In this document: piece after piece, positions 1 to 48,461 of the stretch
Layout: the number at the start of each line of letters is the position of its first letter
Position numbering within the stretch: position 1 is the stretch's first letter
Assembly: GCA_009391235.1 (NCBI GenBank)
Contig: VEXD01000001.1
Location: forward strand, 161,470 to 209,930
Reading direction: 5' to 3'
Length of the DNA: 48,461 nt
From: SAR202 cluster bacterium AC-409-J13_OGT_754m
Lineage (GTDB): Bacteria; Chloroflexota; Dehalococcoidia; Lucifugimonadales; GCA-2712585
Notes under the pieces: model-generated
Databases searched by the model: none
Told to the model about the DNA's origin: nothing
What the model saw: only the letters and a program-made list of their open reading frames with translations
Made by a program: the position numbers and the translations under genes

Positions 1-455
1 TGGTTTCCACTCCAGTGGTCGAAGTAGGAATCGATGTCCCTAATGCTTCTATCATGATGATTGAGGCCGCCCACAGGTTTGGATTATCTCAGCTACACCA
101 ATTTAGAGGGAGGGTAGGAAGGGGACAACACAAGAGTTACTGTTTCCTTTTGGCAGAAGATCCATCATCCATGGCTAGAGAACGTTTATCTGCAATAGAA
201 CAAATTCATGATGGTTTCCGCCTTGCGGAAGTAGACCTTTCTCTTAGAGGTCCCGGAGACCTTTTCGGTACTAGACAAAGCGGACTGCCAAATTTGCGTA
301 TGGCACGTTTATCTGATCAAGACATACTAGCAAAAGTTAAACACGAATCTTCGATCATGCTGAGCCAAGACCCAACCCTATCAATGGACAAACACAAACT
401 AATTGCTAAGGAAGTTTCACGATTCCAAGGGTATGCGATTGGTGAAGCAAGCTGA
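1..455 (+). CDS. recG: ATP-dependent DNA helicase RecG, C-terminal fragment
   Basis: This is the 3' end of recG, cut by the window edge; the open frame (codons starting at base 3) continues in from the left, so the GTG at 15 is not the real start. RecG remodels stalled replication forks and Holliday junctions. What remains is the end of the second RecA-like helicase domain. Visible motifs are the motif V region (VEVGIDVPNAS), then the FGLSQLHQFRGRVGRG stretch, which is the family's motif VI with its arginine fingers. After it comes the short RecG C-terminal tail with the conserved LRGPGDLFGTRQSG segment. The Q-L-H-Q-x-R-G-R-V-G-R-G pattern is shared with Mfd, but the tail and the stop soon after it fit RecG. 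No terminator is evident in the 105 bases before argS. Confidence 0.93.
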   Translation, partial: VSTPVVEVGIDVPNASIMMIEAAHRFGLSQLHQFRGRVGRGQHKSYCFLLAEDPSSMARERLSAIEQIHDGFRLAEVDLSLRGPGDLFGTRQSGLPNLRMARLSDQDILAKVKHESSIMLSQDPTLSMDKHKLIAKEVSRFQGYAIGEAS

Positions 456-560
456 ATTTTTAATAGTTAAGAAGGATTAAAAGCCAACATAGATCAATGC
501 TCACCTTTTTGGTTATGTGGTAGCATAGTTATTATACATAAGTATTCATCCAAATTTTAT

Positions 561-2237
561 ATGCCACAGCTAATCAAATATCTGCTCATCGATAGCCTCA
601 ATAAAGCGATAACTAAGGCAATCTCTAAATCGCTAATCCCATTAAAAACCATACCTGAAATAGTACTAGAGCGCCCTGCACGCATAGAACATGGGGATTT
701 TGCAACAAATTTACCATTGAGATTATCAAAGTCAACAAGAATGTCACCAATGGAAATCGCCACTCTATTGGCACAGCTAATACCAAATCTGGAAGAGGTA
801 GAGTCAATTACTGTTGCCAAGCCTGGATTTATCAATTTCACACTAAGCCAAGAATGGATTCAAAAACAGGTACATTTGATACTGGCAGAAGGAGAACGCT
901 TCGGGAATATACAGCCTCCAGCCAGCCGCAAAATATTGGTGGAGTTTGTAAGTGTTAATCCGACAGGCCCTGTACATGTTGGGCATACACGAGGCGCAGT
1001 TTTAGGTAGCGCTTTATCAACTATTCTAGAGGCAGCAGGTCACTCGGTCACGCGCGAATATTATGTTAATGATGCTGGAACTCAAATGACTCTTTTCTAC
1101 CAATCTGTACTAGCTCGATATCTACAATCGTTAGGGTATGAAGAAGAGGTGCCAAAGGGTGGTTATTCTGGGAGTTATATATCGGAACTTTCTCAACAGA
1201 TCTTGAGTGAGGAAGGCGAAAGGTTTGTACATTTAAGTAAGCCTGAAGCCATTAAAGAGATAGGAGATATAGCAAGAAACCTGATGTTGAATGACATTAA
1301 GGAAGCCTTGAAAAAACTGCGGGTTGATTTCGATTCATGGTTCAAAGAACAATCACTCTTTGAAAACAAAGAGTATGACGAAGCAGTAAATTTGTTACAA
1401 AACAGAGGATATACAATACAAAGGGATGGCGCGTTATGGTTCACCTCTTCAGCTCTGGGCGACGATAAAGATAATGTTCTAGTTCGCTCTAGTGGATTAC
1501 CTACATATTTTGCCAGTGATATAGCTTACCATCATAACAAATTAAAAAAACGTGGATTCGACCAAGCTATAAATATTTGGGGAGCAGATCATCAAGGTCA
1601 TGTTAATCGCATGAAAGCTGCATTAACAGCCCTGGGAATAAACCCTGGCAAACTAGATATTTTGATATCTCAAATGGTAACTTTGAAGCGCGGTGAATCG
1701 CTAATGAAGATTTCCAAGCGAGCTGGTGAATTCGTTACTCTAAGTGAATTAGTTGACGAAGTAGGCCCAGATGCTTGTAGATTTTTCTTTTTATCCCGAG
1801 CCCCAAGCACCCAAATGGATTTCGACCTTGACCTAGCCACTACAGAGTCCTCTGAAAATCCTGTGTACTATATTCAGTATGGCCTTGCCAGAGTTAATAG
1901 CATCCTGGACAAAGCGATTGAATCTAACCTTGATTGGAATCATGGGGAAATTTCTCTTCTTAAAGACCCTACTGAACTCAGTCTTATTAAACAAATGCTC
2001 ATGCTTCCTGAACTAGTGGAAAAAGTTAGTAATACTCTAGAGCCTCACCATATCGCTCACTACTCACTGGAATTAGCTACTGCTTTCCATTGGTTCTACG
2101 AAAACTGCCGCGTCTTATCAAATATACCATCTGATATTTCGATTACCTTGGCCCGCTTAAAGCTTGTAGCGGCTACTCGCATTGTTCTGACCAGAACATT
2201 AAAGTTGATGGGAATGTCCACCCCTGAAAGAATGTAA
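561..2237 (+). CDS. argS: arginyl-tRNA synthetase
   Basis: Class I aminoacyl-tRNA synthetase that charges tRNA-Arg in the cytoplasm. The 558 residues match the family length. In order they show the N-terminal Add-1 tRNA-binding domain (about 1-100), the catalytic Rossmann fold with the signature VNPTGPVHVGHTRGA (HVGH in place of HIGH, about residue 130), a KMSKS-equivalent written MKISKRAGE around residue 385, and a C-terminal helical DALR anticodon-binding domain ending in LKLMGMSTPERM, a typical ArgRS ending. The start is the ATG at 561: the first residues align with the usual beginning of the family, although no good Shine-Dalgarno sequence is visible upstream. It converges on the dehydrogenase gene 31 bases downstream. 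A tRNA-Arg gene lies elsewhere in the window at 39418. Confidence 0.97.
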   Translation: MPQLIKYLLIDSLNKAITKAISKSLIPLKTIPEIVLERPARIEHGDFATNLPLRLSKSTRMSPMEIATLLAQLIPNLEEVESITVAKPGFINFTLSQEWIQKQVHLILAEGERFGNIQPPASRKILVEFVSVNPTGPVHVGHTRGAVLGSALSTILEAAGHSVTREYYVNDAGTQMTLFYQSVLARYLQSLGYEEEVPKGGYSGSYISELSQQILSEEGERFVHLSKPEAIKEIGDIARNLMLNDIKEALKKLRVDFDSWFKEQSLFENKEYDEAVNLLQNRGYTIQRDGALWFTSSALGDDKDNVLVRSSGLPTYFASDIAYHHNKLKKRGFDQAINIWGADHQGHVNRMKAALTALGINPGKLDILISQMVTLKRGESLMKISKRAGEFVTLSELVDEVGPDACRFFFLSRAPSTQMDFDLDLATTESSENPVYYIQYGLARVNSILDKAIESNLDWNHGEISLLKDPTELSLIKQMLMLPELVEKVSNTLEPHHIAHYSLELATAFHWFYENCRVLSNIPSDISITLARLKLVAATRIVLTRTLKLMGMSTPERM

Positions 2238-2268
2238 TGCCCTGAAACATTATCTAACAGTATTACAA

Positions 2269-3228
2269 CTATAGGTCCAATATAACTTTTATTACCCCGT
2301 CACTACGAGATTCATACATCTCGAAAGCCTTTTGTATGTCATCAACAACCATTTTATGTGTAATTAAAAAATTCGGGTCAATTCTATTTTGGTGGACCAT
2401 ATCTACAGCATGCCTCACATATCGATGCATATTTCCTGAACGCGTACTTGAAGTAGATATTATAGTAAGGTCGTTATCTCTAATGTATCTGAAGTCAAAT
2501 CTAAAATGAGGATCAGTTGTAATACCAAACCAAATAACAGTGCCAAACTTTCTCGCGAGGAGTACCGATTGTTGAACAGCCAAATTTTCACCGGCTGCCT
2601 CTACTACCACATCAGCTCCATGCCCATTTGTCAGTTCTCTAACCTTTCCCAAAACATCATCGCAATTCGAATTAATTGTACAAGAAGCCCCTAGCTCTCT
2701 AGCCAAATCCAAACGATAGTCCTCTAAATCTACGGCTATTAATTGCCTTAGATTCATGCCACTCAGAAGCCTTGTGAACCCAAGACCAATTGCTCCTTGC
2801 CCCAAAATAACCACATTCTTATCTATCAAATCGCCCATTCGGCTTATTGAATACAAAACAGTGCCAAGTGGCTGACACATTAGCCACGTATCCAGAGAAC
2901 CTTGTTCGGGCAATAATACCAATGCTGAGGGCGGGATTGATATATATTCCTTTAACCCCCCTTGTCCGTAAGGAAATGCTATCACCTGATCCCCTATATT
3001 AAACTCTCCAGACGCATTGGTGACTACCTCTCCAACCACTTCATGAATTGGGCGCCCAGGAGACAGTGGATATTGTTCCTCTGGAAGAACTGCCCTAAAA
3101 GCCCTAATGTCACTGCCGCATATTGATACCTTATTAACCTTTACTAAGACCTCTCCTTCTATAGAGGCGGTATTTGGAGTCTCGATCAATTTTATTTGTC
3201 TTGGCCCTATCATTTGAGCCGATTTCAT
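2269..3228 (-). CDS. zinc-type medium-chain dehydrogenase/reductase (MDR family)
   Basis: An NAD(P)-dependent dehydrogenase of the alcohol/sorbitol dehydrogenase superfamily; the substrate cannot be told from sequence. The N-terminal GroES-like domain has the catalytic zinc cysteine C37 (SICGSD) and the H62-E63 pair. A Rossmann domain follows with GQGAIG at 143-148 and an acidic residue at the end of the second strand (AVDLED), which favours NAD. At 319 residues it is shorter than classical ADHs. The lobe with four cysteines that binds structural zinc is missing, and the position that is usually Glu in sorbitol dehydrogenase (EPL) reads CQPLG here. The start is ATG with a strong GAGGAGG site just upstream. 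It lies on the same strand downstream of hisS with a 46-base gap, so it may be co-transcribed, but no functional link is apparent. Confidence 0.85.
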   Translation of the reverse strand: MKSAQMIGPRQIKLIETPNTASIEGEVLVKVNKVSICGSDIRAFRAVLPEEQYPLSPGRPIHEVVGEVVTNASGEFNIGDQVIAFPYGQGGLKEYISIPPSALVLLPEQGSLDTWLMCQPLGTVLYSISRMGDLIDKNVVILGQGAIGLGFTRLLSGMNLRQLIAVDLEDYRLDLARELGASCTINSNCDDVLGKVRELTNGHGADVVVEAAGENLAVQQSVLLARKFGTVIWFGITTDPHFRFDFRYIRDNDLTIISTSSTRSGNMHRYVRHAVDMVHQNRIDPNFLITHKMVVDDIQKAFEMYESRSDGVIKVILDL

Positions 3229-3274
3229 AAGACCTCCTCACCGTATAGCGTGTTCCCAATGATATCGCCAAAGT

Positions 3275-4522
3275 CTAATTGTGGCAGTTGATGAATTCAT
3301 CAACTGCCATTACCCTTTGCTCCCCATTAGTCATATCTTTAATTACCAGGGTGCCGTTAGCGATCTCGTCTTCTCCAATAATTATTACTTGTGCCACACC
3401 AAGATTGTTAGCATTACGCATTTGACCACGTAAACTGCGATCACTCGGGCCTATGATAACGCTTCTCCCAACTTTGCGGATTGAAGAAGCAAGTTTCACA
3501 GCCTCACTCACTACACTTTGATTCAACACAACAATCATAAATTCAATTGGGTCTTCCTTATCAACTAAGACAGATTGACCTTCAAGGTTAAGAATTATTC
3601 GTTCTATACCAGAGGCAAACCCTACACCTGGAGTCGGCTTACCTCCTAATCTTTCGATTAACCCATCATATCTGCCTCCACCTAATATGGTGCTCTGAGA
3701 CCCTCCTCCGGTCGGCATAATTTCAAACACTGTACGAGAATAATAATCCAGCCCCCGTACCAATTTATGTTCCACCTCGAACGGGATACCAATCATCTCT
3801 AGATATTCCTGCAGTTTTGACCAGTGTTCATTACATGCAATACACAAATGTTTATGCGATGCCGGCGCCATCTTCTGTAAAGGTTGACACAAATCTTGTT
3901 TGCAATCTAGCAATCGCAAAGGGTTTCGCTTAAGCCTTTTTCTACATTCTTCGCAAATATCATCTATATGTTTCTCATAATACTTCTTGAGCAATTTCAC
4001 ATATTGGGGTCGACAGTTATTGTCTCCAATACTGTTAATGGAAAGCTTTAAGCCAGTCAATCCCAGATTTGACACCAATGCCCAACCAAATTCAATTACT
4101 TCAACATCTACCAAAGGGCTGTCGCTTCCTATCACTTCAACGCCAAATTGGTGATGTTGACGATAACGTCCTTTTTGAGGGCGATCATAGCGAAAAACAG
4201 GGGAAAAATAATAAAGTCTCACTGGTTGAGGAAGATTGCTCATGCCATGCTCCAAGTAGGCACGACAAACCGGAGCAGTTCCTTCAGGACGTAAAGTAAG
4301 ATAATCGTTTCCCCTATCCTGAAACGTATATGTTTCTTTGTCCATAACGTCTGTATCCTCACCTACAGTTCTTACAAACAAATCTGATTCTTCAAAGACA
4401 GGGGTGTCAATCCTCTTATAGCCAAACCTGAGGGTTAGTTCAACGGCTTTATCTTCAACATATTTCCAGTATCTTTGGGATGCTGGCAAACGGTCATTAG
4501 TTCCTCTTGGTGCTCGATACAC
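3275..4522 (-). CDS. hisS: histidyl-tRNA synthetase
   Basis: Class II synthetase charging tRNA-His. The 415 residues carry all family signatures: RGTNDRLP at the N terminus, motif 2 (FRYDRPQKGRYRQHHQFG), the HisRS-specific box LVRGLDYYSRTVFE, motif 3 (GVGFASGIERI), and a C-terminal anticodon-binding domain ending near residue 412. The insertion between motif 2 and the histidine boxes contains several cysteines (CEECRKRL, LLDCK, CIACNEHW), as in many bacterial HisRS. Translation starts at a GTG preceded by GGGAGGAAG at good spacing. The gene is divergent from rel (104 bases between starts); hisS and rel are commonly neighbours in bacteria. The cognate tRNA-His is at 39326. Confidence 0.97.
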   Translation of the reverse strand: MYRAPRGTNDRLPASQRYWKYVEDKAVELTLRFGYKRIDTPVFEESDLFVRTVGEDTDVMDKETYTFQDRGNDYLTLRPEGTAPVCRAYLEHGMSNLPQPVRLYYFSPVFRYDRPQKGRYRQHHQFGVEVIGSDSPLVDVEVIEFGWALVSNLGLTGLKLSINSIGDNNCRPQYVKLLKKYYEKHIDDICEECRKRLKRNPLRLLDCKQDLCQPLQKMAPASHKHLCIACNEHWSKLQEYLEMIGIPFEVEHKLVRGLDYYSRTVFEIMPTGGGSQSTILGGGRYDGLIERLGGKPTPGVGFASGIERIILNLEGQSVLVDKEDPIEFMIVVLNQSVVSEAVKLASSIRKVGRSVIIGPSDRSLRGQMRNANNLGVAQVIIIGEDEIANGTLVIKDMTNGEQRVMAVDEFINCHN

Positions 4523-4626
4523 TATTCTTCCTCCCTTATAGAGTAGGATATCTCAGGCCCCATACGCTGTAAAGTAATATTTGCGGTATAGACTAAAATA
4601 CTCTTCCGGTCTTATCATAGACTATT

Positions 4627-6813
4627 ATGCCTACCCAAACGTCAACGTTTAAAAGTAAAAGCTTATTAAAGCAAATCGGCGAATATCTCCCTGAAGAGAA
4701 AAGTGTTCAGGTCGAAGAAGCGTTGAAGTATGCCTTTGAATGCCATAAAGGGCAAAAGCGAGATTCTGGTGCCCCATACATAGAGCACCCCCTTAATACA
4801 GCTTTATTGTTGGCAGACATGCGCCTGGATGCGACTACCTTGTGCGCGGCACTGTTACATGATGTTATAGAAGATTGTGAGGTCAGCATTGACGAACTAA
4901 CGACACGATTTGGGCCCGATGTATCCAAATTAGTAGATGGCGTAACTAAGCTGACACGTATGGAAATAAATGAAGGGAATACGCCATCTATTTTAACCTT
5001 CGAAGATCGCCTCAATGTAGAAACACTACGTAAAATGCTTGTGGCAATGGCAGAGGATATCCGTGTAGTACTCATCAAGCTCGCAGACAGATTACACAAC
5101 ATGTTTACATTAAATTTCCTGTCTCCAGAAAGACAAAAAGCCATTGCACAGGAGACTTTAGATATTTATGCGCCATTAGCACACAGACTTGGTATTTGGG
5201 ATATTAAGTGGCAATTAGAAGACTTGTCGTTTAGGTACTTGAAGCCCCTGGAATACCGTCAGATTTCCAAGATGATATCTATAAAGAGAATACAAAGAGA
5301 GCATGTTGTCGGTGAGCTTACGCAGGTTTTGTTGGATGAACTTGTAAAAATGGGAGTCAAGTCTGAAGTAATTGGTAGAGTCAAACATATCTACAGTATT
5401 TACCAAAAAGGGAAAAAGTATTCCGAGCTTGGTAAAACCATTAATGATATCTACGACCTATATGCAATAAGAGTTTTAGTCAATACGAACTCGGATTGCT
5501 ATCAAGCTCTAGGAGTGATACACAACCTCTGGAGACCTATTCCAGGACAATTTGATGATTATATAGCTAATCCCAAGGAGAATCTCTACCAATCTCTTCA
5601 TACAACCGTTATGTGCAAAGGAACTATAGCTCTGGAAGTACAAATACGCACTCACGATATGCACCATTTAGCAGAGTACGGAGTGGCTTCACACTGGCGC
5701 TATAAAGAGGGCTTTGCAAATGACGTTCGGTTTGAAGAAAAAATGACCTGGTTACGTCAATTATTAGAATGGCCCAGAGACATAGTGGGAACAGACGAAT
5801 TTCTTGAATCTGTTAAGACAGATATATTCCGAGACCAGGTATTTGTATATTCACCTAAAGGGGACGTAAAAGAGTTGCCAGCTGGAGCAACTCCTTTGGA
5901 TTTTGCTTATCGAATCCATACTGAGTTAGGCCATAGATGTGTAGGGGCAAAAGTCAATGGCAGATTAATATCTCTGGATTATCAACTGAAAAACGGCGAC
6001 AGCATTGAAATAATGACTACCAAAATTGCAAAAGGGCCGAGTTTGGACTGGCTAAATTCCAACTTGGGATATATTCACACTACAAGCGCTCGTAACCACG
6101 TGAGACAATGGTTCCGAAAACAGCGAAGAGGCACTAACATCCAAACAGGAAGGGATCTCATACGCAAAGAATCGAAACGTCTAAATATGAGAATTGACGA
6201 ACGGGATATGGCTACACTCTTTAAGGTTGATAGCGGGGAAGAATTCCTCCTGGCAATAGGTTCTGGGGCTATAACTATAAACCAAGTAATCAATAAACTT
6301 ACAGCTGAAGAACCAAAAGTCATATATAATAGACCAATACAAACTCGACTTATCAGCCCAATCCCAGGAATCAGCGTTTTGGGGGTCGACGATATATTAA
6401 CCCGCATTGGCAAATGTTGTAATCCACTGCCCGGCAATGAAATTATTGGTTTTATCACAAGAACGAAGGGAATCACTATTCACAAAAATATCTGCCATAG
6501 TGTCCAAACAGAAGATGAACCAGAAAGATTTATAGAAGTCCAATGGAATCAAAAACAGCAACTATACCCCGTTTCTATAGAAATCCATGGGCACGATAGA
6601 GTAGGGCTCCTTAGTGACATCACTGCAAAATTATCTGCAGAAGGGGTTAATATTGCAACTGTATCTACTAAAGAGAACACCGATGGCGGTGCCACGATAT
6701 CTTTGACTATACACATAAGTGGATTAAAACAACTAAGTAGACTTTTTACCAAGCTTGAAACTATCAGGGGAGTAACCAATACGAATCGTATTACTATCCG
6801 CGTAAAAGAATAG
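4627..6813 (+). CDS. rel: bifunctional (p)ppGpp synthetase/hydrolase (RelA/SpoT homologue)
   Basis: Makes and degrades the stringent-response alarmone (p)ppGpp. The 728 residues are full length for a long RSH protein. Domain order: HD hydrolase (about 30-190), synthetase (about 235-360), TGS (about 390-455), a helical/zinc-finger linker containing GKCCNPLPG near residue 598, and a C-terminal ACT domain (about 650-728). The hydrolase motif HDVIED is intact at 78-83 and LADRLHNM at 152-159, so hydrolysis is probably active. The synthetase shows GRVKHIYSIYQK and the substrate-binding stretch DYIANPKENLYQSLHTTV. Both activities are therefore predicted in one enzyme, the usual state outside gamma-proteobacteria. 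The gene diverges from hisS and is followed by rpsT. Confidence 0.96.
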   Translation: MPTQTSTFKSKSLLKQIGEYLPEEKSVQVEEALKYAFECHKGQKRDSGAPYIEHPLNTALLLADMRLDATTLCAALLHDVIEDCEVSIDELTTRFGPDVSKLVDGVTKLTRMEINEGNTPSILTFEDRLNVETLRKMLVAMAEDIRVVLIKLADRLHNMFTLNFLSPERQKAIAQETLDIYAPLAHRLGIWDIKWQLEDLSFRYLKPLEYRQISKMISIKRIQREHVVGELTQVLLDELVKMGVKSEVIGRVKHIYSIYQKGKKYSELGKTINDIYDLYAIRVLVNTNSDCYQALGVIHNLWRPIPGQFDDYIANPKENLYQSLHTTVMCKGTIALEVQIRTHDMHHLAEYGVASHWRYKEGFANDVRFEEKMTWLRQLLEWPRDIVGTDEFLESVKTDIFRDQVFVYSPKGDVKELPAGATPLDFAYRIHTELGHRCVGAKVNGRLISLDYQLKNGDSIEIMTTKIAKGPSLDWLNSNLGYIHTTSARNHVRQWFRKQRRGTNIQTGRDLIRKESKRLNMRIDERDMATLFKVDSGEEFLLAIGSGAITINQVINKLTAEEPKVIYNRPIQTRLISPIPGISVLGVDDILTRIGKCCNPLPGNEIIGFITRTKGITIHKNICHSVQTEDEPERFIEVQWNQKQQLYPVSIEIHGHDRVGLLSDITAKLSAEGVNIATVSTKENTDGGATISLTIHISGLKQLSRLFTKLETIRGVTNTNRITIRVKE

Positions 6814-6828
6814 TTTGCAAAGCGACCC

Positions 6829-6856
6829 TTTACACTCATCACATTGTGGTTATAAT
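6829..6856 (+). promoter_or_regulatory. sigma70-type promoter for rpsT
   Basis: A -35 element TTTACA (6829-6834, five of six consensus bases) and a perfect -10 TATAAT (6851-6856) are separated by 16 bases, just after the rel stop codon. Transcription would begin near 6863, giving a leader of about 35 bases that includes the AAGGGGG ribosome-binding site of rpsT. This is the best promoter match I found in the window. Confidence 0.75.
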
Positions 6857-6897
6857 GTAAAAGCTAAATACAAAAACTGACTCGTAAGGGGGCCCCA

Positions 6898-7152
6898 TTG
6901 CCGTCGGAGAAATCAGAACGATCTTCTAAAAGAAAACAGATACGTAATCGTAGTATAAGATCTACCACAAGGACTTTTATTGCGAAAGCAAGAAGTACTA
7001 TAGAGTCTGGAGATCAAGAACTCGCTTCCAATACAGTTAAGCAAGCTATAAAATCGTTGGATAAAGCAGCGAAACGCGGAGTTATACACTCCAACAATGC
7101 GGCCCGCAGAAAATCCAGACTGGTGAAAAAACTTAACTCGATTCCTCAATAA
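6898..7152 (+). CDS. rpsT: 30S ribosomal protein S20
   Basis: Small, very basic ribosomal protein that binds 16S rRNA early in 30S assembly. The 84 residues show the S20 pattern: a charged start (PSEKSERSSKRKQIRNRSIRS), two long helices rich in Lys/Arg/Ala, and the conserved DKAAKRGVIHSNNAARRKSRL near the C terminus. The start is a TTG, chosen because it directly follows an AAGGGGG ribosome-binding site (6886-6892) and because M-P at the N terminus fits the family. The gene has its own strong promoter (6829-6856). lexA follows after about 110 bases. Confidence 0.95.
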   Translation: MPSEKSERSSKRKQIRNRSIRSTTRTFIAKARSTIESGDQELASNTVKQAIKSLDKAAKRGVIHSNNAARRKSRLVKKLNSIPQ

Positions 7153-7183
7153 CAATTGGAAACCAATCAAATTGTAAACAGCC

Positions 7184-7199
7184 TGTCCGGAGCTGGACA
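7184..7199. promoter_or_regulatory. candidate LexA operator upstream of lexA
   Basis: An inverted repeat, TGTCC-N6-GGACA, lies 65 bases before the preferred lexA ATG. LexA proteins usually repress their own gene through a dyad of this size, so autoregulation is a reasonable inference. The half-site does not match the Gram-positive (GAAC...GTTC) or enterobacterial (CTGT...ACAG) boxes exactly, and I found no second copy in the window, so this is tentative. A second small dyad, ATTGG-AAA-CCAAT, lies just upstream at 7155-7167. Confidence 0.35.
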
Positions 7200-7263
7200 T
7201 TAAGCCTTGACATCAACCAAGCCCCATGCTACTTTCCATAGAACATTAGTTCATGGACTTGGA

Positions 7264-7911
7264 ATGCGTACAAGAAAGAAATTATCCATAAAGCAAGAGC
7301 GTATACTTGCCTTTATTTATAAGGTAATGACGAACAATGTTCTCCCTCCTACTGTAAGAGATATTCAAAAAGCTTGTGCCCTAAGTTCCACCTCCGTAGT
7401 GAATTACAATCTAAGAATATTGCAAATGCAAGGACACCTGCGCCGGCATCCGGATGTAGCCAGAGGAATCGAGTTATTAGATAAATCGGGTAACTCGATA
7501 AACAGTCTGCCTCAAGTGGCGGTCATGGGTTATATTTCTGCAGGAGAACCTTTGCCAGGTCCATCAAATGATGGTTGGACTGATGACCCAATAGAGACTA
7601 TAGAGGTTCCTCGTCATCTTATGAAGCCAGGCAAAACTCTGTATGCTCTTAAAGTAAAAGGCCGATCAATGATTGACGCCTTTATCGATGATGGTGATGT
7701 AATCCTATTGGAAAAAACAAGCCAGGCAAAGAATGGAGACATGGTAGCAGCATGGCTCATACTTGAACAAGAGGCCACCTTAAAACGATTTTACCAGGAA
7801 GGTCCTAAGGTAAGACTTCAACCAGAAAACAGCTCAATGAAACCAATTTTTACTGACGCATCCAACATGGAAATCCACGGCAAAGTAGCAGCGGTTCTGA
7901 GGACTTTATAG
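7264..7911 (+). CDS. lexA: LexA repressor (SOS response)
   Basis: Transcriptional repressor of the SOS regulon that cleaves itself when stimulated by RecA filaments. The N-terminal winged-helix DNA-binding domain (about 1-70) is followed by the S24 peptidase domain. Numbered from the chosen start, the cleavage site is A93-G94 (GYISAGEPLPG), the nucleophile is S135 (GRSM), and the general-base lysine is K174 (ATLKRF). All are present, so autocleavage should work. The frame is open back to a TTG at 7207 (234 residues), but the ATG at 7264 gives MRTRKKLSIKQ and 215 residues, which fits known LexA N termini better. The recognition-helix region reads LSSTSVVNYNLRIL, unlike the E. coli version, so its operator may be lineage-specific. 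Candidate operator at 7184-7199. Confidence 0.93.
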   Translation: MRTRKKLSIKQERILAFIYKVMTNNVLPPTVRDIQKACALSSTSVVNYNLRILQMQGHLRRHPDVARGIELLDKSGNSINSLPQVAVMGYISAGEPLPGPSNDGWTDDPIETIEVPRHLMKPGKTLYALKVKGRSMIDAFIDDGDVILLEKTSQAKNGDMVAAWLILEQEATLKRFYQEGPKVRLQPENSSMKPIFTDASNMEIHGKVAAVLRTL

Positions 7912-8011
7912 TTATCTAACAGTTTAGCGCCCCTTATCACCAGTCCTAGTTAGATCATCTCGTTTGCGATATACTCGCGCCCCTCATATAATATTTGGAG
8001 ATTTATTTTCC

Positions 8012-8016
8012 GGAGG
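8012..8016 (+). promoter_or_regulatory. ribosome-binding site deciding the icd start
   Basis: GGAGG lies seven bases before the TTG at 8024. The upstream in-frame TTG at 7964 has no comparable site, so this element argues for the shorter protein. Confidence 0.6.
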
Positions 8017-8023
8017 ATGTGCT

Positions 8024-9226
8024 TTGAATAATAAGCAAGCAATTGAAGCAGCAGGAATGCATTTCCAAAATATTCTATATGAACAACTTGCACGGATCGA
8101 AGAGATCAAGGCAAATCAGGAATGGACAAACTTCGATAATATCAAACCTATTCGAATAGGAATGTTAGGAGGGGATGGAATAGGCCCATATATCTCAGCT
8201 GAATCACAAAGGGTATTAGAACGTTTGCTTAAAGAGCCTGTAAAACAAGGAAAAGTAGTGTTTGAGGATATTACAGGTCTAACCATAGAAAATCGCGCTA
8301 AACACATGAAGTCAATTCCTGAAGATGTTTTAGACAATATCAAAAACTGCCACGTAACTCTAAAGGGGCCTACTCATACTCCAGAGAAAGGAGACCCCTG
8401 GCCAAATATAGAAAGCGCCAATGTGTCGATGAGAAAATCGTTAGACTTATTTGCTAACGTTAGGCCTGTTCGATTACCTCAAGAAGGTATTGATTGGACA
8501 TTCTTCAGGGAAAATACGGAAGATCTCTATGCCGTAGGAAGCCAAGGAATTAATGTTACTGATGACCTCGCTATCGACTTCCGTGTTATCACCACTCAAG
8601 GGTCAGAAAGAATAATAGATGCCGCATTTGCCTACGCCAAACGCAATCACAAAGACCGTGTTACTATAGTGACGAAAGCTAACATTGTGAAAACTACTGA
8701 TGGCAAATTCCTGGACGTGGCCCGTCAAGTATCTGAAAAATATCCAAGCATCAGTTGGGATGCATGGTATATAGATATAATGACAGCTAAACTATTAGAT
8801 ACCTCTAGAAGAAGTGAGTTTCAAGTTTTGGCACTGCCCAATTTGTACGGAGACATACTCACTGACGAAGCGGCTCAGATACAAGGTGGGGTCGGAACTG
8901 CCGGTAGCGCTAATATAGGAAAAAAATATGCCATGTTTGAAGCAATACATGGAACGGCTCCACGCATGGTGGAGACTGGGAGAGCACAATACGCAGACCC
9001 TAGTTCTATGATTCGAGCTGGCGCCATGTTGCTAGACCACATCGGATTTCAAAGCTTATCTCAACTCCTAAACAAAGCTCTAGATATATGCACTCTGTAT
9101 GAAAAAGAAGTGTTTACGACCGGTAGAGATACTGGGGCAACCTCACAGGAATTTGGAGATTATCTATTGTCAACTGTAGAAAGGTCTGACTTGGGCTCGA
9201 AATGGCAAGCCTACACTCAATCATAA
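8024..9226 (+). CDS. icd: isocitrate dehydrogenase (isocitrate/isopropylmalate family)
   Basis: Oxidative decarboxylation of isocitrate to 2-oxoglutarate in the TCA cycle. The family fold is clear: GDGIGP near the N terminus, FRENTEDLY, KANIVKTTDG, and HGTAPRM. The isocitrate-specific S-x-N-x-x-x-R motif is present (S131, N133, R137 from the chosen start), which separates it from isopropylmalate dehydrogenase. After HGTAP, the residues that select the cofactor are R-M, neither the K-Y of E. coli NADP enzymes nor the D-I of NAD enzymes, so the coenzyme is uncertain. I chose the TTG at 8024 because GGAGG sits seven bases upstream; the frame is open to another TTG at 7964. mdh follows after 33 bases, an icd-mdh pairing seen in Chloroflexota and other bacteria. 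Confidence 0.88.
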   Translation: MNNKQAIEAAGMHFQNILYEQLARIEEIKANQEWTNFDNIKPIRIGMLGGDGIGPYISAESQRVLERLLKEPVKQGKVVFEDITGLTIENRAKHMKSIPEDVLDNIKNCHVTLKGPTHTPEKGDPWPNIESANVSMRKSLDLFANVRPVRLPQEGIDWTFFRENTEDLYAVGSQGINVTDDLAIDFRVITTQGSERIIDAAFAYAKRNHKDRVTIVTKANIVKTTDGKFLDVARQVSEKYPSISWDAWYIDIMTAKLLDTSRRSEFQVLALPNLYGDILTDEAAQIQGGVGTAGSANIGKKYAMFEAIHGTAPRMVETGRAQYADPSSMIRAGAMLLDHIGFQSLSQLLNKALDICTLYEKEVFTTGRDTGATSQEFGDYLLSTVERSDLGSKWQAYTQS

Positions 9227-9259
9227 ATCAATATTAGTACTTTATAAGGAGAACCGGAT

Positions 9260-10198
9260 ATGCGCAAAAAGGTCACTGTTGTTGGAGCGGGTAATGTAGG
9301 GGCTACAGCTGCTCAGTTAATACATCGACTAGGTTACGCAGACGTGATATTGGTTGATATAGTTGAAGATATGCCTGCGGGAAAGGCCCTTGATATGCAG
9401 GAGTCTGCTCCGCTAATAGGGTCGGACGCAAAAATAATTGGAAGTAACTCTTACGAAGACACTGAAGACTCGGACCTGGTCATAATTACTGCAGGAATCG
9501 CCCGTAAACCTGGGATGAGCCGAGATGATCTATTATTAACAAATATGAACATAATTGGATCGGTTACAAGAGAAGTGGTAAAGTTTTCTCCTCATTGTTT
9601 GATAATGGTGGTAAGCAACCCACTGGACGCTATGTGCCAACATGCATTTGAGGTTAGCGGATTTCCCAAACATAGAGTGTTCGGAATGGCCGGCGTCTTA
9701 GACACAGCTCGCTTCAGGACTTTCATTTCCGAAGAACTTAACGTTTCTGTAGAAGATGTACATGCCTACGTCCTTGGTGGACATGGAGACGACATGGTTC
9801 CACTGGTTAGATACACCACTGTTGGTGGAATACCTATCACTGAATTGTTAGACCAAGAAGCTATTGATAGATTGGTACAACGTGCTAGGCAAGGTGGGGC
9901 AGAAATAGTGTCACTGCTTAAAACAGGAAGCGCATACTATGCGCCAGCTGCATCAATCACTGAAATGACTGAAGCTATTCTGCTCGACAAAAAACGAATA
10001 CTGCCTTGTTGCACCTACTTAGAAGGCCAATACGGAATCAACAACCTATGTATGGGCGTACCTGTGAAATTAGGAGCCAATGGAATAGAGTCAGTTATAG
10101 AGATTACTCTTACTGACGAAGAAAAAGCCGCAATGGATAGATCTGCAGCAAGCGTGCAGGAATTAATAGAAGTAATGAATAAAAATCGTCCTAATTGA
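9260..10198 (+). CDS. mdh: malate dehydrogenase (LDH-like type)
   Basis: Reversible NAD-dependent oxidation of malate to oxaloacetate. The 312 residues contain the dinucleotide motif GAGNVG (9-14), an aspartate at the end of the second strand (D33), which selects NAD over NADP, and the mobile loop [10 protein letters not shown]. There R82 marks malate rather than lactate specificity and R88 binds the substrate. R151 (DTARF) and the catalytic H175 (GGHGDD) complete the active site. This is the tetrameric, LDH-like MDH group. ATG start with AAGGAG upstream. It lies directly after icd, so two TCA-cycle steps are probably co-transcribed. Confidence 0.95.
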
Positions 10199-10235
10199 AA
10201 CTTTAAAACAAAGGTCAGCAATAATAGAGGCTTAA

Positions 10236-11546
10236 ATGGTGAAACGCACCGAGGAAGAAAAACGACTGCTTGAAAAGGCATTTAGGTTTCTACCTGGAGG
10301 CAGCCTGGGTAATGTAATGTTCTCCAATGATGATTCATTCATTGTGAAAAGGGGACAAGGCTCCAAAATATGGGACGTCAGCAATAATGAGTACATAGAC
10401 TACTTGATGGGATCTGGACCTATGGTATTAGGGCACTCGCATCCCTCAGTCGTTAAAGCGGTGTTAAATGCTATTGAAAATGGTAGCACCTTTTTCACTA
10501 CAAACGAATCAGCCGTCATGCTTGCAGAGGAGCTAGTTAAGGCGATCCCATCTGCAGACAAGGTTAGGTTCACGACCAGTGGCACTGACGCATGTTTTCA
10601 AGCCTTAAGAATAGCTAGAGCTTTTAGACAACGTGACAAGGTCTTGAAATTCGAAGGTGGATTTCATGGAAGCAGCGATTATTCCCTAATGAGTAATCCT
10701 CCTCACCAGCTCTACGATTTTCCAAAGTCAGAAGCTAGTAGTGCAGGAGTGCCACGCGTTATTGAAGAATTGGTAATCGTTGCACCCTTCAACAATATAG
10801 ATTTTACAACCTCTATTATTGAAAAACATCATCACGAACTGGCAGCAGTAATTGTAGAACCTGTACAACGAATATTACCTCCTATGCCAGGTTTTTTGGA
10901 AGGCTTAAGAGAAATCACATCGTACTATGATATTCCACTTATATTCGACGAAGTAGTAACTGGATTTAGGATGGCGTACGGTGGGGCGCAAGAATTCTAT
11001 GGTGTAACGCCAGACCTTACCGCAGTTGGCAAGATTATGGGAGGCGGATTTGCCCTAGGCGCCGTCTGTGGGAGAGAAGATATAATGTCTGTTTACGACC
11101 CAAGCCAGGCTAAACCAGACAATTTAGTTAGTCAAATTGGTACTCTCAATGGCAATCCTATAGCTGCAGTGGCTGGATTAGCCACACTCAAGGAACTCAA
11201 AAAAGAGGGAACCTATGAATACCTCTGGCAAATAGGGCGAGAACTCAGAGACAGCTTGGATACTCTTTGTCGCCAAGCTGAGATACCAGCTCAAACTTCA
11301 GGTGTAGACCCAGTGTTTGACATCATATTCACAAATCAGACTCTAACAGATTATCGCTCAACACTGACAGCCAATAACCAACTAAACAACCTGTTCAGAA
11401 GTCTCCTTCAAAAACAATCTGTTTTTAGAGGTCCTCAAAAGTTTTATCCATCCCTTGCACACAGTATCGAAGACATACAGTACACAAAAAAAGCGTTTGC
11501 TACAGTAATAGAGCAGGTTCTGGAATTTACAGACTCAACGGATTAG
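10236..11546 (+). CDS. class III PLP-dependent aminotransferase (glutamate-1-semialdehyde aminomutase-like)
   Basis: A pyridoxal-phosphate enzyme of fold type I, class III. The 436 residues have the usual order: N-terminal segment with FLPGGSLGNVMF, the phosphate-binding region TTSGTDACFQALRIAR (about 113-128), D238 in the IFDEVVTGFR motif, the Schiff-base lysine K266 (AVGKIMGGG), and LNGNPIAAVAG. Overall layout resembles glutamate-1-semialdehyde 2,1-aminomutase (hemL), but the HemL fingerprint is imperfect and many paralogues with other substrates look like this, so I do not give a gene symbol. It begins 37 bases after mdh and ends 12 bases before selB, so it may share their transcript. The actual amino donor and product are unknown. 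Confidence 0.82.
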   Translation: MVKRTEEEKRLLEKAFRFLPGGSLGNVMFSNDDSFIVKRGQGSKIWDVSNNEYIDYLMGSGPMVLGHSHPSVVKAVLNAIENGSTFFTTNESAVMLAEELVKAIPSADKVRFTTSGTDACFQALRIARAFRQRDKVLKFEGGFHGSSDYSLMSNPPHQLYDFPKSEASSAGVPRVIEELVIVAPFNNIDFTTSIIEKHHHELAAVIVEPVQRILPPMPGFLEGLREITSYYDIPLIFDEVVTGFRMAYGGAQEFYGVTPDLTAVGKIMGGGFALGAVCGREDIMSVYDPSQAKPDNLVSQIGTLNGNPIAAVAGLATLKELKKEGTYEYLWQIGRELRDSLDTLCRQAEIPAQTSGVDPVFDIIFTNQTLTDYRSTLTANNQLNNLFRSLLQKQSVFRGPQKFYPSLAHSIEDIQYTKKAFATVIEQVLEFTDSTD

Positions 11547-11558
11547 GGGGTCTAAAGT

Positions 11559-13421
11559 ATGTACGTAGTCGGAACTGCAGGACACGTAGACCACGGTAAG
11601 TCTACTTTAATAAAAGCGCTTACAGGAATAGATCCAGATAGATTGCCTCAAGAAAAACAAAGAGGAATGACGCTCGATTTGGGTTTCGCATGGATGACCC
11701 TGCCATCTGGACGTCAGATTAGTATAGTTGATGTTCCAGGTCATGAACGATTTGTTCGGCATATGTTAGCTGGGGTTGGCGCCATAGATCTGGCCCTCCT
11801 AATCATAGCAGCCGACGAAGGAATAAAGCCCCAAACGACTGAACACCTGCAAATTCTGAATATGCTTAAAACCAAAAGAGTTCTGGTAGTGGTCACTAAA
11901 TCTGACTTGGTGGACCAGGAAACTCTTGAACTTCTGAATATGGAATTCGAGGATCTCTTCAAAGGTACTGTTTGTGAAGGAGCTTCAATTGTACCGGTTT
12001 CAGTCCCCACCGGAGAGGGCTTAGCGCAGCTAACGGAAAAAATGGACCAGGTTTTGGACACAACTGAACAGCGACAAGATTTAGGTCGACCTAGACTAGC
12101 CATTGACCGCTTTTTTAGCGTATCTGGATTCGGAACGGTAGTAACTGGAACACTGATAGATGGCTCATTTGCTTCCGGAGATGTTGTTGAGATTGTCCCA
12201 TCTGGACTGAACTGTCGTATAAGAGCAATACAATCACACCGCACCACTGTCGAGCATTCCGGCCCAGGGCGAAGACTAGCTATCAATCTTTCTGGGATCT
12301 CAAATGAGGAAATACGCAGAGGCGATATAGTAACCAAACCGGGATGGCTTAAACCTACCATCATGATTGATGCAGAAGTTCAACTTATGCCTAATGCAAT
12401 TCGTCCATTAAAACATAACTCTCGTCTTTCATTTCATCTTCTTGTAAGTGAAACCCAGGCAAGAGTAAGGTTGCTAAACACTCGAGAGCTTCAGCCAGGT
12501 GAACACGCTTGGGCTCAAATTCATCTGGCAAACCCAATTGCATTGGCTAAGGGAGATTTATTCATATTGAGAAATACTATGACCACTGTAGGTGGAGGCA
12601 GGGTCGTTGACATTGCCCCTAAGCGTCATAGACCTTTTGTTGAATCTGTTTTAGAGCGCATAGCATTATTGGATGAAGGCACTATCGAAAGTAGTTTATT
12701 AGGCGCATTGGACGAATATAAACCTTCAAACCCAAAACGGCTTGCTCAGATAACTAATCTAAACCTAGAGCAAATATTATCATCTATAACAGAAATGTCT
12801 AAAGGAGAACAACTAGTACTCTTGGATGAAATTGAAGCAACCCCTAATTCCGTCATATATTCTAACTCCGCCTGGAATAATTTGGAGAGTCGAATAACCC
12901 AAGCTATAAATGCCTACCATGAACAACAGCCATTAAGAAGGGGAATCTCAAAGGAAGAAATACGTAGTCGTTTGGACGTTACTCCGGTAATCTTTGCAAA
13001 AATACTGAATCGAATGAAGAAAGAAGGAACAATTTCAGAACAGGAGGCCTATCTTCGTTCTCCCCACCATAGTACTGCATTAGATGAAAAACAAAAACAC
13101 TTAACTAAATCATTTCTTGATGCCTTGAAATCAAATCCGTATTCTCCTCCCCCAGATCTAATTTTGGAACCTGAATTGCTTGCATTACTGGTAAATGAAG
13201 GTCAAGTAGTGAAACTAAACAACTCCATAACTTTCTTGGCTGAAACCTACGCCGAAGCTGTCCAAATTATAAGCGATCACATCAAATCCCATGGTAATAT
13301 TACTGTCGCACAAGCTCGAACTCTGCTAGACTCAAGTCGAAAATATATTCTACCGCTGCTCGAATATATGGACCAAAATAGAATCACTCGTAGAATCGGA
13401 GATCACCGAATATTAAGGTGA
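11559..13421 (+). CDS. selB: selenocysteine-specific translation elongation factor SelB
   Basis: GTPase that brings Sec-tRNA to UGA codons marked by a SECIS hairpin. The 620 residues show the EF-Tu-like part (about 1-340) with G1 GHVDHGKS at 8-15, G3 DVPGHE at 58-63, and TKSD at 113-116 in place of NKxD. SelB-type wording such as GMTLDLGFAW is present. The C-terminal third is the array of winged-helix domains that binds SECIS RNA, with the hallmark SRKYILPLLEYMD and TRRIGDHR at the very end. No selA, selD or tRNA-Sec is in this window, and none of the genes here has an in-frame TGA that I noticed, so its clients lie elsewhere. Three bases separate its stop from the nurA ATG, which indicates one operon. 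Confidence 0.93.
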   Translation: MYVVGTAGHVDHGKSTLIKALTGIDPDRLPQEKQRGMTLDLGFAWMTLPSGRQISIVDVPGHERFVRHMLAGVGAIDLALLIIAADEGIKPQTTEHLQILNMLKTKRVLVVVTKSDLVDQETLELLNMEFEDLFKGTVCEGASIVPVSVPTGEGLAQLTEKMDQVLDTTEQRQDLGRPRLAIDRFFSVSGFGTVVTGTLIDGSFASGDVVEIVPSGLNCRIRAIQSHRTTVEHSGPGRRLAINLSGISNEEIRRGDIVTKPGWLKPTIMIDAEVQLMPNAIRPLKHNSRLSFHLLVSETQARVRLLNTRELQPGEHAWAQIHLANPIALAKGDLFILRNTMTTVGGGRVVDIAPKRHRPFVESVLERIALLDEGTIESSLLGALDEYKPSNPKRLAQITNLNLEQILSSITEMSKGEQLVLLDEIEATPNSVIYSNSAWNNLESRITQAINAYHEQQPLRRGISKEEIRSRLDVTPVIFAKILNRMKKEGTISEQEAYLRSPHHSTALDEKQKHLTKSFLDALKSNPYSPPPDLILEPELLALLVNEGQVVKLNNSITFLAETYAEAVQIISDHIKSHGNITVAQARTLLDSSRKYILPLLEYMDQNRITRRIGDHRILR

Positions 13422-13424
13422 ATT

Positions 13425-14630
13425 ATGTCTTTAGATTTTAATAAAACTCTTGTTCAGATGGCCGATGTCGTTTCCCGAATGAAAACGTCCCAAAACGATC
13501 GGAATTTAAGGCTTTCATTGGCGGCAAAAATAATGAAGGCTACCAGAGAAAATGATCTAAAGGAAAAACTTTCGTTGGCAAAAGATCGCCCCTTTTTATG
13601 GGCTAACCCAAGTTCCGAGCTTGGAAACGGTCATTCACCAACCGAATTGCCTGAGGAGTTTGCTGTAGTTGCAGTGGATGGTTCTCATATAGATGTAGAT
13701 CGACACTTACCCGTTCCATGCTCTCTAATCAACATAGGAACTTGTATCCTTCAATACGGGACTCAGCCAAATGCTCACTTAGGTAATTACCCTAAGCTTT
13801 ATTCTGACGAAGGATTGTACCTTACTGAACATGGAACCACGACCAGAGAAGTCGCCATAGAGGGTCCTATTCTTGGATTTAAGCGCACCATAGATGAGGT
13901 GCGCGAGTTAGAAAAATTGATATCAGAAATTCCTCCAACAATACCAACATTAGCTTTAGTAGATGGTTCTCTTGTTTTGTGGGGCTTGTCAGGACAAGGA
14001 TACCCTGATCTAGTCCGTCAAGAGTTCTTGGACAAAGGCATTTTGCCAATCCTAGCCAACCTGAAACAAGTTGCACAGAATAGGACCATAAGTGTTGCAG
14101 CATATGTTAGTCTTCCTAGAAGTACGGAAGTCGTCAATGCGTTACGGCTCTACCTCTGTGATACCAATGCAGTTGAATGCAAAAGGTCATGCTCAAACCG
14201 AATGTCCCCTTTTAAACCCTGCGATCTACCTAACGAACTCTTAGACAGAGAACTTTTCGATATTCTATTAAAACCCGGACAGAGATCCGAGCTATTTTTC
14301 ACAAATTCATCAATAGTCCGTGAGCATTACAACGGGCACCAAATATATTTCTTCTATCTCAACAATGGACAAGAAATTGCTAGGATAGAAATTCCTGACT
14401 GGGTTGCAACAAACAAAACTTTGGTTTCCTTAACCCATGCTTTGATTTTAGACCAATGTTATAAAGGTAGAGGATATCCAGTATCAATTTCCGAAGCGCA
14501 TCAACAGGCCGTCATTAATGGTTCAGATCGACAGACATTTAAAGATATGTTAAGTTCTGCTCTCACGCGACAAGGCCTTCCAACTTACACGTCTGAAAAA
14601 ACTCGCTCCAAAAGGCTAGCTTGGCTATAA
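13425..14630 (+). CDS. nurA: NurA-domain nuclease
   Basis: Predicted 5'-3' single-strand exonuclease/endonuclease that works with the HerA motor in DNA-end resection (established for archaea). The 401-residue protein has the metal-binding aspartates D85 (AVDGS) and D180 (LVDGS) in the RNase-H-like core, and the NurA C-terminal signature YPVSISEAHQQAVI at about 351-364. Between these lies an insertion with four cysteines, C245-x6-C252-x3-C256-x9-C266, which could hold zinc or an iron-sulfur cluster; this is inference. It starts three bases after selB, and the next gene begins seven bases after its stop, so selB-nurA-X-herA is almost certainly one transcription unit. Confidence 0.85.
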   Translation: MSLDFNKTLVQMADVVSRMKTSQNDRNLRLSLAAKIMKATRENDLKEKLSLAKDRPFLWANPSSELGNGHSPTELPEEFAVVAVDGSHIDVDRHLPVPCSLINIGTCILQYGTQPNAHLGNYPKLYSDEGLYLTEHGTTTREVAIEGPILGFKRTIDEVRELEKLISEIPPTIPTLALVDGSLVLWGLSGQGYPDLVRQEFLDKGILPILANLKQVAQNRTISVAAYVSLPRSTEVVNALRLYLCDTNAVECKRSCSNRMSPFKPCDLPNELLDRELFDILLKPGQRSELFFTNSSIVREHYNGHQIYFFYLNNGQEIARIEIPDWVATNKTLVSLTHALILDQCYKGRGYPVSISEAHQQAVINGSDRQTFKDMLSSALTRQGLPTYTSEKTRSKRLAWL

Positions 14631-14637
14631 TCTAACC

Positions 14638-15207
14638 ATGTCAGAACGAATAGGTGAAATAATAGAGGCGAATACCAATGGCTTTACTGTCCACTGCTAT
14701 AAACTATATGAATCTCCACCACTAGGCTCAATCATACAAAGCGGAATACCCACAATCTTTGGAGTAATATCCGAAATAACAACTGAGCCGTTGGACCCTT
14801 CTAGGCCAATAATTGCTATAGGCCAAAACGAACCAACAGAAGATGAAATATACCGCAGTAACCCTCAGCTTAATAATTTACTCTGCACTCGGTTGACCGC
14901 CCTTACTATAGGGTACTCAAATAACGAGAATTTTTCTCATGGGCTTCCACCTCACCCTCCTAGAATACACTCATTTGTATATCTATCGGACAATCATTAT
15001 ATCGAAAGTCTAGCTAAATCGTTTGATTTTCTGCATTTACTGTTGAGCAGTGGAACCAATGACGAGGTTGTTTCAGCATGCTTACGTCAAATTAGTCAAA
15101 AGCTTCCCGACGGTTATCCATTCCTTATTGAATCAGGGCAAGCTCTCGCAACAGAACTAATTGGTCAATTTCCCCGCCTCAATGCAATTCTTAGGAGGCT
15201 ATCATGA
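14638..15207 (+). CDS. HAS-barrel-like protein between NurA and HerA (uncharacterised)
   Basis: I do not recognise a named family for the whole 189-residue protein. The first 55 residues (RIGEIIEANTNGFTVHCYKL, then a G-x-I-I stretch and FGVISEITTEPLDPSR) follow the same strand pattern as the N-terminal HAS barrel of the adjacent HerA, which reads LLGHVVSGSLRDGIEIRMGN, then FFGLITNVKLMTTDPN. The remaining part is mostly helical with no catalytic motif that I can see, and no signal peptide or membrane segment. Its stop codon overlaps the herA start (ATGA at 15204-15207), which predicts translational coupling and equal expression. A structural or loading role in a HerA-NurA complex is the natural inference. 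Confidence 0.72.
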   Translation: MSERIGEIIEANTNGFTVHCYKLYESPPLGSIIQSGIPTIFGVISEITTEPLDPSRPIIAIGQNEPTEDEIYRSNPQLNNLLCTRLTALTIGYSNNENFSHGLPPHPPRIHSFVYLSDNHYIESLAKSFDFLHLLLSSGTNDEVVSACLRQISQKLPDGYPFLIESGQALATELIGQFPRLNAILRRLS

Positions 15208-16868
15208 TTGTTGAGAACAACATGGCTCAATCAAACGAACAGAGCTTGTTGGGTCACGTAGTCAGTGGTTCGCTACGTGATGGCATTGAAATTCGGATGG
15301 GCAATCAGGTATCAGTTGAGGATATAAAAGAAGGCACATATGTAACAATACATGGACAAAAAAAGTCATTTTTCGGACTAATTACCAATGTCAAATTAAT
15401 GACTACAGACCCCAATCTTCAATTTTCCTATTCCACAACAGACAACCCTTTCATCTCTGAAGTTATCTCGTCAAGCATGACATACGGCAGTCTCTCGGTG
15501 CTCCCTATGCTCACCCTTCCAGCAGTACTTGGAGCCGATCAAACCGTAGAACCAGCCAAAACTGTACCGTCTCATTTTTCACAAGTCTTCCAGGCTTCTG
15601 AGCGTGATGTCGAAGTCGTCTTCGGAAAAGAGGACCAAACGCACTTTTTTATAGGTAATCCCCTAGATATGGAAACAAAGGTCTGCATTAACCTTGACGA
15701 ACTCATTAAACGTTCATCAGCGGTTTTTGGCAAGAGTGGCACAGGCAAAACCTTTCTAACTAGAATTCTATTAGCCGGGTTAATACAGAGTGACCTGGCA
15801 TCCAGCCTAGTGTTTGACATGCACAATGAATATGGTTCTACAGGACAAGATCGAGACAGAGGAAGACGCGTAAGTGGCCTCAAACAAATCTTTGAGAACA
15901 AGGTTTCCGTTTTTACACTTGATCCTGAAAATAGCAAGAGAAGACAGGCAAAATATGACTTTGAGGTCCAAATAGGCTATAACGAAATCGAACCCGAAGA
16001 CATACAACTCCTGCGAGAAACGTTGAACTTGTCCGATATCGCTGCCGACGCAGCCTATACTCTTGAAAGAGTACTCGGACCTAAAAAATGGCTCCAGAGA
16101 TTCCTCGAAATGGAAATCGATGAGGTTTATGAAAAAGCTGTAGCCTGGAACATACATGCACAGTCAGCCCGATCACTACATAATCGACTATCTCGGTTTA
16201 AACGCATTGGCTTTATGAAACCTACAGCCATCGATGACTCAGTTAAACGCATGCTGGACCTCTTAGGCAAAGGCAAACACGTGATCCTTGAGTTTGGTAG
16301 ATACGGCGATAATCTCACCGCTTATATGCTGGCAGCTAATTTATTGACCCGCAGAATACATGATCGTTATGTATACATGAAAGAAGAGGCCGAAGGAACC
16401 ACTAAAGCCAATGAACCCAGACCATTAGTAATTTGCATTGAAGAGGCTCATAGATTTCTAAATCCAGCCGTAGCACACCAGACCATCTTCGGGAATATCG
16501 CGAGGGAATTGCGAAAGTATAATGTTACTCTGATGATAGTAGATCAACGACCTAGTGCGATCGATTCGGAGGTAATGAGCCAAATAGGAACCAAGGTTGC
16601 TTGTCAACTCGACAACGATAGAGATATAGATGCGACTCTAGCTGGTACGTCTGGAAGTCGAGAATTAAGGTCTGTATTATCTAAACTAGATTCCAAACAA
16701 CAAGCTTTGATTTTTGGCCATGCTGTACCACTGCCAGTTCTTATCCGCACGCGCGAATACGGTTCAGATGGCTCATATGCAGACCTAACACGCCCATCAT
16801 GGCATACGACCGACTTTGGGGTAGAAACTGAAGAAGAGTTGGAGGAGAGATTAAAAGAGTTGTTCTAG
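15204..16868 (+). CDS. herA: HerA-type FtsK/VirB4-fold ATPase (DNA translocase)
   Basis: Hexameric bipolar DNA translocase that partners NurA in end processing. The 554 residues comprise an N-terminal HAS barrel (about 15-70), a RecA-like motor with Walker A GKSGTGKT at 176-183, the FDMHNEYG stretch after it (about 204-211), and Walker B LVICIEEAH at about 408-415. It also has the distal VDQRPSAID motif and an arginine-finger region near RDIDATLAG. The insertion between Walker A and B is helical, as in HerA. The start codon overlaps the preceding stop. An alternative ATG seven codons in is possible. The gene ends the selB-nurA-X-herA unit, and the next gene appears to have its own promoter. 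Confidence 0.9.
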   Translation: MIVENNMAQSNEQSLLGHVVSGSLRDGIEIRMGNQVSVEDIKEGTYVTIHGQKKSFFGLITNVKLMTTDPNLQFSYSTTDNPFISEVISSSMTYGSLSVLPMLTLPAVLGADQTVEPAKTVPSHFSQVFQASERDVEVVFGKEDQTHFFIGNPLDMETKVCINLDELIKRSSAVFGKSGTGKTFLTRILLAGLIQSDLASSLVFDMHNEYGSTGQDRDRGRRVSGLKQIFENKVSVFTLDPENSKRRQAKYDFEVQIGYNEIEPEDIQLLRETLNLSDIAADAAYTLERVLGPKKWLQRFLEMEIDEVYEKAVAWNIHAQSARSLHNRLSRFKRIGFMKPTAIDDSVKRMLDLLGKGKHVILEFGRYGDNLTAYMLAANLLTRRIHDRYVYMKEEAEGTTKANEPRPLVICIEEAHRFLNPAVAHQTIFGNIARELRKYNVTLMIVDQRPSAIDSEVMSQIGTKVACQLDNDRDIDATLAGTSGSRELRSVLSKLDSKQQALIFGHAVPLPVLIRTREYGSDGSYADLTRPSWHTTDFGVETEEELEERLKELF

Positions 16869-16898
16869 ATTCAGCAATTAATATGAGAATCTCCACTT

Positions 16899-16904
16899 TA
16901 TAAT
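16899..16904 (+). promoter_or_regulatory. candidate -10 element for the amino-acid dehydrogenase
   Basis: A perfect TATAAT sits 30 bases after the herA stop. No convincing -35 hexamer is present at 16-18 bases, so the call rests on the -10 alone. If real, transcription starts near 16911 and the mRNA leader contains both mini-ORFs described at 16924-16989. Confidence 0.4.
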
Positions 16905-16923
16905 TACAAAGAGTTTGGGGCAA

Positions 16924-16989
16924 ATGAAAATGTATTTAAGGAAGTAAACCATGGTTGAAAACCAAATTAATTCAGGAGGATTCAATTGA
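16924..16989 (+). other. two leader mini-ORFs ahead of the dehydrogenase
   Basis: A 7-codon frame (ATG at 16924, stop TAA at 16945-16947; MKMYLRK) is followed by a 12-codon frame (ATG at 16951, stop TGA at 16987-16989; MVENQINSGGFN). The second has AAGGAAG upstream, its Gly-Gly codons form the GGAGGA ribosome-binding site of the dehydrogenase, and its stop overlaps the dehydrogenase TTG. This layout would couple translation of the small frame to the enzyme. It may also be chance in a short leader; no run of a regulatory amino-acid codon is present. Confidence 0.35.
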
Positions 16990-18047
16990 GCATCCTAGAG
17001 CAAATGTATACTGGTTCTCATGAGCAGCTTTTAATTTGTTCAGAACCATCAGTAGGATTAAAGGCCCTAATAGCGGTCCACGATACTACTTTAGGGCCTG
17101 CATGTGGCGGCTGCAGAATATGGCCTCATAAAACTGAACAAGACGCAATTACCGATGTTTTGCGGCTTTCTGAAGCTATGACATACAAATCAGCGGCCGC
17201 TGACCTCTCGTTGGGAGGTGGTAAAGCTTTGATAATCGCAGACCCACGTACAGATAAATCTGAGGGATTAATGCGGGCACTAGGTGTTTTTATAGAATCT
17301 TTAGGAGGCAAATACATTACTACTGAGGATGTTGGATGCACGCCCAGAGACATAGAATACGTAGCTAGAGAAACCAAATATGCTGTAGGCCTACCTACAT
17401 CTATGGGAGGCAGTGGCGAAACATCCATAATGACCGGACTAGGAGTCTATCTTGGAATGAAGGCTTGTGCCAAATCTAAATGGGGATCAGACTCATTGGC
17501 CGGAAAGAGAGTTGCTTTACAAGGTTTTGGCCATGTATCAGAGAGACTAGCCCCTCACCTGATAAAGGAGGGTGCTCAGTTAATAGTCTGCGACCTTTAT
17601 GAGGACGCAACTGAGAAAGCCAAGGAAATGGGGGCTCAAATAGTTGAACCAAAAGATATTTATGATGTCGATTGTGATATTTTTGCCCCAAACGCTCTTG
17701 GTGGAATTTTAAATAGCACTACAATCCCACGACTAAAATGCGACATAATAGCTGGAGGGGCAAATAATCAACTTCTTACAAAAGACGATGCCATAACTAT
17801 CACTAAGAAAAACATATTGTACGGGCCTGACTACATCATCAATGCTGGAGGCATAATCAACGCGTCCTGTGAAATAGGTTCTGCCTATAGTGAATCACGG
17901 GCTAAAGCAAAAACGGAAAGGATCTATGAAACAACATTGAACGTTATTGAAATGGCTAAGAGAGAGGATATCACCACTGCAGAAGCCGCCGAACGACTTG
18001 CCAAAAATCGGATCGCAAGCGTCAAAGCTATACGCAGGTTTAGATAA
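16986..18047 (+). CDS. Glu/Leu/Phe/Val dehydrogenase, leucine dehydrogenase-like
   Basis: NAD-dependent oxidative deamination of an amino acid, most likely branched-chain (leucine/valine). At 353 residues it has the size of leucine/valine/phenylalanine dehydrogenases rather than the longer glutamate enzymes. Visible features are HDTTLGPACGGCRIW, substrate-binding K68 (TYKSA), the catalytic lysine K80 in LGGGK, TEDVG with the following aspartate loop, the nucleotide-binding GFGHVSERL at about residue 179, and the GGANNQL stretch. The Cys residues in PACGGCRIW replace the more usual Leu and Thr. The TTG start is supported by CAGGAGGA six bases upstream. It converges with the CDGSH gene, with a possible shared terminator in the 27-base gap. 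Confidence 0.88.
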   Translation: MSILEQMYTGSHEQLLICSEPSVGLKALIAVHDTTLGPACGGCRIWPHKTEQDAITDVLRLSEAMTYKSAAADLSLGGGKALIIADPRTDKSEGLMRALGVFIESLGGKYITTEDVGCTPRDIEYVARETKYAVGLPTSMGGSGETSIMTGLGVYLGMKACAKSKWGSDSLAGKRVALQGFGHVSERLAPHLIKEGAQLIVCDLYEDATEKAKEMGAQIVEPKDIYDVDCDIFAPNALGGILNSTTIPRLKCDIIAGGANNQLLTKDDAITITKKNILYGPDYIINAGGIINASCEIGSAYSESRAKAKTERIYETTLNVIEMAKREDITTAEAAERLAKNRIASVKAIRRFR

Positions 18048-18057
18048 AAAAACCTAC

Positions 18058-18071
18058 CGTCTAATAAGACG
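18058..18071. terminator. possible bidirectional terminator between convergent genes
   Basis: A 5-bp stem CGTCT/AGACG with an AATA loop lies in the gap between two convergent stop codons. It is followed by TGTTTAGTTT on the plus strand and by a T run on the minus strand (the A run at 18046-18052). The stem is short, so efficiency is doubtful. Confidence 0.4.
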
Positions 18072-18074
18072 TGT

Positions 18075-18296
18075 TTAGTTTACAACCACACTTGAGGCAC
18101 CAGAAACCGTTTTATGCGACCCATCACAAAAAGGTTTGGTGTTTGAATTCCCACAACCACACAACGATACTCTTCTCTTCCCTAGTGTCTCAAATTCATT
18201 TCCATCAACGTCAACTATTTTGAAAGAACCCTTAGGCCCCTCTATCCTGATAGGTCCGGTGGGTTTGATTGTAATTAGAACCGGATCATTAACCAT
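18075..18296 (-). CDS. CDGSH-type iron-sulfur protein
   Basis: Small 2Fe-2S protein of the mitoNEET/CDGSH class, with three Cys and one His as cluster ligands. The signature C-x-C-x2-N-x3-P-x-C-D-G-S-H is complete (CGCGNSNTKPFCDGSH), close to the C terminus, and no membrane anchor is present, so it should be cytoplasmic. The upstream half (ITIKPTGPIRIEGP, FKIVDVDGNEF) is the beta-rich lead-in found in bacterial members. The frame is open to an ATG at 18326, but the ATG at 18296 has GGAGG (18305-18309) eight bases upstream and gives a 73-residue protein of normal size. It lies downstream of nfo on the same strand. Role unknown; redox or iron-sulfur transfer are family-level suggestions. Confidence 0.88.
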   Translation of the reverse strand: MVNDPVLITIKPTGPIRIEGPKGSFKIVDVDGNEFETLGKRRVSLCGCGNSNTKPFCDGSHKTVSGASSVVVN

Positions 18297-18346
18297 AGAA
18301 GTTTCCTCCAAGTCATCTATATTCATGTGACCCTGCTTGATTGCGA

Positions 18347-19210
18347 TTAACTATTAACATTAGATGTCATTTTACTTCTTATACCCTTAAGTATATCAAG
18401 ATTCGCTTTATCAGGTCCCTTCCGTTCAAATCCTGGAACCTCAAGGAAGAACGGAACTTGTTTAAAGGCATCATGGCTCATTATAACCTCAAATCCTTTA
18501 ATACCTATATACCCGGACCCGATATTTTCATGCCTATCAACTCCAGCTCCTAATGCATATTTAGAATCATTCGCATGTACCGCTACTAGTCTATCCAATC
18601 CCACTACTTGATCGAATTCCTCAATCGTTTGATTTAAACCTTTTGGAGTACTAATATCATAACCTGCAGCGAAACAATGCTGTGTATCCAAACAAACTTT
18701 AAGCCTGGAACTTCCAACCCTGTCAATGATTTTTCCCAGTTCTTCAAATTTAGATCCTATTTGTTGCCCCATTCCCGCTGTATTTTCTAACACAATAAAA
18801 GGACCGTCAGGCGACTGTTCCAAAACCTCAACAATGCTAGATGCCGTCTGTGTAAGAATAGCATCATAACCCGCTCCCTTATGACTGCCTGGATGGAAAA
18901 TAATACCTTGTGCATTGGTTTCAGAAGCTAAATGCATATATTTAATTAACGATTGTATGGCATTGCGTACATTGGAAGGATTAGGATTTCCCAAATTAAT
19001 AAGGTAAATGCAATGGAAAAAAACCGGCCCAATCCCAGCTTCCTTAATCTTAATTCTAAAAACATCAGTATCTTCCTTGGGAATCGGTTTGAACGCCCAA
19101 CTTTGTGGAGAAGAACCAAAAATTTGGATAGCCTCACATCCTATTTCTATAGCCCGACTCACAGAATTTTGTATGCCTCCGGCGATGGAAACATGAGCAC
19201 CAAGTTTCAT
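18347..19210 (-). CDS. nfo: endonuclease IV (AP endonuclease)
   Basis: Cuts DNA 5' to abasic sites in base-excision repair using a trinuclear zinc centre in a TIM barrel. The 287 residues match the family length. The order of metal-ligand motifs is intact: GAHVSIAGG at the N terminus, IFHPGSHKG, VLENTAGMG, CLDTQHCFAAGYD, VHANDSK, DRHENIGSGYIG, and FFLEVPG near the end. The ATG start is preceded by GAGAGGA. It is likely transcribed with the small CDGSH gene 50 bases downstream. The roughly 280 bases upstream of it (19211-19489) contain no gene that I can support. Confidence 0.96.
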   Translation of the reverse strand: MKLGAHVSIAGGIQNSVSRAIEIGCEAIQIFGSSPQSWAFKPIPKEDTDVFRIKIKEAGIGPVFFHCIYLINLGNPNPSNVRNAIQSLIKYMHLASETNAQGIIFHPGSHKGAGYDAILTQTASSIVEVLEQSPDGPFIVLENTAGMGQQIGSKFEELGKIIDRVGSSRLKVCLDTQHCFAAGYDISTPKGLNQTIEEFDQVVGLDRLVAVHANDSKYALGAGVDRHENIGSGYIGIKGFEVIMSHDAFKQVPFFLEVPGFERKGPDKANLDILKGIRSKMTSNVNS

Positions 19211-19489
19211 ATTTATGTCCTCTCCAAATATGCCAACCTAAACTTATTATCAACTAATCATATAAGCCATAGCAACTATTCGAGATGAATTAACTTACAT
19301 TAATAAAAACAATCATGATTGAATAGACAGGGCAGAAGTCAACGTTATCCTTTACGTCTAGGCCAAAACCATATATCAAATAAGCTAAGGCTCTGATCAA
19401 AGTTATGGCTACCGGTCTTTGTCATCATGATACCTTGGTCGTGAAAGAAACATTGTGCGAGGGATTAACCTACCGGTTGTTTTAGGACA

Positions 19490-20401
19490 TCAAGATCGTA
19501 ACCAGCGAAGTTTCAGAAATCTTCCGACTTCTCCTCTTTCCCACATTACCAATAACTGTGCGGCTATAAATATTGAGCTATAAGTTCCTGCTGCTATTCC
19601 AATTATTAGAACTAAAAGAAACTCTCGTAGCGTGGAACCTCCAATCAATATGAGCGCTGCTATAGCAAAACAAGTTGTCAAACTAGTTCCAAGTGAACGA
19701 CCAATGCTTTCCATTATCCCAATATTCACAGACTGAGCAAGAGGACGGTCAATATTTCGTGCTATGTTCTCACGAATTCTATCAAATAGAACAATAGTAT
19801 CATTTACGCTATAACCTACTACCGCAAGCAAGCCAACTATGAACATTGCATTGACCTCCAGGTCAATTATCTTGCCCAAGATAGAAAAGATTCCCATAAT
19901 AATTAAGACGTCATGAACCAAAGCAAATAAAGCAGAAACACCATAACGGAACGAATTAGGGATATGCCTGAATGCCCAGGTTATGTAAGCTAGAATTCCA
20001 ACCGCAGCCAAAATAACAGCAATAATCGCATTCCTAACGGTTTCCCCGGCTACCTCAGCTGAAACTGTCTCCACTTTAGAGAAGGAATTTACCTTCGAGA
20101 CAGCGCTGTTCAATTCCGTTTCTATAGACCCTCTTTCTCCATCTTGTAGTTCTTTGGTGCGAACGAAAACACTATTAGGAGCAAATTTTTGTATTCTTGC
20201 GTCAGAATGACCAACAATCATAAGAGCGCTTCGAACTTCTTCCTCGTTAATTTCATCTTCGAATACAACTTCGAAAGCTGAGCCGCTTGAAAAATCTATC
20301 CCTGGACTAAATGCAGGCGGAATTAGCAGCGAAATTATTCCTGGGATTATGATTATGGATGAAAGGAGAAAATACCAACCCCTTTTACTAACAATATCCA
20401 A
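19490..20401 (-). CDS. secF: protein translocase subunit SecF
   Basis: Membrane partner of SecD that uses the proton gradient to pull secreted proteins across after SecA. The 303 residues show one N-terminal membrane helix (about 10-28), an extracytoplasmic P1 domain (about 40-115; VVFEDEINEEEVRSALMIVGH), and five further helices. Family motifs GIDFSSGSAFEV, VGYSVNDTIVLFDRIREN (about 190-208) and the helix after GRSLGTSLTT are present. It begins two bases after the secD stop, so secD-secF are one operon. Its P1 domain is the template for the modules repeated in this organism's SecD. Confidence 0.96.
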   Translation of the reverse strand: MDIVSKRGWYFLLSSIIIIPGIISLLIPPAFSPGIDFSSGSAFEVVFEDEINEEEVRSALMIVGHSDARIQKFAPNSVFVRTKELQDGERGSIETELNSAVSKVNSFSKVETVSAEVAGETVRNAIIAVILAAVGILAYITWAFRHIPNSFRYGVSALFALVHDVLIIMGIFSILGKIIDLEVNAMFIVGLLAVVGYSVNDTIVLFDRIRENIARNIDRPLAQSVNIGIMESIGRSLGTSLTTCFAIAALILIGGSTLREFLLVLIIGIAAGTYSSIFIAAQLLVMWERGEVGRFLKLRWLRS

Positions 20402-20403
20402 GA

Positions 20404-23100
20404 CTACATACCTCCCCTATCCACATTAGATGAAGCCCTTCGTCCCTCCGGGGTAAACATGCCACTTCCACGGTTGCCCCAAGCAAAAGCAACAAGATGT
20501 AATAAAGTACGACTGACAGTTAGAGCAGTAAACATGCTCAACCCTACTCCTAAGAATAAAACAACGGCAAATCCGGTAATACGTGGCTCTCCTAGCTCCC
20601 GACCAAAATAAAACAATATCCCACAAGTGATAAAGGTGGAAATATTACTGTCTCTAATTGCCGTCCATGACCTACGAAATCCTATGTCTATTGAAGACAT
20701 CAGACTTCTACCAGTCCTTAACTCTTCTTTAAGTCGCTCAAATATAAGGATGTTAGCATCCACTGCCATACCGATTGATAATATGAGGCCTGCCAATCCA
20801 GATAAAGTCAATGTTACAGGAATCATTTTAAACAATGCTAACAATATGACTGCATAAATTATCAACGAACCAGAGGCAATCACTCCTGGAATACGATAGT
20901 AAGCTATCATAAAAACAAGTATCAAACCTAAACCAACTAATCCCGCTTTTAGACTTGCTTTGAGAGACTCGTTTCCAAGCAACGAGTCCACAGTGCTCTC
21001 TCTCACCAAATCAAGTGATACAGGAAGACTTCCTGATTCCAGTTGTATTGACAGGGTTCTGGCCCTATCAAATGTAATATTATCTCCCTCTATATATCCA
21101 GCACCTCCGATTATCGCCTGACGAGCTATCGGACAAATAATAGTCTCTCCGTCTAATATATAAGCAATACACTTAGCATTGTTGCCCGCTATCCCAGCAG
21201 TCAATTCCCTGAAAATTCTTGTGCCTGTATTGTCAAACACAAAGTTAACTATAGGTAGACCTGTGGTAGGATGAGTGCTTGGGTATGCACTGCTAAGATT
21301 ACTGCCGGTTAAAGATTCGCCGCTACGCCCGACTGCTTCCCTATCAGAAAACTGCGAACAATCAGAGTTAAGACAGGTTCGTTCTTTGATAACTAGTTGT
21401 GCTGTTTGGCCAATAAGGGCCTTGGCCTCTTCAACTCCACCACTAACTTCAAAAGATTGAACTGACATTACCTTATCGTCTAATTTGGATTGTAGCTCGC
21501 CTTGCTCATCAACACTCAAACTTGAAATGCGAATTCGAAAACTGCTACCCAGAGGCTGTCCATATGACACGTCATCATATCCCAAATCACCCATAGCTGA
21601 TCTAATTTCATCGACAGTGACTGGTGTTGAATACACTACTCGCATTCGTCCACTTACATGATCGAAAGAAAACGCTTCTACCTCACCTAACGAGTCCGAT
21701 AGTCCTATGCGAATTTCTTCTACTGAATCATCAGATAATCCAGGGATATTCATCAAGAATCCATTCACCACCGGTTGATCATCCAAACGAAGAGTATTGG
21801 CTTCATCTAGTCCTATATTAATCAACCCTTCTTGAAGAACATCTTCTGATAGACTATCTTTAAATACTACCTCTATATTCGTGTCACCAGCTCCGGGCAT
21901 CTGTACCAAAACTCGATCCTCTCCAAATCTCTGGATAACCGGTTCTGCTATTCCAAAAGCGTCTACTCGTCTTTTAATGGTATCAACCACTCCATCCATG
22001 CGCTCTGGGGTGGGTTCTTCTCTTCGGATTTGAATTTGTTCAACTTGGCCAACCACTTGATTCAGTTCATCTGCAAGAGTTAGAGATTTTTCATCTGTTA
22101 TAGCAGGTATATCAATCCCATAGCCTGCAGCCCTAGACTCAGTAACTATGGATTCAGGATGCCCTAGATAAACAAGAACCGTTTCAACTTCCGATTGTTC
22201 TTCACTTTCAGTAAAAAACAACTCCATGAGAGCCGTATCTACATTAGTAGTTTCTACAGCTTGTATTCCCACTATTTCCCCTTGAACATCATTTGCCAAC
22301 TGAGAGTGTTCCGAAGCATCTACCATCTTAATAATCGCTACAATATTCTTTCCCCCATGAGATACCACGGTTGCCCCTTTGTAATCGAGTGAATCTAATA
22401 CATCTCGCACTGTTCCTTCATCAGGAAAGCTTTCAAAAAATATCAGAGATTGTACTTCATCACTGTCATCTTCCGAAGCTAAGAATAAGTCATCTAACTC
22501 ATATAGTTCACCCAGGGCATTCCTTAGCTCAATTTCAGAGTCCTGATCAATACTAGGCATTCCTTTAACAGTAAATATTTGCTTTTGCAAGCTTGCAACT
22601 TCAACTTCTTCATAGCCCAAATTTGTCAAAACCTCCTCTATGGTTTCAACATTGGGCAAGTCAACAGTTTCCAATTGTAGTTTAGTGCGATATTCACTTT
22701 GGTATTGGTAATCGACCAATTCTCCCAATTCAGATTCAATACCTTCAATAAAACTATCGATCTCAGAAGGCATTAACCCAGGAACACTGATAGAAAATTC
22801 CTTTTGGTCAAACAAACTGATATTAAGCGTATCAAAACCAATTTCTTTAAACGCTCTTCGTATATCTGATTCAGAATGGGATTTCGCAAACGTAACATCT
22901 ATATTTACCGGACGTTCGGCTTGATAAATAAGATGGGTCCCGCCCCTCAAATCAAGACCCAAGACTAATCCAAGTGGTCCATCTCCCCCTCTATCAAAAG
23001 ATTCGCCAGGTAAATCAATATCCTGGTAACTAATTACCATCACTGAGCTGATAACTAAAGCAACTATAAACAACAACTTTCTAAGGTATTTTCTACGCAC
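20404..23100 (-). CDS. secD: protein translocase subunit SecD with expanded extracytoplasmic region
   Basis: SecF partner in proton-driven protein export. The conserved parts are all present: first helix (8-26), GLDLRGGTHL at 48-57, the canonical segment with RRVDAFGIAEPVIQRFG at 377-393, the TAQLVIKE region, and the C-terminal five-helix RND block with GMAVDANILIFERLKEE at 777-793. What is odd is the length: 898 residues, where 400-650 is usual. The excess is about six degenerate tandem modules of some 70 residues at 66-136, 139-213, 217-285, 290-362, 408-484 and 486-555. Each resembles the SecF P1 fold. Four cysteines (576, 581, 644, 656) lie on the outside and could form disulfides. GTG start; it overlaps the end of cca by eight bases. 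Confidence 0.95.
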   Translation of the reverse strand: MRRKYLRKLLFIVALVISSVMVISYQDIDLPGESFDRGGDGPLGLVLGLDLRGGTHLIYQAERPVNIDVTFAKSHSESDIRRAFKEIGFDTLNISLFDQKEFSISVPGLMPSEIDSFIEGIESELGELVDYQYQSEYRTKLQLETVDLPNVETIEEVLTNLGYEEVEVASLQKQIFTVKGMPSIDQDSEIELRNALGELYELDDLFLASEDDSDEVQSLIFFESFPDEGTVRDVLDSLDYKGATVVSHGGKNIVAIIKMVDASEHSQLANDVQGEIVGIQAVETTNVDTALMELFFTESEEQSEVETVLVYLGHPESIVTESRAAGYGIDIPAITDEKSLTLADELNQVVGQVEQIQIRREEPTPERMDGVVDTIKRRVDAFGIAEPVIQRFGEDRVLVQMPGAGDTNIEVVFKDSLSEDVLQEGLINIGLDEANTLRLDDQPVVNGFLMNIPGLSDDSVEEIRIGLSDSLGEVEAFSFDHVSGRMRVVYSTPVTVDEIRSAMGDLGYDDVSYGQPLGSSFRIRISSLSVDEQGELQSKLDDKVMSVQSFEVSGGVEEAKALIGQTAQLVIKERTCLNSDCSQFSDREAVGRSGESLTGSNLSSAYPSTHPTTGLPIVNFVFDNTGTRIFRELTAGIAGNNAKCIAYILDGETIICPIARQAIIGGAGYIEGDNITFDRARTLSIQLESGSLPVSLDLVRESTVDSLLGNESLKASLKAGLVGLGLILVFMIAYYRIPGVIASGSLIIYAVILLALFKMIPVTLTLSGLAGLILSIGMAVDANILIFERLKEELRTGRSLMSSIDIGFRRSWTAIRDSNISTFITCGILFYFGRELGEPRITGFAVVLFLGVGLSMFTALTVSRTLLHLVAFAWGNRGSGMFTPEGRRASSNVDRGGM

Positions 23101-24556
23101 TACAGTTTGCTTCCCCCTCTACAGTTAACTTTGCCTTTGCCCATTCTAATGCTTCTCGCTTGTTTGCCATCTGATTAACAGCATTAGCTTCAGCTATCTC
23201 AGACAACAAAAACCCCAACTTAGGACCTGGTTTCATACCTAGGTATCTCATTAAATCATTACCACTAACTAGTCGGGTGATTGGACGCTCTATATTTGAA
23301 AACCTAAGCTCCCTTAATGAACACAATACGTGGTTTACCAAGTTAATCTTCTTTTGCCAATCATACAAGTTTATCATAGGACCTTTAGCAGCCATATAAT
23401 CAGCTAAACTAAGGAATAGCACAGCTATCGCAAATTTCTCTAAATCCCTAGAGAATCTGTAGATAGCTCTATTAGTAGGCATGCTCCCAGGCTCTGATAA
23501 TTGTGATGGCCTAAGATGATGCTTTATCATAAGACAGATTGCAGCCGTTCCCCTGCCACTAAAATGCAGAGACCGTAACCATTCTTCCGTAATTTCCGAT
23601 CCTCTTTGTTCATGTCCCCAAAAATGCATTCCCTTATTATCTGTAGTCTTAGTGTGAGGCTTAGCAATGTCATGAGTCAACGCCGCCAATTTTAAGAAAG
23701 TACGCATGCTATGTCCATCGGAAATGGTCTGTTCAAAATATGATTCAATATCTTGGTCATATTCCAAATTGTTCAAAAAGATATCTTGCTTCCTGCCAGA
23801 CATGACTCTTTCTACCGCTTCAACTGTGTTAATTGAGTGATCAAATACATCCCAATAATGCGCATTTGGCTGAGAAACATCACGACACGCATCCAAATCT
23901 GGCATCACGCAACTCAGTAAACCCAATCTATCTAACAATCTCAGGCTATCCGAAGCTCCGTTTCCAGCAATAATCTGCATGAACTCCTCTCTAATGCGTT
24001 CTGATGATACATCAGAAATCCTTGAAGAATCATGCAATATAGCACACTCAGTCTGAGCTTCGATTGCAAATCCGAGTTTGCGGGCTATTCGAACCGCTCT
24101 GAGCAACCTCAGTGGATCTTCGGTGAATACATTTCGAGAGATCATTTTTACATGACTTCTTCGTAAATCATGACGGCCATTGTATGGATCTATTACATAG
24201 TTATACCATTCGTCACTAACAGATTTATCTACATTCAAAGCCATTGCATTTATGGAAAAATCCCTGCCTGACAGATAATCTTCAATGGATTTATTAAAAC
24301 ACGCCAGATCGACTACTTTACCGCTTGGTCGAGTCACTATCCTAACAATACCGCGATATTTATCCAATGTGATAAAACTTCCATTTAATCGATTTGCCAG
24401 TTCCATGCCCAATTCCATAGGATTGCACCTAGCTACCACGTCAACATCCTGAGCTTCAGTCCCTAATAAATTATCTCGCAAATACCCTCCAACAATATAA
24501 GCAGGTATCGAGCGAGACACAAAAAACTCTCTTAAACTGTAGATGATTTCATTCAT
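23093..24556 (-). CDS. cca: CCA-adding tRNA nucleotidyltransferase / poly(A) polymerase family
   Basis: Class II nucleotidyltransferase, most probably adding or repairing the 3' CCA of tRNAs. The 487 residues contain GGYLRDNLLG at 23-32, the metal-binding aspartates D37 and D39, GRDFSINAMAL, EDPLRLLRAVRIARKLGF, and an HD domain with HDIAKPH near residue 303. The HD domain links it to the longer CCA/A-adding enzymes with phosphohydrolase activity. It is needed here because the tRNA-Arg at 39418 lacks an encoded CCA. Separate CC- and A-adding enzymes exist in some lineages, so the full CCA activity is inferred. It overlaps secD by eight bases and lies 63 bases downstream of def. Confidence 0.9.
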   Translation of the reverse strand: MNEIIYSLREFFVSRSIPAYIVGGYLRDNLLGTEAQDVDVVARCNPMELGMELANRLNGSFITLDKYRGIVRIVTRPSGKVVDLACFNKSIEDYLSGRDFSINAMALNVDKSVSDEWYNYVIDPYNGRHDLRRSHVKMISRNVFTEDPLRLLRAVRIARKLGFAIEAQTECAILHDSSRISDVSSERIREEFMQIIAGNGASDSLRLLDRLGLLSCVMPDLDACRDVSQPNAHYWDVFDHSINTVEAVERVMSGRKQDIFLNNLEYDQDIESYFEQTISDGHSMRTFLKLAALTHDIAKPHTKTTDNKGMHFWGHEQRGSEITEEWLRSLHFSGRGTAAICLMIKHHLRPSQLSEPGSMPTNRAIYRFSRDLEKFAIAVLFLSLADYMAAKGPMINLYDWQKKINLVNHVLCSLRELRFSNIERPITRLVSGNDLMRYLGMKPGPKLGFLLSEIAEANAVNQMANKREALEWAKAKLTVEGEANCSA

Positions 24557-24619
24557 GGGAAAAACCTATTGTTGACGGAGCCACAAAATAAGAAAACGGA
24601 ATATCCTGTTCAATCACAA

Positions 24620-25153
24620 TTATTCTCTAAGGTGAGGCGTTTCTGTCATAAGCGAATCTTCAGGGGGCTCCTCGCGTTTGTAATCAATCTTATACAATTG
24701 CTCCCTACTAACAAGTCTCTCAATGTAAAGTATTCCATTCAAATGATCGGTCTCATGTTCTAATACTTCTGCCAACAATCCACCTTCTGCTTTGATTCGA
24801 AATGATTTTCCGTCAATCCCCAAAGCTTTGACATGCACTCGTTCTGACCGCTTAACCCTTCCTGTGTATCCAGGGATACTCAAGCATCCTTCATCCTCTT
24901 CACGCTCCCCCTCTCTCAAAAGGACTTCTGGATTGATAAGCACAGTGGGTTCTTCATCCTCAGGGAGCTGAATAACCGCCACCCTTAAGGGTACTCCTAT
25001 CTGATTAGCCGCTAGCCCTACTCCATTTTCAACATGCATAGTCTCAATCATATCCTGAATTAGCCTATGGATGCTAGCATCTATGTGCTTTACTCGCTGA
25101 GTTTTCTGAGTCAAGGTAGGATGTGGAGCGTAAACAAGTGGGCGAACAGTCAC
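24620..25153 (-). CDS. def: peptide deformylase
   Basis: Removes the formyl group from the N-terminal methionine of nascent proteins. All three active-site motifs are present in 177 residues: GVGLAANQ at 44-51, EGCLS with metal ligand C90, and HETDH with H133, catalytic E134 and H137. The start is GTG, preceded by an AAAGGGGA site. A charged C-terminal extension (VDYKREEPPEDS) follows the catalytic core. It sits between priA and cca on the minus strand; def next to priA is a frequent arrangement in bacteria, often with fmt, which is not here. Confidence 0.96.
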   Translation of the reverse strand: MTVRPLVYAPHPTLTQKTQRVKHIDASIHRLIQDMIETMHVENGVGLAANQIGVPLRVAVIQLPEDEEPTVLINPEVLLREGEREEDEGCLSIPGYTGRVKRSERVHVKALGIDGKSFRIKAEGGLLAEVLEHETDHLNGILYIERLVSREQLYKIDYKREEPPEDSLMTETPHLRE

Positions 25154-25239
25154 AAGTGATCCCCTTTCACAAAAGATCGTGACGATTATATCTTTCTTAT
25201 AGATACGTGTAAAGACAACTGTGCGTACTTTTGTTAGAT

Positions 25240-27675
25240 CTATAAAACGCTAACCGGATCAACATCTATAGACCACCCCCTGGGAATTTTCATCCTTTCG
25301 ATAAGATTAACTATGTCATCTCCGCGCAGAATAATGTGCCACCGATATTTACCCCTAATTCTATAAACATGGGCAGGCGCTGGACCAATTACACTTATTC
25401 TTCTATTCGCATCTCCTTCAATAAGTTTTCTAAGTTCTTTGTTGAAATTCTGAGCCTCTTCTTTGCAAACATCCTCATTAAAGTGACTATAAGTCAAATG
25501 TACCAACCCGCTAAAAGGAGGATTACCCTGTTGACGACGGTATTCAATCTCCGTTTCAAAAATAGCTCTATAATCCTGATTCGCCCCAGCCAAAACCGCA
25601 TAGTTTTTAGGATTATATGTTTGAATTATTACATTCCCTGGAATATCCCCTCTGCCAGCCCTACCTGAAACTTGGCAAAGAAGTTGAAATGTACGTTCAC
25701 CAGCCCGGAAATCTGGTAAATGTAGTCCTATATCAGCTAAAATGACTCCTACTAAGCTCACATTTGGTAAATGCAAACCCTTAGACACGACTTGGGTGCC
25801 TACCAATATCTGTGATTCTCCCCTTGCAAATGATTCCATGATAGCAGCATGGCCTCCCGACTCAACCACTGAGTCACTATCCCAGCGACTTACCGAAACC
25901 CAAGGCAATAAGCTCTTTATTTCCTCTTCTACTTTCTGAGTTCCCTGCCCTAAGTATTTAATCCTAGGACTCTCACATTCTGGACAGACCGTAACAGATT
26001 TATATCCCAAATTACACTGGTGGCATAACAGTCCTCTGAGTTTGTGATAAGTCAAAGTTACAGCACACCGTTTGCAACGCAGAACCATTCCACAATCACG
26101 ACACTGCACTACGCTCGCGCTACCTCTACGATTAAGAAACAATATGGCCTGTTCGCCTTTAGATATACATTTTTTTAAACCTGTGCTCAACGCCCGGCTA
26201 AATATACTTCTGTTCCCAGCCATTAACTCTTGACGCATATCGGCTATATCGACCTTTGGAAGACTCAAAATGCCTGGGACAGTGCTATTAGTATTACTTC
26301 TCACTCCCACACGGTATGGTAAATTAAATAGCTTATGTTTGCCTTTCAGCGCCTCGAAATAGGTTACTATATCTGGCGTGGCACTACCCATTACCACACA
26401 GATGTTCACCATTCGGGCTAGTTCAACAGCAACTTCACGCACATGGTAACGTGGTTGGCGTTCTTGCTCCTTATACGTCCATTCATGTTCCTCATCGATA
26501 ATCACAAGACCTAATTTTGGCATCGGGCTAAATAGAGCACTTCGAGGACCAACTACTACATTGAACTCACCTCGTCGTATTCCCCACCATTGGTCAAGTT
26601 GGTTTTTCATTGACATGCCACTATGTATAAGAGCCACCTGATTAGGAAATCTCATATTAATTCGTTCCATGGTTTGAGGAGTTAATGCTATCTCTGGCAC
26701 CAGAAAAATCGCTCGAAGGCCCAATCGAATACAGTCATCCAGCGCTCTAAGATATACTTCTGTCTTTCCACTACCAGTGATCCCGTGAATCAAAATTGTC
26801 CTTGGCCTTTTATCATAGGAGCCTAATTTAGTTCGAATGTGATCGACAACAGATTGCTGCTCCGAAGTTAATTCAAGTGGCTGGTCAGGCAAAATCACAG
26901 CAGATTTTGAAGTTGAAACGACTCGTTCCCATTTCTGAATCAATAAATCTTTCCCCAATAATCCATCAATCACTGAAGTGGAATACTTCCTTCTTGCTTC
27001 TTCTAAGGTTGCATCTCTTGGTCGTAATAGTAGATCTTTGAGAAGAGCGGCTTGTTTGAAAGCGCCTATACTAGACAAATAGGCAACTGCCTTCACACCT
27101 TTGTCCGGAAACTTTGGAATTATTGAAACACGATAAGACGGAGACGACCTAGTGTGCGGAATAGTCCAATTTCGCCTAACAAATCCTTCACTTATTAATC
27201 TTGATACGGAGTTGTCGGCAACATACCCCCAAGTCTTTTTAATTGTTTTCTCTTTAACAGATCCCTGAACTCTGATGTATTGCAAAATTGCCTGGGCAGT
27301 CTTCGTAAGAGAACTGGTGGGGGTATTCTCAACAAGTGGTTCCAAATATGCGTCTATGTTACTTCTAAAACCTGGAGGCAGCATTACCGAGATAGACTCA
27401 AACAATGAACACTGGTAGTGCCTGCTCATCCAACGAGCTAAACACAATCCTCGCATACTTATCAAAGGAGCAGGATCAATTACCGAGACGACAGACCGAA
27501 TGGATCTCAACTTAGGTTCATCAACCAGAGAAAAAACTATTCCTTGCACCAATCTTTGCCCCAGTGGAACCCAAACCATTTGGCCTGTAACTACTCTGAG
27601 TTTTTCAGAGGTACTATAAGTCAAAGTTTTGTTGGGCCCTATTGGAGCATCAACAGCAACCTCAACATAATTCAT
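25240..27675 (-). CDS. priA: primosomal protein N' (replication restart helicase PriA)
   Basis: 3'-5' helicase that reloads the replisome at stalled forks. The 811 residues have the N-terminal 3'-DNA-binding domain (about 1-100), the winged-helix part, Walker A GITGSGKTEVY near residue 299, Walker B IIDEEHEWTYKEQE, and the zinc-binding domain with eight cysteines: C-x2-C, C-x2-C, C-x2-C and C-x2-C in CRDCGMVLRCKRC and CHQCNLGYKSVTVCPEC. The motif V/VI region reads GTQVVSKGLHLPNV and QVSGRAGRG. Nothing essential is missing, so the protein should be active. RecG, another fork-remodelling helicase, is at the start of the window. Confidence 0.97.
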   Translation of the reverse strand: MNYVEVAVDAPIGPNKTLTYSTSEKLRVVTGQMVWVPLGQRLVQGIVFSLVDEPKLRSIRSVVSVIDPAPLISMRGLCLARWMSRHYQCSLFESISVMLPPGFRSNIDAYLEPLVENTPTSSLTKTAQAILQYIRVQGSVKEKTIKKTWGYVADNSVSRLISEGFVRRNWTIPHTRSSPSYRVSIIPKFPDKGVKAVAYLSSIGAFKQAALLKDLLLRPRDATLEEARRKYSTSVIDGLLGKDLLIQKWERVVSTSKSAVILPDQPLELTSEQQSVVDHIRTKLGSYDKRPRTILIHGITGSGKTEVYLRALDDCIRLGLRAIFLVPEIALTPQTMERINMRFPNQVALIHSGMSMKNQLDQWWGIRRGEFNVVVGPRSALFSPMPKLGLVIIDEEHEWTYKEQERQPRYHVREVAVELARMVNICVVMGSATPDIVTYFEALKGKHKLFNLPYRVGVRSNTNSTVPGILSLPKVDIADMRQELMAGNRSIFSRALSTGLKKCISKGEQAILFLNRRGSASVVQCRDCGMVLRCKRCAVTLTYHKLRGLLCHQCNLGYKSVTVCPECESPRIKYLGQGTQKVEEEIKSLLPWVSVSRWDSDSVVESGGHAAIMESFARGESQILVGTQVVSKGLHLPNVSLVGVILADIGLHLPDFRAGERTFQLLCQVSGRAGRGDIPGNVIIQTYNPKNYAVLAGANQDYRAIFETEIEYRRQQGNPPFSGLVHLTYSHFNEDVCKEEAQNFNKELRKLIEGDANRRISVIGPAPAHVYRIRGKYRWHIILRGDDIVNLIERMKIPRGWSIDVDPVSVL

Positions 27676-27763
27676 GAAACAGACGCCTCATTACACAAAT
27701 GTCTGAGCCTCAATTCAACATATCGATAATGACGACCAGATGCGAGGATCGGATAGGTAAATA

Positions 27764-28114
27764 CTATCTTGTAAAACGGCCTTTTTCTTTTATTCGAGCG
27801 GCTTTACCGAATCTTCCTCTGAGGTAATACAAACGCGCACGTCGCACCTTACCCCTTCGCAACACTTCCACTGATTCAACTCTGGGTGAATAAAATGGAA
27901 ATGTGCGCTCAACCCCTATTTCTTGGGTTACCCTGCGAACCGTAAAGTTTGAACCAGGACCGGCTCCCCTTTTCTTTATAACTACGCCTTGAAAAGCTTG
28001 GATCCGCTCTCTTTCTCCTTCCCGCACCTTATAATTAACTTTTACGGAATCGCCTGGGCTAAATTCTGTAATCTTCGGATTGGCCAGTACATCAACTAAC
28101 TGGTGAGCTTCCAT
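27764..28114 (-). CDS. rplS: 50S ribosomal protein L19
   Basis: Ribosomal protein at the 30S-50S interface. The 116 residues show the L19 pattern [50 protein letters not shown], and the basic tail [24 protein letters not shown] start with AAGGAATAGG upstream. It follows trmD, the usual bacterial order (rpsP-rimM-trmD-rplS); here the 123-base gap to trmD is longer than in tight operons, so an additional promoter is possible, though I see only weak matches. Confidence 0.97.
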
Positions 28115-28237
28115 TACCTATTCCTTACTTTGCATTTTGATAACATATCCATCTATTTTAGATCCGAGTGCAGGTTCTAAGCAATAGCCAAACCCATATT
28201 CAAAAATTTGCGCCTGAACGCTTATAATTGTAGTGAA

Positions 28238-28996
28238 TCAGGAATAATTCGCATCTCTATATCCCAAGGATCGCAGGTATGCTCTATCATCCTCTGTCAG
28301 ATTAGCTTCGACTAAAAGATCTGGTCTATTACGTAACGTGCGGTCAAGAGACTGTCTCCTACGCCATTGCTCAATTTTCCCATGATTCCCTGAAAGCAGA
28401 ACCTCTGGAACGTTCCAGTCACGAAAAGTATTAGACCGAGTGAAGATAGGATGTTGAAGCAGACCAGAAGTTATTGAATCTCCCTCAATGCTAGCTTCAG
28501 TTCCTACTACACCAGGTATTAGTCTAGTCATAGCATCAGTTAATACCATAGCAGCTATCTCACCACCTGTAAGCACATAATCACCTATACTCACATCATC
28601 AGTAATCAAATGTTCTCGGACCCTCTCATCTACGCCTTCATAATGGCCACAAATAATCACTATATTCGATTGTTTAGAGAATAACTTAACTGTTTTTTGA
28701 TTCAGCAATTTCCCTTGTGGTGACGTAAGAATCACGCGGGTACTAGCCAACTCTAGTTGCGTCAACTCTGCAAGGATTCCCTCAACATTATCGAATATTG
28801 GCTGAGGCATCATAATCATTCCCGGCCCTCCGCCAAATTGATAATCATCCACAGAATTATGCTTGTCAGATGCGTATTTCCGTATATCGTGTATTTTTAT
28901 ATCTATAATGCCGGCGTTAACAGCCCTCTGAACAATACTATGTTGAAAAGGCCCATTAAACATATCGGGGAATATCGTGAGAATATGAATGCGCAT
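28238..28996 (-). CDS. trmD: tRNA (guanine-N1)-methyltransferase TrmD
   Basis: SPOUT-class enzyme that methylates G37 of tRNAs with G36, preventing frameshifts. The chosen start gives MRIHILTIFPDMF, the canonical N terminus. The frame is open to a TTG at 29014, which overlaps the stop of the preceding mogA/moaB gene, so a six-residue extension with coupled initiation cannot be ruled out. The trefoil-knot SAM site is visible as GHYEGVDERV and DYVLTGGEIAAMVLTDAM, and the linker to the C-terminal tRNA-binding domain contains RLIPGVVG. Length is normal (252 residues). Confidence 0.95.
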   Translation of the reverse strand: MRIHILTIFPDMFNGPFQHSIVQRAVNAGIIDIKIHDIRKYASDKHNSVDDYQFGGGPGMIMMPQPIFDNVEGILAELTQLELASTRVILTSPQGKLLNQKTVKLFSKQSNIVIICGHYEGVDERVREHLITDDVSIGDYVLTGGEIAAMVLTDAMTRLIPGVVGTEASIEGDSITSGLLQHPIFTRSNTFRDWNVPEVLLSGNHGKIEQWRRRQSLDRTLRNRPDLLVEANLTEDDRAYLRSLGYRDANYS

Positions 28997-29010
28997 TTTT
29001 AGTGTCAAAT

Positions 29011-29511
29011 TCAACCATCAACCGAATGATGAGTGGTTTTACCCTTTAATATATCCAAGGCATGTGGCAATATCGGTTCGATAACTTGAAGGCATTCACC
29101 TACCCCTTTGGGATTACCAGGTAAAGTTACAATCAATGAACCTCCCCTAATGCCTACAACTGACCGACTAAGAATCGAGAGTTGTGTCTTAGCAAACGTC
29201 TCCATACGCATAATTTCAGCTATACCAGGAATTTCTTTTTCAATTACTGCTAGACATGCTTCAGGTGTAACATCCTGAGGTCCTATGCCAGTACCTCCTG
29301 TCGTTACGATCAAATCCAGACCATCTTCATCGCACCATTTCTTCAGGCATTCTTCTATCAAAATCCTATCGTCCCTTACGACTTCATATCTCATTTCACA
29401 ATAAGTCTTAGAACTCAACAATTCTCGAATAACGTTGCCACTAGTATCTAATTCAGGAGAATCAGCTCTGCTAGTACTAACTGTCAGAATTCCTAACGTA
29501 AACATATACAA
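29011..29511 (-). CDS. molybdopterin-binding protein, MogA/MoaB family
   Basis: Cytoplasmic protein of the molybdopterin adenylyltransferase (MogA/MoaB) group, which activates molybdopterin with ATP before metal insertion. The 166 residues contain the MPT-binding loop TTGGTGIGPQDVTPEA near residue 90 and LPGNPKGV near 130. MogA and MoaB cannot be separated confidently by eye; some MoaB proteins have no known essential role. No other molybdenum-cofactor gene is in the window, and it is coupled to trmD by an overlap of stop and possible start codons. The start could also be the ATG two codons in. Confidence 0.88.
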   Translation of the reverse strand: MYMFTLGILTVSTSRADSPELDTSGNVIRELLSSKTYCEMRYEVVRDDRILIEECLKKWCDEDGLDLIVTTGGTGIGPQDVTPEACLAVIEKEIPGIAEIMRMETFAKTQLSILSRSVVGIRGGSLIVTLPGNPKGVGECLQVIEPILPHALDILKGKTTHHSVDG

Positions 29512-29617
29512 ATGTTAGCACAACTTTGACTATCAATAAAACTTTCGAATAACGACAAAGATATGTCTAATTCAGACTTTAAACAAAAAAACATTTTCAT
29601 AAAACTCTTTATATTAT

Positions 29618-29652
29618 GTATATTGCAAACGCCGTCTTCATACTATATATTG
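29618..29652. promoter_or_regulatory. possible NrdR-box-like AT elements upstream of nrdR
   Basis: Two similar stretches, GTATATTG (29618-29625) and ATATATTG (29645-29652), lie ahead of the nrdR GTG. They resemble the core of NrdR boxes (A/T-rich with TATATTG), but the 27-base centre spacing does not match the usual two- or three-turn spacing and the outer half-sites are poor. Weak evidence only. Confidence 0.2.
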
Positions 29653-29699
29653 AGGTTACCGACTTATTCCATACAAAAAGTAGGCTGCGTGTCATTATC

Positions 29700-30200
29700 G
29701 TGAGATGTCCATATTGCAATATACCTGACTCAAAGGTAACCGATTCTAGAACTGTCGGCGAAAACGTTCGTAGGCGTAGAGAATGTGTTCGTTGCGGGTT
29801 AAGATTCACGACTTATGAGCGTGTTCAAACGACCGCCTTACTAGTCGTAAAGCGTGATGAACGAAGACAAGAATTCAATAAAGATAAGTTGCTTTCCCAA
29901 ATAGTTCTAGCGTGCACCAAAAGACCTATACCATACAGAGATATTGAAAAAGTAGTAGAAGATATAGAATCCCAAGTGCAAAATCTGGGAAAGCCGGAAA
30001 TTAAATCATCAACTATCGGGGAAATGGTAATGGAGCGTCTGAGAAGTTTAGACCGTATCGCGTATATACGTTGGGCTAGCGTATACCGAGACTTCCAAGA
30101 CATGGAAAGCTTCGAAGAAATGGTTAAAGACCTACGGGGAGATTCAGAAAGTAATGAGGAAGAAGCAACCTTATCTCTCCTTGCAAAAAATATCTCCTAA
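29700..30200 (+). CDS. nrdR: transcriptional repressor NrdR
   Basis: Represses ribonucleotide reductase genes when dATP is high. The zinc ribbon is formed by C3, C6, C29 and C32 (RCPYCNIPDSKV, RECVRCGLRF), followed by the ATP-cone domain (VVKRDERRQEFNKDKLLSQI through the IRWASVYRDF motif). The start is the GTG at 29700, which gives the canonical MRCPYC. The frame extends 28 codons upstream to 29616, but that part has no family similarity and encodes a hydrophobic, non-conserved stretch. The protein is then 166 residues, slightly longer than usual because of an acidic C-terminal tail. The reductase nrdJ is 870 bases downstream with two small genes between. Confidence 0.95.
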   Translation: MRCPYCNIPDSKVTDSRTVGENVRRRRECVRCGLRFTTYERVQTTALLVVKRDERRQEFNKDKLLSQIVLACTKRPIPYRDIEKVVEDIESQVQNLGKPEIKSSTIGEMVMERLRSLDRIAYIRWASVYRDFQDMESFEEMVKDLRGDSESNEEEATLSLLAKNIS

Positions 30201-30286
30201 TAAAGTCAGAAGTATAAGCAACAAAAAGCAAACCAGGATGTGGCCCGTCCTAGTAATGTCTACGAAGTAAAAAGGGAAAAACAGGA

Positions 30287-30535
30287 ATGAAGATTAATAG
30301 GGGTGGGATGATAGATGCGGTTATACCTTTAGTAATCCCGTCAGCAGGAATTACTAGAGCAGATTTGGCACGAAAACTTAAGGTTACATACCATGAGGCA
30401 ACTCGCTCACTCGAAAGGTTGCGTCAAAATAGATTGGTTCGCAGACACATCAACAAATCCCAATATATTTACAAACTCACAGGATCTCGACGCTCACTTA
30501 CAATGGGAACCCTTAGAGCAATACATCTCAACTAG
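30287..30535 (+). CDS. small winged-helix-like protein, unknown
   Basis: An 82-residue basic protein that I cannot assign to a named family. Residues 15-60 have the layout of a winged helix-turn-helix: a helix, then ITRADLARKLKVTYHEATRSLERLRQNRLVRRH as two helices of the DNA-binding unit, and then a short strand pair (INKSQYIYKL). That resembles the DNA-binding half of MarR/ArsR-type regulators without their dimerisation helices. ATG start with AGGA directly upstream. It lies between nrdR and nrdJ on the same strand, 86 bases after nrdR and nine bases before the next small gene. A regulatory role in ribonucleotide reductase expression is conceivable but only from position. Confidence 0.65.
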   Translation: MKINRGGMIDAVIPLVIPSAGITRADLARKLKVTYHEATRSLERLRQNRLVRRHINKSQYIYKLTGSRRSLTMGTLRAIHLN

Positions 30536-30544
30536 GTAAAGTTT

Positions 30545-30979
30545 ATGATTCCTATCGACACAGGATTAGTTTATTATAAGCGGCTATACGAAGAAGCTTT
30601 AGCTCTGTATCAAGAGGCAAAAGCCTCTCTACAAGAAGCTGACGAGGTAGAAGCTCAGGCAGCCATATGGTTAGGATTTGATTCAAATTTGTTTACTGTG
30701 ATCAAGCGGGCTGTTCTCGACCCGAACGGAATAAGGGAATCACGGAGATTAATCGATGAATCTATAAAATTGTATAGAAGAGGAAAGCAACTAAGGAAGA
30801 AGGCAGATGCGATGGCCAGACTAGCAGAGCAGGCTAGAACAGACCTCAATCCATTAGAACCATTCTATCCAGAGCTGCATGCAAAAACGAAAGAAGTTAA
30901 AAAACCGGATACTGCTCATCCGTTAATTGATTTAGCCTATTCTTCATCAAATAGGAGGGGCAAGCAATTGGCGGAATAG
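30545..30979 (+). CDS. small helical protein, unknown
   Basis: I do not recognise this 144-residue protein. It is predicted to be almost entirely helical: residues 8-45 and 65-105 are rich in Ala, Glu, Lys, Arg and Leu with heptad-like spacing (YEEALALYQEAKASLQEADE; ESIKLYRRGKQLRKKADAMA), suggesting a helical hairpin or coiled coil like TPR-type or MIT-type hairpins. The C-terminal 40 residues are polar and probably disordered. No signal peptide or catalytic motif. It begins nine bases after the winged-helix gene and ends 91 bases before nrdJ, so it is probably in the same unit as nrdR and possibly nrdJ. Confidence 0.6.
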   Translation: MIPIDTGLVYYKRLYEEALALYQEAKASLQEADEVEAQAAIWLGFDSNLFTVIKRAVLDPNGIRESRRLIDESIKLYRRGKQLRKKADAMARLAEQARTDLNPLEPFYPELHAKTKEVKKPDTAHPLIDLAYSSSNRRGKQLAE

Positions 30980-31011
30980 AATCGCTAAAATCTGGTTGTT
31001 TGATCAATAAG

Positions 31012-31055
31012 TTGTCACATAAAAAAAGAGAGAGTATCTCGTTATATTTATATAA
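31012..31055 (+). promoter_or_regulatory. candidate regulatory region of nrdJ
   Basis: TTGTCA (31012-31017, five of six -35 bases) precedes TATCTC (31035-31040) by 17 bases, a weak promoter. Directly after it is the dyad TTATAT-TT-ATATAA (31042-31055), an AT-rich palindrome sitting where a repressor such as NrdR could act. The strong GGAGGACG ribosome-binding site follows. Confidence 0.35.
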
Positions 31056-31070
31056 AATCGGAGGACGGAT

Positions 31071-33308
31071 ATGACCACCTTGCAATTCACGAAAAATGCC
31101 GAGACAGTCTTGAAAACAAGATATCTAATCGGCGATGAAACCCCAGAAGACCTTTTGTGGAGAGTGGCTAACGCTATATCCGAACCAGAACCCGATAAAA
31201 AATATTGGAGCCAGGTATTTTTTGACCTTATGGCATCACGTCAATTCATGCCCAACTCGCCTACATTATTCAATGCAGGTACCGGGCAGGGAACTCTCTC
31301 GGCCTGTTTCGTAATTCCTATTGAAGACACTATGGAAAGCATAATGAAAGCGGCCACTACGTCAGCAATGATACAGAAATACGGTGGTGGCATAGGATAT
31401 GCTTTCTCTAAACTAAGGTCGAGAGGTAGTCGTATAACAACCACCCACGGCAAGGCATGCGGGGCCACAGCCGTTTTAAAAATGCTAAGTTCATTGAGCG
31501 ATATGATTACACAAGGGGGGAAACGTCACGGAGCTAACATGGGAATCCTACATGTATCCCATCCAGAAGTGTTATCTTTCATTCACATGAAAGATAACAA
31601 CACTGAAGCCCAAAACTTCAATGTCTCCGTAGCCATAACAGACGATTTCATGCAAGCAGTAGACCAGGATGAAATCTGGAATTTAATAGATCCTCATGAT
31701 CAAGAAGTTGTGGATAGCTTGCCTGCCAGAAATATTTGGAATGCAATTATTGACTCGGCCTGGAAAACCGGAGATCCCGGAATTTATTTCATAGACGAAG
31801 CAAATCGTCATAACCCTACACCGCACCTAGGAAACCTAGATAGCACTAACCCTTGCGGAGAAGTTCCCCTGCTTGCACATGAAGCTTGCAATCTAGGATC
31901 CATAAACTTAGCTTTGTTCGTTGAAGAAGGCCAAGTAAACTATGATGCCCTCAGCGAGATCACTCAAAAAGCTACCCGGTTCTTAGAGAATGTCGTCACT
32001 GTAAATACATTCCCAGTACAGGAAGTTAAAGACGCAGTTGACGCTACTCGCAAAATCGGCCTTGGGGTTATGGGGTGGCATGATATGTTGATAAAGTTAA
32101 ATATCCCTTATGAGTCACCCAAAGCATTAGAAATTGCTGATAAGGTCATGGGCCTGATAAATGATGTCGCAAAAACGACTTCTATGGAATTGGCATTGGA
32201 AAGGGGCTCTTATCCTGCCAGCAAAGAGAGCCAACCCATACGAAACGCGACTCGTACATGTATAGCCCCCACTGGAAGCATAAGTGTTATAGCTGGTGCA
32301 TCTAGCGGCATCGAGCCTATTTTTGCTGTTGCCTTTGTTAAAAACGTCCTTGATGGCAAACAGCTAACAGAAGTAAACCCTTATTTTGAGAACATCGCCA
32401 AAGAACGGGGGTTCTATACACCTAAATTAATGGAAGAGGTGGCAGAAACAGGTTCAGTTCAAGAAATAGACTCCGTTCCTCAAGATGTGAAAGAGTTGTT
32501 TAAAACTGCTCTAGAAATCAATTACAAAACTCACGTGAATATGCAAGGTGTTTTCCAAAAACATACCGACTTAGCGGTGAGTAAAACTATTAATATGGCG
32601 AACAACGCTACTCGAGAAGACATAGCTTCTGCTTATCGCATGGCATATGAATCAAAATGTAGCGGTATCACAATATACAGAGATGGATCTAAGCCAACAC
32701 AGGTTTTAGAGATACTTTCAAAAAAGACATCACCAGCAGCAGAAAAGGAAGTAACCAATGGCCTAATTCCAAGAGTACGCCCGCATCAACTCCAGGGAGT
32801 CACAGAAAGATTGCGAACCGGTCATGGGAACATGTACGTTACGATCAACTTTGACGAAGAAGAAAAGCCTTTCGAGGTATTTTCAACTTTGGGTAAAGCG
32901 GGTGGCTGTGAGTCAGCTAGCTTAGAGGCTATATCTAGACTAACATCATTGGCATTAAGATCTGGCGTCGAACCCAAAGAAATTGTTGCCCACCTCAGAG
33001 GTATAACCTGCGTGCCTGCATGGGATCAAGGAGTCCTCATAGGTTCACCTGCAGATGCGGTGGCCCTTGCCTTAGAACGACACGTGACAGGATCTCCAAG
33101 GAGCTCCAAAACCCTAACGTTATTGGCTAAATCACTTCCAACGACCCCAGCAACGGAGGAATACACTGTAACTAGCTTGTCATCGAATGGAACTAATGGG
33201 AAATCTTCCAACGGATCTGGTTTAATGTGTCCAGAATGCAATACTAACTTGATTTTCCAAGAGGGTTGTCTAGCTTGTCTATCTTGCGGATGGAACAAGT
33301 GCGAATAA
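31071..33308 (+). CDS. nrdJ: adenosylcobalamin-dependent (class II) ribonucleotide reductase
   Basis: Reduces ribonucleotides to deoxyribonucleotides with a B12-derived radical, in air or without it. The 745 residues carry N260, the thiyl-radical cysteine C262 and E264 in NPCGEVPL. The redox pair is C79 (LSACF) with C273 (HEACNLGS), and the phosphate-binding loop is TCIAPTGSISVIAG. A C-terminal CPECN...CLACLSCGW zinc-ribbon-like tail probably contains the cysteines that regenerate the active site. No N-terminal ATP cone is evident, so overall activity control by dATP may be absent or fall to NrdR. A B12 supply or synthesis route is implied. ATG start with a strong GGAGG site. Confidence 0.96.
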   Translation: MTTLQFTKNAETVLKTRYLIGDETPEDLLWRVANAISEPEPDKKYWSQVFFDLMASRQFMPNSPTLFNAGTGQGTLSACFVIPIEDTMESIMKAATTSAMIQKYGGGIGYAFSKLRSRGSRITTTHGKACGATAVLKMLSSLSDMITQGGKRHGANMGILHVSHPEVLSFIHMKDNNTEAQNFNVSVAITDDFMQAVDQDEIWNLIDPHDQEVVDSLPARNIWNAIIDSAWKTGDPGIYFIDEANRHNPTPHLGNLDSTNPCGEVPLLAHEACNLGSINLALFVEEGQVNYDALSEITQKATRFLENVVTVNTFPVQEVKDAVDATRKIGLGVMGWHDMLIKLNIPYESPKALEIADKVMGLINDVAKTTSMELALERGSYPASKESQPIRNATRTCIAPTGSISVIAGASSGIEPIFAVAFVKNVLDGKQLTEVNPYFENIAKERGFYTPKLMEEVAETGSVQEIDSVPQDVKELFKTALEINYKTHVNMQGVFQKHTDLAVSKTINMANNATREDIASAYRMAYESKCSGITIYRDGSKPTQVLEILSKKTSPAAEKEVTNGLIPRVRPHQLQGVTERLRTGHGNMYVTINFDEEEKPFEVFSTLGKAGGCESASLEAISRLTSLALRSGVEPKEIVAHLRGITCVPAWDQGVLIGSPADAVALALERHVTGSPRSSKTLTLLAKSLPTTPATEEYTVTSLSSNGTNGKSSNGSGLMCPECNTNLIFQEGCLACLSCGWNKCE

Positions 33309-33309
33309 G

Positions 33310-33334
33310 CGAGATAAAAAGTCTAGATATCTCG
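33310..33334. terminator. hairpin after nrdJ
   Basis: CGAGATA and TATCTCG form a 7-bp stem around an 11-base loop immediately after the nrdJ stop. No T run follows, so it may be a processing or stability element rather than an intrinsic terminator. A third copy of TATCTCG lies at 33410-33416 and another upstream of nrdJ at 31035-31041. Confidence 0.4.
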
Positions 33335-33452
33335 TAATCACAACCTGTAGTCTTACTCACAAAAACATAGTTATTAAAAACTGAGATGTGTGTTAAAAAT
33401 GCACAAACCTATCTCGAGTACATCCTATTTATCGAAAGCTAGTGTGGCTTAG

Positions 33453-34481
33453 ATGATCAACATAGAAAAGCCAATTGTTATCGTAACCATGGGAGACCCA
33501 TGCGGAATAGGGCCTGAAGTAATAGCAAAAGCTCTATCGGAAGGTCATATTCAACAGCATTGCCGCCCTATCGTGCTGGGTAATACAGAGGCCCTTAAGG
33601 AAGCAATAGCAGTATCTAATTTAGAAGTACCAGTATGTGAAATATCAGATGTAGGAAATTACATTAATTCTGACAAGATCATATCGATTATTGACCCACA
33701 TAACATTTCACCTAAAGATATAAAACCAGGAAATCTCTCAGCTTCTTGCGGAAAGGCCTCTATGGAATGGGTGGAGCTTGCCGCGGATTTAATAATGTCA
33801 GGTAAAGCTAATGCTCTAGCAACTGCCCCAATCAATAAGGAAGCTGCGAAATATGGGGGTTACAAATCGATAGGTCATATGGAACTTTTACAGGAGCTAT
33901 CATCATCGCAAAATGTGGCCACTATGCTTGTAACAGGAGCTTTAAATGTTGTGCACCTTACTACTCATCATTCCCTAAAGATTGCCTGTGCCTATGTCAC
34001 AAAAGAACGGGTATTATCAATGATTCACCTGACACACGATTCATTCCAGCAATGGGGAATGCCTAACCCACGAATTGGGGTTGCAGCACTTAATCCTCAT
34101 GCAGGTGATGGTGGGATATTGGGTGCAGAGGAACATGAAGCTATATCACCTGCTATCAAACAAGCACAACTCATGGGAATTGCTGCATCAGGGCCTGTTC
34201 CTGCGGACATAATTTTCCATCAAACCATAGAGGGTAAATACGATGTCGTTTTGGCCATGTACCACGATCAAGGCCACATTGCAATAAAAGTTCACGGCTT
34301 TGAAGAAAGCATTAGTGTTAACCTTGGATTGCCCTTCGTGCGGACTTCAGTGGACCATGGAACAGCTTTTGACATTGCTGGTAAAGGAATTGCCAATCAT
34401 CTTAGTATGTCTAAAGCAATTAACCTCGCTGCTGATATGTACCGTGGGACATTTTCATTTGGTAAAGAGAACCTTAGTTAA
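33453..34481 (+). CDS. pdxA: 4-hydroxythreonine-4-phosphate dehydrogenase family (PdxA)
   Basis: Metal- and NAD-dependent oxidation of 4-phosphohydroxy-threonine in vitamin B6 synthesis by the DXP-dependent route. The 342 residues have TMGDPCGIGPEV at the start, the HTTHHSL-type histidine region (VHLTTHHSLK), MYHDQGHIAIKVHG, and VRTSVDHGTAFDIAGKG. These are the metal and substrate residues of the family. PdxA-like proteins also act in threonate or erythronate catabolism, and no pdxJ or other B6 gene is in the window, so the pathway is not proven. The proC promoter overlaps its 3' end. Confidence 0.9.
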   Translation: MINIEKPIVIVTMGDPCGIGPEVIAKALSEGHIQQHCRPIVLGNTEALKEAIAVSNLEVPVCEISDVGNYINSDKIISIIDPHNISPKDIKPGNLSASCGKASMEWVELAADLIMSGKANALATAPINKEAAKYGGYKSIGHMELLQELSSSQNVATMLVTGALNVVHLTTHHSLKIACAYVTKERVLSMIHLTHDSFQQWGMPNPRIGVAALNPHAGDGGILGAEEHEAISPAIKQAQLMGIAASGPVPADIIFHQTIEGKYDVVLAMYHDQGHIAIKVHGFEESISVNLGLPFVRTSVDHGTAFDIAGKGIANHLSMSKAINLAADMYRGTFSFGKENLS

Positions 34482-34494
34482 AGTAACCGTCTGA

Positions 34495-34503
34495 TGCTAT
34501 AAT
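34495..34503 (+). promoter_or_regulatory. extended -10 promoter for proC
   Basis: TGCTATAAT, a perfect extended -10 element (TGnTATAAT), lies 14 bases after the pdxA stop and 32 bases before the proC ATG. The -35 region is weak, as is normal for extended -10 promoters. Confidence 0.6.
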
Positions 34504-34535
34504 TTACTAAACAAAAAAAGACTTTAGGATTACTA

Positions 34536-35339
34536 ATGAAGTTAGCATTTATAGGCGGAGGGGTCATGGCCCAAGGACTAATCAAAGGGGTTCTTGATTC
34601 TTCCCTAGCAAAACCATCCGATATCTCAGTGGGAGAAATCGACCAGCAAAAATGTAGCGAGCTCTCCAAAAGATACGGGGTTATGGTTGACACTAACAAT
34701 ACTAAAGTTGTTGAGAATGGGGAGCTCATTATATTAGCAGTAAAACCCCAAAATCTTAGTGAAGTTGCATCACAGATTAATGGGATGCTAACGGCTGATC
34801 AGACCGTTATATCAGTGATAGCGGGAGCACGCATTTCTACACTCGTCGAACTTTTAGGCCACCAACCTGTAATTAGAGTAATGCCTAATACACCCGCTCA
34901 AATAGGTAAAGGCATGATCTTATGGATGTGCTCTAAGAAAGTTAAATCAGAAGTAGCAAAAAAAACTCAATCAATGCTGAAGACTCTTGGAGTAGAAATA
35001 CAGATACACGATGAACAGTATCTGGACATGGCAACAGCTCTTAGTGCAAGTGGGCCCGCCTATGTCTTCACATTCATTGAAGCCCTCGTAGATGCAGGGG
35101 TATTCATAGGTCTTCCAAGACATATGGCGAAAGAACTCACCTTGCAAACTGTACTGGGCAGTACTCAATTAGCCATAGAGTCTGGAAAGCATACGGCAGA
35201 ATTAAGAGACATGGTGGCATCACCTGGAGGAACCACAGTTGAAGCTCTTTTAGCTCTTGAAGAAGGTGAGTTCAGATCCACGGTCATGAATGCAGTAATA
35301 GCAGCGTACGAAAAATCGCTTTCTCTTGGAGGAGAATAA
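34536..35339 (+). CDS. proC: pyrroline-5-carboxylate reductase
   Basis: Last step of proline synthesis, reducing pyrroline-5-carboxylate with NAD(P)H. The 267 residues contain the N-terminal nucleotide-binding motif FIGGGVMAQGLI, AVKPQ, the VIRVMPNTPAQIGKG segment, and the C-terminal family signature: ALSASGPAYVFTFIEAL, GLPRHMAKELTLQTVLG and MVASPGGTTVEAL. ATG start; its own extended -10 promoter is at 34495-34503. The stop lies ten bases before the yggT ATG, a gene order (proC-yggT) that is common in bacteria. Confidence 0.96.
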   Translation: MKLAFIGGGVMAQGLIKGVLDSSLAKPSDISVGEIDQQKCSELSKRYGVMVDTNNTKVVENGELIILAVKPQNLSEVASQINGMLTADQTVISVIAGARISTLVELLGHQPVIRVMPNTPAQIGKGMILWMCSKKVKSEVAKKTQSMLKTLGVEIQIHDEQYLDMATALSASGPAYVFTFIEALVDAGVFIGLPRHMAKELTLQTVLGSTQLAIESGKHTAELRDMVASPGGTTVEALLALEEGEFRSTVMNAVIAAYEKSLSLGGE

Positions 35340-35349
35340 TACACAATTC

Positions 35350-35592
35350 ATGATAGATCTTATCATCTTCTTTCTCTGGTTGCTTAATTTGGCAATTTTT
35401 GCCAGGGTAATTATGTCTTGGGTCATACCTAGTGGGCAGTCAAGCAATCCACTAGTCAATATTATTCACGAAATCACAGAGCCTATATTAAGCCCAATTC
35501 GTAAAATAGTTCCTAGGGTCGGGATGTTTGACTTTACCCCAATGATCGCAGTAGTCACCTTAGGAATTATCATTAGCGTACTGGGTGGATAG
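35350..35592 (+). CDS. yggT: YggT family membrane protein
   Basis: Small integral membrane protein of the YggT/YlmG family, two transmembrane helices (about 3-22 and 60-78) with a cytoplasmic or extracytoplasmic loop containing the family motif IMSWVIPSGQSSNPLVN and EPILSPIRKIVPRVGMFDFTPMI. Members are linked to division-plane or chloroplast/cell-envelope maintenance, but the molecular role is unclear. The ATG at 35350 gives the standard 80-residue form. GGAGGAG (35328-35334) is 15 bases upstream, a little far; an in-frame TTG at 35326 would start inside proC. Confidence 0.9.
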   Translation: MIDLIIFFLWLLNLAIFARVIMSWVIPSGQSSNPLVNIIHEITEPILSPIRKIVPRVGMFDFTPMIAVVTLGIIISVLGG

Positions 35593-35709
35593 AATTAAAC
35601 CAATTTAATCTATGCCAATTCTCTACCTATACATCAATTGAATAATTATGGGAGCACTAATGTGTACGCTAGAGATGAGGCTGATTAATAATATGTCGAG
35701 GAAAGGCTG

Positions 35710-36624
35710 ATGTTGTCAAAGCTATTTAATTGGCGAATTATTTGCATCACCATTTTTATTTTTGGAATTACACTTTATGGCCTAATATCCTTTATGCTTG
35801 CTAACGGTGTAACCAAAGCAGACAGGGAACCATTTGCCCATTTCCCTGATGAATATCGCCTAGCGTTCCAAGACGTGGAGTTCCAAACCAGAGGAAACAA
35901 TACAACCTTGAAGGGTTGGTTTATACAGTCTCCAAATGAGACACACACTCTTATTTTCGTTCACGGTCTCAATAATAATCGTGCCGGTGATGAAGCATTA
36001 GATCTAGCTTCCCGCCTCTCCAAGGAAGGGTTTTCAATACTCATGTTTGACCTAAGGGGCCACGGCACATCGGATGACGGTAGGGTATCGGGTGGATATT
36101 TCGAACAGAATGACTTACTAGGAGCTTTTGACTTTCTAGTACATCGTGGTGTGGATTCGAATCGCATAGGCGTAGTAGGATTTTCATTAGGGGCAGCTAT
36201 CTCGCTATTGACTGCTGCTAAAGAGCCGGCTATTAAAGCAGTAGTTTCGGATACCACTTATGCGAACATTTCTGACCTCATAGTTCAAGAAGTAGATCGA
36301 ACAACCTCTTTGCCCAAATGGATAATACCAATTTTTGAACCCGGGTCTATTCTAGTAGCTAACCTGATTTACAAAATAAAAATAGATGAACTTGTGCCTG
36401 AGCAATCCGTTGGTGATATTAAATACCCAATCCTAATCATACACGGTAAGGAAGATACGCGAATCCCATTCGAGCACAGCGTAAGAGTTCACGCCAATGC
36501 TCATCCAGACAGTGATATTTGGCTAGTTCCAAATGTCGAACACATAGATTCTTTCCTCACCTATCCAGAAGAATATACAAATCGATTGGCCGATTATTTC
36601 AGAAACCAATTAGCCTATCCATGA
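35710..36624 (+). CDS. membrane-anchored alpha/beta hydrolase
   Basis: A serine hydrolase of the alpha/beta fold, similar to the BAAT/DUF-type esterases and YtmA-like peptidases. One N-terminal hydrophobic helix (about 8-30) should anchor it, with the enzyme outside the cytoplasm. The oxyanion region is FVHGLNNN, the nucleophile is S159 in GFSLG, and the other triad residues are D249 (GKEDTRIP) and H278 (VEHID). All three are present, so it is likely active; the substrate cannot be deduced. It stands alone, 117 bases after yggT and 64 bases before degV. Confidence 0.83.
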   Translation: MLSKLFNWRIICITIFIFGITLYGLISFMLANGVTKADREPFAHFPDEYRLAFQDVEFQTRGNNTTLKGWFIQSPNETHTLIFVHGLNNNRAGDEALDLASRLSKEGFSILMFDLRGHGTSDDGRVSGGYFEQNDLLGAFDFLVHRGVDSNRIGVVGFSLGAAISLLTAAKEPAIKAVVSDTTYANISDLIVQEVDRTTSLPKWIIPIFEPGSILVANLIYKIKIDELVPEQSVGDIKYPILIIHGKEDTRIPFEHSVRVHANAHPDSDIWLVPNVEHIDSFLTYPEEYTNRLADYFRNQLAYP

Positions 36625-36688
36625 ACATAGATTCCCATACTTCTTACCCAATGTATCGAGTAATAAACAAAACTTTTAGGCTCTAAGA

Positions 36689-37570
36689 GTGGAACTCATT
36701 TTGAGTCGGCAAGAACAAGTAACAATAGTAGTGGATAGTAGTAGTTGCATACCGCGCAAACTACAAAAACTCTTGGGGATCATCATCGTACCACACACAG
36801 TAGTCATTGAATCTAAAACTTACAGGGACGGAGTAGATATCAATCCAACCGCATTTTATCGTACCCTGCAACTAGATAACAAAACAGTTACAACCACAGG
36901 CCCCAACCCAAAAGACTTTCTTGCCGCATTTAACCACGCCTATGCCAAATCGAGCCAAGTCCTATGTATAACGGTTTCTAGAAAGTTTAGTTCTTCTACC
37001 TATCAATCCGCAAATATAGCAGCCCGCATGGCAAAGAAACTACATCCATCCTTGAAAATAAGCGTAGTGGACAGTCAAGGGGCAGCGGGAGCACACGGCT
37101 TCATAGCCTTAGAGGCGGCTAGATATACTATGATGGAGACCCGACTCCAACAGATAGTATCTCACGTTGAATCAATGATACCAAAAGTACAATTGGTTGC
37201 ATTCCTAGATACATTACACTACCTAGTAAAGAGTGGAAGGATAACGAAAATTAAAGCATGGGCTACTACTTTATTTAGAGTTAAACCGCTAATGGAATTA
37301 AGCCAAGGTGTACCACATCTCATATCCAAGCCAAGGAGTCGAAGTAAAGCCATACATCAATTGCTTTCAATAGTTGCCGAACGTACCGGAGGAAAGCCAG
37401 TACATGTGAACGTAATGCATGCAGATTCCCCATACGATGCAAAGTTTCTGATGAAACACTTGCAGTCAAATCTTAATTGTAAAGAAGCTTTCATTACAGA
37501 ATTTACCCCTGTAATGGGAGCGCATACTGGGCCAGGACTTGTTGGGGTCGCTTTTTATTCAAATGATTAG
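36689..37570 (+). CDS. DegV family protein (fatty-acid-binding)
   Basis: Cytoplasmic lipid-binding protein of the DegV/FakB group; FakB members present bound fatty acids to the kinase FakA. The 293 residues have the two-domain layout: IVVDSSSCIPRKL and VVIESKTYRDG at the N terminus, TTTGPNPKDF, VDSQGAAGAHG, and the C-terminal GAHTGPGLVGVAFY that holds the carboxylate end of the ligand. No fakA kinase gene is in the window. The start is a GTG at 36689; no clear ribosome-binding site and no ATG nearby, so the first residues are uncertain. Confidence 0.88.
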   Translation: MELILSRQEQVTIVVDSSSCIPRKLQKLLGIIIVPHTVVIESKTYRDGVDINPTAFYRTLQLDNKTVTTTGPNPKDFLAAFNHAYAKSSQVLCITVSRKFSSSTYQSANIAARMAKKLHPSLKISVVDSQGAAGAHGFIALEAARYTMMETRLQQIVSHVESMIPKVQLVAFLDTLHYLVKSGRITKIKAWATTLFRVKPLMELSQGVPHLISKPRSRSKAIHQLLSIVAERTGGKPVHVNVMHADSPYDAKFLMKHLQSNLNCKEAFITEFTPVMGAHTGPGLVGVAFYSND

Positions 37571-37772
37571 CCAACAAAACAAACTCATTCTTGATAATCA
37601 CTTGAAAATCTTTTATGATCCGGGCATCTCGTTCAATCCTATTATCTTTAGGAACCCAACAATCGACATTAGCCAAACCATGTCAGAATACAGCGCGGAT
37701 ATGGAACTTTCTCTCTATACATACCCCTAACCTCTAAAATAAATAGATAGATACCCGCTTAAGGAGCATATT

Positions 37773-39281
37773 ATGAGAATTAATGTGATACAAGAGGACA
37801 TCACGAAAGTAAAAACGCCAGCGTTAGTGATAAGTCTATTTCAGGGAACTGAATCCTTGGATGACGCTGCCTCAGCAATTGATTCAGGGCTTGATGGAAC
37901 TATAAAACAACTAATTAATGATGGGGAAATAAAAGGTAAGGAAGGAGAATTGACCCTTATACACACCTTTAATAAGGTTGGAGCAGAACGCATATTGGTA
38001 TTAGGTCTAGGTAAAGAAGAAAACTTTTCAGCAAATGTTATTAGAAACGGGATGGGAGACGCATGTAGATTTCTGAGAACCAAAGGCGTGGAATCAATGG
38101 CGACTACATTGCATGGAAGCATATCACAAGAATTAGACCCCCAAACCATGTCCCAAGCAATGACTGAAGGTGCCATGTTAGGACTCTATAGGTTCCAGGA
38201 ATATTTTGATGAAGATAGCAATTCCGGATTAATAACGGAAATGTCCATTTTAAGTAATCGATCAGATTTAACTGAACCACTTCAAGAGGGAGTGAAAATA
38301 GGAGAAATCATCTCGAGAGGCACTATGTTATCTAGAGATCTCTCAAGTGAACCTGCCAACATTATGACTCCCTCCCGAATGGCAGAGGTAGCTCAACAAA
38401 TTTCGGACACCAACGGACTTGAAATCAACATCCTGGAACGATCCGATATGGAAAAGCTTGGAATGGGTGCTCTGTTGGGAGTTGCAAAGGGAAGTTATCA
38501 ACCTCCTAAACTTATTGTCCTCAAATACAACGGAGACCCAAACAATCCATCTAAGAACCTAGGCATCATAGGAAAAGGAATTACTTTTGACAGCGGAGGT
38601 ATTTCTATTAAGGGTGCCTCCGGAATGGAAAGGATGAAAGGAGATATGTCTGGAGGGGCTTCGGTTTTAGGAGCTATGCAAGCAATAGCCGAGCTCCGAC
38701 CAAAGGTTAATGTGACTGGAATAGTACCAGCAACTGAAAACATGCCTGGTGGACAAGCCCAAAGGCCCGGTGACATAGTACGAGCCATGAATGGAAAAAC
38801 CATAGAAATCATCAACACTGATGCAGAAGGCAGATTAGTGCTTGCCGATGCTCTTGTATACGCTAGAGAAAAAATGCAAGTGGATAAAATGGTAGACATA
38901 GCCACTCTCACAGGAGCCATAAAAGTGGCTTTGGGTTCCTTATGTACTGGAGTAATGGGTAACGACCAGGAGTTCATAGACCTATTTATTAACTCAAGCA
39001 CAACAACCGGAGAGCAATTTTGGCAATTACCCATGCACGATAAATACGCCGATGGTCTTAAAAGCACTTTTGCTAACCTCAGGAATACCGGTAGCAACGG
39101 AGAAGCAGGATCCATAACTGCAGCCAAATTCATAGAGGCTTTCGTTGGAGACACTCCATGGATACACTTAGATATAGCTGGCACTGCACGGAGCGAATCG
39201 AATGTCGGGTATTTAGTTAAGGGCTACACAGGAGTCCCAGTCAGAACACTGGTGAACCTGGCAATCTCCAGAGAATCATAA
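37773..39281 (+). CDS. pepA: leucyl aminopeptidase (M17 family)
   Basis: Cytosolic hexameric aminopeptidase with two metal ions. The 502 residues have an N-terminal macro-like domain (about 1-170) and the catalytic domain with K268 and D273 (GKGITFDSGG), K280, D291, and D350/E352 with R354 in NTDAEGRLVLADAL. All metal ligands and the catalytic lysine/arginine are present. The C-terminal GSNGEAGSITAAKFIEAF and WIHLDIAGTA are also typical. ATG start with AAGGAG upstream. PepA in E. coli also binds DNA at cer/xer sites; nothing here suggests that role. The 202 bases upstream show no gene I accept. Confidence 0.96.
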   Translation: MRINVIQEDITKVKTPALVISLFQGTESLDDAASAIDSGLDGTIKQLINDGEIKGKEGELTLIHTFNKVGAERILVLGLGKEENFSANVIRNGMGDACRFLRTKGVESMATTLHGSISQELDPQTMSQAMTEGAMLGLYRFQEYFDEDSNSGLITEMSILSNRSDLTEPLQEGVKIGEIISRGTMLSRDLSSEPANIMTPSRMAEVAQQISDTNGLEINILERSDMEKLGMGALLGVAKGSYQPPKLIVLKYNGDPNNPSKNLGIIGKGITFDSGGISIKGASGMERMKGDMSGGASVLGAMQAIAELRPKVNVTGIVPATENMPGGQAQRPGDIVRAMNGKTIEIINTDAEGRLVLADALVYAREKMQVDKMVDIATLTGAIKVALGSLCTGVMGNDQEFIDLFINSSTTTGEQFWQLPMHDKYADGLKSTFANLRNTGSNGEAGSITAAKFIEAFVGDTPWIHLDIAGTARSESNVGYLVKGYTGVPVRTLVNLAISRES

Positions 39282-39325
39282 TAAACTTAAATGTAACTAT
39301 ATAGGCCCATTCAATCAATTTATGT

Positions 39326-39403
39326 GGTGAGCGTAGCAAAGTGGTCTAATGCGCCTGTCTGTGGCACAGGAGATCGTGGGTTCGAATCCCATCGCTCACC
39401 CCA
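39326..39403 (+). tRNA. tRNA-His (GUG)
   Basis: Cloverleaf folds by eye. The acceptor arms are GTGAGCG and CGCTCAC, the anticodon stem is CCTGT/ACAGG with loop CTGTGGC (anticodon GTG), and the T arm carries GGTTCGAATCC. The extra G at 39326 (position -1) is encoded and pairs with C73, the identity element of tRNA-His. The 3' CCA is encoded (39401-39403). It precedes tRNA-Arg by 14 bases. Confidence 0.95.
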
Positions 39404-39417
39404 AACATAAAGAGTTG

Positions 39418-39490
39418 GCCCCGGTAGCTCAATGGATAGAGCACTTGGCTTCGGACCAAGGGGTTGGGGGTTCGAGTCCTCTCCGGGGCA
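39418..39490 (+). tRNA. tRNA-Arg (UCG)
   Basis: Cloverleaf folds by eye. The acceptor arms are GCCCCGG and CCGGGGC, the anticodon stem is CTTGG/CCAAG with loop CTTCGGA (anticodon TCG, reading CGA and perhaps other CGN codons), and the T arm carries GGTTCGAGTCC. A73 is followed by CTT, so no CCA is encoded, unlike its neighbour; it depends on the CCA-adding enzyme. A TTTT run follows. Confidence 0.94.
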
Positions 39491-39784
39491 CTTTTCTTAC
39501 CTGAAGATGGAATTACAACTACCGTCGCCATGAACCATATTGCATTATTTTTTTAAATTTTATTCAACTAAATAATGACTTATAAGCAGCTCTGATCTAG
39601 TATGTTCCAATCATAATAGTATATTTAAACACCAACTTTTTCCTATTTTCACTTATTTGCCATAAAAAATTTCATATTAATTTAAAATCTGTTTGACTTT
39701 TACTTTACAAATGGTTTATCTTTACATTATGTTAAAGACAATTCAATCAAAAAGATTGATGCTAGGGAGGTTATTGAACCGCTC
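39491..39784. other. AT-rich intergenic region after the tRNA pair
   Basis: About 294 bases with no credible gene, strongly AT-rich. It holds several A/T homopolymer runs, a weak dyad CAATC-AAAAA-GATTG near 39747, and a TTGACT hexamer at 39693-39698 that could be a -35 element for the downstream metallo-beta-lactamase gene but lacks a good -10 at 17 bases. I see nothing that would mark an attachment site, although a tRNA 3' end is a common integration target. Confidence 0.5.
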
Positions 39785-40615
39785 ATGATGACAACATCTA
39801 TTAAATTACTCAGTGATGGAACTATTAAACGTGATGGCGGGTGTATGTTCGGACATCTACCCAAAACTGTATGGGAAAATCGAATTGTAACTGACAGAAA
39901 AAACCGTATGACCTTGGGGCTCAACTGCCTCCTTGTACAATTAGCTGGTAAAAACATCATAATTGATACTGGTGTTGGCTCAAAGGAAATGAACGGACTT
40001 AGAGAGGAATTCGCCATTGGGCCAAGTCGACTAGTTAAAAGCCTAAAAAACTTAGGAATCTCAGCCAATCAAATTGATATTGTAATCCTCACACATCTTC
40101 ACTTTGACCACAGTGGTGGCTGCACCAAATTAGATAGAACTGGGTCACTAGTTCCATCATTTCCTAAAGCCACACATTTCGTTCAACGAAAAGCTTGGAT
40201 GGAGGCACTGAATCCTAATGAAAGATTCAAGAATGATTATTTTGAGGATAATTTTCTGCCAATAGAAGAATGGAACCAACTGGAGCTCATGGACGGCGAT
40301 TATGAAATTCTTCCAGGCTTATCAGTCCTAATGACAGATGGGCCTTCTCAAGGGCATCAAATAGTAATGATGAATCACGGAGGAGAACGCGTAGCGTTTA
40401 TGGGTGATTTGGTTCCCACAGCTCACCATCTGGATTTAGCTTCCATACCAGCATCGGACCAATTCCCTGAGGAAACTCTTGCTATGAAACGTGAAATGCT
40501 AAGTAAAGCAGAAAAAGACGGTTGGTTACTCATTTTTTCTCATGGAACAGACCGTAAAGCAGGTTACTTGGAACGATATAATGGTGGTTCTTATCTCAGA
40601 CCAATCGAACTATAA
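39785..40615 (+). CDS. metallo-beta-lactamase-fold hydrolase
   Basis: Binuclear zinc hydrolase of the MBL superfamily. The zinc motif H104-L-H106-F-D108-H109 is intact (LTHLHFDHSGG). Other ligands are supplied by GPSQGHQ (His near residue 197), FMGDLVPTAHH (Asp) and FSHGTD near the end. The 276 residues and the layout, including IIIDTGVGSKE, resemble quorum-quenching lactonases and related N-acyl-homoserine-lactonase-like proteins, but this subgroup contains many activities and no substrate can be assigned. ATG start, with AGGGAGG upstream. It stands alone; mtaB is convergent. Confidence 0.85.
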   Translation: MMTTSIKLLSDGTIKRDGGCMFGHLPKTVWENRIVTDRKNRMTLGLNCLLVQLAGKNIIIDTGVGSKEMNGLREEFAIGPSRLVKSLKNLGISANQIDIVILTHLHFDHSGGCTKLDRTGSLVPSFPKATHFVQRKAWMEALNPNERFKNDYFEDNFLPIEEWNQLELMDGDYEILPGLSVLMTDGPSQGHQIVMMNHGGERVAFMGDLVPTAHHLDLASIPASDQFPEETLAMKREMLSKAEKDGWLLIFSHGTDRKAGYLERYNGGSYLRPIEL

Positions 40616-40631
40616 GGTAACTTAATATAAG

Positions 40632-40648
40632 GTCAATATAAAATTGAC
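40632..40648. terminator. weak hairpin between convergent genes
   Basis: GTCAAT/ATTGAC form a 6-bp AT-rich stem with an ATAAA loop in the gap between two convergent stop codons. A short T stretch follows (40657-40659). It may act as a shared weak terminator. Confidence 0.3.
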
Positions 40649-40693
40649 TGGTCAAATTTAATAGGTTGGAATTTATTCTCCCACCTTAGTTGA

Positions 40694-41992
40694 TCACACG
40701 GGTTCGGCAAAGACAAACTTGTTTTGCAATCCAACCAACTTGCAGGGCAGTATATGGTTGACAAGATTCCTTGAGCTTCGAGTTCGAACCTTAATGTAAT
40801 TGTCAGTCAAGCCTAAGTAGTAGCCTGATCCAGGTCTTTCTTCTTTTTCCCACAAAACTGAATGAACGCTACCTAGGCAACTTCTCCGGAATGCTTCGGA
40901 TTTAATTTTAGACAAGTCTAGCATCCTATTCATTCGAATTTTCTTCGTCTTGGAGTCTATATGCGACCTAAAATGCGACGCAGTTGTTCCAGGCCTAGTT
41001 GAATAAGGAAAAACGTGTATATCAGATAAATCCAAACTTGAACAAGCATTAAACGTTTCCTCAAATTCCTCATCGGTCTCTCCGGGAAACCCAACTATTA
41101 CATCAGCGGTGACGGAAGCAGCAGTAATAGTATTCCGAATATTTAATAAAACCTGACGGTAAAGCTCTATTGTATATCTTCGTCTCATACGCTCCAAAAC
41201 GGTGTTACTACCACTCTGAAGTGGCATATGAAAATGGGGACAGAGCCTGGAAGCCCTCCACAAATTCAATAACTTATCAGTTATTTCTTGTGGTTGTAAT
41301 GACGAAACCCGTAAACGTTCAACATTGGTCTCATTAAGAATAGATTTGATCAAAAGTTCTATGTTCATTCCGTCCATTTCAAATCCATACGAACCTAATT
41401 GCGTGCCTGTTAAGACCACTTCTTTATACCCTTCTGAAACTCTTTTCCTTACTTGATTGATTAGATCTCGTGGTTCCACACTTGTCTCTCTACCTCTAAC
41501 TTTGGGGACAATGCAGTAAGAGCAAACTTGATTGCACCCTTCCTGTATTTTAAGCATCGCCCTCGTCCTACCATTTATACTAGTAAACAAGGGAGTTCCT
41601 GCACCTCGGTCGAAAATCTGTTCCTTGCCCTCACCCGAATCATCATCAGAAACTACTTTATCAACAAGATTGATTTTCTCATTATTTCCCCACACCAAAT
41701 CTACTCCATGAATACTCAGAAGATCTTTCGGTGCCCGTTCAGCATAGCAACCAGTTACTATGATTTTGGTATTCGGATTAGCTTTCTTGACACCCCGCAA
41801 AGCTTGACGTGCTTTAGCATCCGCAACATGAGTGACCGTACAGGTGTTGAGAACATAGATATTTGGCCCTTCGCTCGGTTGCACAACTCGATACCCAGCA
41901 TTAATAAAATTGCGAATCAGATCATCACTATCAGCTCTATTAAGCTTACAACCATGCGTATCAACAGCAATTGTGCCTCTAAACTTGTTCAA
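40694..41992 (-). CDS. mtaB: tRNA t6A37 methylthiotransferase MtaB
   Basis: Radical SAM enzyme that adds a methylthio group to N6-threonylcarbamoyl-adenosine at position 37 of tRNAs reading ANN codons. The 432 residues have the UPF0004 domain with its three cluster cysteines C15 (THGCKLNRAD), C51 (NTCTVT) and C82 (VTGCYAE), the radical SAM cysteines C153, C157 and C160 (EGCNQVCSYC), and a C-terminal TRAM domain (about 370-432). The first motif reads KLNRAD, the version typical of the MtaB branch. The start is a TTG (41990-41992); no nearer ATG exists and the family N terminus fits. Divergent from the radical SAM gene at 42310. Confidence 0.93.
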   Translation of the reverse strand: MNKFRGTIAVDTHGCKLNRADSDDLIRNFINAGYRVVQPSEGPNIYVLNTCTVTHVADAKARQALRGVKKANPNTKIIVTGCYAERAPKDLLSIHGVDLVWGNNEKINLVDKVVSDDDSGEGKEQIFDRGAGTPLFTSINGRTRAMLKIQEGCNQVCSYCIVPKVRGRETSVEPRDLINQVRKRVSEGYKEVVLTGTQLGSYGFEMDGMNIELLIKSILNETNVERLRVSSLQPQEITDKLLNLWRASRLCPHFHMPLQSGSNTVLERMRRRYTIELYRQVLLNIRNTITAASVTADVIVGFPGETDEEFEETFNACSSLDLSDIHVFPYSTRPGTTASHFRSHIDSKTKKIRMNRMLDLSKIKSEAFRRSCLGSVHSVLWEKEERPGSGYYLGLTDNYIKVRTRSSRNLVNHILPCKLVGLQNKFVFAEPV

Positions 41993-42074
41993 TTAAAAAA
42001 GAAACCTCATCTAGTAAATCTAGCCTTCATGTCCTTCAAAACAAGCTGATAATCCTTATATGAAAATATGAAGG

Positions 42075-42113
42075 TGCATGACAAGCCTTTACTCATTAAA
42101 GGCTTGTCATGCA
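42075..42113. repeat. perfect 17-bp-stem palindrome in a divergent intergenic region
   Basis: TGCATGACAAGCCTTTA (42075-42091), loop CTCAT, then its exact reverse complement (42097-42113). It is 82 bases upstream of the mtaB start and about 200 upstream of the radical SAM gene; both genes point away from it, so it is not in a terminator position for either. No T run follows on the plus strand; the minus strand has only scattered T. I found no second copy in the window. The rest of the 41993-42309 region holds no gene, and a -10 hexamer at 42230. Confidence 0.85.
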
Positions 42114-42229
42114 TGAAACCATACTAAACAATTATAGACCTAGAATATACAGGGCTCAACCAAATCACCTCCCTCTGAATCTCGACTGAAATGGTATTTA
42201 GTTGTATTTCTTTACTTTTGAGATACATG

Positions 42230-42235
42230 TATAAT
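42230..42235 (+). promoter_or_regulatory. candidate -10 element for the radical SAM gene
   Basis: A perfect TATAAT lies 80 bases before the chosen ATG. No good -35 hexamer is found at 16-18 bases upstream, so confidence is limited. Confidence 0.4.
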
Positions 42236-42309
42236 GCCTAAGTCTAATTTGATACTAGACCATAGATTAAACCTGCTATCCGTCAATGGAAATACGCAGA
42301 GAGGGCTCA

Positions 42310-43893
42310 ATGTCAAAAATAAAAAATGTAGTTCTGGCTCAACCAAGATCGCCAGGAGGAAATTTTGAATATGTGGCAATACCCAGACAGGGAATGTTGT
42401 TCTTGTCTGGCGCCCTAGCTCAATGGAATGGGCCCTACTTATATGACAGATTGATTTGGTTTGAAGATCGAGAAGGAAAGATTGACCCGGACAAAGACCT
42501 AGAAGGCGTAGACATACTTATGATCTCATCGCTAATCAATGAAGCGCCTGAGGCTTTTGAGTTAGCGCGTAAGGCTAAAGAATTCCACCCTGAAATAATA
42601 TCTATAGGTGGTGGACCTCAAATGGGCCCGCTTCCTGAAGAAGCCTTCCGAGAAGGAAATTTTGATGTCATAGTTCAACGAGAAGCTGAAGATATCATAG
42701 GGGAATTATGTGACACACTTTTAACATTCAAATCTAAGGACTTGAAAACACAGCTCTCTAAAATTCCAGGTATAGCATTTATGGATGAAGGTAAATTAAT
42801 ACAAACTCTAAGGAAGGGTTTGGTGTCACCAGATTTTGTTGAATTGCCCGATTTCTATTCTATCAAAGGCCTTTCACCCACGTATCCATTAATGGGGGGA
42901 GTACTGGAAACTGTTCGTGGTTGCACCGAAAAATGCACTTATTGCCAAGTTATTCAACAATTCTTAGGTTATAGGATGATAAACCGAGATGTTGAACTGA
43001 AAAGGCTAGCTCAATTACAGACAATGGCCGACGATGGTCTAATAGTTACGAATAGAACAGGTCGATTTAGTGTTTTCGTATCAGATGACCTGCACCCGCC
43101 CCCACTTAGAGCAGTGAAATATCGAGATGAAAGACTGCGTAGAATTAATAACTGGAAGGGATACACTGACAATATGTATCTTATTTGCCAAACTCGGGCT
43201 GAAATAGGTCAGGATCCAGAACTATCAGAAGCACTACGTAATGTTAATATGGAAATGCTATATGTAGGCGTGGAATCCTCCGATGCCAAGAACCTAGAGG
43301 CAATAAGAAAACGGCAGGAGCCGGGGCAACTTCACAAAGACCTTGTCGCTCTAAATGATAAAGGCTTTACCATAGTTGCCATGACAATCATTGGACTTCC
43401 TTACGACACAGAGGATGGGATAATGGAGATGGCCCGCTGGGTTAGAACCATTAGCAAATATCAAACTGCAAATTTACTGACCCCTCTTCCTGCGACATCG
43501 AACTGGAGTGACCTAGTACCTCTTGACGCGAACGGTGATATCTTGGCTAGTGGTGAAATGAGACCTTACCATTTATATACAGGTAGGCAGTTCGTTCACA
43601 AAGATGAGCGTTGGACCATGAAAGAATCTCAGGATCTGTTTAACAAATACTCGGAAATGCTAAATCCAGTAGATAACATGTACGCTCGCCTTTTCCGAAT
43701 TTCGGATAGGTATCGAAGTCGACTCAAACCAGACCTTGATGGTGATCAGAATAAGTTGCCTTTTAAACATAGGGATCTATCTATTTTAAACAAAGAGCTA
43801 GATGAATCGATAAAGAATAAAAACAAATCAAATACTGGCGCACCTATAAACGGGCTTGCAGATAACGATTTGTTTAAGGTTGTTTCCAAGTAA
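42310..43893 (+). CDS. B12-binding-type radical SAM protein, unknown substrate
   Basis: Radical SAM enzyme with an N-terminal cobalamin-binding-like domain. The N-terminal 150 residues have the Rossmann layout (GVDILMISSLINEAPEAF, SIGGGPQMGPLPEEAF, then a QREAED stretch in place of the usual GEGE). The 4Fe-4S cysteines are C205, C209 and C212 (RGCTEKCTYC), and later segments read VGVESSDAKNLEAIRK and MTIIGLPYDTEDGI, both typical of the family. The DxHxxG motif for base-off B12 binding is not seen, so cobalamin may not be bound in the canonical way. The last 40 residues are polar. I chose the ATG at 42310, preceded by GAGAGGG; the frame opens at 42286. No operon partner shows its function. Confidence 0.8.
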   Translation: MSKIKNVVLAQPRSPGGNFEYVAIPRQGMLFLSGALAQWNGPYLYDRLIWFEDREGKIDPDKDLEGVDILMISSLINEAPEAFELARKAKEFHPEIISIGGGPQMGPLPEEAFREGNFDVIVQREAEDIIGELCDTLLTFKSKDLKTQLSKIPGIAFMDEGKLIQTLRKGLVSPDFVELPDFYSIKGLSPTYPLMGGVLETVRGCTEKCTYCQVIQQFLGYRMINRDVELKRLAQLQTMADDGLIVTNRTGRFSVFVSDDLHPPPLRAVKYRDERLRRINNWKGYTDNMYLICQTRAEIGQDPELSEALRNVNMEMLYVGVESSDAKNLEAIRKRQEPGQLHKDLVALNDKGFTIVAMTIIGLPYDTEDGIMEMARWVRTISKYQTANLLTPLPATSNWSDLVPLDANGDILASGEMRPYHLYTGRQFVHKDERWTMKESQDLFNKYSEMLNPVDNMYARLFRISDRYRSRLKPDLDGDQNKLPFKHRDLSILNKELDESIKNKNKSNTGAPINGLADNDLFKVVSK

Positions 43894-44026
43894 ATATTTA
43901 TCTGTTTATGATGAATATAGGATCATCTAAGTCTATATGAACCCCTACTTCCCGAGAAATTACACATTTATCCTTATGGATTTATTGTCCATCTAAATTA
44001 GGCGAGATAAAATTCTGAAAACACGA

Positions 44027-45256
44027 GTGTTTGTGACTGGATTTGGAGTTGTCAGTCCTCTTGGGCTAGATGCAACTTCAACATGGGAAGCCTTGAAAAA
44101 AGGTCAATCTGGAGTTGATTTCATCAAAACATTCAACGTGGATGATTATGAAACGAAATTTGCATCAGAGGTAAAAGGATTTGACCCACTAGATTATCTA
44201 GATAAAAAGACAGCCCGCCGTACTGATAGATTCGCCCACTTTGCAACCGCTGCAGCCCAACAAGCTATTGCTCAAGCCAACCTAAACGTCGCCAATGTTG
44301 ACCCTTATAGAACAGGAGTCCTAATTGGAAGCGGTATAGGAGGCATATCAACTCTATCCATACAACATGAAATACTATTAACCCGCGGTCCACGTAGAGT
44401 CTCACCATTCTTGATACCCATGATGTTGGGTGATACCGCATCAGCGCATGTTTCTATGCTCGCTAAGGCCTTAGGGACAAACCTCTGCATCGTATCCTCT
44501 TGCTCAAGTGGAGCAGATGCCATCGGCAATGGCCTAGAACTTATAAGTAGAGGTGAAGCCGACATAATAATAGCTGGAGGAAGTGAGGCACCTATATGTC
44601 CAATAGCCGTTTCCGGATTTGGATCTCTTAGAGCTCTATCTAGAAACAATGATTATCCTCAAAAAGCAAGCCGCCCATTTGATTCCCAAAGAGATGGTTT
44701 TGTAATTGGGGAAGGTGCTGCAATTTTATTACTAGAGAGCGAGGAAAGCGTTGTCCGTAGGGGAGTGACCCCACTTGCTGAGTTAGCAGGATATGGTTCA
44801 ACTTCCGATGGATTCCATATTACAGAACCATCTCCATCTGGGAAGAGTGCGGCAAAAGCCATAACTAAAGCATTAATCCGCGCAGGAATAGAACCTAACA
44901 AAATAGACTACATTAACGCACATGGAACCTCCACACTATTGAACGATCGCCAAGAAACACTAGCTATCAAGATAGCACTAGGAACGGAAGCCAACAATAT
45001 ACCTATTAGTTCCACAAAATCTATGACTGGCCACCTTTTAGGGGCAGGAGGAGCTCTTGAAGCAGTAATATGCATTAAAGCTATGGAGGATGGAATCATA
45101 CCTCCAACAATTAATTTGGATTACCCTGATCCTCTTTGCGACCTTAATTACACTCCTCATACAGCTCAAACAAAGTCACTACAGATAACCATGAGTAATT
45201 CGTTTGGCTTTGGTGGTCACAACTCAGTGCTAATTTTCAACAAACTCAACACTTGA
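44027..45256 (+). CDS. fabF: beta-ketoacyl-ACP synthase II
   Basis: Condensing enzyme of fatty-acid elongation. The thiolase-fold protein of 409 residues has the Cys-His-His triad: C159 in SSCSSGADA (family TACA/TAC), H299 (NAHGTST) and H336 (KSMTGHLLGAGG) with K331. The C-terminal NSFGFGGHN motif is intact. The GTG at 44027 gives MFVTGFGVVSPLG, about four residues shorter than the family's usual MKRRVVVTG. A CTG at 44015 would restore MKTRVFVTG, so initiation there is possible. It is isolated from other fab genes (no acpP adjacent); a role as an accessory condensing enzyme cannot be excluded. Confidence 0.9.
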   Translation: MFVTGFGVVSPLGLDATSTWEALKKGQSGVDFIKTFNVDDYETKFASEVKGFDPLDYLDKKTARRTDRFAHFATAAAQQAIAQANLNVANVDPYRTGVLIGSGIGGISTLSIQHEILLTRGPRRVSPFLIPMMLGDTASAHVSMLAKALGTNLCIVSSCSSGADAIGNGLELISRGEADIIIAGGSEAPICPIAVSGFGSLRALSRNNDYPQKASRPFDSQRDGFVIGEGAAILLLESEESVVRRGVTPLAELAGYGSTSDGFHITEPSPSGKSAAKAITKALIRAGIEPNKIDYINAHGTSTLLNDRQETLAIKIALGTEANNIPISSTKSMTGHLLGAGGALEAVICIKAMEDGIIPPTINLDYPDPLCDLNYTPHTAQTKSLQITMSNSFGFGGHNSVLIFNKLNT

Positions 45257-45334
45257 GATAACATTAGTGGCTAATGGTCACATCCAAATAAAACGAGTAA
45301 CGTGTAGAGTCAAATATTTCTACTAAAAATCAAT

Positions 45335-47011
45335 ATGAATAAAACCTGGACCATATATCCGACTGCGCCAGTCGATTTCCAAGAAACTACCGAAGTTCCT
45401 GGAATCATTGCTCAATTGCTCTTTAATCGGGAAATCACCACTTATTCTCAAGTTGCAGAATTCCTTAACTCTTCATCGAACATCTACCACGATCCAATGT
45501 TACTCCCAGGAATGGCTAAGGCAATTAATAGAATCGAAGAAGCGTTGATATCGAAAGATCCAATAGGGGTATTCGGAGATTTTGATGTTGACGGTGTGAC
45601 CGCTACGGCAATTATATTTGATGGTTTAGGAAAATTGGGAATAGAAATTATTCCGTATATTCCAGACCGAATTACTGAAGGTCACGGGTTGAACTATGAT
45701 GCTATCCAATCCTTAAGCAAATCAGGGGCTAAACTCATTATCACAGTTGATTGCGGAATTACTTCCCATGAAGAAGTTAATATGGCATCTAAGCTTGGAA
45801 TTGACGTAATAATCACTGATCACCATGTTCCACCTACCTCGCTGCCTAATGCCATGGCTATTGTAGACCCCAAGGTCAGCTATTCCATATACCCATTTCC
45901 CGAATTAACTGGTGCCGGCTTAGCTTTCAAACTAATACAAGGGTTTTATAATCACCTAGGAATTCCAATTCCCAATACGATTATCGGGCTAGCAGCCCTA
46001 GGCACCGTTGCTGATATGGCTCCTCTACTTGGAGAAAACAGAACCATAGTGCGTAATGGGCTGAACGAACTTCAAAACACGAACAGTATAGGATTACAGG
46101 CTCTATTTCGAGAGGCAGGGATCTTAGAAACTCCCATCACATCAGAAACTATATCTTTCAAAATTGCCCCTCGTCTCAACGCTTCCGGACGGCTACAGCA
46201 TGCAATTTCGAGTTTTAATCTATTAACAACCTCTTCATTTGAAGAAGCCAATACCCTTGCAAAAGCCTTAGAAGACTTCAACATCAACCGTCGTACACTT
46301 ACCGACACCTCGTATTTAGTAGCTCAAGAAAAGGCCAACTCACTAGGGAAAGATACTCCTATCATTTTAATTTCAGATTCAAGTTTCACTCCTGGGATAG
46401 CAGGATTGCTTGCCAGTAAATTAACAAATGAATTTCACAAGCCGGCCATAGTTATGTCTCACGAACAAAATCTCATGCGAGCCAGCGGTAGAAGTATCCC
46501 GGGTTTCAATTTAATCTCGGCACTCGATGAATGTGAAGACCTGTTCACCAAATATGGAGGGCATCCTATGGCCGCAGGTTTTACCATAGATTCCAACAAT
46601 GTGTCCATTTTGAAGAAACGGTTGAATACTGTTGCAACAACAATGATGAATATCTTGCCAACAGACCCAATATTGAAAATTGATATCACAGTGATTCCAT
46701 CTAAATTGATGGGTGATATATACAATTGGTTTAACTACTTGGAACCATTCGGAGTGGGCAACCCAACGCCAGTATTCTTGGCAAAAAACGTAGAAATCCT
46801 AAAAGCATGGTCAGTAGGGGGGAACGCTCAACACACACGTCTCAAAATCAATGATGGAATATCTACATGGGACGGCATAGCCTTTGGGCAACAACTAGAT
46901 AGTATCTCAGGTAGATATCAAGATTTAGTTTATAGCCTGTTAGTAAATAACTGGCGCGGCAAAAAAGCCATAAACCTAAAGGTTCTAGACTTGCAATCTA
47001 GCCGCACGTAA
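45335..47011 (+). CDS. recJ: single-stranded-DNA-specific exonuclease RecJ
   Basis: 5'-3' ssDNA exonuclease for recombination and mismatch/base-excision repair. The 558 residues carry the DHH superfamily motifs in order: DFDVDGVT (about 88-95), VDCGIT, TDHHVPP, the ALGTVADMAPL segment, RLNASGR, and the DHHA1 domain with SGRSIPGFN and GGHPMAAGFT. The C-terminal OB domain (about 450-558) contains LEPFGVGNPTPVF. All catalytic motifs are present. ATG start, no strong ribosome-binding site. It converges with lgt over a 45-base gap that has an AATTTTTT tract but only a marginal stem. Confidence 0.95.
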   Translation: MNKTWTIYPTAPVDFQETTEVPGIIAQLLFNREITTYSQVAEFLNSSSNIYHDPMLLPGMAKAINRIEEALISKDPIGVFGDFDVDGVTATAIIFDGLGKLGIEIIPYIPDRITEGHGLNYDAIQSLSKSGAKLIITVDCGITSHEEVNMASKLGIDVIITDHHVPPTSLPNAMAIVDPKVSYSIYPFPELTGAGLAFKLIQGFYNHLGIPIPNTIIGLAALGTVADMAPLLGENRTIVRNGLNELQNTNSIGLQALFREAGILETPITSETISFKIAPRLNASGRLQHAISSFNLLTTSSFEEANTLAKALEDFNINRRTLTDTSYLVAQEKANSLGKDTPIILISDSSFTPGIAGLLASKLTNEFHKPAIVMSHEQNLMRASGRSIPGFNLISALDECEDLFTKYGGHPMAAGFTIDSNNVSILKKRLNTVATTMMNILPTDPILKIDITVIPSKLMGDIYNWFNYLEPFGVGNPTPVFLAKNVEILKAWSVGGNAQHTRLKINDGISTWDGIAFGQQLDSISGRYQDLVYSLLVNNWRGKKAINLKVLDLQSSRT

Positions 47012-47056
47012 AGTTAGCGAACTCTAATTTTTTGCTATCGTACCGGATAGAACAAT

Positions 47057-47998
47057 TTAGCTAGCGACTTCCTCAGATAAAGCTTCAGTATTGATTCTGC
47101 TAACTTTATTTCGCTTGATCCATTGACCCTTAGATATCAATATGGTCATTGTAATAAAAAGTGTCGTCAAGGCAACCATTTGCGATGCGTCTAAGCCTAC
47201 TACCCAAACCTTGTCCAACCTAACAAAACTGATAAAGAACCTACCTAATGAATACAACCCTAAAAAGGCCACAAACATCATCCCATCAGGCTTCAACCTA
47301 CCTCTCAAAACAAACCATAACAATCCTGCTATAACAAAATCCCACATCATTTCATAGACAACGGCTGGGTGAGCTGGAGACAAGGAGGATTGGCCATCTC
47401 CAATGAATGCATAAAGGCGTTGTGTATCGACGTGATCATATACAAAAGCCCAGGGAAGACTTGTAACCCTCGCTATATGTTCTCCATTTATGATGTCTCC
47501 TATGCGACCGATAGCCATAGATACAAGTACGGCTGGAGCTGCAAGATCTGCCAATCTGCCTACAGAGGGGAGATCAATTTTCTCAAGTTTGCCAAGCCAC
47601 TTAAGCCATCGATTCCAAAACGTAATGAGGCCATCTTTATTCCTTACCGTAACGAAAATTGCTCCGCCGATAAATCCCCCTAAAAGTGCTCCATAAATCC
47701 CTATGCCTCCCTGCCAAACATACAGAGCGGAAATAGGATCATTTTTGTAAATTCTCCCCCAAAAGTCGATGACATGAAGCAATCTAGCACCAATAATTCC
47801 ACCAAGTATGGCCCACAAAGCAACCGAAAAAATCGTATCAGGTGATATTTGATCCTTTTTAGCCCAGTGAGCAACAACAAAAACGGCCATGGACACACCT
47901 ATAAACGTAAAAAATCCATGCCATGTAAGAACAAAATTGCCATATTGAAGCAAATAGGGATCCATCCCTATCCTGATAACGTTAAAGACTCCTAGCAT
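47057..47998 (-). CDS. lgt: prolipoprotein diacylglyceryl transferase
   Basis: Membrane enzyme that transfers diacylglycerol from phosphatidylglycerol to the lipobox cysteine of prolipoproteins, the first step of lipoprotein maturation. The 313 residues show about seven hydrophobic segments. Family positions include the conserved H in FVLTWHGFF near residue 27, GGIIGARLLHV, the Lgt signature region GRIGDIINGEHIAR followed by LPWAFVYDH, and AHPAVVYE. The usual GDFxNxE reads GDIINGE here. ATG start with GAGAAGG upstream; a second in-frame ATG lies 11 codons in. The last 20 residues are a charged tail. Confidence 0.93.
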   Translation of the reverse strand: MLGVFNVIRIGMDPYLLQYGNFVLTWHGFFTFIGVSMAVFVVAHWAKKDQISPDTIFSVALWAILGGIIGARLLHVIDFWGRIYKNDPISALYVWQGGIGIYGALLGGFIGGAIFVTVRNKDGLITFWNRWLKWLGKLEKIDLPSVGRLADLAAPAVLVSMAIGRIGDIINGEHIARVTSLPWAFVYDHVDTQRLYAFIGDGQSSLSPAHPAVVYEMMWDFVIAGLLWFVLRGRLKPDGMMFVAFLGLYSLGRFFISFVRLDKVWVVGLDASQMVALTTLFITMTILISKGQWIKRNKVSRINTEALSEEVAS

Positions 47999-48070
47999 AT
48001 AAATACCTTCTCTGATTTAATAAAGAGCATATAACAGTATAACCTTATCTATCCTGCTCGCCCTAATAGT

Positions 48071-48461
48071 CTAGTTATTAGATTGGCCCAGCGTCAATAG
48101 CGATGAAGATTCAGTTGTTTCAACTAAGTGGACGATATACCCTAATTCAACCAATTGTTCCCGAATTAATATTCCTTGAGCCTGATCATCTGCAAAACCA
48201 TATAAACATGGTCCGGCTCCTGAAAGATGGACTGATTTTACCCCTACTCTTTGCATTTCACCGGCCACTTCATTAAGTCCATCAAAAACATCAAACGCTA
48301 ATGGTTCAAATGCATTAAATAGTCCCGCCGTTAATCTCAAAGAATCACTAACGAATAAGGAAAGGTCGCGGGTTATTTGACCACTTGTAAATAAACTGGG
48401 CTTCATCATGGAATATAGGGTGCTAGTTTTAGAACTTATCGAAAGATTTGGGCAAACCAGT
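48071..48461 (-). CDS. ispE: 4-diphosphocytidyl-2-C-methyl-D-erythritol kinase, C-terminal part
   Basis: GHMP-family kinase of the non-mevalonate isoprenoid pathway; the gene runs off the right edge, and only the last 130 codons are seen (the frame is open to the window end, before the ATG at 48409). Visible parts are the SSKTSTLYSMM stretch near the window edge, which corresponds to the family's sTaevY segment, and the third GHMP motif SVHLSGAGPCLYGF that lies near the phosphate-binding loop. The product normally goes to IspF; no other isp gene is here. Assignment rests on the C-terminal half only, so another GHMP kinase is possible but less likely. Confidence 0.8.
   Translation of the reverse strand, partial: LVCPNLSISSKTSTLYSMMKPSLFTSGQITRDLSLFVSDSLRLTAGLFNAFEPLAFDVFDGLNEVAGEMQRVGVKSVHLSGAGPCLYGFADDQAQGILIREQLVELGYIVHLVETTESSSLLTLGQSNN

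Follow-up and report, generated by a model that had tools for sequence, protein, structure and literature searches.

The NurA–HerA DNA-end-processing machine, thought to consist of two parts, probably has three in the phyla sampled here. The additional gene, hereafter X, lies between nurA and herA in the window (the whole 48,461-nucleotide stretch of DNA analysed, from a SAR202 cluster bacterium), and encodes a motor-less protein with the fold of HerA's own N-terminal barrel. X is present in nearly every sampled genome that has this HerA, whether or not the genes are linked. The reading that we favour, and which seems on balance probable when taken as a whole, is that the end-processing machine has in X a dedicated third component, probably arisen as a duplicate of the docking barrel and serving as an adaptor or collar.

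The nurA–X–herA locus

The nurA and herA genes are encoded together at this locus, as in NurA–HerA end-processing systems. The original prediction placed a 189-residue gene between them, the three being consecutive, with an ATGA overlap between the herA start and the X stop; coordinates and gene order bear this out:

11559–13421, same direction as nurA, X and herA: selB, complete, encoding the selenocysteine elongation factor, directly 5' of nurA
13425–14630, + strand: nurA, 401-residue 5'–3' nuclease (open reading frame; PF09376, E = 7.9e-27)
14638–15207, + strand: gene X, 189-residue motor-less HAS-barrel protein (open reading frame; nurA–X–herA order in relatives; fold)
14647–14985, + strand: HAS barrel of X, residues 4–116 (AF2 model; Foldseek; PF09378 in homologues)
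14833–14889, + strand: barrel loop and short helices of X, residues 66–84, the TEDEIYRSNPQLNNLLCT region (invariant positions of alignment A1; hhalign register)
14992–15201, + strand: C-terminal five-helix domain of X, residues 119–188 (AF2 model of the domain alone)
15204–15207, + strand: ATGA overlap of the herA start with the X stop (window sequence)
15204–16868, + strand: herA, 554-residue hexameric DNA translocase (DUF87, E = 1.9e-29)
15252–15401, + strand: first part of HerA's own HAS barrel (PF09378, E = 2.8e-5)
15729–15752, + strand: HerA Walker A, GKSGTGKT (invariant residues in 44 HerA)
16440–16445, + strand: HerA Walker B, EE (invariant residues in 44 HerA)

The four genes run in one direction, with 3 bases between selB and nurA, 7 bases between nurA and X, and a 4-base overlap of X and herA. 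No selC tRNA was found in the window, in which the only tRNAs are tRNA-His and tRNA-Arg.

Both enzymes keep their active-site residues. In the alignment of 64 NurA sequences, D85, E158 and D180 are kept in 100%, indicating an intact nuclease active site, and G176, G179, G181, K182, E413 and E414 of HerA are invariant among 44 HerA, so that the Walker residues of the motor are intact as well. The NurA of the window also carries an N-terminal extension of approximately 80 residues, and four cysteines (C245, C252, C256 and C266; 14157–14222) each of which recurs in about 60–69% of the NurA sequences when 64 homologues of the type are compared. To judge from their sequence, the cysteines could bind zinc or an Fe-S cluster.

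The HAS barrel (PF09378), named from HerA and ATP synthase, is the N-terminal domain of HerA. In the genome search the barrel of HerA scores over the Pfam cut-off, and the protein keeps about 145 residues ahead of its motor. Since HerA thus retains its own barrel, X is an addition rather than a piece split off. The opposite reading, in which the barrel moved to its own gene and was lost from HerA, could draw on the fact that X adjoins herA and shares its fold, but we reject it as having practically no likelihood, given the retained barrel and the failure to find any X–HerA or NurA–X fusion in the loci examined.

Fold and family of X

Searched as a single sequence, X matched nothing in Pfam, NCBIfam, PHROGs, PADLOC, plasmids or genome contigs, and the family was therefore first assembled from relatives. 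Two alignments were used, A1 with 28 sequences from relatives' loci and A4 with 53 named or window sequences. The original prediction had rested on the first 55 residues of X, said to follow the strand pattern of the HerA barrel. The motifs involved are real (IGEII...FGVISEI in X; LGHVV...FGLITNV in HerA) but too weak alone, the two proteins of the window matching each other by blastp at an E-value of about 1 only. Moreover, the barrel covers approximately 113 residues (about 4–116) rather than 55, and is followed by a helical domain.

It is at the level of the family that the likeness between X and HerA goes beyond chance. PF09378 matched 9 of the 28, then 18 of the 53 X homologues (best E = 1.7e-5), with a single one, L078, above the curated cut-off (25.3 versus 25.2 bits) and the X of the window unmatched; matches of other Pfam families to the 53 homologues were scattered, with one or two members each. 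Profile comparison with hhalign set X residues 2–83 in register with HerA residues 13–89 (E = 0.0037 as a single comparison; hhalign probability 9%). When the X profile was run against 6,886 open reading frames from 80 herA loci, the matches at E ≤ 10 outside X itself numbered six, all of them HerA barrels. Within the family, six members (L019, L023, L027, L113, L158 and L159) carry insertions of differing lengths at a near-identical site, a loop of the barrel that leads into the VYGVV strand.

Structure prediction agrees with these comparisons. The AF2 model of X, built from alignment A4, is of high confidence (mean pLDDT 95.8, pTM 0.89), with barrel strands at residues 4–12, 15–20, 32–35, 39–51, 82–95, 98–101 and 113–116 and five helices within residues 119–188. 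Foldseek returned 57 PDB matches at E ≤ 0.001, the best 50 of which are all HerA-family chains, led by Sulfolobus HerA (E = 3.7e-7); the listed matches also include Deinococcus HerA, HerA-DUF4297, TdpA and SIR2-HerA. Against viral proteins, the fold gave nothing at E ≤ 0.001. X therefore almost certainly has a HAS-barrel fold, as the original prediction had proposed, its model matching HerA barrels. The absence of a motor was likewise correctly read: the 189-residue protein has no P-loop in its sequence, and its barrel is followed by the helical domain in place of a RecA-like ATPase or Walker A/B motifs, so that X is not a HerA translocase. The helical domain, folded alone, remains well predicted (pLDDT 92.8), and a Foldseek search of the PDB with it found no relative (best E = 2.2). 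Accordingly, X resembles the known HAS-barrel domain in fold and, at family level, in sequence, but differs from it in being free-standing, without a RecA motor, and in the five-helix domain after the barrel.

Another possibility is a superficial likeness, with X a conserved member of the operon whose function has nothing to do with HerA; it would account for the blastp value of the two window proteins and for the low hhalign probability. This is largely refuted by the HerA-family chains that fill the head of the PDB matches and by the homologue over the Pfam cut-off, as well as by a co-occurrence with HerA that holds when the genes are unlinked (see below), and we regard it as very improbable.

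Co-occurrence and gene linkage

An initial survey of 60 relatives, mostly from the order of the window, found X in 49 of them. Wider sampling gave a near-obligate association with HerA:

In the class sample (294 genomes), X was detected in 128 genomes and canonical HerA in 129, with both in 128, X only in 0 and HerA only in 1.
In the phylum sample (301 genomes), X and HerA occurred together in 112 genomes, X only in 2 and HerA only in 6.
In a second phylum (61 genomes; the centre genome is titled Armatimonadetes), X was found in 16 genomes and HerA in 17, all 16 genomes with X having HerA.
In a further, small phylum, X was present in 4 of 4 genomes.

Fisher's exact p-values for this co-occurrence (1e-84, 2e-72 and 8e-14 for class, phylum and second phylum, respectively) are inflated, as they ignore relatedness. 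Nevertheless, X and HerA are present or absent together inside several families of mixed state (f53, f73, f88 and f112), a pattern which relatedness alone does not give. NurA follows closely: all three genes are present in 122 of the 128 genomes with X in the class sample, and most of the 6 others are fragmented or incomplete assemblies. Two genomes of another family (G133 and G147, f72) encode this type of NurA with no detectable HerA or X; both are fragmented, and assembly gaps may be responsible. Overall, the three-gene set occurs in roughly 40% of the sampled class and phylum genomes. NurA–X–HerA is thus a wider bacterial variant and not the peculiarity of one operon.

Gene order is conserved as well, with variations. 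In the loci taken from relatives, the usual place of X is between nurA and herA, although several have no nurA in the upstream 1.5 kb. Of 122 genomes in which the distance could be measured, 114 have X upstream of herA by no more than 400 bp. The distance between nurA and X is as short in only 71 of 106, and nurA can sit 88 kb or 2.3 Mb away. Among 80 named loci seeded on herA, 55 contain X, namely 15 with a compact nurA–X–herA arrangement, 11 where nurA and X are more widely spaced, 25 in which nurA was not found in the locus and 4 with a gap before herA; an NTGA overlap in the frame of herA is present in 39 of these 55.

The remaining 25 herA loci, mostly from Anaerolineae, Chloroflexales and related genomes, have no X nearby, and absence of X from loci otherwise similar would have spoken against the original prediction. 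However, whole-genome search located X elsewhere in 24 of the 25, so the co-occurrence persists without linkage. In most of these 24 cases nurA lies beside X. The coupling of X to herA is therefore not universal; its linkage now to herA, now to nurA, is what would be expected of a subunit in contact with both proteins.

On this distribution and on its fold, we consider it highly likely that X is a component of this NurA–HerA system. The original prediction had gone on to suggest that X and HerA should be made in fixed ratio, and that a separate barrel could cap the hexamer, compete for NurA or make a three-part machine. Fold and co-occurrence uphold the part of it that concerns a motor-less HAS-barrel protein belonging to the system; capping, competition and a fixed ratio stay at the level of suggestions.

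Role of X in the NurA–HerA machine

The closest known systems are the HerA–NurA pairs of Deinococcus radiodurans and archaea (HerA6:NurA2), which share with the present locus a PF09376 NurA, a HerA with DUF87 and HAS barrel, adjacent genes, and the catalytic and Walker residues. Those described consist of two proteins, whereas here a third gene goes with HerA in 128 of the 129 genomes that encode it in the class sample. For D. radiodurans, a physical NurA–HerA complex with resection activity is known, built from two proteins at 6:2 (PMC9960219); X is thus not needed for activity in general. Anti-phage systems (HerA-DUF4297, SIR2-HerA, TdpAB) similarly pair a HerA-type motor with an effector, and their HerA chains are among the fold matches of X. 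Here, however, the effector is NurA, and the three-gene set is common across a class rather than restricted to scattered defence loci. Neither NurA nor X of the window matched any PADLOC model, which gives no sign of an effector from the known defence families.

The exit tier of HerA, made up of its HAS barrels, holds the NurA dimer, in Deinococcus through D78, E80 and D81 (PMC9960219) and in Thermococcus through the first helix and the loop before it (PMC12977600). The corresponding part of X may be residues 66–84, a loop and short helices with an NPQLxxLL motif: in the hhalign register X 76–83 falls on HerA 82–89, and P76, L81 and T84 are invariant in the 28 close homologues. By alignment, this segment would be equivalent to the HerA loop and alpha-1 that touch NurA. 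The idea that this putative NurA-facing motif stands out in X by its conservation found no support: across the wider family it is at most slightly more conserved, with a mean score of 0.49 versus 0.45–0.56 for other segments.

A plausible course of events would begin with duplication of the N-terminal docking barrel of HerA, giving X, with the motor lost or never present and a small helical domain in its place. X would then join the tier of HerA barrels on which the NurA dimer sits, binding through the same loop and helix face that HerA uses on NurA, and could take part in end resection as a structural adaptor or collar coupling the motor to the nuclease. If X is a component, we find this function most likely, ahead of that of a competitor or a DNA-binder.

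As a competitor, X would be a regulator, a mimic of the docking barrel that binds NurA or the HerA crown and restrains the nuclease until a DNA end is engaged, without bridging the two. The mimicry itself suits this idea, as does the position of X beside nurA and away from herA in Anaerolineae and Chloroflexales, expected of a nuclease chaperone or inhibitor; the frequent NTGA overlap and the distant nurA genes nevertheless link X with the motor no less strongly than with the nuclease, and we judge such a regulator unlikely. More doubtful still is a DNA-binding or end-loading factor for HerA, whose barrel and helical domain would grip DNA or SSB, RecA or RecN, contact with NurA–HerA being secondary. 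The lack of a structural relative for the helical domain leaves its partner free, and in a BREX helicase a barrel homologous to the HAS barrel has been assigned to the DNA-binding modules (PMC12839542), but the conserved positions of X include no obvious basic DNA-binding motif and its phylogenetic tie is specific to HerA and NurA.

Returning to the adaptor or collar, a more specific version can be offered, although tentatively and as somewhat improbable in its full detail. In Chloroflexota, in Armatimonadota and in one or more other phyla, the machine would have three components, with X as an extra ring or bridge that joins the six-fold HerA to the two-fold NurA and controls the timing of cleavage or the choice of strand; the form found in Deinococcus and archaea would be the simpler one, of two proteins.

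Long PDDEXK open reading frames resembling AddB were detected, among the strongest matches listed, in at least 11 of 128 genomes with X versus at least 68 of 166 without it in the class sample (p = 1.6e-10, uncorrected for relatedness), which fits an alternative end-processing machine. Apparent swaps between an AddB-like PDDEXK nuclease and NurA–X–HerA were also seen within families f73 and f112.

We found no description of a third NurA–HerA subunit in the open-access literature, and an earlier mention in subscription papers is possible. The role of HerA–NurA is itself disputed: a 2026 study of an archaeal complex found cleavage of both strands and doubts that it carries out end resection (PMC12977600). 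If X is an obligate third subunit at the junction of motor and nuclease, reconstitutions with two proteins may miss a part that governs strand choice or processivity. NurA–X–HerA, being common and tending to occur without AddB-like nucleases, may be the main processor of double-strand-break ends in its hosts, for example in the marine SAR202 group.
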